Positions 1 to 37,888 of a DNA stretch of 37,888 nt are shown here, piece by piece. Positions within the stretch are counted from its first letter, which is position 1. Every line of letters begins with the position of its first letter. The notes beneath the pieces were generated by a model, which saw only the letters and a list, made by a program, of their open reading frames with translations, was not told the DNA's origin and searched no databases. The translations under genes were made by a program, and so were the position numbers. The DNA comes from Flavobacteriales bacterium UBA6772 (lineage in GTDB: Bacteria > Bacteroidota > Bacteroidia > Flavobacteriales > UBA7430), in contig CAJJAI010000027.1 of NCBI GenBank assembly GCA_905182215.1, positions 1 to 37,888 of the forward strand, written 5' to 3'.

Positions 1-1221
1 GCCCAATGCGACGATCGTTATAGCGAAGAAGTATTTGATGAAGTTTCTGTTTCTACAGTAACTTATTCCGATGTTCACAATTTACAAATGGATATTTACC
101 AAGCTGTAGGAGATACAGAAACACAAAGACCCTTAATTATTCTAGCACATGGAGGTTCTTTTGTAGCAGGTATTCGTACCAATCCAAGTATGGTTGCTTT
201 AGGGAATGCTTTTGCTAAAAGAGGTTATGTAGTAGCTTCTATTTCATATAGACTTATGTCGTTTTTCGATTTATTAAGTGCTGAAGGAGCCTTAAATGGT
301 GTAGCCAGAGCACTAAGCGATGGACGTGCAGCAGTAAGATATTTCAGAAAAACAGTTGATTTAGAAGCGAATCCTTACGGAATAGATGAGAATCAAATAT
401 ACTTTGGAGGGAATTCTGCCGGTGGTGTAATAGCCGTACATGCAGCTTTTATGCAAGTAGAAGAGATTACAGATCCAGCTTTATTAGCAGCCTTAGAAAT
501 TTTAGGTGGAATAGAAGGCGATAGTGGTAACGATGGATATTCAAGCGATGTACGTGGAGCGATTAGTCTTGCAGGTGCTGTGGCAGATGTAGACTTTATT
601 AGTCTTTCAGAAAATAATAAACTCTTAATTTCTTGTCATGGCGACGAAGATGGTACTGTGCCTTATTCTTGTGGACAGCCTTTAGGGTCTGGAATTCTAC
701 CAGAGTTATGTGGTGGTGGAGCAATGCTTACCCATACCGAGTCAATTGGTTTCACCAATCACCAACACCTATTATACCCTGGTCAAGGACATGTACCATG
801 GCAGTCTGGAGGAGCTTCAGAAGTAGAGATGATTGATTTTGTAAGCGATAATTTATACGCCGCTTTAGATTGTATGAATATTGGCGTAATAGAAGGATGT
901 ACAGATGAATCTGCAATAAATTACAATTTAGATGCAACTATTGATGACACATCATGTTTCTTTGAAGATGTTCCTGATTGTGAAAACATTACTATTACAC
1001 TTTTAAATGGATGGAATATGATTGGGTTTTCTTGTTTAAACAACACTAATGCTTCAATTGCATTTGCTTCAATTGAAGACAATATTATTATTGTTAAAGA
1101 TGGAATAGGTAATGCGTATCTACCGGAATGGGATTTTAATGGAATTGGTGACTTAGAAAGAGGTTATGGATATTTAATGAAAGTAACAGAACAAACTACC
1201 AATTATAATATTTGCGAATGA
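1..1221 (+). CDS. Secreted alpha/beta hydrolase (carboxylesterase-like), 5' end outside window
   Basis: The frame is open from base 1, so the gene begins upstream; the first visible residues (AQCDDRY) look like a mature N-terminus just after signal-peptide cleavage. The alpha/beta-hydrolase landmarks come in order: oxyanion-hole HGG at about 148-156, nucleophile elbow G-N-S-A-G at 409-423 with the Ser codon at 415-417, an HGDEDGTVPY block at 637-666 carrying the likely catalytic Asp, and GQGHVPW at 781-801 with the likely His. A Cys-bounded spacer of the GCTDxxAxNYxxxAxxDDxSC type follows at 895-957, common in secreted Bacteroidota proteins. The last ~85 residues (GWNMIGFSC, YLPEWDFNGIG) form a tail I recognise as recurrent in flavobacterial secreted proteins but cannot name. 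The catalytic triad looks complete, so an active esterase or peptidase is likely; the substrate is unknown. Confidence 0.85.
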   Translation, partial: AQCDDRYSEEVFDEVSVSTVTYSDVHNLQMDIYQAVGDTETQRPLIILAHGGSFVAGIRTNPSMVALGNAFAKRGYVVASISYRLMSFFDLLSAEGALNGVARALSDGRAAVRYFRKTVDLEANPYGIDENQIYFGGNSAGGVIAVHAAFMQVEEITDPALLAALEILGGIEGDSGNDGYSSDVRGAISLAGAVADVDFISLSENNKLLISCHGDEDGTVPYSCGQPLGSGILPELCGGGAMLTHTESIGFTNHQHLLYPGQGHVPWQSGGASEVEMIDFVSDNLYAALDCMNIGVIEGCTDESAINYNLDATIDDTSCFFEDVPDCENITITLLNGWNMIGFSCLNNTNASIAFASIEDNIIIVKDGIGNAYLPEWDFNGIGDLERGYGYLMKVTEQTTNYNICE

Positions 1222-1252
1222 TTTAATAATCATTAATTGTTTTTTGCCCCAA

Positions 1253-1297
1253 TCTATAACTTCTTCAAATCTTTCTAAAAGGGGTTCGAACGATAAC
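1253..1297. repeat. Diverged direct repeat, copy 1 (left of the hxlR/yceI/pirin cassette)
   Basis: This 45-base stretch matches 3535-3577 at 36 of 43 aligned positions with one 2-base gap; the best core is TCTTCAAATCTTTC. Each copy lies about 30-36 bases after a stop codon (1221 and 3499), and together they bracket the cassette. Read on the minus strand, both can be translated as a related peptide (RSNPF-stop-KDLKKL here, HSNCFWKDLKRLEF in the other). They may therefore be decayed 3' ends of one repeated coding sequence rather than recombination sites. Confidence 0.6.
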
Positions 1298-1315
1298 TAC
1301 AAGGGGAGTCTTATT

Positions 1316-1343
1316 GCTCATTTATTTTTAAAAATAAATGAGC
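1316..1343. terminator. 28-bp perfect palindrome between convergent genes
   Basis: A 14-bp arm (GCTCATTTATTTTT) is followed directly by its exact complement. It lies between the hydrolase stop (1221) and the hxlR stop (1348), which converge. Only a weak T-run follows on the plus strand (TATTTTAA), and none on the minus strand. It is probably a weak or mainly plus-strand terminator for the convergent pair. Confidence 0.5.
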
Positions 1344-1347
1344 TATT

Positions 1348-1653
1348 TTAATAATTGTTTTTAACCCACCTGTCTAACTCTTTAAATATTGGAATTAAAT
1401 CCATGGCTATGGGAGTAAGTGAATATTCTACTCTGGGCGGAGTTTCATTGAATGATTTACGATAAATTAAATTATCAGATTCCATTTGTTTAAGATGGTC
1501 AGTTAATACTTTTCTAGAGATGCCATTCATCATCACAACTAATTGACCAAATCTTAATTTGCGGGTTTTTAGATTATATATAATTTCTAATTTCCATTTA
1601 CCACCTAATTTTTTTGTAAATACACTTACTGGGCACAGAGGATTATTTTCCAT
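1348..1653 (-). CDS. HxlR-type winged-helix transcriptional regulator
   Basis: At 101 residues this is a complete, typical-length HxlR/MarR-like regulator. It has the family N-terminus (NPLCPVSVFTKKLGGKWK), the winged-helix middle (LRFGQLVVMMNGISRKVLTDHLKQME) and the C-terminal PPRVEYSLT wing. HxlR proteins bind DNA as dimers and usually control a divergent neighbour. A cysteine at residue 7 sits where the YodB/HypR subgroup carries its redox-sensing Cys, so thiol, disulfide or quinone sensing is a reasonable inference. The gene is divergent from the yceI-like gene at 1771, and the shared 117-bp gap is rich in AGTTAC repeats. It probably controls itself and the yceI/pirin pair. Confidence 0.9.
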   Translation of the reverse strand: MENNPLCPVSVFTKKLGGKWKLEIIYNLKTRKLRFGQLVVMMNGISRKVLTDHLKQMESDNLIYRKSFNETPPRVEYSLTPIAMDLIPIFKELDRWVKNNY

Positions 1654-1666
1654 ATAGAGAGGCTTT

Positions 1667-1753
1667 AGTTACCTATTGATTACCACTTTTTGATAGTTAC
1701 TAAAAAGTAACAGTTACATATTAAAACTATTATTAGTTACTTTGTAAAACTAA
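1667..1753. promoter_or_regulatory. Divergent hxlR/yceI operator region with AGTTAC repeats
   Basis: AGTTAC occurs four times on the plus strand (1667-1672, 1695-1700, 1712-1717, 1735-1740). One inverted copy (AGTAAC, 1706-1711) makes the dyad GTTACT-AAAA-AGTAAC at 1696-1711. A second imperfect dyad, TTAGTT-N9-AACTAA, covers 1733-1753 and includes TTACTTTG (1737-1744), one mismatch from the Bacteroidota -7 box TAnnTTTG. A dimeric repressor bound there would block the yceI promoter. HxlR is the obvious candidate binder (inference). Confidence 0.6.
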
Positions 1754-1770
1754 TCAAAATAAAACAAACA

Positions 1771-2436
1771 ATGAAGACAATTAAAAAAACTAACAAGTGT
1801 GCTTGTGGTAAAACAAAAGATGTTAACGGAAATTGTGATGGTTCACATGCTAAAAGATATGTAGGCTTTAAAGGGTTTACCTTGATGGCTATTGCACTAA
1901 TCACTTTTTTTTCAATTCAAAGTTTTTCACTCATTCAAAAGGAAACAATAAATGTAATTAGTTCTAAAATTGTTTGGAAGGCATATAAAGTAACTGGTTC
2001 TCATGAAGGAACAATTTCTTTAAAATCAGGAAAATTAAACTTCAACAATGATGTATTAGTTGGAGGTGATTTTCAAGTGGATATGAATAGCTTATTATGT
2101 ACTGATTTGTCCGGAGATTACAAGACTCAACTTGAGGGACACTTAAAGTCAGATGATTTTTTTAATTCAAATAATCACCCAAATTCAAGTTTAACTTTTA
2201 CAAATGTCAAGCCAATAAATAATAACTCTTACAATGTGGATGCAGAGATTAGTATAAAGGGGAAAAAAGAAACAGTTTCTTTTGTAGTATCAGTATATGG
2301 AAATAAAGCTACAGGTGTTTTAAAACTTGATCGAACTAAATTTGACATCAAATATGGATCTGGTAGTTTTTTCGCTGGCTTAGGTGACAATTTAATTTAT
2401 GATGAATTTGACCTCATAATAGATATTAATTTCTAG
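1771..2436 (+). CDS. YceI-family protein with N-terminal CDGSH-like motif and membrane anchor
   Basis: The C-terminal ~165 residues are a YceI lipocalin-like domain: the family signatures LEGHLKSDDFF, NSSLTFTNVKPI and ISIKGKKETVSF are visible. YceI proteins are periplasmic beta-barrels that bind isoprenoid or quinone-like lipids. The N-terminus is unusual: C10-A-C12, then C22-D-G-S-H26, which supplies the 3Cys-1His ligand set of CDGSH [2Fe-2S] proteins but with nine residues between the second and third Cys instead of the usual eight, and no Pro. A hydrophobic segment follows (residues ~36-53, FTLMAIALITFFSIQSF), so the CDGSH-like part should lie in the cytoplasm and the YceI domain outside. 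The start is supported by the A-rich leader and by the intact motif. The gene is divergent from hxlR and upstream of the pirin gene. Confidence 0.85.
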   Translation: MKTIKKTNKCACGKTKDVNGNCDGSHAKRYVGFKGFTLMAIALITFFSIQSFSLIQKETINVISSKIVWKAYKVTGSHEGTISLKSGKLNFNNDVLVGGDFQVDMNSLLCTDLSGDYKTQLEGHLKSDDFFNSNNHPNSSLTFTNVKPINNNSYNVDAEISIKGKKETVSFVVSVYGNKATGVLKLDRTKFDIKYGSGSFFAGLGDNLIYDEFDLIIDINF

Positions 2437-2620
2437 TTTTAAAGAAATACCAAGTAGTAGACTGTCAGAAACAAAGTGAAGGAGATTATTAAAGATATTT
2501 CTATGCTGATGCCATTATGATTTGCTTGCCTAATATCTATAGCATTTCTATTTGGGTAAATCGCTATCCCTTAGGTAAAGTCATAATACTTTAAATTAAG
2601 TAGACCCTAAAAATTATAAA

Positions 2621-3499
2621 ATGAAAAGAAAAGATTTTATTAAAAAAGGAATACTTACTAGTCTCAGTGGTGGGATTTTATCAAATAATTTAATGGCTAA
2701 ACAGTTTAAGCCAGATAAATCTAAGAAATCGAAGCTGCTTAAATCTTTAGGATATAACCATATTCCGAATAAAGAAACTAAAACAATGAATACAGTATTA
2801 CATAAAGCCAATACTAGGGGGAGCGCAGATCATGGATGGCTAAAAGTTAATCACACCTTTAGTTTTGCTAATTATCGTAATCCTGAGCGTATGAATTTTG
2901 GCGTCTTACGAGTTTTAAATGACGACACTATTGCAGGTGGAAAGGGCTTTTCTGCGCATCCTCATGATAATATGGAGATCATTACAATTCCACTAGAAGG
3001 ATCTATTTTTCATAAGGACAATATGGGGAATGAAAGTGAGATCACCACTGGCGATATTCAAGTTATGAGTGCCGGAACAGGTGTAGTTCATAGTGAGTTT
3101 AATGGGCATCAAACTAATGATTTAAAAGTCATGCAAATATGGCTTTTCACAAACAAGCGAGATGTTAAACCACGTTATCAACAGCTACCAATTAGAAATT
3201 TAGAAGTAAAAAACCAATTTTATCAAGTTCTATCTCCTAATAAAAGTGACCAGGGAGTATGGGTTTATCAAAATGCTTGGTTTAATATAGCGTCATTTGA
3301 TAAAGCAGAAATAGTAACTTATCGTATGAAAGATAAAAGAAACGGTTTGTATGCCTTTATTATTGAAGGTGAGGTCGAAATTGAAGGTCAGAAATTAGGA
3401 AAGAGAGATGGGTTTGGAATTTGGGATACAGATGAAATATCAATTGCAGTAAGGGCTAAATCTAAAATATTGTTGATGGATGTGCCTATGGAAATTTAA
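2621..3499 (+). CDS. Pirin-family protein with a Tat-like N-terminal extension
   Basis: The pirin bicupin core starts near residue 56 (MNTVLHKANTRG) and shows FANYRNPERMNFGVLRVLNDD, the metal-ligand block HPHDNMEI, and GTGVVHSEF. Pirins are Fe-dependent cupins, some with quercetin 2,3-dioxygenase activity. This one carries about 55 extra residues, beginning MKRKDFIKKG and a moderately hydrophobic stretch, which resembles a Tat signal with the second Arg replaced by Lys. That would export a protein usually found in the cytoplasm. An alternative start at 2786 would give a normal-length pirin; I prefer 2621 because the extension is open and signal-like. It lies 184 bp after the yceI-like gene on the same strand and is probably co-regulated. 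Nothing definite is seen in that gap. Confidence 0.85.
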   Translation: MKRKDFIKKGILTSLSGGILSNNLMAKQFKPDKSKKSKLLKSLGYNHIPNKETKTMNTVLHKANTRGSADHGWLKVNHTFSFANYRNPERMNFGVLRVLNDDTIAGGKGFSAHPHDNMEIITIPLEGSIFHKDNMGNESEITTGDIQVMSAGTGVVHSEFNGHQTNDLKVMQIWLFTNKRDVKPRYQQLPIRNLEVKNQFYQVLSPNKSDQGVWVYQNAWFNIASFDKAEIVTYRMKDKRNGLYAFIIEGEVEIEGQKLGKRDGFGIWDTDEISIAVRAKSKILLMDVPMEI

Positions 3500-3534
3500 T
3501 CACAGTTAATTATTCTTCGAGTTTTAATTTAAAC

Positions 3535-3577
3535 TCTAACCTCTTCAAATCTTTCCAAAAGCAGTTAGAATGAGAAC
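3535..3577. repeat. Diverged direct repeat, copy 2 (right of the cassette)
   Basis: Partner of 1253-1297 (36 of 43 aligned bases identical). This copy also contains the short inverted pair TCTAAC / GTTAGA at its left edge and middle. On the minus strand it reads HSNCFWKDLKRLEFKLKLEE-stop, an uninterrupted short tail, whereas copy 1 has stops in the same frame. No parent gene could be recognised. Confidence 0.6.
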
Positions 3578-3729
3578 CCTATTTGTAGGATGGCGTGTGA
3601 ACACTTTTCTCTTTGTTATGATTTTCAGCTTTTTAACCACTTTGTTTCGCTCGTCAACACTTTTTAAATACGTAAGCTTTAGCACTGATGATAAAGATTA
3701 AAAAAAGCCACCCTATTAGAGCCGTCTTA

Positions 3730-4051
3730 GGTTGTGTCGCATTAATATTCAAAATATAGACTTTTTATGCTAGATTTAAAATTCTCTTTTCATGTTCAAG
3801 CACCACAGATATCCAAAGTTCATAATTCTTCAAGTTGTTTATTTTAAGTTTCTATTTACCTTATCCTATCGAGACCTTGAAGAGCTAATGAAGATTAGAG
3901 GTGTTAAGGTTGACCAGTAACTATTGAAAGAGGGTTGTTTTTGTAGCCAACGAAAAAGAAATCTATGCACAAGATAAAACACATAATTTCCAATAGCTGG
4001 AGGATGGATAAATTTCTGATTAAAGTTTTTAATATATGGGAGGTTAGTTAT
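3730..4051 (+). mobile_element. Decayed IS6-family insertion sequence (transposase remnant)
   Basis: From an ATG at 3792 the plus strand reads a typical IS6 transposase start (MFKHHRYPKFIILQVVYFKF, then LSYRDLEELMKIRGVKVDQ) and stops at 3918-3920. A one-base shift at about 3916 restores the family continuation VTIER (3917 on). An in-frame TAG follows, then SWRMDKFLIKV near 3995-4027, matching the SWRMDETYIKV block that carries the first Asp of the DDE triad (here the GAT at 4007-4009). Similarity is lost after 4051, so only about the first 40% of the gene remains. GGTTGTGTCGC at 3730-3740, about 50 bases before the ATG, resembles the GGTTCTGTTGCAAA ends of IS6 elements and may be the left terminal repeat; no right end was found. 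The element is inactive. The rest of the 3500-4164 gap shows no other gene. Confidence 0.8.
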
Positions 4052-4164
4052 TAATGATTTAGGAATAGAAGATATATAATAACACAAAGAGCTATTAGTA
4101 AATAACCTTATTTGCCCTATTAAGCTTGTCGAAATACAAAACAAAAAAGTTATTACAATGTAGA

Positions 4165-5334
4165 TTAAACCAACACCTTCACTTTAGAATTCTCGGTCAA
4201 CATCATCCCATCAATATTTTCAATCAGAATAATCCCTGGTTTATTACCAGCTGTAAAAGACCCTAGTTTGGAGTAGCCAAAAAATGCCGCTCCATTTTTA
4301 CAAGCCCATTCCAAAAGCGTTTCTGTAGAAATATGTGGAAAATTGGTTTGGATAAGCTTAATTTCTTCCAGAATACTCAAGGTATCGTTAGAGGCTAGAG
4401 AGTCTGTTCCTACCGTAATTTTTAAGTTCTTTTCGAGCCATAAATCGTAATCCGGAAGCGCGCGTTCTATATACCAGTTTGCCTTAGGGCAAGTACACCA
4501 ATAGGCGTTTTCGAAATGGGATTCTATTTGTTCTATATCCGAAGCCTCCGAGCAGGTATTATGCACTAATAAAACCTTCTGCTCTTTGGGTAAATAGGGT
4601 AATAAGCTGTAGTGAGAAGAGTTTTCTCCAAAGCCCATTTGCGAAGAAATATCCAATCCTTTCCCTCTAAACAAATCTGCTAAATCGCCTTTAGACTCTA
4701 AAAACATTTCGTTTTCTGAGGGAGTTTCTTGGTGGTGAATACTTAACAATTGATCTTTAGAATTGAAGTAAATACCTTCTAATAAAGCAGGCGATAGCGA
4801 ATAGGGTGCGTGAGGAACCAAAGAAGCCGAAAGTTCAGCTCTTTGATAATCTCCTACCACCTTCAATCCATCAGCTAATAAGGTAGTGGCTTGATTTTTA
4901 TCCAATCCAAAAATCTCCACAAAAGAGTGGTACTTAATAACGCTCAATTTCTTTACTTCAAGAGTATCCGTGGTGTTCGATATATCACCTACTGCAACAA
5001 TCCCAGCGGCTATCATTTCTTTATCCCCAGAGATTATAGATGCTACAGAATCAAGAATACATTCATTTCTACGTGTTGGAATCTGGCTCACAAATTCCGG
5101 TAGCCCCGTCGCCTCCGGCATTAGGTCTTTCATGTTCGAAAGCTCTAAATGACAGTGGGTGTTTACAAAGCCTGGGCACACAATACCATCGTACACTTCT
5201 ACCTCAAAATCATGCGAAATTGGGGCAATATCGGTCAGGTGAATTACAGTTCCATCGTCTTCAATAAAAAGAAAGCCGTTCTTAATAGGAGCAGCGTTTA
5301 AAGGAATAATATAGGAAGCTTGAATTATACGCAT
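4165..5334 (-). CDS. Metal-dependent amidohydrolase (SsnA/TrzN-like deaminase or chlorohydrolase group)
   Basis: The 389-residue product has the amidohydrolase metal and catalytic pattern in order: H60-x-H62 (VNTHCHLELSN), H200-H-x-E203 (HHQETPSENE), H258 (LLVHNTCSEAS) and D311 (VGTDSLASND). This places it with cytosolic aminohydrolases that deaminate guanine, S-adenosylhomocysteine or related heterocycles; the exact substrate cannot be read from sequence. I start at 5334 (MRIIQASYIIPL), where the family begins. An in-frame upstream ATG at 5403 would overlap rlmN and would also lie upstream of a perfect promoter box (TACCTTTG, minus strand, 5349-5356). The mRNA leader is then only about 7 bases. 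The gene is divergent from rlmN. Confidence 0.85.
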   Translation of the reverse strand: MRIIQASYIIPLNAAPIKNGFLFIEDDGTVIHLTDIAPISHDFEVEVYDGIVCPGFVNTHCHLELSNMKDLMPEATGLPEFVSQIPTRRNECILDSVASIISGDKEMIAAGIVAVGDISNTTDTLEVKKLSVIKYHSFVEIFGLDKNQATTLLADGLKVVGDYQRAELSASLVPHAPYSLSPALLEGIYFNSKDQLLSIHHQETPSENEMFLESKGDLADLFRGKGLDISSQMGFGENSSHYSLLPYLPKEQKVLLVHNTCSEASDIEQIESHFENAYWCTCPKANWYIERALPDYDLWLEKNLKITVGTDSLASNDTLSILEEIKLIQTNFPHISTETLLEWACKNGAAFFGYSKLGSFTAGNKPGIILIENIDGMMLTENSKVKVLV

Positions 5335-5348
5335 CGAGTAAATTTTTT

Positions 5349-5372
5349 CAAAGGTAAGAATCCCTATCTTTG
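5349..5372. promoter_or_regulatory. Back-to-back TAnnTTTG promoters for the amidohydrolase and rlmN
   Basis: The minus strand carries TACCTTTG (5349-5356) 14 bases before the amidohydrolase ATG. The plus strand carries TATCTTTG (5365-5372) only 5 bases before the rlmN ATG at 5378. Both match the Bacteroidota -7 consensus TAnnTTTG exactly. The two boxes are 8 bp apart, so polymerases at the two promoters should interfere with each other. Confidence 0.65.
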
Positions 5373-5377
5373 CAGCG

Positions 5378-6421
5378 ATGGAAAAGCAGAAGAAACAAGA
5401 CATCAGACTATTGTCTAAGGATGCGTTGAAGGACTATTTTGTAGAAAAAGGCGATAAAGCCTTTCGTGCAAAGCAAGTTTATGAATGGATATGGAAAAAA
5501 TCGGCTACCGATTTCGACCAAATGACCAATCTATCTTTGTCTACTCGCGAACTATTAAAAGAGAATTTTGTTATTAATGCAGTAGAAATTGACGATTCTC
5601 AGTTTAGTAAAGATGGAACGATAAAAAACGCATTCCGTTTACACGACAATAGAATATGTGAGGGAGTTCTTATTCCTGTAGAGACACGCATGACTGCTTG
5701 TATTTCGTCGCAAGTAGGTTGTAGCTTGGCTTGTGAGTTTTGCGCAACAGGAAAGCTGAAACGGATGCGAAATATTGAGGCATCCGAAATTTATGATCAA
5801 GTACGTATTATACGCGATCAAGCCCTCGAGCATAACGGACAACCTTTATCCAACATCGTTTATATGGGAATGGGAGAACCGCTCTTGAATTATAAAAACG
5901 TACTAGAATCTATAGAGAAAATTACCTCTGAAGAAGGATTGGGTATGTCTCCAAAACGAATTACTGTTTCTACCGCTGGTGTAGCTAAAATGATAGAAAA
6001 ATTAGCCGATGATAATGTGAAATTCAACTTGGCACTTTCTTTACATGCTGCAAACGACGAGAAGCGCAATAAAATTATGGGGATTAACGAGACCAATAAT
6101 TTGGAAAGTTTAGCCAAATCCCTAAAATACTTCTACGAAAAAACACAAACGCGTGTTACCTACGAATACATCATTTTCGATAAGTTTAACGACGAATTAC
6201 AAGATGCACACGAGTTGTATGAGTTCTGTAAGCACATTCCTTGTAAAGTAAATATTATTGAGTACAATCCTATAGACGGTGCCGAATTTAAGCAAGCGAG
6301 TGTTGCAAAAGTAGATGCTTTTAAAGACTATTTAGAAGAACGCGGAGTGGTAATAAACATTCGTCGTAGTAGAGGAAAGGACATTGATGCTGCCTGTGGA
6401 CAGCTTGCGAATAAGAAATAA
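5378..6421 (+). CDS. rlmN: 23S rRNA (adenine-2503-C2)-methyltransferase RlmN
   Basis: The full-length 347-residue radical-SAM methyltransferase modifies A2503 of 23S rRNA and A37 of some tRNAs. The radical-SAM cluster motif is C115-x3-C119-x2-C122 (CSLACEFCATG). The C-terminal Cys340 (AACGQLANKK) is the second conserved Cys needed for the covalent intermediate, and YMGMGEPLLNY is the SAM-binding glycine region. The N-terminal AKQVYEWIWKK block matches the family, so the ATG at 5378 is the right start even though the promoter box ends only 5 bases before it. It heads a same-strand series with the polyprenyl synthase and dnaG. Confidence 0.97.
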   Translation: MEKQKKQDIRLLSKDALKDYFVEKGDKAFRAKQVYEWIWKKSATDFDQMTNLSLSTRELLKENFVINAVEIDDSQFSKDGTIKNAFRLHDNRICEGVLIPVETRMTACISSQVGCSLACEFCATGKLKRMRNIEASEIYDQVRIIRDQALEHNGQPLSNIVYMGMGEPLLNYKNVLESIEKITSEEGLGMSPKRITVSTAGVAKMIEKLADDNVKFNLALSLHAANDEKRNKIMGINETNNLESLAKSLKYFYEKTQTRVTYEYIIFDKFNDELQDAHELYEFCKHIPCKVNIIEYNPIDGAEFKQASVAKVDAFKDYLEERGVVINIRRSRGKDIDAACGQLANKK

Positions 6422-6467
6422 TTTTTGCTTTTAGCCAGCAGAACAAATACAAGTACAATTATCCCTC

Positions 6468-7442
6468 ATGTCTTTAGTCAATCAAATAAAAGCGCCAATA
6501 AAAAATGAAATGGACTCTTTTGAGTCTAAGTTCAAAACGACCATGGCGAGTAAGGTTCACTTACTAGATAAAATTACACACTATATTGTAAAACGAAAGG
6601 GTAAGCAAATGCGCCCTATGTTTGTTTTTCTCTCTGCAAAATTATGTGGCGAGCTCAACGAAAGTACTTATCGTGGTGCTTCTATGATAGAGCTTTTGCA
6701 TACCGCTACTTTGGTACACGACGACGTAGTAGACGATGCCAACATGCGCCGTGGATTCTTTTCTATTAACGCACTATGGAAAAATAAAATTGCCGTTTTA
6801 GTAGGCGATTTCTTATTGTCTAAAGGTTTATTGCTCGCCGTAAAAAACGAAGATTTTCACTTATTAAAACTCACTTCTCGTGCGGTAGAGGAAATGAGTG
6901 AAGGTGAGTTGTTGCAAATTGAAAAAGCACGCCGTTTAGACATCGTTGAGGATGTGTACTACGAGATTATCCGTAAAAAAACCGCCTCCCTAATTGCGGC
7001 TTGTTGTGCTGTGGGCTGTTCTTCTGTTTCGAAAGATGAAGAACTGATCCAGAAAATGTGGAGTTTTGGCGAGGCTATTGGAATTGCTTTTCAAATAAAA
7101 GACGACTTATTCGATTATCAAAAGCAAGGATTAATTGGCAAACCTGTAGGTATAGACATCAAAGAGCAAAAAATGACTTTGCCTTTAATTTATGCGCTAC
7201 AACATTGCGATAAAAACACTCGTAAGTCGGTTATCAATACCATTAAACGACATCATAACAATCCTAAAAAGGTGAAAGAAGTAATTGCCTTTGTGCGCGA
7301 AAGTGGTGGCTTGGAATATGCCGAAAAGAGTATGTACGAATACCAGGCTAAAGCCATTGAGATACTTTCTACTACACCCGATTCCGAAGCGAAAACTTCT
7401 TTACAAGCTTTAATAAAATACGTAATTGATCGGAAGAAGTAA
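6468..7442 (+). CDS. Polyprenyl diphosphate synthase (trans-type)
   Basis: The 324-residue all-helical prenyltransferase condenses isopentenyl diphosphate onto allylic diphosphates to make a long chain, in this group most likely the menaquinone side chain. The first Asp-rich motif is D85-D86-V-V-D89 (LVHDDVVDD), followed by NMRRG. The second is D212-D213-L-F-D216 (QIKDDLFDY), followed by IGKPVGIDIKEQKMTLPLIYAL. No bulky residue caps the pocket just before the first motif (SMIELLHTATLVH), consistent with a long-chain product, but chain length cannot be fixed. It lies 46 bases after rlmN, which suggests co-transcription. Confidence 0.93.
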   Translation: MSLVNQIKAPIKNEMDSFESKFKTTMASKVHLLDKITHYIVKRKGKQMRPMFVFLSAKLCGELNESTYRGASMIELLHTATLVHDDVVDDANMRRGFFSINALWKNKIAVLVGDFLLSKGLLLAVKNEDFHLLKLTSRAVEEMSEGELLQIEKARRLDIVEDVYYEIIRKKTASLIAACCAVGCSSVSKDEELIQKMWSFGEAIGIAFQIKDDLFDYQKQGLIGKPVGIDIKEQKMTLPLIYALQHCDKNTRKSVINTIKRHHNNPKKVKEVIAFVRESGGLEYAEKSMYEYQAKAIEILSTTPDSEAKTSLQALIKYVIDRKK

Positions 7443-7511
7443 AATTGTTAATCGTTCGCTTTATTGGTAGTTAGATTTTATTAACTGAATGCTTGTTACT
7501 CACTACTAATA

Positions 7512-7540
7512 ATTCACGTTTTCCGACTCACGATTTACCA
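7512..7540. repeat. Dispersed intergenic repeat, copy 1
   Basis: ATTCACGTTTTCCG followed by a CACGATTTACCA-type tail matches 30004-30032 at 25 of 29 bases in the same orientation. Both copies sit in non-coding DNA, after TTACT-rich text, 22 kb apart. Its role is unknown; it looks like a small dispersed repeat family. Confidence 0.55.
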
Positions 7541-7575
7541 ATTATTTGGTACTTTAGCCTCTTAAATTTACACGT

Positions 7576-9504
7576 TTGATTCCAAAGGAAACCATAGACC
7601 TCATTTTCGAAACTGCCCGTATAGACGAGGTGGTAGGCGATTTTGTGCACCTCAAAAAACGAGGGGTCAATATGTTGGGTAACTGTCCGTTTCACGACGA
7701 AAAAACGCCTTCTTTTACTGTTTCTCCTGCCAAAGGAATATACAAGTGTTTTGGTTGTGGTAAAGGAGGGAATTCGGTGAATTTCGTAATGGATCACGAG
7801 CATTTTTCGTATCCAGAAGCCTTAAAATTCCTCGCTAGTAAATACAATATCTTTATTGAAGAGCAGGAGCGTACCCCCGAACAGGAGGAAGCTGCCAACG
7901 ATAGAGAGAGTATGTACATTGTTAGTAATAGTGCTAACGAGTATTTTCAAGACCAACTTTTTAACGGCGATGAAGGGCGTGCTATAGGTCTAAGTTATTT
8001 TAAAGAAAGAGGCTTTAGAGAAGACACACTCAAAAAATTTCAGCTCGGTTACAGTCCAGAAAAAAGCGATGCTTTTTCTACGCATGCACTAAAGGAAGGA
8101 TATAAAATAGAATTCCTAGAAAAAACAGGCTTAACGATCCCAAAAGAATCTCGAAACTACGACCGATTCCGTGGAAGAGTGATGTTTCCTATTCATTCGC
8201 TTTCGGGTAGAATATTAGGTTTTGGAGGAAGGATATTAAAAAGCAATGTTAAGGCTGCCAAATACCTCAATTCTCCAGAGAGTGAAATATATTCTAAGAG
8301 TAAAGTGCTCTATGGTATGTATCAGGCAAAAAATAGCATTGTTAAAAAAGAGCGCTGTTTATTAGTTGAAGGATATACCGATGTGGTGTCTATGCACCAA
8401 GCTGGTATAGAAAACGTAGTAGCTTCTTCGGGTACTTCTTTAACTGTTGATCAAATAAAATTAGTAAAACGGTTTACCAATAATATAACACTGCTTTTCG
8501 ATGGGGATGCTGCGGGATTAAAAGCAGCGCTTAGAGGGGTGAATTTAATTCTTCAAGAAGGACTTAACGTAAAGGTAGTTACCTTTCCTGATGGAGAAGA
8601 TCCAGATTCTTATGCTAAGAAAGTAAGCTCGGAAGAACTCGAAAACTATATAGATTCTCAGGCAAAAGATTTTATAGAATTTAAATGCTCTTTGCTTTTA
8701 GCCGAAGCTAAGGAGGATCCTATAAAAAGGGCTGAGTTAATAAAAGATATTGCAGCTACCATAGCACTTATACCCGATACTATTTCGAGAACGGTATATG
8801 CACAAAGCTCCTCTTCTATTTTAGGAATAGACGAACAGCTTATCTTCTCTAGCATAGAGCAGTCGCGTTCTGGGAAAACTCCAGTAGCGAAAAGCGAAGC
8901 TATGCAAGTGGTGTTTACTGGCACCAAGAAAGCAAGCAAGGTAGAGGCATTAACTTTAAGTCTTGAAGAAACTACCCTTATACGTTTATTGGTTATTTAC
9001 GGAACTTCACCTCTCAATTTTGAGTACGAAAATGAGGAAGGAGAAGAGGAAGTAACTACCGTTTCTGCTGCTGAATATATTTTATCGCAACTCGACGAAG
9101 ATGGAATAGAATTTACACATACTGCTTACAATAAAATATACACAGAGTTTGTGAATCATGTAAATGAACACGAAACCATTTTAGATGATAAACACTTTGT
9201 ACGTCATCAGGATCCTGAGATTTCTCAAGCTGTTTCGGAATTTTTAAGCGATAAATACCAACTAAGCGACTGGTCTAAAAAAGAAATTTTTGTTCCTACC
9301 GAAACCGATAAACTCAAAGAATTGGTTGTAGAGTCGGTTATCCGATTAAAGTCTAAGCAAGTAAAAATAAAAATTGCCGATATGCTTAAACAGATGAAAG
9401 ACAATACTGTACCTGAAGAGGATCGCTTAAATTTCTTACATAACTTTCAACAATTAAATAATCTGTCAATGCACATTGACAAAGAACTCGGGAGAGAATG
9501 TTGA
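7576..9504 (+). CDS. dnaG: DNA primase DnaG (TTG start)
   Basis: The 642-residue primase makes RNA primers for replication. The N-terminal CHC2 zinc ribbon ligands are C37, H40, C58 and C61. The TOPRIM core shows LLVEGYTDVVSMHQAG (catalytic Glu) and LLFDGDAAGLKAA (DGD). A C-terminal helicase-binding region follows, rich in acidic residues around EEGEEEVTT. The start must be the TTG at 7576: an in-frame stop lies at 7555-7557 with no ATG between, and the translation MIPKETIDLIFETARIDEV matches the family N-terminus exactly. A weak promoter-like TACTTTAG lies at 7550-7557. The last bases of the gene are part of a duplication copied at 10763. Confidence 0.97.
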   Translation: MIPKETIDLIFETARIDEVVGDFVHLKKRGVNMLGNCPFHDEKTPSFTVSPAKGIYKCFGCGKGGNSVNFVMDHEHFSYPEALKFLASKYNIFIEEQERTPEQEEAANDRESMYIVSNSANEYFQDQLFNGDEGRAIGLSYFKERGFREDTLKKFQLGYSPEKSDAFSTHALKEGYKIEFLEKTGLTIPKESRNYDRFRGRVMFPIHSLSGRILGFGGRILKSNVKAAKYLNSPESEIYSKSKVLYGMYQAKNSIVKKERCLLVEGYTDVVSMHQAGIENVVASSGTSLTVDQIKLVKRFTNNITLLFDGDAAGLKAALRGVNLILQEGLNVKVVTFPDGEDPDSYAKKVSSEELENYIDSQAKDFIEFKCSLLLAEAKEDPIKRAELIKDIAATIALIPDTISRTVYAQSSSSILGIDEQLIFSSIEQSRSGKTPVAKSEAMQVVFTGTKKASKVEALTLSLEETTLIRLLVIYGTSPLNFEYENEEGEEEVTTVSAAEYILSQLDEDGIEFTHTAYNKIYTEFVNHVNEHETILDDKHFVRHQDPEISQAVSEFLSDKYQLSDWSKKEIFVPTETDKLKELVVESVIRLKSKQVKIKIADMLKQMKDNTVPEEDRLNFLHNFQQLNNLSMHIDKELGREC

Positions 9505-9585
9505 TTTAGATTTATAGAAAATAACTCTTTTAAATTATAGCCTCAGCTGAGAAATCAGGAGAGGCTTTTTTAGTATGCAGTGTAT
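9493..9585. repeat. ~92-bp direct repeat, copy A (dnaG 3' end plus terminator)
   Basis: It starts inside the last codons of dnaG (AGAGAATGTTGA) and runs through the terminator to about GTGTAT. Copy B at 10763-10854 is almost co-linear, with a one-base length difference. The best-conserved blocks are AGAATGTTGA, TTAGA, GAAATCAGGAGAGG and TTTTTTAGTATG. A further shared TAAATAGT at matching offsets (9622 and 10895) suggests the duplication once reached about 140 bp. The two copies bracket the diheme lipoprotein gene. Confidence 0.8.
9539..9571 (+). terminator. Rho-independent terminator after dnaG
   Basis: AGCCTC (9539-9544) pairs with GAGGCT (9561-9566); an inner CTGA-GAAA-TCAG stem gives a GAAA tetraloop, and a T-run follows. 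It ends the rlmN-polyprenyl synthase-dnaG series. Confidence 0.85.
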
Positions 9586-9631
9586 TCGTATATTTTTAGT
9601 GAACCCTACATACCTATCCTTTAAATAGTAA

Positions 9632-9653
9632 AGTGGTTAATCTCGTAACCACT
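9632..9653. other. Small hairpin in the dnaG-lipoprotein gap
   Basis: AGTGGTTA and TAACCACT form a perfect 8-bp stem around ATCTCG, followed by CTTTATA. The 258-base gap (9505-9762) otherwise holds the dnaG terminator and no convincing small gene. Confidence 0.4.
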
Positions 9654-9762
9654 CTTTATAATATATTATATGCCAGTATAGTAAACCAAAAACAAAATAG
9701 ACATCCTAAAATATTTTGTTTAATTTGACGTTAATTGTTTTGAACTAAAAAAAGATAGATTC

Positions 9763-10764
9763 ATGAAAAAGTTAACTTACACCTTATTGGCAGTCTCAAT
9801 TATTTTTGCTGCTTGTAGAAAGGAAGAAGAAGTTACAATAGACTCTACTTGGAATTGTGATAATGGTACCTGTGTAGATCCTGGAACAGGAAACGGTACT
9901 TATACTTCATTGTCTAGTTGTGAAAGTAATTGCATATTAGCTCAAGCTGGATCTGCCTTAGCACAGGCTCAATTAATAGAAGCAGAATTAGGTCCTATTC
10001 CAACTTTTAATTGTGAAGACGGTGTATTAATTCCTATATATGTTAATGGAATAGAAGTTTTTGTAGATCAGCCCACATATGGATGCGACAATCCAGATTT
10101 AAAAGGTGAGTGTTTAACAGGTTCCCGCGTAGGAAGAATACAAGGAACAAACCAAGACGGAAGCACAAGACCAGAAGTTGTTTGGGTTTTCTTTTGTAGA
10201 AGAGGAGATGATTTTGCTCAGATGATAGGCTACAATGAAATCACTGGTAAAACGGCATTTCTTGAATTAAATAATGGTTACCTACCAACAAATGCATTTT
10301 TACAGCCAAATGTGTCTGTACCAACGCCTAATGATCCAACTTATGAAGCTGCATGGAAAGCTCCTGCAGAAATAGCTGAACAAGGTTGTAATAGCTGCCA
10401 TACATCAGACGCTTTCATTCATTCGAGATGGATAGCTGGAGCCAAATTGCCAAGTAATCCTAATGAACCAGTACTACCAGAAGTTGCAACACCACACAGT
10501 AAATATTGTGTAATTGGAAACGAATTTTCGAGCTGGGAATTAACGTTTATTGATTTGCCAGAAAATAATTGTTTAGGATGTCATAGGTTGAGTAATATTA
10601 ATGCTTGGAACTTTGCAAATAATACCGATTGGGACTTGTATATGCCACCTAACAATCCTGGTAGTATGTCGGAAGATTACCAAGAAATAAAAGATTTTAT
10701 ACAAAATTTCGGTCCATTTGAAATTGCTCCTAATGGTACTGATGTTCCACCTTGTGATGAATAG
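9763..10764 (+). CDS. Diheme cytochrome-c-like lipoprotein
   Basis: The 333-residue product begins with a lipoprotein signal (MKKLTYTLLAVSIIFAAC; Cys18 is the predicted lipidated residue). A short Cys-rich module follows, residues ~31-57 (CDNGTCVDPGTGNGTY, then a CxxxC pair), of a kind repeated in many Bacteroidota surface proteins. The C-terminal half contains two c-type heme motifs, C209-N-S-C212-H213 and C270-L-G-C273-H274, so a periplasm- or surface-facing diheme electron carrier is likely. Axial Met or His ligands cannot be assigned with certainty. I do not recognise a named family. The gene stands alone between two copies of a dnaG-tail duplication and has its own terminator, which suggests it was inserted there. 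Confidence 0.8.
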   Translation: MKKLTYTLLAVSIIFAACRKEEEVTIDSTWNCDNGTCVDPGTGNGTYTSLSSCESNCILAQAGSALAQAQLIEAELGPIPTFNCEDGVLIPIYVNGIEVFVDQPTYGCDNPDLKGECLTGSRVGRIQGTNQDGSTRPEVVWVFFCRRGDDFAQMIGYNEITGKTAFLELNNGYLPTNAFLQPNVSVPTPNDPTYEAAWKAPAEIAEQGCNSCHTSDAFIHSRWIAGAKLPSNPNEPVLPEVATPHSKYCVIGNEFSSWELTFIDLPENNCLGCHRLSNINAWNFANNTDWDLYMPPNNPGSMSEDYQEIKDFIQNFGPFEIAPNGTDVPPCDE

Positions 10765-10854
10765 AGAATGTTGACTTAGACACCCAGTTAAGACATCTTA
10801 TTTATAAAACCTCTCCTTAGAAATCAGGAGAGGTTTTTTTAGTATGTATTGTAT
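10763..10854. repeat. ~92-bp direct repeat, copy B (relic dnaG tail plus terminator)
   Basis: It begins inside the stop codon of the diheme lipoprotein gene and repeats the end of dnaG (AGAGAATGTTGA) and its downstream terminator. Compared with copy A the terminator stem has changed but AAATCAGGAGAGG and TTTTTTAGTATG are kept. See 9493-9585. Confidence 0.8.
10808..10840 (+). terminator. Rho-independent terminator after the diheme lipoprotein gene
   Basis: AACCTCTCCT (10808-10817) and AGGAGAGGTT (10826-10835) form a perfect 10-bp stem around an 8-base loop, followed by a T-run. Confidence 0.88.
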
Positions 10855-10940
10855 GCTCTGTTTTTAGAAAGAAGATTTATGATACACATCGCTATAAATA
10901 GTTAATTTTTGCCGTAACTTTACCCTAATAAAAAGAGCTA

Positions 10941-11831
10941 ATGATGTCTAAATGCGTTCAGTTTCAAGTAGGTGGCGTGCCAGAGCATTTTAATTTACCC
11001 TGGAAAAAAGCCCTAGAAGAAAATCGCTTTGAAGCGCATGGAATTTCTGTTTCATGGAAAGATTATCATGGAGGTACCGGAGAGATGACTAAAGCCTTAA
11101 GAGAGGGCGAATTAGACATAGCTATACTCCTTACTGAAGGAATTATAGCCGATATTCATCGTGGCAATCCAAGTAAAATAGTGCAGTTTTATGTAAAATC
11201 TCCACTTCGTTGGGGTATTCATGTAGGTGCAAATTCAAAGTTTAATGCTGTAAAAGACTTAGAAAATACCCGTGCTGCCATTTCTCGCTTTGGATCAGGC
11301 TCGCATTTAATGGCGTATGTAAACGCCGACAACTATAAGTGGGATTTAGCAAAACAAAAATTTGAAGTCGTTAAAAATTTAGATGGAGGTCGTGAATTCT
11401 TAACTGAAGGAAAGGCAGACTACTTCCTTTGGGAGAAATTTACAACAAAACCTTTTGTAGACAATGGAGAGTTTAGAATTGTAGGCGAATGCCCTACTCC
11501 ATGGCCAAGTTTTGTGGTAGCTGTAAGAGGTGATTTATTGCTTACGCATAACAAAGAAATAGAAGCGGTTTTAAAAATTGTAAACGAATCTTGCGCTCAA
11601 GTAAAAGCTTCCCAAGACTCCATTAAAGAGATTGCTGAGCGTTACCAGCTTAAAGAAGTAGACGTAGCCGTTTGGTTTAATGAAACCCAATGGGCTTGTA
11701 ATGGGGATTTAGAGTCTGAGATAATAGATCAAGTTCAAGAGCGTTTAATAGACCTTGAAATTATTGATGCCAAAATGGATTTTGACATGCTTTGCAAACC
11801 TTTTGATGAGCAGTTAGAAAATGTAAAATAA
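10941..11831 (+). CDS. Cytoplasmic periplasmic-binding-protein-fold (SsuA/THI5-like) substrate-binding protein
   Basis: The 296-residue product has the type-2 periplasmic-binding fold of the SsuA/THI5-like group: a first lobe with MTKALREGELDIAILLTEGII, a hinge region at SPLRWGIHVGANS, then VKDLENTRAAISRFGSGSHLMAY and a second lobe ending TPWPSFVVAVRGDLL. There is no signal peptide or lipobox and no ABC permease or ATPase next to it, so it is probably not a classical transporter component. A cytoplasmic sensor or enzyme of THI5/MqnA/MqnD-like ancestry is possible. A -7-like box (TAACTTTA, 10915-10922) lies 18 bases before the ATG. Confidence 0.7.
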   Translation: MMSKCVQFQVGGVPEHFNLPWKKALEENRFEAHGISVSWKDYHGGTGEMTKALREGELDIAILLTEGIIADIHRGNPSKIVQFYVKSPLRWGIHVGANSKFNAVKDLENTRAAISRFGSGSHLMAYVNADNYKWDLAKQKFEVVKNLDGGREFLTEGKADYFLWEKFTTKPFVDNGEFRIVGECPTPWPSFVVAVRGDLLLTHNKEIEAVLKIVNESCAQVKASQDSIKEIAERYQLKEVDVAVWFNETQWACNGDLESEIIDQVQERLIDLEIIDAKMDFDMLCKPFDEQLENVK

Positions 11832-11923
11832 GTTTTTCTTAATTCCATAGTTTCATTTACATAAACTAAGCTGTCGCCCTACAGATATTTACCATTAAAG
11901 AGGGATTAAAAGAAAAAATAAAA

Positions 11924-11931
11924 TAGTTTTG
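11924..11931 (+). promoter_or_regulatory. TAnnTTTG promoter box for the sprE-like gene
   Basis: TAGTTTTG matches the -7 consensus exactly and lies 20 bases before the TTG start at 11952, predicting a leader of roughly 13 bases. Confidence 0.6.
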
Positions 11932-11951
11932 CTTAGAAGCAGTTAATACTA

Positions 11952-14507
11952 TTGCGAAAACCATACAATTTGAAAAACCTTCTTACATATTTATCTCTTT
12001 TCTTCATTACGGTCTTGTTCAATTCATGTTCCACACAAAAAGATCGATTTTTAAATCGAAGTTACCACCGTGCTGCTGCACATTATAACGGTTATTTTAA
12101 TGGCGTAGAAAGTTTAAAAGAGGGCGTAGCTAAATTAGAGAAAAACCACCAAGAAGATTACGGCGCTCTTTTGCCAACTACTATTTTAGGCGATGCCAAA
12201 GAGGCTCAAAAAATATTTCCTCAGCTAAATCGTGTAATCGATAAGGCCGCATTGGTGGTGGAATACCATTCTATGGAAATTAAAGGCGAAGAAAAAAATA
12301 AGTGGATAGACGATAGTTACCTTTTAATGGGAAAGGCGCTTTTTTATAAGCAAGAATACGGATTGGCTATAGAAATGTTGGGCTATGTTAGCCGAGAGTA
12401 CGATGGCTATGTTTCGGACATTGCTGTATTATGGTCTACACGCGCGCAAATAGAGATGGGTAATTTTACTACTGCCGAAAATCAACTGCTTTATTTGGAA
12501 AGTGACGCACGTTTAAAAAAGAGCGATCGAGTTTTATTGGCGGAAGTAAATGCTAATTATCATCTTAAAAAAGAAAACTGGGATGAGGTAATCGCGTATT
12601 TAAACACCGCTTTAAAATACTCCAAAGACAAAGCTCAAAAAGCTCGATTTACCTATATAATAGCACAGCTTTATCAAAATCTTGAGGACTACGATACTGC
12701 CTACGAATATTTCGATAAGGTGGTAAAAATGAATCCAGATTACGAATTTAAATTCAATGCTTTATTAAGTAGAGCTAGAGCTTTTAATCCTAAACACAAC
12801 GACTCTTCTAAGTTAATCAGCGAAATAGAAAAAATGCTGAAAGACGATAAAAACATCGATTATAAAGATCAAATATATTACGCTTTAGCCGAAATCGCAC
12901 TTAAAGAAAAGCACGAAGATTTAGCTAAAGAGCACTTATTAAATTCTACAGCTAGTAATTTGGGCAACGACCAGCAGCAATCTATTTCTCATTTGGCGCT
13001 GGCAAATATATATTTCGACGAGGCAGCTTATTTATACGCGCAAGGTCATTACGATACGGCTATGACTTTTTTAAGTCAAAACCACCCGGACTACGACTTG
13101 CTTACAAAAAAGAAAAACAGCCTAAACGATTTAGTCGAATTGTACAATACTATTGCTCTAAAAGATAGTTTAATGACATTATCGTTACTTGATGAGGACG
13201 CCTTATTAGAAATGATAGACCAAATTATTGAAGAGAAAAAAGAAGCCGATAGAAAGGCTAAAGAAGCGCTAAAGGCTAATGTTGGGAATAGACAAAATCC
13301 AAATTCAAGAAATCAGTTTAACCCTTCGGCTGGGGGAAGTGGAGCTTGGTATTTTTACAATCCATCTGCAGTAAGTTTTGGATATTCCGAATTTATTAGC
13401 AAATGGGGTGAGCGTAAATTAGAAGACAATTGGAGACGTAGAAATAAGCAACAAATTGCTATTGACGACGACGAAGAGGATGAGGAGAAAGACATATATA
13501 GTAGAGAGTATTATTTAGACATTATCCCTACCACCGATTCTGCTAAAAGGGCAACGGTAGACCTTATTGTGCAATCCTTTTATCAGCTAGGTTTAATTTA
13601 TAAAGAAGAGTTGCAGGATTACCCCGAAGCACTCACGGTTTTTGAAACACTTCTGTCGGCATATCCTAAAAATAAATACGAGGCTTTATCTTATTATCAG
13701 CTCTACAATACCCACAAATTATTAGATGAAAATTTAGCTGCCCAAGCTTATTTTAAAAAGCTTCAAGAAGAGTATCCAGAAAGCGATTATCTAAAAATGA
13801 TCCTCGATCCAGAAGGGTACTATTCTCAAAATACTGAAGCTGTAGATAGCGCGATGTATTATTATGAGGCTGTTTACACTTCGTTTGTGAATAATAAGTT
13901 CGAGGAAGTATTAGAAATGGCAGATTCTTTAAGGGCTAAGTACAAATCGCATCCTATTGCAGAGCAGTGTTATTTGCTAAACGCCCTTTCTAAAGGTCAC
14001 CTTTTTGGGGAAGAACAATTAATTACTAGTTTAAACGAATTGCTTAGCACCTATTCTAGTGGTGAAGTAGCCGACGAAGCGCGGGCAATTTTACAAGACA
14101 TAGCTCGTAGGTCTATAATCTCAGAAGAAACACTGTATACTTTTGATGAAAGCGAAGAGCATTATTATATTCTTGCCATAGAAAGTTCTGGGCCTAGTAT
14201 TAATAAATTGAAAATGGCAATTTCAGACTTCAATACGAAGTTTTATAAAGCAGAAATGTACAAGACTCAAAGTCTTATGCTGAATTTAGACTACCAACTT
14301 ATTATTGTAAAAACATTCGATAAGTCGAGCAGGTCTTTAAAGTATTTAGATGCTATAAAAGAAGAGGAAAGCTTAAAAAGTATTTTAGGTGGATCTGATT
14401 TTGAGCATTTTATTATATCTTCGAGTAATTTTAAAACCTTCTATAAAGACAAGTCGCTAGATAAGTATTTGGTGTATTTCGAAGGAACGTATTTAAAGTA
14501 TAAATAA
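11952..14507 (+). CDS. sprE: SprE/PorW-like TPR lipoprotein of type IX secretion and gliding
   Basis: The 851-residue lipoprotein has a signal ending FNSCST, with the lipidated Cys near residue 26. The mature N-terminus KDRFLNRSYHRAAAHYNGYFNGVESLKEG and the block NKWIDDSYLLMGKALFYKQEY match the SprE (Flavobacterium) / PorW (Porphyromonas) family. Helical TPR repeats fill residues ~110-400 and again ~530-720, separated by a Gln/Asn/Ser-rich linker and an acidic run (DDDEEDEEKD, ~500). SprE/PorW connects the T9SS periplasmic ring to the inner-membrane motor. The start is TTG at 11952; a second in-frame TTG at 11970 is possible and no ATG fits. Bactofilin and ATP synthase genes follow within 15 bases. 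It fits with the porZ-like gene and T9SS cargo elsewhere in the window. Confidence 0.85.
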   Translation: MRKPYNLKNLLTYLSLFFITVLFNSCSTQKDRFLNRSYHRAAAHYNGYFNGVESLKEGVAKLEKNHQEDYGALLPTTILGDAKEAQKIFPQLNRVIDKAALVVEYHSMEIKGEEKNKWIDDSYLLMGKALFYKQEYGLAIEMLGYVSREYDGYVSDIAVLWSTRAQIEMGNFTTAENQLLYLESDARLKKSDRVLLAEVNANYHLKKENWDEVIAYLNTALKYSKDKAQKARFTYIIAQLYQNLEDYDTAYEYFDKVVKMNPDYEFKFNALLSRARAFNPKHNDSSKLISEIEKMLKDDKNIDYKDQIYYALAEIALKEKHEDLAKEHLLNSTASNLGNDQQQSISHLALANIYFDEAAYLYAQGHYDTAMTFLSQNHPDYDLLTKKKNSLNDLVELYNTIALKDSLMTLSLLDEDALLEMIDQIIEEKKEADRKAKEALKANVGNRQNPNSRNQFNPSAGGSGAWYFYNPSAVSFGYSEFISKWGERKLEDNWRRRNKQQIAIDDDEEDEEKDIYSREYYLDIIPTTDSAKRATVDLIVQSFYQLGLIYKEELQDYPEALTVFETLLSAYPKNKYEALSYYQLYNTHKLLDENLAAQAYFKKLQEEYPESDYLKMILDPEGYYSQNTEAVDSAMYYYEAVYTSFVNNKFEEVLEMADSLRAKYKSHPIAEQCYLLNALSKGHLFGEEQLITSLNELLSTYSSGEVADEARAILQDIARRSIISEETLYTFDESEEHYYILAIESSGPSINKLKMAISDFNTKFYKAEMYKTQSLMLNLDYQLIIVKTFDKSSRSLKYLDAIKEEESLKSILGGSDFEHFIISSSNFKTFYKDKSLDKYLVYFEGTYLKYK

Positions 14508-14521
14508 CCTAAAATCTTGCT

Positions 14522-14944
14522 ATGTTTTCAAAAAACACCTCAGAAATAAGTCGTTCTAACGATAAAGCGAGTTCAGCTGTAAATGCAATTGGACAAGGAA
14601 GTACTATTAAAGGAGATATTATTACCGAGGGTGATTTAAGAATCGACGGTACTTTAACAGGTTCTATTACAACCAAAGGACGTTTAGTTATTGGCGAAAC
14701 TGGATTGGTTGAAGGCGAGGTTGTTTGTCAGAACGCTTTAATTGCTGGAACTTTAAAAGCTAAAATTCAAGTTCATGAATTATTGAGCTTAAAAGCCACG
14801 GCTAATTTATCAGGCGATATAATCACCAACAAATTGGCTATTGAACCAGGCGCAAACTTTACAGGTTCTTGTAGTATGGGTGCTTCAATAAAAAACATTA
14901 AATCCAGCGATTCTAATGGAAAACACGAAGAAAAAACCGCTTAA
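14522..14944 (+). CDS. Bactofilin (polymer-forming cytoskeletal protein)
   Basis: The 140-residue product has the bactofilin DUF583 right-handed beta-helix core: GQGSTIKGDIITEGDLRIDG, GSITTKGRLVIGETG, VEGEVVCQNALIAG and LSGDIITNKLAIEPGA are successive rungs, with short unstructured tails at each end. Bactofilins self-assemble into membrane-associated filaments that position envelope enzymes. The gene begins 14 bases after the sprE-like stop, and its 3' end overlaps the next gene by 29 bases, so translation of the two is probably coupled. Confidence 0.93.
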   Translation: MFSKNTSEISRSNDKASSAVNAIGQGSTIKGDIITEGDLRIDGTLTGSITTKGRLVIGETGLVEGEVVCQNALIAGTLKAKIQVHELLSLKATANLSGDIITNKLAIEPGANFTGSCSMGASIKNIKSSDSNGKHEEKTA

Positions 14945-15140
14945 TCAGTTTCTAAAGTTTTCTGGTATTGCCATGCAAATGGGAATTATTATTGGAGCCG
15001 GAGCTTATGGAGGTGTTTGTTTAGATAAATATTTAGAAAAGGACTTTCCTTTGTTTACCCTCCTATTTTCCCTGTTTGCCGTTTTCTCTGCCTTATACTA
15101 TGTTATTAAAGAAGTAATACACCTTAGCGATGATTCCTGA
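14916..15140 (+). CDS. AtpZ/AtpI-like ATP synthase accessory membrane protein
   Basis: The 74-residue protein has two membrane helices (MQMGIIIGAGAYGGVCL and LFTLLFSLFAVFSALYYVI) separated by a short charged loop with DKYLEKDFP, the usual AtpZ/AtpI (F0F1-ATPase subunit I, AtpI-like) layout. Such proteins help assemble the c-ring or move Mg2+ or Ca2+. The start lies 29 bases inside the bactofilin gene in another frame. The downstream gene overlaps by 11 bases and atpB follows, which supports the assignment. Confidence 0.8.
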   Translation: MENTKKKPLNQFLKFSGIAMQMGIIIGAGAYGGVCLDKYLEKDFPLFTLLFSLFAVFSALYYVIKEVIHLSDDS

Positions 15141-15510
15141 TTTATTATACTTTTTTTTAAAGCTATGCCGTGCAGCCCTAGTTTTTTTTGGTGTACACTA
15201 TTTATTTAATTATTTTGGGCCTTGGCCATTAGCGGATTCCTTGTTTTACAAAATTCATATTTTCAACTTTATTGCAAGTTTACTAATGTACGTAGTTGTT
15301 ATAGTAGCTTTTCATAAAACACGGGACCTTGCAGGTTTCGCGTTTTTAACTTCTAGCGTTTTTAAAATGTTAGTTTCGTTTGCCTTTTTAATCCCTTTTG
15401 TCCTCCCCAAATTAGAGTACAGTCAAAATTTCGCGCTTCAGTTTTGTATAGTGTTTGTCAGTTATCTTATTTTCGAATCTACTATAACCATCAGAAAATT
15501 AAACAAGTAA
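15130..15510 (+). CDS. Four-helix membrane protein upstream of atpB (AtpI/AtpR-like)
   Basis: The 126-residue protein has about four membrane segments (CRAALVFFGVHYLFNYF, HIFNFIASLLMYVVVIVAF, LAGFAFLTSSVFKMLVSFAFLIPFVL and FALQFCIVFVSYLIFE) and a short basic C-terminus (TIRKLNK). By size, topology and position before atpB it resembles the AtpI or AtpR proteins of ATP synthase operons, but no decisive motif is present. It overlaps the preceding gene by 11 bases. Confidence 0.6.
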   Translation: MIPDLLYFFLKLCRAALVFFGVHYLFNYFGPWPLADSLFYKIHIFNFIASLLMYVVVIVAFHKTRDLAGFAFLTSSVFKMLVSFAFLIPFVLPKLEYSQNFALQFCIVFVSYLIFESTITIRKLNK

Positions 15511-15618
15511 TTAAATCTCTACTTATTTCCTCCGGCCTACAAAGCCTATGTTTATTCACAATCTATTAATTATTGTTGATAAGGCTTAAATATACTTCGC
15601 TCATTGAAGAATATTATC

Positions 15619-15626
15619 TATTTTTG
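15619..15626 (+). promoter_or_regulatory. TAnnTTTG promoter box for the atpBEFHAG cluster
   Basis: TATTTTTG matches the -7 consensus and lies 41 bases before the atpB ATG. This gives the ATP synthase genes their own start in addition to read-through from the bactofilin/AtpI genes. The 157-base gap shows no other element. Confidence 0.6.
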
Positions 15627-15667
15627 CATCGATTTTCACAGGCTCTAAAACCATATTTGAAAACAAG

Positions 15668-16798
15668 ATGAAAACTGTATTGAAGACATTCTTACTTATT
15701 GCAACGTTTACCTTAGGTAATCTTTCTTTATTTGCTCAAGCTGGACATGATCATGCCGATCATACTGGACATTCTCACGCTGAAGAAACTCATACAGATA
15801 CAGCTTCCGTAGATGACACTCATGCTGAAGTAACACCCGCTGACGAAAAGTTTGATGCGGTTGCCGTAATTATGCATCACATTTCTGATGCGCACGACTT
15901 TCACATTCTTGATTACACCGATGATCATGGTATTGAACACCCAGTTTCCATCCCTCTTCCAGTTATATTATTTACTGACGGAGACTTGGATGTGTTTATG
16001 TCAAGTGAATTTAATCATGGTCATGATACTGTTAAAGTTGGTAACCACGCTTACTTCCTTGATCATGGTCATATAGCTGAAGTTTCGGGTTCTAACCTTC
16101 ATCCTATTGATTTTTCTATTACTAAGAATGTATTCTCAATGTTATTGTCGGTATTTTTATTAGTGTTTATTTTTGCTACTGTAGGAAGGTCATACCGCAA
16201 TGGAGTTTTAGCACCAAAGGGATTAGCTTCTTTTATTGAGCCTTTAGTGTTGTTTGTTCGAGACGATATTGCAGTTCCTAATATTGGAGAGAAAAAAGCC
16301 AACAAATTTTTACCCTACCTATTAACGGTGTTCTTCTTTATTTTGATGAACAACCTTTTAGGATTGATTCCATTTTTCCCAGGTTCAGCCAATTTAACAG
16401 GGAACATTTCATTTACGATCACATTATCATTCATCACATTCTTGATTACCAACTTGAATGGGAATAAAGATTACTGGAAACATATATTTGCTACTCCTGG
16501 CGTTCCGTTATGGTTAGCTCCTATTATGATTCCAGTTGAATTGATGGGTATCTTCGCGAAACCTATCGCCCTACTAATTCGTTTGTTCGCAAACATCACT
16601 GCCGGTCACATTATCATCTTAAGCTTGATCTCTTTGATCTTCATCTTTAAGACGATTATGATCGCTCCAGTATCTGTAGGATTTGTATTGTTTATGGATG
16701 TATTGGAGCTACTTGTAGCTGCACTGCAAGCATATATTTTCACGCTTTTGTCGGCGCTATTCATTGGAATGGCGGTAGCAGAGCATGAGCATAATTAA
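15668..16798 (+). CDS. atpB: ATP synthase F0 subunit a, with a His-rich periplasmic N-terminal extension
   Basis: The 376-residue subunit forms the proton half-channels of F0. The C-terminal ~230 residues carry the transmembrane part, with the essential Arg305 in ALLIRLFANITAGH and the family blocks MNNLLGLIPFFPG and FATPGVPLWL. The N-terminus has a signal peptide (LLIATFTLGNLSLFAQ) and then about 130 residues with some 18-19 histidines, in repeats such as GHDHADHTGHSH and NHGHDTV. Extended AtpB N-termini with a signal peptide are known from Bacteroidota; the His clusters could bind metal ions, which is inference. Confidence 0.96.
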   Translation: MKTVLKTFLLIATFTLGNLSLFAQAGHDHADHTGHSHAEETHTDTASVDDTHAEVTPADEKFDAVAVIMHHISDAHDFHILDYTDDHGIEHPVSIPLPVILFTDGDLDVFMSSEFNHGHDTVKVGNHAYFLDHGHIAEVSGSNLHPIDFSITKNVFSMLLSVFLLVFIFATVGRSYRNGVLAPKGLASFIEPLVLFVRDDIAVPNIGEKKANKFLPYLLTVFFFILMNNLLGLIPFFPGSANLTGNISFTITLSFITFLITNLNGNKDYWKHIFATPGVPLWLAPIMIPVELMGIFAKPIALLIRLFANITAGHIIILSLISLIFIFKTIMIAPVSVGFVLFMDVLELLVAALQAYIFTLLSALFIGMAVAEHEHN

Positions 16799-16826
16799 GT
16801 AAGTTTTTTGTTTAACCCTTAAATAA

Positions 16827-17051
<225 letters not shown>

Positions 17052-17062
17052 ATTATTGCATT

Positions 17063-17099
17063 AACAAACCTTTCAGGGATTGCCTGAAAGGTTTGTTTT
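17063..17099 (+). other. 15-bp perfect hairpin between atpE and atpF
   Basis: AACAAACCTTTCAGG (17063-17077) and its exact complement (17083-17097) enclose a 5-base loop, followed by only TTTTC. It resembles a leaky terminator or a 3' stabiliser. Either could raise atpE mRNA over the downstream genes, matching the 8-15 c subunits needed per enzyme (inference). Confidence 0.75.
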
Positions 17100-17134
17100 C
17101 ATTCTCGTTAAAACGAAAACAAAAAAATTAAGAT

Positions 17135-17629
17135 ATGGAATTAGTTACTCCTCAAATAGGATTGATATTCTGGACATCACTTTCATTTTTGATCTTGATG
17201 TTTCTCTTGAAGAAATTCGCTTGGGCTCCAATCTTGGGTGCTGTAAAAAATCGTGAAGCCTCTATTAGAGAAGCTCTAGAGTCTGCTGAAAATGCTCGTG
17301 CAGAAATGGCAAATTTACATGCCGACAACGAACGTATTTTGAAAGAAGCACGTGCTGAAAGAGACGCTATGCTAAAAGATGCTAGAGATATAAAAGCAAG
17401 TATTGTTTCTTCAGCTAAAAACATAGCTAAGGAAGAGGCAGCTAAAATGATTGTTTCTGCAAAAGCAGTAATTGAAAACGAAAAAGTTGCCGCTATTTCA
17501 GAGCTTAAAAGTTCTGTAGGTTCTTTATCTGTTGATATCGCTGAGAAAATATTGAAAGCTGAATTAAAAGATCCTGAAAAGCAAAATGCTTATATTACGG
17601 AGATGCTTAAAGATGTAAAGCTTAACTAA
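17135..17629 (+). CDS. atpF: ATP synthase F0 subunit b
   Basis: The 164-residue stator subunit has one N-terminal membrane helix (IGLIFWTSLSFLILMFLLKKF) followed by a long charged, alanine-rich coiled coil (AREALESAENARAEMANL style), ending LKDVKLN. It links F0 to the F1 head through the delta subunit. AtpH starts 6 bases downstream. Confidence 0.95.
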   Translation: MELVTPQIGLIFWTSLSFLILMFLLKKFAWAPILGAVKNREASIREALESAENARAEMANLHADNERILKEARAERDAMLKDARDIKASIVSSAKNIAKEEAAKMIVSAKAVIENEKVAAISELKSSVGSLSVDIAEKILKAELKDPEKQNAYITEMLKDVKLN

Positions 17630-17635
17630 CAGACG

Positions 17636-18190
17636 ATGAAAGAAACCAGAGTTGCCCTGCGTTACGCGAAGTCTTTGATTTCTTTAGCTGAAGAACGCAA
17701 TATTATTGAGCTAGTAAAAGAAGATATGCAGACTGTATTGTCTGTTTGTGAGGAAAGCGAAGCTTTTACCAATATGCTTAAAAGTCCTATTGTTAAAGCC
17801 GATAGAAAGAGCGCTATACTTAATGAAATTTTCTCGAAAGAAGTCTGTGACTTAAGTTTGGCATTCCTAAATATCGTTGTCGAAAAAAGACGTGAACCGA
17901 TTTTAGCTGCTATAGCTTCTAGCTTCATGGATCTTTACAACGAATCTAAAAACATTGTAAAAGCAACTGTTGTAACTGCAATTGCTATTACAGATACTAT
18001 AAAAACCCAAGTATTGGCACAGCTTAAATTAGTTGCTGGCGATTCTGAAGTTCTATTAGAAGAACGTGTTGATGAAACCATTATAGGTGGATTTGTTCTT
18101 CGTATTGGCGGTCGCGAATTTAACGCGAGTATCGCTAATAAATTACAGCAATTAAAAAGAGAATTTGTTTCCAATCCGCACATAAAATAG
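17636..18190 (+). CDS. atpH: ATP synthase F1 subunit delta
   Basis: The 184-residue OSCP/delta-family stator protein has an N-terminal helical domain beginning [16 protein letters not shown] and the conserved C-terminal segment [27 protein letters not shown], which contacts subunit b. It is packed between atpF (6-base gap) and atpA (7-base gap). Confidence 0.95.
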
Positions 18191-18197
18191 TACTAAT

Positions 18198-19772
18198 ATG
18201 GCAAGTGTAAAACCAGCTGAAGTTTCAGCAATATTAAGAGAGCAACTTTCAGGTCTTAAAACCGAAGCTGAAATTGCTGAAGTGGGTACCGTACTTCAAG
18301 TAGGTGATGGTATTGCTCGTGTTTATGGACTTACAAACGTAGGTTCTGGTGAATTGATTGAATTTCAATCAGGTTTACAAGGAATCGTATTGAACTTGGA
18401 AGAGGACAATGTTGGTGCCGTGCTTTTAGGATCTTCTAAGATTATTAAAGAAGGTGATACTGTAAAACGTACTGGTCGTATTGCATCTATTAATGTAGGT
18501 GATGGTATGTTAGGTCGTGTGGTTGATACCTTAGGGACCCCTATCGATGGTAAGGGTCCAATTACTGGAACTACTTACGAAATGCCTTTAGAGCGTACTG
18601 CTCCTGGTGTTATTTATCGTCAGCCTGTAACAGAGCCACTTCAAACCGGTATCAAAGCAATTGATGCTATGATTCCTATTGGACGTGGACAACGTGAATT
18701 GATTATTGGTGACCGTCAGACAGGTAAAACTTCTGTGGCTATCGATACTATCATCAACCAAAAAGAATTTTACGATGCTGGGCAACCAGTTTATTGTATT
18801 TATGTTGCCATAGGTCAAAAAGGATCTACCGTAGCAAATATTGTAAAAACACTAGAAGAAGCTGGTGCAATGTCTTATACAGTTATTGTTGCAGCAAATG
18901 CTTCTGATCCTGCTCCAATGCAGTTTTACGCTCCATTTGCAGGTGCTGCAATTGGTGAGTTCTTCCGCGATACTGGTCGTCATGCTTTAATTGTATATGA
19001 TGATTTATCTAAGCAAGCGGTAGCATACCGTGAGGTGTCTCTTTTATTAAGACGTCCTCCAGGACGTGAGGCTTACCCAGGGGATGTATTCTTCTTACAC
19101 TCAAGATTACTTGAGCGTGCTGCGAAAATCAACGATTCTGATGCAATTGCACAGGATATGAATGATCTTCCAGAATCTATAAAAGGTATCGTTAAAGGTG
19201 GAGGTTCATTAACTGCTCTTCCAATTATCGAAACTCAAGCGGGTGATGTATCTGCTTATATTCCTACCAACGTAATTTCTATTACCGATGGTCAAATTTT
19301 CTTAGAAGCCGATCTATTTAATTCAGGTGTTCGTCCAGCAATTAACGTAGGTATTTCTGTATCTCGTGTTGGAGGTAATGCTCAAATTAAATCAATGAAG
19401 AAAGTTTCGGGTACCTTGAAATTAGATCAAGCTCAGTACCGTGAACTAGAAGCATTTGCTAAGTTTGGTTCTGACCTTGATGATGCTACCTTATTGGTAA
19501 TTAACAAAGGTAAACGTAACGTTGAAATGTTGAAGCAAGGCTTGAACTCTCCACTTCCAGTAGAAGAGCAAGTAGCGATCATTTACTGTGGTACTAAAAA
19601 CTTGATGGCTAAAGTTCCTGTGAACAAAGTGAGAGAATTTGAAGTTGAATTCTTGTCTTTCATGAGAAATAAGTATGCTACCGAATTAGCGTCTTTAAAA
19701 GCAGGTAAACTGACTGGTGAAGCAACTGCAGCAATTGAAAAAGCAGTAGCTGAAGTTTCATCAAAATACTAA
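18198..19772 (+). CDS. atpA: ATP synthase F1 subunit alpha
   Basis: The 524-residue non-catalytic nucleotide-binding subunit has a Walker A motif (GDRQTGKTS), [36 protein letters not shown] in the nucleotide domain, and the arginine-finger region [10 protein letters not shown]. Length and all three domains are normal. A hairpin with a UUCG loop follows the stop. The catalytic beta (atpD) and epsilon (atpC) genes are not in the window. Confidence 0.98.
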
Positions 19773-19785
19773 TAAGACTGAACTA

Positions 19786-19810
19786 GTGAAGGCTTCGGCC
19801 TTCACTTTCA
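19786..19810 (+). other. 9-bp hairpin with UUCG tetraloop between atpA and atpG
   Basis: AGTGAAGGC-TTCG-GCCTTCACT is a perfect stem closed by C-UUCG-G, an exceptionally stable loop, followed by TTTC. With so short a T-run it may act as a partial terminator or an RNA-processing block rather than a full stop. Confidence 0.75.
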
Positions 19811-19822
19811 ATAGACTTACCA

Positions 19823-20683
19823 ATGGCTAACTTAAAAGAAATACGTACTAGAATTACTTCTGTAGCTTCTACGATGCAAATTACCAGCGCTATGAAAATG
19901 GTGTCGGCTGCAAAATTGAAAAGAGCTCAGGATGCGATTACTCAAATGCGTCCATACGCTGAGAAATTGCAAGAAATCTTAGTAAATCTTAGCTCTACTC
20001 TAGACAATTCTACGGAAGGTGTTTATAGTCAAGAAAGAGATACTCAAAAAGTATTACTTGTGCCTATTGCTTCTAATCGTGGATTATGTGGTGCTTTTAA
20101 CGCAAACGTATTTAAAAGAACCGAAAAACGTATTACTGAGCTTTCTGATTTCGATCTGCAGGTTTACCCTATCGGGAAAAGATCTGTAGATTATTTCACA
20201 GATAAGCATACGCTGTTTAATTCTAATCTTGAGATTTTTAACGATTTGAACTTTGATAGTTCTACGATTATCGCTCAAGAAGTTATGGATGCTTTTGTAG
20301 ACGGATCTTTCGATAAAGTTGAAATTATTTACAACAAGTTTGTAAATGCAGCTACTCAAGAGTTAATGGTAGAGCCTTTTTTACCTGTGCAAGCTGAGGA
20401 ATCTGAAGAAGTAGCTTTGAATGCTGATTATATCTTTGAGCCTTCAAAATCTTCAATCGTTTTAGATCTTATTCCTAAGTCGCTTAAAGTACAGTTTTAT
20501 AAAGGTTTATTAGACTCTCATGCTTCTGAGCATGGCGCACGTATGACTGCAATGCATAAAGCAACAGACAACGCGCAAGATCTAAAAGATGATTTAACAC
20601 TTACGTATAACCGTCAACGACAGGCTTCTATTACCAACGAAATCCTTGAGATTGTTGGGGGTGCTGAAGCGCTGAAACAATAA
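19823..20683 (+). CDS. atpG: ATP synthase F1 subunit gamma
   Basis: The 286-residue central rotor shaft has the family N-terminus EIRTRITSVASTMQITSAMKMVSAAKLKRAQ, a middle GLCGAFNANV, and the C-terminal helix MTAMHKATDNAQDLKDDLTLTYNRQRQASITNEILEI. It is the last atp gene here; a strong terminator follows 17 bases after the stop. Confidence 0.97.
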   Translation: MANLKEIRTRITSVASTMQITSAMKMVSAAKLKRAQDAITQMRPYAEKLQEILVNLSSTLDNSTEGVYSQERDTQKVLLVPIASNRGLCGAFNANVFKRTEKRITELSDFDLQVYPIGKRSVDYFTDKHTLFNSNLEIFNDLNFDSSTIIAQEVMDAFVDGSFDKVEIIYNKFVNAATQELMVEPFLPVQAEESEEVALNADYIFEPSKSSIVLDLIPKSLKVQFYKGLLDSHASEHGARMTAMHKATDNAQDLKDDLTLTYNRQRQASITNEILEIVGGAEALKQ

Positions 20684-20700
20684 TAAAATTCACATCTTGA

Positions 20701-20727
20701 AAACCCTGCCTTGGCAGGGTTTTTTTG
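20701..20727 (+). terminator. Rho-independent terminator ending the atp cluster
   Basis: AAACCCTGC and GCAGGGTTT form a 9-bp stem around CTTG, followed by an 8-base T-run (20720-20727). It closes the operon after atpG, and the kinase promoter begins only 5 bases later. Confidence 0.92.
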
Positions 20728-20732
20728 TTTTA

Positions 20733-20740
20733 TATCTTTG
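20733..20740 (+). promoter_or_regulatory. TAnnTTTG promoter box for the histidine kinase
   Basis: TATCTTTG matches the consensus exactly and lies just 6 bases before the ATG at 20747, so transcription should begin at or next to the start codon. It is squeezed directly behind the atp terminator. Confidence 0.65.
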
Positions 20741-20746
20741 AGGCTT

Positions 20747-22219
20747 ATGAAATCGTTTATTATATACCCCAAAAAACTAGGTACTCGTATCTATATCTCC
20801 ATGCTGGCGCTTTTGCTGGGATCGTTTTTCCTTATAGGAATTTCTACTTTTTACAATTTTAAAAGTCAGAATGTTGAGTATCATAACAATCGTTTACAGC
20901 GAAAAGAAGCTGCTACCCTTGCCTCTGTTGCCTATTATTTAAAAGACAAAAACCCACAGGAATTTAACGATACTATAATTTATAAACTCTTTAAATACAA
21001 GTTGAATGAATTGGCGGATATACATAACCTAGATATAATTCTTTACAATCTAAAAGGAGAACTAATTTTAAGTTCTAATAAAGAAATTGTTCAAACGCAC
21101 TTATTACCAAATAAATTAGATTCTGCATCGCTTAGTGAATTAGAACAACAGGCTAGTGGAAGAATAGAATTACTTTCGTTCGATGGAGAAGATTATCTAA
21201 ATTCTTATCAGTTTGTTTACGATCAAAACTCAAGTCCATTTGCAATTATATGTACCCCATACTTTCAACTAAACGAAACCTATAAACGCGATTTGAGAGC
21301 TTATTTTGTAGCCCTCTCCCCTATTTATATATTTTTATTTTTTGGCGCCAGTATTATCGCTTACCTCCTCTCCAAACAAATTGCCGAGCCTATCGCAAAG
21401 CTATCCTCTGTAATGCGTAAAGCTGCACTTGCTAAGCGATACATGCCTTTATCGTGGAAGTCCTCCGATGAAATTGGTCAGTTGGTGGCTCAGTATAACT
21501 TTATGGTAAAGGAGCTTGAAATGAGCTCTGAGAAGCTCGCTCAAACCCAAAAGGAGTTTGCTTGGAAAGAAATGGCCAAACAAGTGGCTCATGAGATTAA
21601 GAACCCGCTTACTCCAATGAAGTTAAATGTTCAGATGTTTGAACGTAAAGCCAATACAGAAGATCCAGAATTTCCTGTAAAAATGAAAAAGTTTACGTCT
21701 TCTTTAATAGAGCAAATAGACACTCTGGCTCATATTGCTTCCGCATTTTCCGATTTTGCGCGGATGCCCTCAAGTAATAAAGAAGAACTTAATTTATCTG
21801 AAATTGTAGAAAACACTATTTCCTTTTTCGATCCTTTAAGTAGTGGGATTTTAAAATTAGATAAAGATTGTTTTGTTTTTGCAGATCACAATCAAATAGT
21901 ACGTGTGCTTAATAATTTATTAAACAATGCCATCGAAGCAATTGCTGATGGTGAGACTCCTATGGTAACAGTTTCTCTAGAAAAGGGCAATCATAAAGTA
22001 TTACTCCAGGTTGAAGACAATGGTATGGGTATACCCTTGGAGCTCCAGGATAAAATATTCGAGCCCAATTTTACAACCAAAACTAGTGGTACGGGATTAG
22101 GCTTAGCCATGGTAAAACGAATTATTGACGATTTAAACGGACATATTTATTTTGAAACAGTCCCAAACAATGGAACTACTTTCTATATAAGTTTGCCTCT
22201 GCTTAAACAAAAAGCCTAA
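20747..22219 (+). CDS. Membrane sensor histidine kinase (orphan, NtrY-like)
   Basis: The 490-residue kinase has two membrane helices (residues ~14-33 and ~190-213) around an extracytoplasmic sensor region, then a HAMP linker (PIAKLSSVMRKAALAKRYMPL). The phospho-acceptor is His282 in KQVAHEIKNPLTPMKLN. The ATP-binding boxes are NNLLNNAIEAI, VEDNGMGIP and KTSGTGLGLAMV. No response regulator adjoins it, so its partner lies elsewhere. I start at the ATG (20747) rather than an in-frame TTG at 20711, because the latter lies inside the atp terminator and upstream of the promoter. The enoyl-CoA hydratase follows 24 bases later. Confidence 0.92.
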   Translation: MKSFIIYPKKLGTRIYISMLALLLGSFFLIGISTFYNFKSQNVEYHNNRLQRKEAATLASVAYYLKDKNPQEFNDTIIYKLFKYKLNELADIHNLDIILYNLKGELILSSNKEIVQTHLLPNKLDSASLSELEQQASGRIELLSFDGEDYLNSYQFVYDQNSSPFAIICTPYFQLNETYKRDLRAYFVALSPIYIFLFFGASIIAYLLSKQIAEPIAKLSSVMRKAALAKRYMPLSWKSSDEIGQLVAQYNFMVKELEMSSEKLAQTQKEFAWKEMAKQVAHEIKNPLTPMKLNVQMFERKANTEDPEFPVKMKKFTSSLIEQIDTLAHIASAFSDFARMPSSNKEELNLSEIVENTISFFDPLSSGILKLDKDCFVFADHNQIVRVLNNLLNNAIEAIADGETPMVTVSLEKGNHKVLLQVEDNGMGIPLELQDKIFEPNFTTKTSGTGLGLAMVKRIIDDLNGHIYFETVPNNGTTFYISLPLLKQKA

Positions 22220-22243
22220 TTTTACTTTTTTAAAGAAATTCTT

Positions 22244-23017
22244 ATGACCTACGAAAATATACTAGTCAATACTGATGCTGGAATTCAAACCATCACCATC
22301 AACAGGCCTTCAAAATTAAATGCTTTAAATAAAGCAACGATCGAAGAGTTGAATATTGCTTTACAAGAAGCGGAATCTTCTAAGGAAACAGGTGTAATTA
22401 TCCTTACTGGTGCTGGCGAAAAGGCCTTTGTTGCTGGAGCGGATATTTCTGAGTTTGCGCACTTTTCAGTTGCCGAAGGAAAAGCGCTTTCTCAAAAAGG
22501 ACACGACGATTTATTCAATAGAATAGATGGTATGGGGACTCCTGTAATTGCTGCCGTAAACGGATTTGCTCTTGGTGGAGGATTGGAATTAGCCATGTCT
22601 TCTCACATTAGAATTTTTGCAGACAACGCGCGTGTTGGATTACCAGAAACCTCTTTAGGTGTAATCCCTGGTTATGGAGGTACGCAAAGACTCGCACAAA
22701 TTGCTGGTAAAGGTAGAGCAATGCAAATGGTTTTAACTGCCGAAATGGTTGACGCTCCAACGGCTCTAGCTTACGGTATTACAAACAAAGTTGTTCCTTT
22801 AGAAGAACTGATGCCTACTGCTTTAAAGATGGCTAAAAAGATTTCACGCAATTCTCCTATGGCAATTGCGACCGCTATACAATGTGTTAATGCTAACTAT
22901 ACTTCTGGTGTAAATGGATTAGCTTTTGAGGTAGATGCTTTTGGTAAGTGCTTTGGAACTGATGACTTTAAAGAGGGTACTACCGCGTTTTTAGAAAAGC
23001 GTAAGGCTAGCTTTTAA
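22244..23017 (+). CDS. Enoyl-CoA hydratase/isomerase (crotonase family)
   Basis: The 257-residue crotonase shows AFVAGADISEFAHF and FALGGGLELAMSSHIRIFADNARVGLPE, the two oxyanion-hole and CoA-binding regions; the GLPET block supplies one of the hydratase catalytic Glu residues. A role in beta-oxidation or short-chain acyl-CoA metabolism is likely; substrate range is not visible. It sits between unrelated genes (kinase, flippase) with short gaps. Confidence 0.92.
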   Translation: MTYENILVNTDAGIQTITINRPSKLNALNKATIEELNIALQEAESSKETGVIILTGAGEKAFVAGADISEFAHFSVAEGKALSQKGHDDLFNRIDGMGTPVIAAVNGFALGGGLELAMSSHIRIFADNARVGLPETSLGVIPGYGGTQRLAQIAGKGRAMQMVLTAEMVDAPTALAYGITNKVVPLEELMPTALKMAKKISRNSPMAIATAIQCVNANYTSGVNGLAFEVDAFGKCFGTDDFKEGTTAFLEKRKASF

Positions 23018-23044
23018 TTTTAAACCTGTAATTTTAAACGTAGC

Positions 23045-24508
23045 TTGAGTGTACTAAAAAAATTAGTAGGTCAAACAGCCATTTATGGACTGAGTAGTAT
23101 TGTTGGGCGTTTGCTCAACTTCCTGCTAGTTCCCTTATACACCAGTATTTTTACAGTCGGTGAATATGGGGTTCTTTCGGTGCTTATGTCTTTAGTTGCA
23201 TTTGCAATGGTTTTATTAACCTACGGCTTGGAAACTTCTTTCTTTCATTTTGCCAATAAGGAAAGAAATTCTAAGAATGTGTTTTCTACTGCATTCCTCT
23301 CTTTAGTAGCAACTACCCTCCTATTCTTAGCGATTGTTCTGCCTCAAATAAATCAAATTTCAGATGTATTACACATTGCAGATAAACCCATTTTAATAAG
23401 GTATTTAGTTTGGATTTTAGCCTTCGACGTTCTCTCAAGTCTTCCTTTTGCTAAGCTTCGATTAGACAATAAACCATGGAAGTTTGCGGCCATTAGAATT
23501 GTAAATATTGTCGTTAATATTGGTTTAAATCTGTTCTTCTTTCTACTATGCCCTTATCTGATTAATAACGGTTATGATGTTGAATTTATAGATTCTATTT
23601 ACGATCCAAATGCTGGAATAGCTTATATTTTTATAGCCTACCTTGTTTCTAGTTTCCTCACTCTACTCCTACTCTTACCCGAAATATTTAGCATTCGTTT
23701 TAGCTTCGATTTTGGACTCTGGAAAAGGATGATGTCGTATAGCTTTCCTCTTCTAATTGGTGGCTTAGCATATGTTACCAACGAGATGGTAGATCGCGTT
23801 TTGTTAGACTACCTCTTGCCTAAAGATGTTGCTAGCGGCCAAGTAGGAATTTATTCTGCCTGTTATAAAATAGCCATTTTCATGACTCTTTTTATTCAAG
23901 CTTTCCGCTACGGTGCCGAACCTTTTTTCTTTGCTCAAGCACAAAAAAAAGGCGCTAAAGAACAGTATGCGCATGTGATGCGGTACTTCGTTGCTTTCAC
24001 AGGATTCATTTTTTTAGTCGTAAATGTGTATATCGATATTATTAAAGAATTTATTAGAAATGAAGCCTATCATGAAGGCTTAAAAATCGTTCCTATTTTA
24101 CTGCTTGCAAATTTGTTTTTAGGAATTTATTATAATTTATCAGTTTGGTATAAAGTAAGCGATAACACTCGTTATGGAGCATATTTATCACTTTTTGGTG
24201 CTTTAGTTACCATCACTTTTAATCTATTATTAATTCCTACCATGTCTTATATGGGTTCTGCCTGGGCTACGCTCTTTTGCTATGGATCTATGTGTGTAGC
24301 GTCTTATGTTTTAAGTAGAAAGTACTACCCTATCCCCTACGATGCTAAACGTATTTTTATCTACCTATTTTCTTCGCTTGGTTTATACTGTATTTGGACG
24401 GTATGGCATGACTCTTATTTTGCCTTTAGCACCTTAGTGTGTTTTGTATATATGTTTCTAATACTAGTATTAGAAAAGCGAAAAAAAAGAAGTACTTTCA
24501 AGCACTAA
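23045..24508 (+). CDS. Polysaccharide flippase (Wzx/MATE-like, TTG start)
   Basis: The 487-residue integral membrane protein has about 12-14 helices and the MOP-superfamily opening LVGQTAIYGLSSIVGRLLNFLLVPLYTSIF. The middle segment MMSYSFPLLIGGLAYVTNEMVDRVLLDYLLP is typical of lipopolysaccharide or O-antigen translocases. It should flip lipid-linked sugars across the inner membrane. The start is TTG at 23045 (MSVLKKLVG); no ATG fits the family N-terminus. It heads a tightly spaced envelope series with dut, the sugar nucleotidyltransferase and lipoproteins. Confidence 0.88.
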   Translation: MSVLKKLVGQTAIYGLSSIVGRLLNFLLVPLYTSIFTVGEYGVLSVLMSLVAFAMVLLTYGLETSFFHFANKERNSKNVFSTAFLSLVATTLLFLAIVLPQINQISDVLHIADKPILIRYLVWILAFDVLSSLPFAKLRLDNKPWKFAAIRIVNIVVNIGLNLFFFLLCPYLINNGYDVEFIDSIYDPNAGIAYIFIAYLVSSFLTLLLLLPEIFSIRFSFDFGLWKRMMSYSFPLLIGGLAYVTNEMVDRVLLDYLLPKDVASGQVGIYSACYKIAIFMTLFIQAFRYGAEPFFFAQAQKKGAKEQYAHVMRYFVAFTGFIFLVVNVYIDIIKEFIRNEAYHEGLKIVPILLLANLFLGIYYNLSVWYKVSDNTRYGAYLSLFGALVTITFNLLLIPTMSYMGSAWATLFCYGSMCVASYVLSRKYYPIPYDAKRIFIYLFSSLGLYCIWTVWHDSYFAFSTLVCFVYMFLILVLEKRKKRSTFKH

Positions 24509-24524
24509 ATGAAGCCTTATAGCT

Positions 24525-24959
24525 ATGCAAATTGAGATTATAAATCGTTCTAAACATCCATTGCCAAAATACGAGACTAGTTTGTCTGCAGGTATGGACT
24601 TACACGCTAATATAGACCAAGCAATTAGTTTGAAACCTATGCAAAGAGCCTTGGTGAAAACAGGATTGTTTATAGCATTACCCGATAATTACGAAGCGCA
24701 AATTCGCCCTCGTAGTGGATTGGCTTATAAAAAAGGAATTACAGTTTTGAACAGCCCGGGGACTATAGATGCAGATTATAGAGGTGAAGTAGGCGTGATT
24801 TTGGTTAATTTATCCGATCAAGAATTTGTGATTGAAGATGGGGAACGAATTGCTCAAATGGTAATTGCTCCTTATACGAAAGCCCAATGGAATGCCGTTA
24901 CTGAACTGTCGGAAACTGACAGAGGTGCAGGTGGATTTGGATCAACAGGAAAAAAATAA
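24525..24959 (+). CDS. dut: dUTP diphosphatase (dUTPase)
   Basis: The 144-residue trimeric dUTPase hydrolyses dUTP to dUMP and PPi. All five motifs are visible: AGMDLHA (1), [11 protein letters not shown] (2), [20 protein letters not shown] (3), GERIAQMVI (4) and the C-terminal [10 protein letters not shown] (5). The gene sits between flippase (16-base gap) and nucleotidyltransferase (12-base gap), an arrangement I recall as common in Bacteroidota. Confidence 0.97.
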
Positions 24960-24971
24960 AGAATAAATAGC

Positions 24972-25970
24972 ATGAAAATAATTGTACCTATGGCGGGTAG
25001 AGGATCTCGTTTAAGACCTCACACTTTAACAGTGCCTAAGCCACTAGTTCCTATCGCTGGAAAACCAATTGTTCAACGTTTGGTAGAAGATATTACTCGT
25101 GTTTGTGGACAAAAAGTAGATGAAATTGCCTTTGTAATAGGAGATTTTGGTGCTGAGGTAGAAAAAGATTTAGTCTCTATTGCAGAAGGCCTTGGTGCTA
25201 AAGGTTCTATTTACCACCAAGATGAAGCATTGGGAACTGCACATGCTATTTTATGTGCAAAAGATTCTCTTGAAGGTCCTGTAGTAGTTGCTTTTGCCGA
25301 TACACTTTTTAGAGCAGACTTTACTTTAGATGCCAATAAAGATGGAATTATTTGGGTGCAAAAAGTAGCAGACCCTAAAGCATATGGTGTAATAAAAATG
25401 GATGAGAATTCTGTGATTACCGACTTCATCGAAAAACCAGAAGTCTTTGTTTCAGACCTTGCTATTATTGGGATTTACTTTTTTAAGGATGGACTGAATT
25501 TACGTTCTGAGCTTCAGTATTTAATAGACAACGACATTAAAGATAAAGGAGAATATCAGCTTACGAATGCCTTGGAAAACATGAAGGTTAAAGGGGCTAA
25601 TTTTTATCCTGGTAAAGTAGAGGAGTGGCTCGACTGTGGGAATCCACCAGCTGCAATTCATGCGAATAAAAGAGTATTAGAATACACCGAAAACGCTGAA
25701 AAGAGAGCAGGTTTAAGCCAAGAAAATGCAAACATTATTGAGCCCTGTTATATAGGATCTAATGTAACTTTAAAGAATTGCACTGTAGGGCCTCACGTTT
25801 CTATTGGCGATGCGACTAGTATTTCAAATAGTACTTTAAAAAACACCATTATTCAAAACAATACATGCATACAAAATGCCGATTTAGAGGACTCTATGAT
25901 TGGTAATAATGTAGATTATGCGGGTGGTACAAAACGTGTAAGTATTGGTGATTATTCTAAAATTGGATGA
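24972..25970 (+). CDS. Sugar-1-phosphate nucleotidyltransferase with beta-helix tail
   Basis: The 332-residue product has the nucleotidyltransferase signature MAGRGSRLRPHTLTVPKPLVPIAGKP at its N-terminus. DEALGTAHAILCAKDSL and the metal-binding region VVAFADTLF follow. VEEWLDCGNPP then leads into a left-handed beta-helix with hexapeptide repeats (IGSNVTLKNCTVGPHVSIGDAT). It makes an NDP-sugar from sugar-1-phosphate, RmlA- or GlmU-like; sugar and nucleotide are unknown. The last 4 bases overlap the next start (ATGA). Confidence 0.9.
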   Translation: MKIIVPMAGRGSRLRPHTLTVPKPLVPIAGKPIVQRLVEDITRVCGQKVDEIAFVIGDFGAEVEKDLVSIAEGLGAKGSIYHQDEALGTAHAILCAKDSLEGPVVVAFADTLFRADFTLDANKDGIIWVQKVADPKAYGVIKMDENSVITDFIEKPEVFVSDLAIIGIYFFKDGLNLRSELQYLIDNDIKDKGEYQLTNALENMKVKGANFYPGKVEEWLDCGNPPAAIHANKRVLEYTENAEKRAGLSQENANIIEPCYIGSNVTLKNCTVGPHVSIGDATSISNSTLKNTIIQNNTCIQNADLEDSMIGNNVDYAGGTKRVSIGDYSKIG

Positions 25971-27721
25971 GAAGCATAAAAGCGATAACATATATACTAG
26001 GACTCAGTCTACTATTTACGGCTTGTTCGGGAACTAAGAAGCTCTCGAACAATAGCAGTACATTGTTAAATTCCTATACAGAAGGAGACTTGTCTTATAA
26101 AAGTCAATTTCGCTTTAAATACTTGTTTTTTGAAGCACAACGCCTCAAAGCTCTAGAAGACTATAAAAAAGCCGCTGACCTTATGGAGCAGTGTTTGGCT
26201 ATAGACCCTTTAAATGCTGCTGCTAATTTTGAGTTGGCTCAATTGTATATTCTTACAGAACAGCTTGAATCCGCACTTTTTTATGCCAATCAAGCTTATA
26301 GTTTAGATCCAAATAATACTTGGATATTACAGAGTTTAGCCCAGTTAAATCTCGCTTTAGGGAATTCTGAAGGTGAGGTAAAAGTGTATAAAGATTTGGT
26401 GAAGCTCGAACCTTCAAATATCGAGAATCAATACAGTTTAGCACAAGTATATACTCGAAATGAGCAGTATAAAAAAGCCATTCAGGTATATAATACCATA
26501 GAAAATAGGGCAGGAGTATCTGAGCAAATTTCTGTAATGAAAGAGCGAATTTACATTGCAATGGGCAATTTAGATGCTGCTGCTGCAGAATTGCAAAAAC
26601 TAATAGATGCGGACCCAAATACAATTCGATTTAGAGGGATGTTGGCAGAGCTGTTACAGGCGAACGATTTAGCTGAAAGAGCTCTTCAAGTATATAAAGA
26701 AATCTTACGGATAGACCCTGCAGAACCAAGGTCTAATATTGCATTAGCTGAACATTACAGAATTAAAAATGATTTTGCTAAGGCTTTCGAATACCTAAGT
26801 TATTGCTTCGACGACTCCAGTTTTAATGTGGACGTAAAGTTTAAAATACTAGTGAGTTATTTCCAGCTAACTATCGAAGATGAATCGTATTTACAATCGC
26901 TTTATTCCTTATTAGACAAAGCGATTCTTCGCCATCCGCTAGAGCCTAGTTTTTATGCTTTGTACGGCGATATGTATTATCAAAAAAATGATGTTTCCAA
27001 TGCTTATGAATCGTATTCAAAATCACTTGAACTAGGAGCTACTGAGTATTTAATTTGGAACCGCTGCTTGATAATGGGCTTGGAATTACAAAAGTATGAT
27101 GAAGTAATTATTAAAGGTGAAAAAGCCATTGCTCTAAATCCTGTGCAACCAATGTTATATTTGTTTACAGGCTTGGCTTATTCTATAAATAATGAACAAG
27201 AAAAGGCTGTTTTACTATTGAATAAAGGGGTGAATTACGTAGTGAACAATCGCCCTTTAAAAGCGGAGTTTTACAACTATTTAGGCGATGCTTATCACAG
27301 TTTAAATCAGCATGAATTATCTGATGAGAACTACGAAAAATCACTTTCTATAATTCCACAAAACCCGATTGTATTAAATAACTACAGTTATTACTTATCT
27401 CTACGTGCAAGCAATTTAGACAAGGCAGAGCGTTTGTCTAAACAATGCAACGACTTAATGCCTAACGAGGCTACCTATCAAGACACGTATGGCTGGATAT
27501 TGTATAAGTTGGGTCGTTTTACAGAAGCTAAGGAATGGTTACATAAATCGATCGTAAACTCTCATAGCGAAAGCGCTGTTATAGTTGAGCATTATGCAGA
27601 TGCTTTATATATGAATGGTGAAAAGATTGAGGCCTTAAAATTTTGGAAGAAAGCAATTACTTTAGGAGGAAATACTCCTTTATTACTCAAAAAAGCTAGC
27701 GAGGGTATTTTGTATGAATAA
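25967..27721 (+). CDS. Outer-membrane TPR lipoprotein
   Basis: The 584-residue lipoprotein has a signal ending LLFTACSG (Cys20 predicted to be lipidated) followed by a long array of tetratricopeptide repeats, for example ALEDYKKAADLMEQCLAIDP, SALFYANQAYSLDPNN and YGWILYKLGRFTEAKEWLHKS. It is probably a scaffold for envelope assembly. Start and stop overlap the neighbours by 4 and 8 bases, so translation with the nucleotidyltransferase and the DUF4292-like gene is probably coupled. Confidence 0.9.
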   Translation: MRSIKAITYILGLSLLFTACSGTKKLSNNSSTLLNSYTEGDLSYKSQFRFKYLFFEAQRLKALEDYKKAADLMEQCLAIDPLNAAANFELAQLYILTEQLESALFYANQAYSLDPNNTWILQSLAQLNLALGNSEGEVKVYKDLVKLEPSNIENQYSLAQVYTRNEQYKKAIQVYNTIENRAGVSEQISVMKERIYIAMGNLDAAAAELQKLIDADPNTIRFRGMLAELLQANDLAERALQVYKEILRIDPAEPRSNIALAEHYRIKNDFAKAFEYLSYCFDDSSFNVDVKFKILVSYFQLTIEDESYLQSLYSLLDKAILRHPLEPSFYALYGDMYYQKNDVSNAYESYSKSLELGATEYLIWNRCLIMGLELQKYDEVIIKGEKAIALNPVQPMLYLFTGLAYSINNEQEKAVLLLNKGVNYVVNNRPLKAEFYNYLGDAYHSLNQHELSDENYEKSLSIIPQNPIVLNNYSYYLSLRASNLDKAERLSKQCNDLMPNEATYQDTYGWILYKLGRFTEAKEWLHKSIVNSHSESAVIVEHYADALYMNGEKIEALKFWKKAITLGGNTPLLLKKASEGILYE

Positions 27722-28514
27722 AATTCTACTGCTCTTAGTTCTCCTATTGGGGCTGGCGAGCTGTCGTTCTACAAAAATTACAGAGCCCGTTTATTCCAAA
27801 GCCCCAAAAGTACAGGTTCTTATAGATTCTGTAGAGGCTTCTCATTTCGAATTCGATTGGTTTAGTGGGAAAATTGCTGGTAAATACAAAGACGACGCTC
27901 AGAGCTTTTCATTTAAAGGAACGATAAAAATTAAAAAAGACAGCCTTATTTGGATGTCTATAAGTCCGGGTTTGGGCTTAGAGTTAGGGCGTGTATTGTT
28001 AGATCAAGACAGTTTGCGTTTTATGAATCGTTTCGATAAAACTTACTTTACCAGTAGTTATTCCGATTTAAGTAAAAAAGTAAAAAGTCCGCTTACGTAT
28101 TCCCGAATTCAAGACTTGCTGATGGGGAATTCCCTGAGTAATTTTGAAGAAAAAAAATACTACGTCGATTTAGAAAATCAGCTGTTTAAAATTTGTTCGG
28201 TAAGCGAGAAGCAGTTAAAAAAAATGCAACGCAGTCGTAGAAAGCCAGACCAAGAAATATATACGACTCTTGTAAATCCGGAAAATGCAAAGATTGACTC
28301 ACAGAATTTAACCAATCTTAAACTCAACAGAACTCTGTTGGTTTCTTACGAAGATTTTGAAACGCATAATAATCAAGAATTTGCGGAGTCTATTGGTTTG
28401 CTTATTAGCACCACTAAAAGCTTGAGTTTAAACTTAGCGTATTCGAGAATCAATCTCAGTAAAAAATTAAAGTTCTCCTTTAAAGTTCCAAAGTCCTATG
28501 AGGTTATTCATTAA
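27714..28514 (+). CDS. DUF4292-type lipoprotein
   Basis: The 266-residue lipoprotein (signal ending GLASCRS) has a DUF4292-like beta-rich domain (WFSGKIAGKYKDDAQSFSFKG, DSLIWMSISPGLGLELGRVL). These proteins have a LolB/LolA-like fold feel but no proven function. It is followed with a 17-base overlap by the EnvC-like gene, an order seen across Bacteroidota that suggests a joint role in cell-wall or outer-membrane work. Confidence 0.82.
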   Translation: MNKILLLLVLLLGLASCRSTKITEPVYSKAPKVQVLIDSVEASHFEFDWFSGKIAGKYKDDAQSFSFKGTIKIKKDSLIWMSISPGLGLELGRVLLDQDSLRFMNRFDKTYFTSSYSDLSKKVKSPLTYSRIQDLLMGNSLSNFEEKKYYVDLENQLFKICSVSEKQLKKMQRSRRKPDQEIYTTLVNPENAKIDSQNLTNLKLNRTLLVSYEDFETHNNQEFAESIGLLISTTKSLSLNLAYSRINLSKKLKFSFKVPKSYEVIH

Positions 28515-29691
28515 AATATGCATCGTTTTATTGTCTTGTAGTACCTTAATGGCGCAAAGTCAGACAGAACTACAAAAGAGAAAAAAACAACTCTTAGAGG
28601 AGATAGAATTGAGTAATTCTGTTTTAGACCAAACTTTGGCTGCTAAAAATGTTTCTGTTCATCAGCTAAAAGCTTTAAAGCAAAAAATAGCCATTCGTTC
28701 TCAGCTTATACGTACCATTCAGAAAGAGGTAACTTATATAAAAGAAGAGATAGAAATGAGTATGCGCCAGCAAGAAATGTTGGTACAAGATTTAGATTCC
28801 TTAAAAGGAGCGTATTCTATTTTGGTTCAACAGGCCTATAAAAGCAGTCGTCATTTTAATAGATTGTTATTTTTATTCTCTTCGAGCGATTTTCAACAAG
28901 CTTATAAAAGGCTGTTTTATATTCGTCAAATTTCTAAATATCGAATGCTACAGGCAGCAGAAATTTCGCAGAAAAATAGCGACTTAGAGAAGAGTATAGT
29001 GGTGCTTAAAAATCAGCGCTCCATAAAGCAAAATCTTATTTCCGATAAGCGAGTTGAGAACCAATTATTAAACCAAGAACAAGCTCAACAATCGGTTAGT
29101 TTGGCAACTTTAGCGGAAAAGGAAAAAGAACTAAAGAAAGATTTAAAAAAGAAACGCTCTAAACGTAAAAAAATACAAAAAGAAATAGAGCGAATAATTG
29201 CTGAAGAATTGCGAAAAGCCAATAGTTCTGGTTCTAACAAAGCATTTGCATCTACTCCAGAAGCTATAGCCTTGTCTAAAAGTTTTACGTCTAATAAAGG
29301 GAAATTACCATGGCCGGTGGCAAAAGGATTGGTTATTTCAAAGTTCGGAAAACAGAAACATCCAGTACTTTCTGGTGTTGTAATAGAAAACAATGGGGTA
29401 GAAATAGCTACGGAGCCACACAGTACTTGTAGAGCCATTTTTAATGGAAAAGTGAGTAGCGTACTGTCTATGCCAAACGGTATAAAAGTAGTAATGGTAC
29501 GTCACGGAGAATACATTAGCGTGTACTCAAACCTCAGTGAGGTTTATGTGGAAAAAGGGGAGGAGGTAAGTACCAAATCTCCACTTGGAATCGTATTGAC
29601 CTCCCAGCAAGACGGTAGTACTGTAGTTGATTTTCAGCTTTGGAAAGCTTCGGTTAAATTAAATCCACAAAAGTGGTTGATGAAGAAATGA
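28498..29691 (+). CDS. EnvC-like murein hydrolase activator with degenerate M23/LytM domain
   Basis: The 397-residue protein has a signal peptide (CIVLLSCSTLMAQS), a long coiled coil (residues ~20-250, rich in Lys, Glu and Gln) and a C-terminal LytM/M23 domain (~270-397). The zinc and catalytic positions are largely lost: the usual HxGxD segment reads NNGVEIA, YxHL reads YSNLS, and the last HxH reads VDFQLW; only the His of RHGEY remains. Like E. coli EnvC, it should activate a separate amidase rather than cut peptidoglycan itself. It is the last gene of the plus-strand block. Confidence 0.88.
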   Translation: MRLFIKICIVLLSCSTLMAQSQTELQKRKKQLLEEIELSNSVLDQTLAAKNVSVHQLKALKQKIAIRSQLIRTIQKEVTYIKEEIEMSMRQQEMLVQDLDSLKGAYSILVQQAYKSSRHFNRLLFLFSSSDFQQAYKRLFYIRQISKYRMLQAAEISQKNSDLEKSIVVLKNQRSIKQNLISDKRVENQLLNQEQAQQSVSLATLAEKEKELKKDLKKKRSKRKKIQKEIERIIAEELRKANSSGSNKAFASTPEAIALSKSFTSNKGKLPWPVAKGLVISKFGKQKHPVLSGVVIENNGVEIATEPHSTCRAIFNGKVSSVLSMPNGIKVVMVRHGEYISVYSNLSEVYVEKGEEVSTKSPLGIVLTSQQDGSTVVDFQLWKASVKLNPQKWLMKK

Positions 29692-29806
29692 AAATTGATT
29701 TGAGGATTTGAAGATGTGTTGATTTGAGGATTCTAAAAAGGAGTTAAGAATAAGAATAAGAATACAGGAGTAAGGAGCCAGAATACAGTTTGTTTATTTG
29801 TTGTCA

Positions 29807-29826
29807 GGCTGAGGTTTCTCGAAGCC
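29807..29826. repeat. REP-like hairpin (GTCAGGCTGAG...TCGAAGCC type)
   Basis: GGCTGAG and CTC-(GA)-AGCC pair around GTTT with a two-base bulge. GTCAGGCTGAG followed by TCGAAGCC is a pattern I remember as a frequent intergenic element in flavobacterial genomes; that family assignment is from memory. It may serve both converging genes as an mRNA end. Confidence 0.5.
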
Positions 29827-30003
29827 CAGTTCCACATTTCATTCAAAACTATTTTCAACCCCAGTTTTTAAACGACACTTTTGACATAGAAACAGGAGTC
29901 AGGAGTGAAAAAAGAAGGTAGCGGATTTAAGAATTTAGAGAAGTAAGAAGCGCAAAGAGTTTTTGTACTAGATACCAGTTACTAATTGCATTTACCATTC
30001 ACC

Positions 30004-30032
30004 ATTCACGTTTTCCGTTTTACGATTCACCA
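30004..30032. repeat. Dispersed intergenic repeat, copy 2
   Basis: 25 of 29 bases match 7512-7540 (shared ATTCACGTTTTCCG and ACGATT-ACCA). It touches the stop side of the M42 peptidase gene. The preceding CACCATTCACCATTCAC text contains further partial copies of the same motif. Confidence 0.55.
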
Positions 30033-30033
30033 C

Positions 30034-31035
30034 CTACATCGTTTCAATATACGCCATACAAAGATCTATGGTAGCTTCAATTCCTTTTTTGTGGGTTCTT
30101 TCTACACCGTGAGATGCGGATACTCCAGGTCCAATTAAGGCAACTCTAAAGTCGTTTCCAGCTCTAAGTGCAGCAGACCCATCCGATCCATAATAAGGGA
30201 AAACATCTACTTGATGTGGAATATTTTGTTGTTCCGCTAATAGAGTTAGTTTTTTACGCATTTCGTAGTCGTAGGGTCCTGTAGAATCTTTCGCGCATAT
30301 AGAACATTTACTTTCTGTACCTTCGCAATCATCTCCAATAACACCCATATCTATTACGAGTAATTCTTCAATAGTATCGGCATAACCGCAGGTTCCACCG
30401 TGTCCAACTTCTTCGTAGTTTGAGAAGAATATCTCTACAGGAGCATTTTGTCCTTGTAATTTTCTAGCCAATTCGAACAAAACAAAACAACCTGCTTTAT
30501 TGTCCATAAAACGAGATTTTATAAAACCACTTTCCAGTTCTTGGTAGCGTGTGTCTAAGCAAATAATATCTCCAATACGGATTCCAAGATTTTTTAAATC
30601 GTCCACAGAACTTACTTCTTTGTCTAAACGAATGTGCATATTTTCAATGCTACGTAGGGTAGTTCCTAAATTTTTGTTGGCGTGCTTTGCTGGGTTATTC
30701 AATAAATAAGTTCCTGTAAACGATTTTCCTTCTAAGGTGTAAATAGTTACATACTCTCCTTCTGCCTGATTTAAAGACACCGAACCAATTAAAGAAGTCG
30801 ATAGGGTTCCGTTGGCGTTAAAACCCGTTACAATAGCCCCAAGTGTGTCTATATGTGCTGCAATGGCTAGTGTTGGTTTCTCACCGAAACTACATTTAAC
30901 TGCATTCTTATTTGTTTTCGATGGCTTCCATCCAAGGTTTTGTAAAAGGTCAAAACAATAGTCTTCTGCTTTTTTAGTATATCCCGAAGGAGAATCTATA
31001 GCTACTAATTCTTGAAGTTGTTTGTAAGAAGTCAT
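30034..31035 (-). CDS. M42-family aminopeptidase
   Basis: The 333-residue cobalt- or zinc-dependent peptidase has the metal ligands and catalytic residues of clan MH: AAHIDTLG (His, Asp), SRFMDNKAG (bridging Asp), NYEEVGHGG (catalytic Glu plus ligand Glu), LVIDMG (Asp) and SHGVERTH (His). M42 enzymes form large tetrahedral complexes that trim peptides; some relatives belong to osmoprotectant clusters, but no such neighbours are present. The ATG overlaps the TonB receptor stop (TAATG), so this is the last gene of the porZ-recO-receptor operon. Confidence 0.9.
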   Translation of the reverse strand: MTSYKQLQELVAIDSPSGYTKKAEDYCFDLLQNLGWKPSKTNKNAVKCSFGEKPTLAIAAHIDTLGAIVTGFNANGTLSTSLIGSVSLNQAEGEYVTIYTLEGKSFTGTYLLNNPAKHANKNLGTTLRSIENMHIRLDKEVSSVDDLKNLGIRIGDIICLDTRYQELESGFIKSRFMDNKAGCFVLFELARKLQGQNAPVEIFFSNYEEVGHGGTCGYADTIEELLVIDMGVIGDDCEGTESKCSICAKDSTGPYDYEMRKKLTLLAEQQNIPHQVDVFPYYGSDGSAALRAGNDFRVALIGPGVSASHGVERTHKKGIEATIDLCMAYIETM

Positions 31036-33497
31036 TATAGGTTTGCTCTAAGTGTTAAAATAAAGTTTCTTCCAGGAGCCGAAAGTCCAGAAGCAAATGT
31101 TTTGTAATGATGGTCGAGTATGTTTTCTGCAGCCAACTGAAGTGTAAAGTTTTCTGTAAATCGATACATAAAACTCATGTTTAAGGTATACCAAGCTGGT
31201 GTGCCCTGGTATTCTATAGCCCAACTGTCCGATTCTTCTAGGTAGTTCCATTCTATAGGCGATTCTTCCTCGTTGTCTGTTCCAGAAACTAAATCGTATT
31301 CATCAATTGATTTTCGGCCATTATATAGAGCGTAAAAAGAAGCTCTCCATTGGTCGAAATCGGCATATAATGCGGTTTTCCCAAAGCTTGGAGGAATGTG
31401 AGTAAAGGGTAAGTCTGTGTCTTTATTCCGCCCTTTAATATAGGTATAGTCAGTTTCTAGTGTGTAGTTACTAGCTATACGCATCGATACGCTAGCTGTA
31501 GCTCCGTAGATTTCTGCTTTACCTGTGTTTTTATTTGTTTTTATACTTGTAAAGCCTTCTTCGGGATCAATAATAACTCCAGTAGTAATAGAAGAATCTG
31601 CTTCTACACGCATAATAGCATCGCTAATAGCCGTGTAGTATGTATTCGCGTTTATGAGGACTCTATTGTTTATGTTCTTGGTAATATTTAGTTCTGCAGT
31701 ATTTGCGTATTCTGGACGTAAATTAAAGTTTGGGATGGTTACGTTGCTCCCTTTGTAAAATACTTTACTTACATCGTCTAAGTTTGGTGCGTGGAAGCCC
31801 GAGGAAATAATTGCCGCTATTTTCCATGATTCGTTAGGGAAGTAGGCAGCGCTAAAATTTCCTGTAAAGGCATTGTATTTATTGTCGATGCTGTCGTAGG
31901 GTAAGCTAATTGTGGGTGTGCGTACCTGAATGTATCTCCCATTTAATTGATTTTCTGTAAATCGTATTCCTGCATTTAGCTTTAATTGCTGAGAAATTTT
32001 CTTGTGGTAGGTAATATATCCTGCCCACGAACTCATGCTTGAACCTCCATTTGGATAGCGAGTTTGATCGTGAGGATTTGAGATATTATCTATTGTTTTA
32101 AACGCCTTCGACAAGACTTGATTGTTGTAATATTCGAAGCCATAGTGAAGTTTGTTCTTTCTGAAATTTGCGTTTATACTGTATATATCCACATTTTCGT
32201 GTTGATCAATTCTTGCTTCAGCATCCGTTTTTTGTACAAACCTTGTTTCGTATACATCCTGATAACCGAAAATTAATTGAGCAGAGTCGAGGAATAAATT
32301 ATTGGCAGAATAATCGAATTGCATCGAGTAGAAGCTTTTCTTTTGAGGTCCGTAACTCCAAGTAGAATATTTTAAATCTTCGTAATTTGTGGTGTTTGTA
32401 CTTGGGTCGTAGCTTATATTCTTATAGTCATTTAGCTTGTCGAAACGAGGAATATTTGATGAGTTAGAAAATTGAAAATTCCCAGTAAATAGTAATTTAT
32501 CGCTCAAGCGTAATATTGCTTTCTGCATAAAGTCCTTTTGACTGTACCCTGTATTTTTTTGAATATTAGGATTTGGATTTTCTTTCTGTTTCCCGTTCTC
32601 CATAAAATGATACACCTTTCCCCAGTTTTCGTAACCATGTTTACGAACAGTACCCATTTTTAAATCATCAAAATCACTTGCCGAGATAGAGCTAAAAATC
32701 GAGAAATCTTCTGACGTATAGCTAACGTCGTAGTGTTTGCTACTGCTCCTATTAGCACTTGAAAAACGGCTGCTATAGGCGTGTTTAAAAGTAGGTGTTG
32801 CTGTAAATTTAGGCCTCTTGGTGTGTAGGTGAATTACGCCACCCAGCCCATCGCTACTGTATTCTGAGCTACTAGGCCCGAAAATTATTTCTACTTGCTC
32901 TAAAGTTGCATTATCTACTGATATGATGCTTTGTAGATGACCTCCTCTGTAAATGGCATTATTAAGTCTAACTCCATCTACCACTAATAAAACTCTATTG
33001 GCTTCAAAGCCTCTAATTACAGGGCTACCACCACCCATTTGACTTTTTTGTACATTTATTCCTGCTCTTTTTTCTAGTAAGTCTGCAGTAGTTTGCGTGT
33101 TTAAGCGTTCAATTTCTTTTTGATGTAAAATGATTCTTCTGTCGGCTGTCGTTTTTAAATTTTCGTCATCTATACGAGTTAGTAAGACGATTTCGCCAAG
33201 TGTTTCAGAATTAAAAAGAAGTGTTATTTCGCCATTTTGTAGTAAAATAGATTCCTTGGTTGTGTAGGCAGGAATAAAACTAGCGTGACTAATTTCAATT
33301 TTTTCAATAGCGCCAAATTTTGATAAGTCAGCAATTCCCTTTTTGTTTGTAAAAGCATGAATATTTTGCTCTAAGGAAACAATATGTACTTCCCGAATAG
33401 GGCTACCTAATTCGTCTAGTACAGTAATTTCTTGCGCTATGAGCTGGCTGATACTGCCACATAAAACACATAAAAAAATGAGAAGTCTATTCATCAT
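31035..33497 (-). CDS. TonB-dependent outer-membrane receptor (heme/hemoglobin receptor-like)
   Basis: About 820 residues: signal peptide (LLIFLCVLCGSISQLIAQ), a CarboxypepD-like beta-sandwich (VLDELGSPIREVHI), a plug domain (~120-235) and a 22-strand barrel ending in NFILTLRANL. The plug contains GGGSPVIRGFEANRVLLVVDGVRLNN followed by RGGHLQ, as in hemoglobin/heme receptors of the HmuR type. The ligand is not proven; no FRAP/NPxL pair was confirmed. I start at 33497 (MMNRLL) or possibly 33494; an in-frame ATG at 33518 would place charged residues before the signal. The start overlaps the recO end by about 10 bases and the stop overlaps the M42 start. Confidence 0.9.
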   Translation of the reverse strand: MMNRLLIFLCVLCGSISQLIAQEITVLDELGSPIREVHIVSLEQNIHAFTNKKGIADLSKFGAIEKIEISHASFIPAYTTKESILLQNGEITLLFNSETLGEIVLLTRIDDENLKTTADRRIILHQKEIERLNTQTTADLLEKRAGINVQKSQMGGGSPVIRGFEANRVLLVVDGVRLNNAIYRGGHLQSIISVDNATLEQVEIIFGPSSSEYSSDGLGGVIHLHTKRPKFTATPTFKHAYSSRFSSANRSSSKHYDVSYTSEDFSIFSSISASDFDDLKMGTVRKHGYENWGKVYHFMENGKQKENPNPNIQKNTGYSQKDFMQKAILRLSDKLLFTGNFQFSNSSNIPRFDKLNDYKNISYDPSTNTTNYEDLKYSTWSYGPQKKSFYSMQFDYSANNLFLDSAQLIFGYQDVYETRFVQKTDAEARIDQHENVDIYSINANFRKNKLHYGFEYYNNQVLSKAFKTIDNISNPHDQTRYPNGGSSMSSWAGYITYHKKISQQLKLNAGIRFTENQLNGRYIQVRTPTISLPYDSIDNKYNAFTGNFSAAYFPNESWKIAAIISSGFHAPNLDDVSKVFYKGSNVTIPNFNLRPEYANTAELNITKNINNRVLINANTYYTAISDAIMRVEADSSITTGVIIDPEEGFTSIKTNKNTGKAEIYGATASVSMRIASNYTLETDYTYIKGRNKDTDLPFTHIPPSFGKTALYADFDQWRASFYALYNGRKSIDEYDLVSGTDNEEESPIEWNYLEESDSWAIEYQGTPAWYTLNMSFMYRFTENFTLQLAAENILDHHYKTFASGLSAPGRNFILTLRANL

Positions 33498-34212
33498 CAA
33501 ATATTTGTTGAAGTACATGCTGCGAATTTAATTCTTTAAAATGAATCAAGTGCAATTTATAGTAATCCATCAAAGCTTGTACCAAGCTTCTTTTTAGCTG
33601 ATTAGAGAAGTGAAGGTTTTTTAGGTTTTCGTATTTACAGTTTAGTAAGTCGTTCCAGCCTTTAAGTTCCTTGTCTAATAATATATAGTTATGCATTGGG
33701 CTATGCATTAAAAACTCTCCTGTTTGTAGGTCAAAACACAGGGCATTTTCGATGCTTTTCATAGGATAAAACCCTAGATACCTCGTTAATTTCATCATAA
33801 ATGCTAGGTGAAAATGTGTACACGAATCTTTGCTTAGGTCTAGCCAGTGTATAGATTGATGTAAAAAAAAGAAAAGTTCGGTGTTTTGTTCTTCTTCTTT
33901 AATGCAGTTCTGTATTAACTCTGCCAAGAATAAAGCAACAGCTCTTTTTATAGGATCGAATAATAAGTCGCTAAAAGGCTCTGAAATTTTTAAATCTAAA
34001 ATAAATCGTAAGTCCGACTTCCCTGTTTGTTTATAATCTATTTCTAAAAGGTTAAGTGCTTGAAATTGTGCCATCCTCAATTTGCCTTTCTTCCCTCTTA
34101 TGCCTTTTACAATAAATGATAATAAGCCTTCTTGTTCGGTGTAAATTTTCAAGATTAAGCTCGTTTCTGAGTAGTTAATCTTATTTAAAACTATGGCTCT
34201 CGATTGCTGCAT
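33487..34212 (-). CDS. recO: DNA repair protein RecO
   Basis: The 241-residue recombination mediator loads RecA on SSB-covered DNA. It has the OB-fold N-terminus (AIVLNKINYSETSLILKIYT, LSFIVKGIRGKKGK) and a helical C-terminal part (AVALFLAELIQNCI, YLGFYP). The zinc-finger cysteines seen in some RecO proteins are absent, which is usual in this phylum. It overlaps the porZ-like stop by 1 base and the receptor start by about 10, so it is translated within the same operon. Confidence 0.92.
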   Translation of the reverse strand: MQQSRAIVLNKINYSETSLILKIYTEQEGLLSFIVKGIRGKKGKLRMAQFQALNLLEIDYKQTGKSDLRFILDLKISEPFSDLLFDPIKRAVALFLAELIQNCIKEEEQNTELFFFLHQSIHWLDLSKDSCTHFHLAFMMKLTRYLGFYPMKSIENALCFDLQTGEFLMHSPMHNYILLDKELKGWNDLLNCKYENLKNLHFSNQLKRSLVQALMDYYKLHLIHFKELNSQHVLQQIFDDE

Positions 34213-36470
34213 TAGTCTCTTACGATAAGGAGTTTGCTTACATGATTTTCGTTTCCATCTTCATCGGAACAAAAGATTAAATAGACTCCAGAATTTACTT
34301 CTTCTCCGTTCGTTCTTTTACCATCCCAGTTTGCTTGCCCTCCTAATGCTGTAGTTTTATATACGAGGTTTCCACTAATGTCGGTTATTTTTACAACGGC
34401 ATCTGTAAGTAATCCTTTAATGCTAATTGTACCTTCGTAGTCTGGTTTTACCGGGTTTGGGAATACAAGTACATTCGAAAAGTCATTACTTCCTTCTGTG
34501 GCACCACTTCTGTAGGATATAAGCCCTTTGTCTGTTGCAAAAAACACTTCTCCACTTTCTTGGTTTATTTCTATATCTATTACTTTATTGGAAAAAAGCG
34601 GACTGTTTTCTGCCGTAAAATGATAGATTTCTTCAGTTCCATTTTCTGAGGTTAGCACAACTCCAGAGTTATTGGTTGCAAACCATTTTCTGTTTGCCCC
34701 ATCAATTTCTATGTCATTTATAAGAAGTCCGTTTAGTAAATGAGTGTTGTATCCATCTTGTGTTACAATTATAGTAGCTGCTTTCTCCCCTTCAAAAATC
34801 GCCGAAGGATCATAAAATACACAGACACCATTATCTGTTCCAATCCAAATTTCTCCGTCCAAATCTTCTGCCATCGAGAATACTCTATCGGAATTTAAAT
34901 TCCCATTATTTTCTCCGTTGCTAATTTTTTTAGCTTTCGTTCCAGAACGTGTTTCATCAAATACAATGAGTCCATTATTTTTTAATTGAACCCACTTTTG
35001 ATCGTTTTGGTCGATTAGTAGTTTTGCTAAGTTTTGATTTTCTGTAACCGTATTCCCCAATGAAAAAGATTCCCATTCTCCATTGGTATATTGAGCGGAT
35101 AGTGGTTCAAGAGTTTGTGCATTTGTACACCATAAATTCCCTTGCGAGTCAAATTCTAATGCTCCTATATTTGTCCAGTCGTCGTGCGGAAAACGTTTTT
35201 GTAAACTACTATTCGAATTGTTGTACAGTATGCTAAGTTCTTTGTTTTCGAGTTCAGCCAACCCATCTTGCCAGCTAGCAACGTAGGTTATATTTCCTTT
35301 TTGAGCGATCGCTACAGGGTCGTGTATTTCATTTTCGATCAGGGTAGAGGTGTGCGACCAGAAATCATTTTTTAAAATTGACAGTTCATTTTTTGACCAG
35401 GTAGGATCCCAGTTTTCATCCTTCGAGCCATGTGCCAACCATATTTCATCGCCAAAATTTTGTATTTGAGCTACATCTGATTTGTGTGGTCCTGTTGGTA
35501 TTATTTGTTCAGAATTACCATTTTTATAGTGTAGTAACCCATTGTTTTTGTCTGCAATCCAATATTCGCCATCTAGATATATTCCTGCTCTAAACTCTTT
35601 TTTTGAAAAATTGAATACTCCACTTGAGAGGTTTTGTAAAGATTCTAGGTCTTCGTTGTATCTATTAACTCCGTATTTTGAGGTAACAACTAGTATGTTG
35701 TCGGATACTTTGAGTGAAACGTTGGAGTAGGGGTGAGAGAAAAGTTCCCAGTTAGCCCCATCGTAGGTGTAAAGACTATCGGAGTTAAATGTGTTTCCTT
35801 GTATGTTTGCAAATAATTTACCTGCATAGGTTTCTATTAGGTTAATCTTCGCATTTTCTTTAAAACTCATTTTCTCCCATGCTTGAAAATCAGCTAAATT
35901 TGTTTGATTTAAATCAGCAGTATAAATCCCTTGTTCTGTAGCTGCATATAATTTATTGTTGGAAATACTCGTGCCTATTATATTCATGTAAGTACCACCA
36001 GCTCCTATATAATAAGTGTCTTTAATTTCTCTTTTAAGTAGGTCTAAAACAACTATTCCGAATCCACAGGATAAGTAGGCTATATCGGCTTCTATATTTA
36101 TAGAGTTAATTCTTTTATTTGCAATAATTGAAGCGCGTTTTATGTCAGCTAAATTTTCAGTTTTATTGTTTTCTATAATATCTAAGTTACCATTTTCGTA
36201 GCCTACAATTAGCGTTGTTTGGTTGCTCGATATTGCACTTACATTTGCATCAGACAATCCATTTAATGTATTTAGTCGCTCAATACTTTGATCATTTTTA
36301 TTATATACAAACAATGCTTTGTCTGTACTCGTATAAATTAGATCTCCTTGAGCGCAAACATCAAAGGTTTCGAAGTAGGAGAGATGATCTCTCCATTCTC
36401 CAACCTTAATAGATTGTGCTTGAATTATACTAGCGAGTAGAAGTAAGTTTGTGAAGAGTATTTTTTTCAT
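34212..36470 (-). CDS. porZ: PorZ-like beta-propeller protein of the T9SS attachment complex
   Basis: The 752-residue secreted protein has a signal peptide (LLLLASIIQAQS) and the PorZ N-terminal opening VGEWRDHLSYFETFDVCAQGDLIYTSTDKALFVY. Two seven-bladed-type propellers follow (blades such as WIGTDNGVCVFYDP and FATDKGLISYR), then a C-terminal sorting-type domain starting VLVFPNPVKPDYEG and ending KLLIVRD. PorZ acts at the cell surface with PorU, supplying A-LPS-type anchors to T9SS cargo. It is the first gene of the porZ-recO-receptor-M42 operon. A TATTTTTA box lies only 4 bases before its ATG. Confidence 0.88.
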   Translation of the reverse strand: MKKILFTNLLLLASIIQAQSIKVGEWRDHLSYFETFDVCAQGDLIYTSTDKALFVYNKNDQSIERLNTLNGLSDANVSAISSNQTTLIVGYENGNLDIIENNKTENLADIKRASIIANKRINSINIEADIAYLSCGFGIVVLDLLKREIKDTYYIGAGGTYMNIIGTSISNNKLYAATEQGIYTADLNQTNLADFQAWEKMSFKENAKINLIETYAGKLFANIQGNTFNSDSLYTYDGANWELFSHPYSNVSLKVSDNILVVTSKYGVNRYNEDLESLQNLSSGVFNFSKKEFRAGIYLDGEYWIADKNNGLLHYKNGNSEQIIPTGPHKSDVAQIQNFGDEIWLAHGSKDENWDPTWSKNELSILKNDFWSHTSTLIENEIHDPVAIAQKGNITYVASWQDGLAELENKELSILYNNSNSSLQKRFPHDDWTNIGALEFDSQGNLWCTNAQTLEPLSAQYTNGEWESFSLGNTVTENQNLAKLLIDQNDQKWVQLKNNGLIVFDETRSGTKAKKISNGENNGNLNSDRVFSMAEDLDGEIWIGTDNGVCVFYDPSAIFEGEKAATIIVTQDGYNTHLLNGLLINDIEIDGANRKWFATNNSGVVLTSENGTEEIYHFTAENSPLFSNKVIDIEINQESGEVFFATDKGLISYRSGATEGSNDFSNVLVFPNPVKPDYEGTISIKGLLTDAVVKITDISGNLVYKTTALGGQANWDGKRTNGEEVNSGVYLIFCSDEDGNENHVSKLLIVRD

Positions 36471-36474
36471 AGGG

Positions 36475-36482
36475 TAAAAATA
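36475..36482 (-). promoter_or_regulatory. -7-like promoter box before porZ
   Basis: TATTTTTA on the minus strand matches TAnnTTTG at 7 of 8 positions and ends 4 bases before the porZ ATG, predicting a leaderless or nearly leaderless mRNA. Confidence 0.45.
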
Positions 36483-36516
36483 AAACTTATATACAACGGA
36501 AAGACTCTAAAAATAA

Positions 36517-36524
36517 TATATTTG
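36517..36524 (+). promoter_or_regulatory. TAnnTTTG promoter box for tRNA-Arg
   Basis: TATATTTG matches the consensus exactly and ends 7 bases before the tRNA 5' end. Because the transcript must include the tRNA 5' end, this limits the distance from box to transcription start to 7 bases or fewer. Confidence 0.7.
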
Positions 36525-36531
36525 CCGAAAT

Positions 36532-36605
36532 GGCTCCGTAGTTCAACTGGATAGAATATCAGATTTCGGCTCTGACGGTTGGGGGTTCGAATCCCTTCGG
36601 GGTCA
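36532..36605 (+). tRNA. tRNA-Arg (anticodon TCG)
   Basis: 74 bases fold as a complete cloverleaf. The acceptor stem is GGCTCCG with CGGGGTC (two G-U pairs), the D-arm GTTC...GAAT, the anticodon arm TCAGA-TTTCGGC-TCTGA with anticodon TCG (reads CGA and related Arg codons), the variable loop CGGTT, and the T-arm GGGGG-TTCGAAT-CCCTT. The discriminator is A and CCA is not encoded. Its own promoter precedes it and a terminator follows. The antisense strand contains the end of a decayed recombinase frame. Confidence 0.96.
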
Positions 36606-37014
36606 CCCAAGCGGAAAATTGGTTACTTTTGACCGGTTTTCCGTTTTTAGTTTTCTTCAATTTCTTTGCTATTTATGGAATACAGGAGAAAATAGAATTT
36701 ACTCTCGTGGTTCGAGCTTTTCCAATTTACTTGTCGTAACCTAATCCGGATGGAAATACCAAATTTTGAATTTTATTTTTTTGACATAAATCTCGATAAG
36801 TCCATATTTCATTAAGATTAGAAGGTATGTCAAGGGCTGAATTTATGGCCTTTTGAAGGTCCGAACTTGAAATTGCGGAATTCAATAAGCTTGACTCTAA
36901 AACTACTTTTTCTATTTTGAATTTAGAGATAAACTTTTTGTAAATTGGCTTGTCTATTTCGCCAATAGGATACCTCTCTCCTATAATGTCAATTTTAGAT
37001 TCTATTTTCTTCAA
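36559..37014 (-). pseudogene. Decayed C-terminal end of a serine recombinase, running antisense into tRNA-Arg
   Basis: On the minus strand from 37014, one frame reads the C-terminal region of a large serine recombinase (GERYPIGEIDKPIYKKFISK, then LNEIWTYRDLCQKNKIQNLVFPSGLGYDK). After a stop at 36727-36729 the same frame continues in family style (IGKARTTRVNSIFSCIP). A second stop lies at 36673-36675, and the frame goes on as KTKNGKPVKSNQFSAWVTPKG then FEPPTVRAEI, ending with TGA at 36559-36561 inside the tRNA-Arg gene. GFEPP is the usual antisense reading of a tRNA T-arm. The N-terminal catalytic and zinc regions are missing; the frame is blocked by TAA at 37015-37017. This is the scar of an element that integrated at the tRNA. 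Confidence 0.78.
36612..36648 (+). terminator. Rho-independent terminator after tRNA-Arg
   Basis: CGGAAAATTGGT pairs with ACCGGTTTTCCG (12 pairs including two G-U) around an 8-base loop, followed by a 5-base T-run. Confidence 0.88.
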
Positions 37015-37051
37015 TTAAGTTGTTTTTTCTTTCCCATGTTACTTTACTTAA

Positions 37052-37071
37052 AATACGCTAATTAGCGTATT
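37052..37071. repeat. 20-bp perfect palindrome
   Basis: AATACGCTAA is followed directly by its exact complement TTAGCGTATT. It lies just upstream of the recombinase remnant, about 240 bases before the last gene. There is no T-run, so an operator or recombination site is more likely than a terminator. Confidence 0.6.
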
Positions 37072-37308
37072 GTAGGGGTTAACACGATGCCATAAATTAG
37101 CTTTTAATATTGCTCTGCTTAAACAATCTAGTTTCAAAAATTTACTAAGCAGATGGTAAAGTTAAAAGCTTTACTTGTTAAGTATAATAAATATAGTTGG
37201 TTATGTAAAATAGTTATATAATATTAGCGATAGCTGTTCCTATAGTTCTAATAGCATCGATTCTAATATAAATAATACGACATGATCATAACGAAAAATC
37301 ATAAGCTT
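37072..37308. other. Intergenic region before the last gene
   Basis: No supported gene is visible. It contains a wide-loop inverted pair (TCTGCTTA / TAAGCAGA, about 37117-37153) and the nearby pair GTAAAG / CTTTAC. Together with 36606-37071 it forms the scar of the lost element. Confidence 0.4.
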
Positions 37309-37888
37309 ATGAAAAAATTAGTATTTATATTGTTGTTTTTACTACAAGTACAAACAAATGCACAAACAACAATACTTACGCTTGACAATGTTCCTTCAAA
37401 TACCGTGTGTAATGAGGTTTGGTCAGAGCAAAATTTAGATCTTAGCTTTGTCTATGGAACTAGTGATGATTGTGCGGCAGGAGCTTGTTATTTTGGAGTA
37501 GAACCAACATTTGTATGGCTTTACCCATCAAGACTATCTGTTGATTTATCAGGTTTACAAAACATCCAAAAAGTAGAGATTGACGTTATAAGTTATTGTA
37601 GTTATTTTATTCCACAATGTACCTTTGCTCATTTAATAGATAGTACTGGGGTGATCATAAATACTGTAGGAAACACAATTAATACTCCAGGAGACTCCAA
37701 TAATGGTACACTTGAAACCATAACAATTGAAAACCCTACTGAAGGCCTTTTAAGCGAATTCGCTATTAGTTCTTGTGAGGGCAACGTACATGAGATAAGA
37801 ATCTATCAAAAGGATGTATTGAGTAATGATCAAATAGGGTTAGACGATCATACATTCGCTATTTATCCAAATCCAGCAATAGATATAA
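37309..37888 (+). CDS. Secreted T9SS cargo protein, 3' end outside window
   Basis: The open frame runs off the right edge after 193 codons. It starts with a clear signal peptide (MKKLVFILLFLLQVQTNAQ). A ~150-residue Cys-containing beta-rich region follows (DDCAAGACYFGVEP, VEIDVISYCSYFIPQC) that I do not recognise. The visible end, HTFAIYPNPAIDI, is the beginning of a type-A T9SS C-terminal sorting domain, so the protein is probably exported and anchored through the system to which the SprE- and PorZ-like genes belong. An in-frame ATG at 37282 would add nine residues; I prefer 37309 because it gives a standard signal peptide. Confidence 0.8.
   Translation, partial: MKKLVFILLFLLQVQTNAQTTILTLDNVPSNTVCNEVWSEQNLDLSFVYGTSDDCAAGACYFGVEPTFVWLYPSRLSVDLSGLQNIQKVEIDVISYCSYFIPQCTFAHLIDSTGVIINTVGNTINTPGDSNNGTLETITIENPTEGLLSEFAISSCEGNVHEIRIYQKDVLSNDQIGLDDHTFAIYPNPAIDI

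Follow-up and report, generated by a model that had tools for sequence, protein, structure and literature searches.

Integrative elements at the 3' ends of protein genes include SCC at rlmH and SXT-type elements at prfC, and these elements encode their own recombinase together with many genes. Additive flexible genomic islands consist of cassettes at tRNA genes in which the tRNA 3' end is directly repeated; their units can be as small as one CDS, can stand in tandem and often have the recombinase located off the unit (PMC10872708, PMC7771536, PMC5217437), and the repeat measures about 20 nt (PMC10872708). Tycheposons are tRNA-associated cargo elements of 4-200 kb that carry a tyrosine recombinase (PMC10872708). 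In the Vibrio T6SS effector-immunity arrays, it is an old effector end or an immunity gene that has been displaced (PMC5361080). A search of a literature library for integration at dnaG gave no pertinent paper.

The window, meaning the whole 37,888-nt stretch of DNA analysed here, is contig 27 of its own genome (G000), which is about 62% complete. The following features make up the dnaG locus and its surroundings.

7576..9504, + strand: dnaG (DNA primase), the host gene, intact; 642-aa ORF with domain matches and amino acid identity to relatives
9445..9599, + strand: copy 1 of the tail, comprising the final ~60 nt of dnaG, a spacer, the terminator and ~30 nt more
9539..9566, + strand: copy 1 terminator hairpin with a G-C outer pair (-15.8 kcal/mol, z -3.85)
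9600..9762, + strand: non-coding stretch from copy 1 to the cargo gene (89% identity with G003), a likely promoter region for the cargo
9763..10764, + strand: the cargo, a 333-aa lipoprotein gene with two haem c motifs (ORF, motifs, homologues)
10763..10867, + strand: copy 2 of the tail, from the cargo stop codon on (repeat match; groups with the G002 tail)
10806..10837, + strand: copy 2 terminator hairpin with an A-T outer pair, which G002 shares; it now ends the cargo gene
10941..11831, + strand: Ca3427-like periplasmic-binding-protein gene (PF22384, E=4e-20), found beside dnaG in five relatives

The left limit of copy 1 (9445) was set from a second carrier genome, G003, while the repeat detected in the window itself starts at 9493. 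The dnaG product contains the Zn_ribbon_DnaG, DNAG_N, Toprim and DnaB_bind domains (Pfam) and shares 93% amino acid identity with the dnaG products of both G003 and a congener, G002. Across the family the native right neighbour of dnaG is the Ca3427-like gene (G002, G004, G005, G008 and G011).

The unit resembles the SCC and SXT-type elements in that the 3' end of a protein gene would be rebuilt by the copy on the element, but it consists of one gene and has no recombinase. Like additive islands, it shows a restored host gene, a second copy of that gene's 3' end on the distal side of the unit, and empty sites in relatives. In contrast to those islands, the target is the protein gene dnaG rather than a tRNA gene, a single unit is present, and the repeat in the window and G003 is 107-156 nt long, against ~20 nt (PMC10872708), and includes the terminator. 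We conclude that the unit works like an additive cassette, but on a protein gene, and hence represents a variant rather than a member of that class. Tycheposons share with it the integration at a gene 3' end and the movement of cargo between marine bacteria, whereas the window unit is only ~1.3 kb, holds one gene, stands at dnaG and has no PF00589 match on its contig. As in the Vibrio T6SS arrays, a new gene follows a shared anchor and the old 3' part has moved downstream; here, however, the host gene remains complete and the repeat is confined to its tail and terminator.

The initial annotation had reported that the dnaG tail and its terminator recur directly behind the lipoprotein stop, and our alignments confirmed this. 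The two copies are co-linear, with a gapped match of 9493-9599 to 10763-10867 (75% over 107 nt, E=4.5e-12 against the 62%-complete genome) and two ungapped blocks, 9493-9510 versus 10763-10780 (17/18 identical) and 9536-9585 versus 10805-10854 (84% identical). Terminator folds were predicted for both copies (z -3.9 for copy 1 and -4.8 for copy 2). The runner-up place for the tail repeat in the 62%-complete genome reached only E=0.09; thus the co-linearity is not due to chance, nor to a terminator family found genome-wide, which had been named as a possible refutation. A control scan of 265 genes, in which the score was the best local match between the 450 nt upstream and the 400 nt downstream of a gene, gave 72 and 177 for the dnaG units of the window and G003, and no more than 30 for all others.

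The hallmarks of an insertion sequence or transposon were not found in the unit, which holds one gene, lacks suitable terminal inverted repeats and carries a host-derived repeat of 107-156 nt. A PF00589 profile search of the G000 contigs found no tyrosine recombinase in the window, and the sole match lay on contig 55. The earlier remark that no recombinase is present is borne out for tyrosine recombinases (PF00589), the class that this search covered. In G000 and G003, genomes that are 62-67% complete, one PF00589 protein each was found, away from the contigs of the units. A search of ~419 kb of contigs for other tail-flanked genes returned one different, non-collinear pair only, on G000 contig 16. 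On this contig (L170), a leucine-rich-repeat gene and a GNAT gene lie between non-coding repeats of 85-89% identity (6736-6871 and 9399-9626) whose order differs on the two sides; this may be another inserted unit.

The second carrier, G003 (DKGK01000100.1, Flavobacteriales bacterium UBA6772), has the same gene order as the window, and its tail repeat extends over 156 nt at 84% (E=3e-37), in agreement with an early estimate that the repeat might reach ~140 bp. The G003 repeat is longer because its copy 2 retains ~57 nt of decayed dnaG coding sequence. These ~57 nt are absent from copy 2 of the window, from which they were probably lost by a short deletion at TAGAGAA/TAGAATG. The dnaG coding sequence in G003 copy 2, together with the uniqueness of the repeat in the genome, rules out a common terminator family. 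Similarly, the same arrangement in two separately assembled species, whose dnaG genes are ~85% alike (85.5% nt), rules out an assembly artefact. Relatives that carry the gene with unrelated flanks, which would have spoken against the annotation, were not found; G003, the other carrier, has the same flanks. Taken together as one explanation, chance, a common terminator family or an assembly artefact is thus extremely improbable, even with the terminator hairpin making up half of the conserved bases, given control scores of at most 30 against 72 and 177.

Empty sites with a single repeat, which the annotation had proposed to look for, do occur in relatives. In G002, dnaG is followed by a single tail and then by the binding-protein gene, and in G004, G005, G008 and G011, which belong to other genera of the same family, the distance from dnaG to the binding-protein gene is 87-129 bp. 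Full-length cargo homologues among 99 relatives were found only in G000 and G003, and no relative carries the cargo elsewhere near dnaG. The contents of the dnaG site seen among relatives are either the cargo unit or nothing. At 30 dnaG loci of relatives we found no comparable dnaG-tail repeat, with short weak matches in three. At one dnaG locus (G010:C1:456737-458660), the gene reads as two overlapping pieces with internal stop codons, reflecting a frameshift in either the gene or the assembly. The branching of G000, G002 and G003 is nearly a trichotomy (56% support in the dnaG tree), and an 8.5-kb region weakly favours G000 with G003 (267 versus 224 versus 173 sites). Since the order of the congeners is so close to a trichotomy, the cargo may have been gained in the genus ancestor and lost in G002, or it may have been gained later.

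The single tail of G002 allowed us to ask which copy is native, using an alignment from the dnaG stop region to the repeat end (~105 columns) and an unrooted tree. G002 is 84% identical to each copy 2 of G000 and G003 and 74-77% identical to each copy 1. It shares one 3-nt and one 1-nt deletion with G000 copy 2, and the outer pair of its terminator is A-T, as in both copies 2, where both copies 1 have G-C. In the tree, G002 falls inside the copy 2 group (bootstraps of 90 and 82) and the copy 1 sequences stand apart, which is the outcome predicted if copy 1 was imported and the native tail displaced. Judged by these sequence comparisons, copy 2 is probably the displaced native dnaG tail, and the copy in which dnaG now ends, copy 1, seems to have been imported. 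Some gene conversion between the tail copies is likely, since the closest sequence to G000 copy 1 is G003 copy 2 (85%).

The cargo family also stands behind other host genes. A contig scan identified a third close homologue on L115 (CAJJCK010000146.1) of uncultured Cryomorphaceae FRAM18_bin126 (G337), a member of another family; its product has 77% amino acid identity to the window cargo, compared with 42-49% identity to the window dnaG for dnaG proteins from other genomes of that family. In G337 the homologue stands behind tRNA-Ala(GGC); a second copy of the tRNA sequence from the T-arm to the 3' end, together with the terminator, lies behind the cargo (one block of 35 nt at 100% and one of 47 nt at 83%; taken together 85 nt, E=2e-14). 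Relatives in the G337 genus show the empty site, with tRNA-Ala, one terminator and the same next gene; the flank AAGACGAACCGTGCATCA comes after copy 2 in L115, and in close relatives it comes after their one terminator. L115 also has a second hairpin that almost matches the copy 2 terminator (5246-5270 and 5320-5344), immediately ahead of the tRNA fragment that closes the tRNA-Ala unit on the right. In L182 (G402) and L185 (G194), other single genes, for a ~180-aa secreted protein and a small EGF-like lipoprotein, lie between tRNA-Ala(GGC) and a 195-aa gene, the position of the haem lipoprotein in L115; no tRNA-tail repeat was seen behind them.

More distant homologues have 37-40% identity and include those of G398 and G204. 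In G398 the homologue lies behind tRNA-Met with a 45-nt repeat at 96%, and a second one-gene unit follows in tandem. In G204 it lies behind an XRE-type gene; the repeat there is exact, measures 28 nt and has only two occurrences in that genome, a run of N separating the stop codon from the second repeat copy. The score used in the control scan was 101 at the tRNA-Ala unit, 56 at the XRE unit and 78 at the tRNA-Met unit. The homologues of G325 and G185 scored 20 and 27, respectively, and have no host-tail repeat flanks; that of G214 ends at a contig end, and the repeat in G287 is a tandem paralogue. Thus the cargo family is flanked by repeats of host-gene tails at four 3' ends: dnaG, tRNA-Ala, tRNA-Met and XRE. 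The copies in G337 and G398, which stand at tRNA genes, fit the additive-island pattern.

In the FRAM18_bin126 genus, tRNA-Met(CAT) is a hot spot of one-gene cassettes with at least five different genes (L190, L191, L192, L194, L198, L200). Their cargo includes the haem lipoprotein, a T9SS-type protein, small secreted or barrel-like proteins and a 279-aa lipoprotein. These cassettes share the end arm CTTCGACCTTTTCTCCAGAATGTCTAC, mostly followed by AAGGAAAAGCC and a terminator, and some of the units are in tandem. Site contents vary at both tRNA-Met and tRNA-Ala of the genus. Site-specific integration with an attP-borne arm yields different cargo with one junction, and repeated integration at a restored site yields units in tandem.

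The cargo protein has an N-terminal Cys-rich motif, a lipoprotein signal and two conserved haem c motifs, CNSCH and CLGCH; Pfam matches to cytochrome c were sub-threshold only. These features suggest an envelope electron-transfer protein. A search of solved structures gave no match, and the AlphaFold model of the cargo was too poor for use (mean pLDDT 42). With respect to a carrier virus, IMG/VR contained no match to the cargo. Some homologues adjoin AraC-type regulators, and that of G185 adjoins a second, one-haem lipoprotein and a YceI-like gene, these neighbours being named by inspection. An N-terminal motif of the cargo, CDNGTCVDPGTGNGTYTSLSSCESNC (window 9850-9930), is found again, frequently as tandem copies, in many proteins of the order that are otherwise unrelated, and is missing from the L115 homologue.

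Between G000 and G003 the cargo is 95.6% identical at the nucleotide level and 92% at third codon positions, as compared with 85.5% and 67% for dnaG and 84% and 68% for the right neighbour. The non-coding stretch before the cargo is 89% identical and the other flanks 79-87%. It is likely that the cargo was transferred between the two species after their split; the alternative is strong constraint on the gene.

Based on these results, we favour, with some reserve, a gene-restoring integration at the 3' end as the explanation for the dnaG unit. A one-gene unit of ~1.27 kb, consisting of a dnaG tail, a terminator and the lipoprotein gene, would have entered at the dnaG 3' end, bringing its own version of that end and its terminator. 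Recombination within the shared tail would join the incoming version to the body of dnaG as copy 1, so that the gene stays whole, and would shift the native tail, with its terminator, beyond the new gene as copy 2, where it now ends the inserted gene. The moving form may have been a circle bearing an attP-like tail, and a tyrosine recombinase could have been supplied in trans by a helper element or phage, or lost later. The repeat, the second species with the same arrangement, the empty sites, the native-like copy 2 and the three other tail-flanked sites are observed directly; site-specific integration at dnaG is suggested by analogy with the tRNA-Met units. With related genes placed in the same way behind three other host genes, the unit behaves as a small mobile cassette without a recombinase of its own. 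Of the two origins that the annotation had offered, integration at the 3' end is the better supported, by the empty sites, the tail tree and the other 3' ends. Several points speak against it: the repeat is long for an att core; the unit has no recombinase, and no dedicated integrase was seen in G000 and G003 (62-67% complete); the tail phylogeny spans only ~105 columns, with G000 copy 1 nearest to G003 copy 2; there is a single known family of insertions at dnaG; and two homologues (G325 and G185) have no such flanks.

Among the alternatives, homology-facilitated illegitimate recombination is a serious competitor for the dnaG copy, if a clearly less likely one. A linear donor with the dnaG 3' part, the terminator and the lipoprotein gene would pair within dnaG at the left, and its right end would be joined illegitimately within the recipient dnaG tail, which is kept as copy 2, so that a recombinase is unnecessary. 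This process would leave the same arrangement at dnaG, with copy 1 imported and copy 2 native, it agrees with the lack of an integrase near the unit, and it was proposed for the displaced 3' ends in the Vibrio T6SS arrays (PMC5361080). However, it is reported to be rare (PMC5361080) and requires a donor in which the gene already stood behind dnaG. On its own it also leaves unexplained one cargo family at four unrelated, tail-flanked 3' ends, as well as the conserved right arm of the differing tRNA-Met cargo.

Duplication in place, in which dnaG or its tail was tandemly duplicated with the lipoprotein gene, or the gene was captured later, and most of the second dnaG was deleted, we judge to be distinctly improbable. 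The decayed dnaG remnant in G003 copy 2 and the 81-84% likeness of the two G003 copies are what it would leave behind, but G002 nests within the copy 2 group and not between the copy groups, the same flanks at tRNA-Ala, tRNA-Met and the XRE gene would need a repeat of the same accident, and the gene lies elsewhere near dnaG in no relative. Duplication followed by gene capture, the other origin offered by the annotation, is accordingly the less likely of the two in light of the tail tree and the same flanks elsewhere.

Beyond the dnaG locus, gene-restoring integration raises the possibility, which we put forward tentatively, of a class of one-gene cassettes in marine Flavobacteriales. Such cassettes would use a host 3' end with its terminator as their site, in tRNA and protein genes alike, would depend on a recombinase in trans, would borrow the native terminator of the host gene and could have carried the haem lipoprotein between families. 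The locus is unusual in its protein-gene target, its one-gene payload and the presence of one cargo family at four 3' ends, and with its empty sites it provides a clear example of a single gene entering a small marine genome without visible mobile machinery. The insertion lies at dnaG, an essential replication gene, and leaves that gene intact. The recurrence at four sites and the arm of the tRNA-Met cassettes make it testable what moves gene cassettes that have no integrase, and whether the same machinery targets protein genes too.
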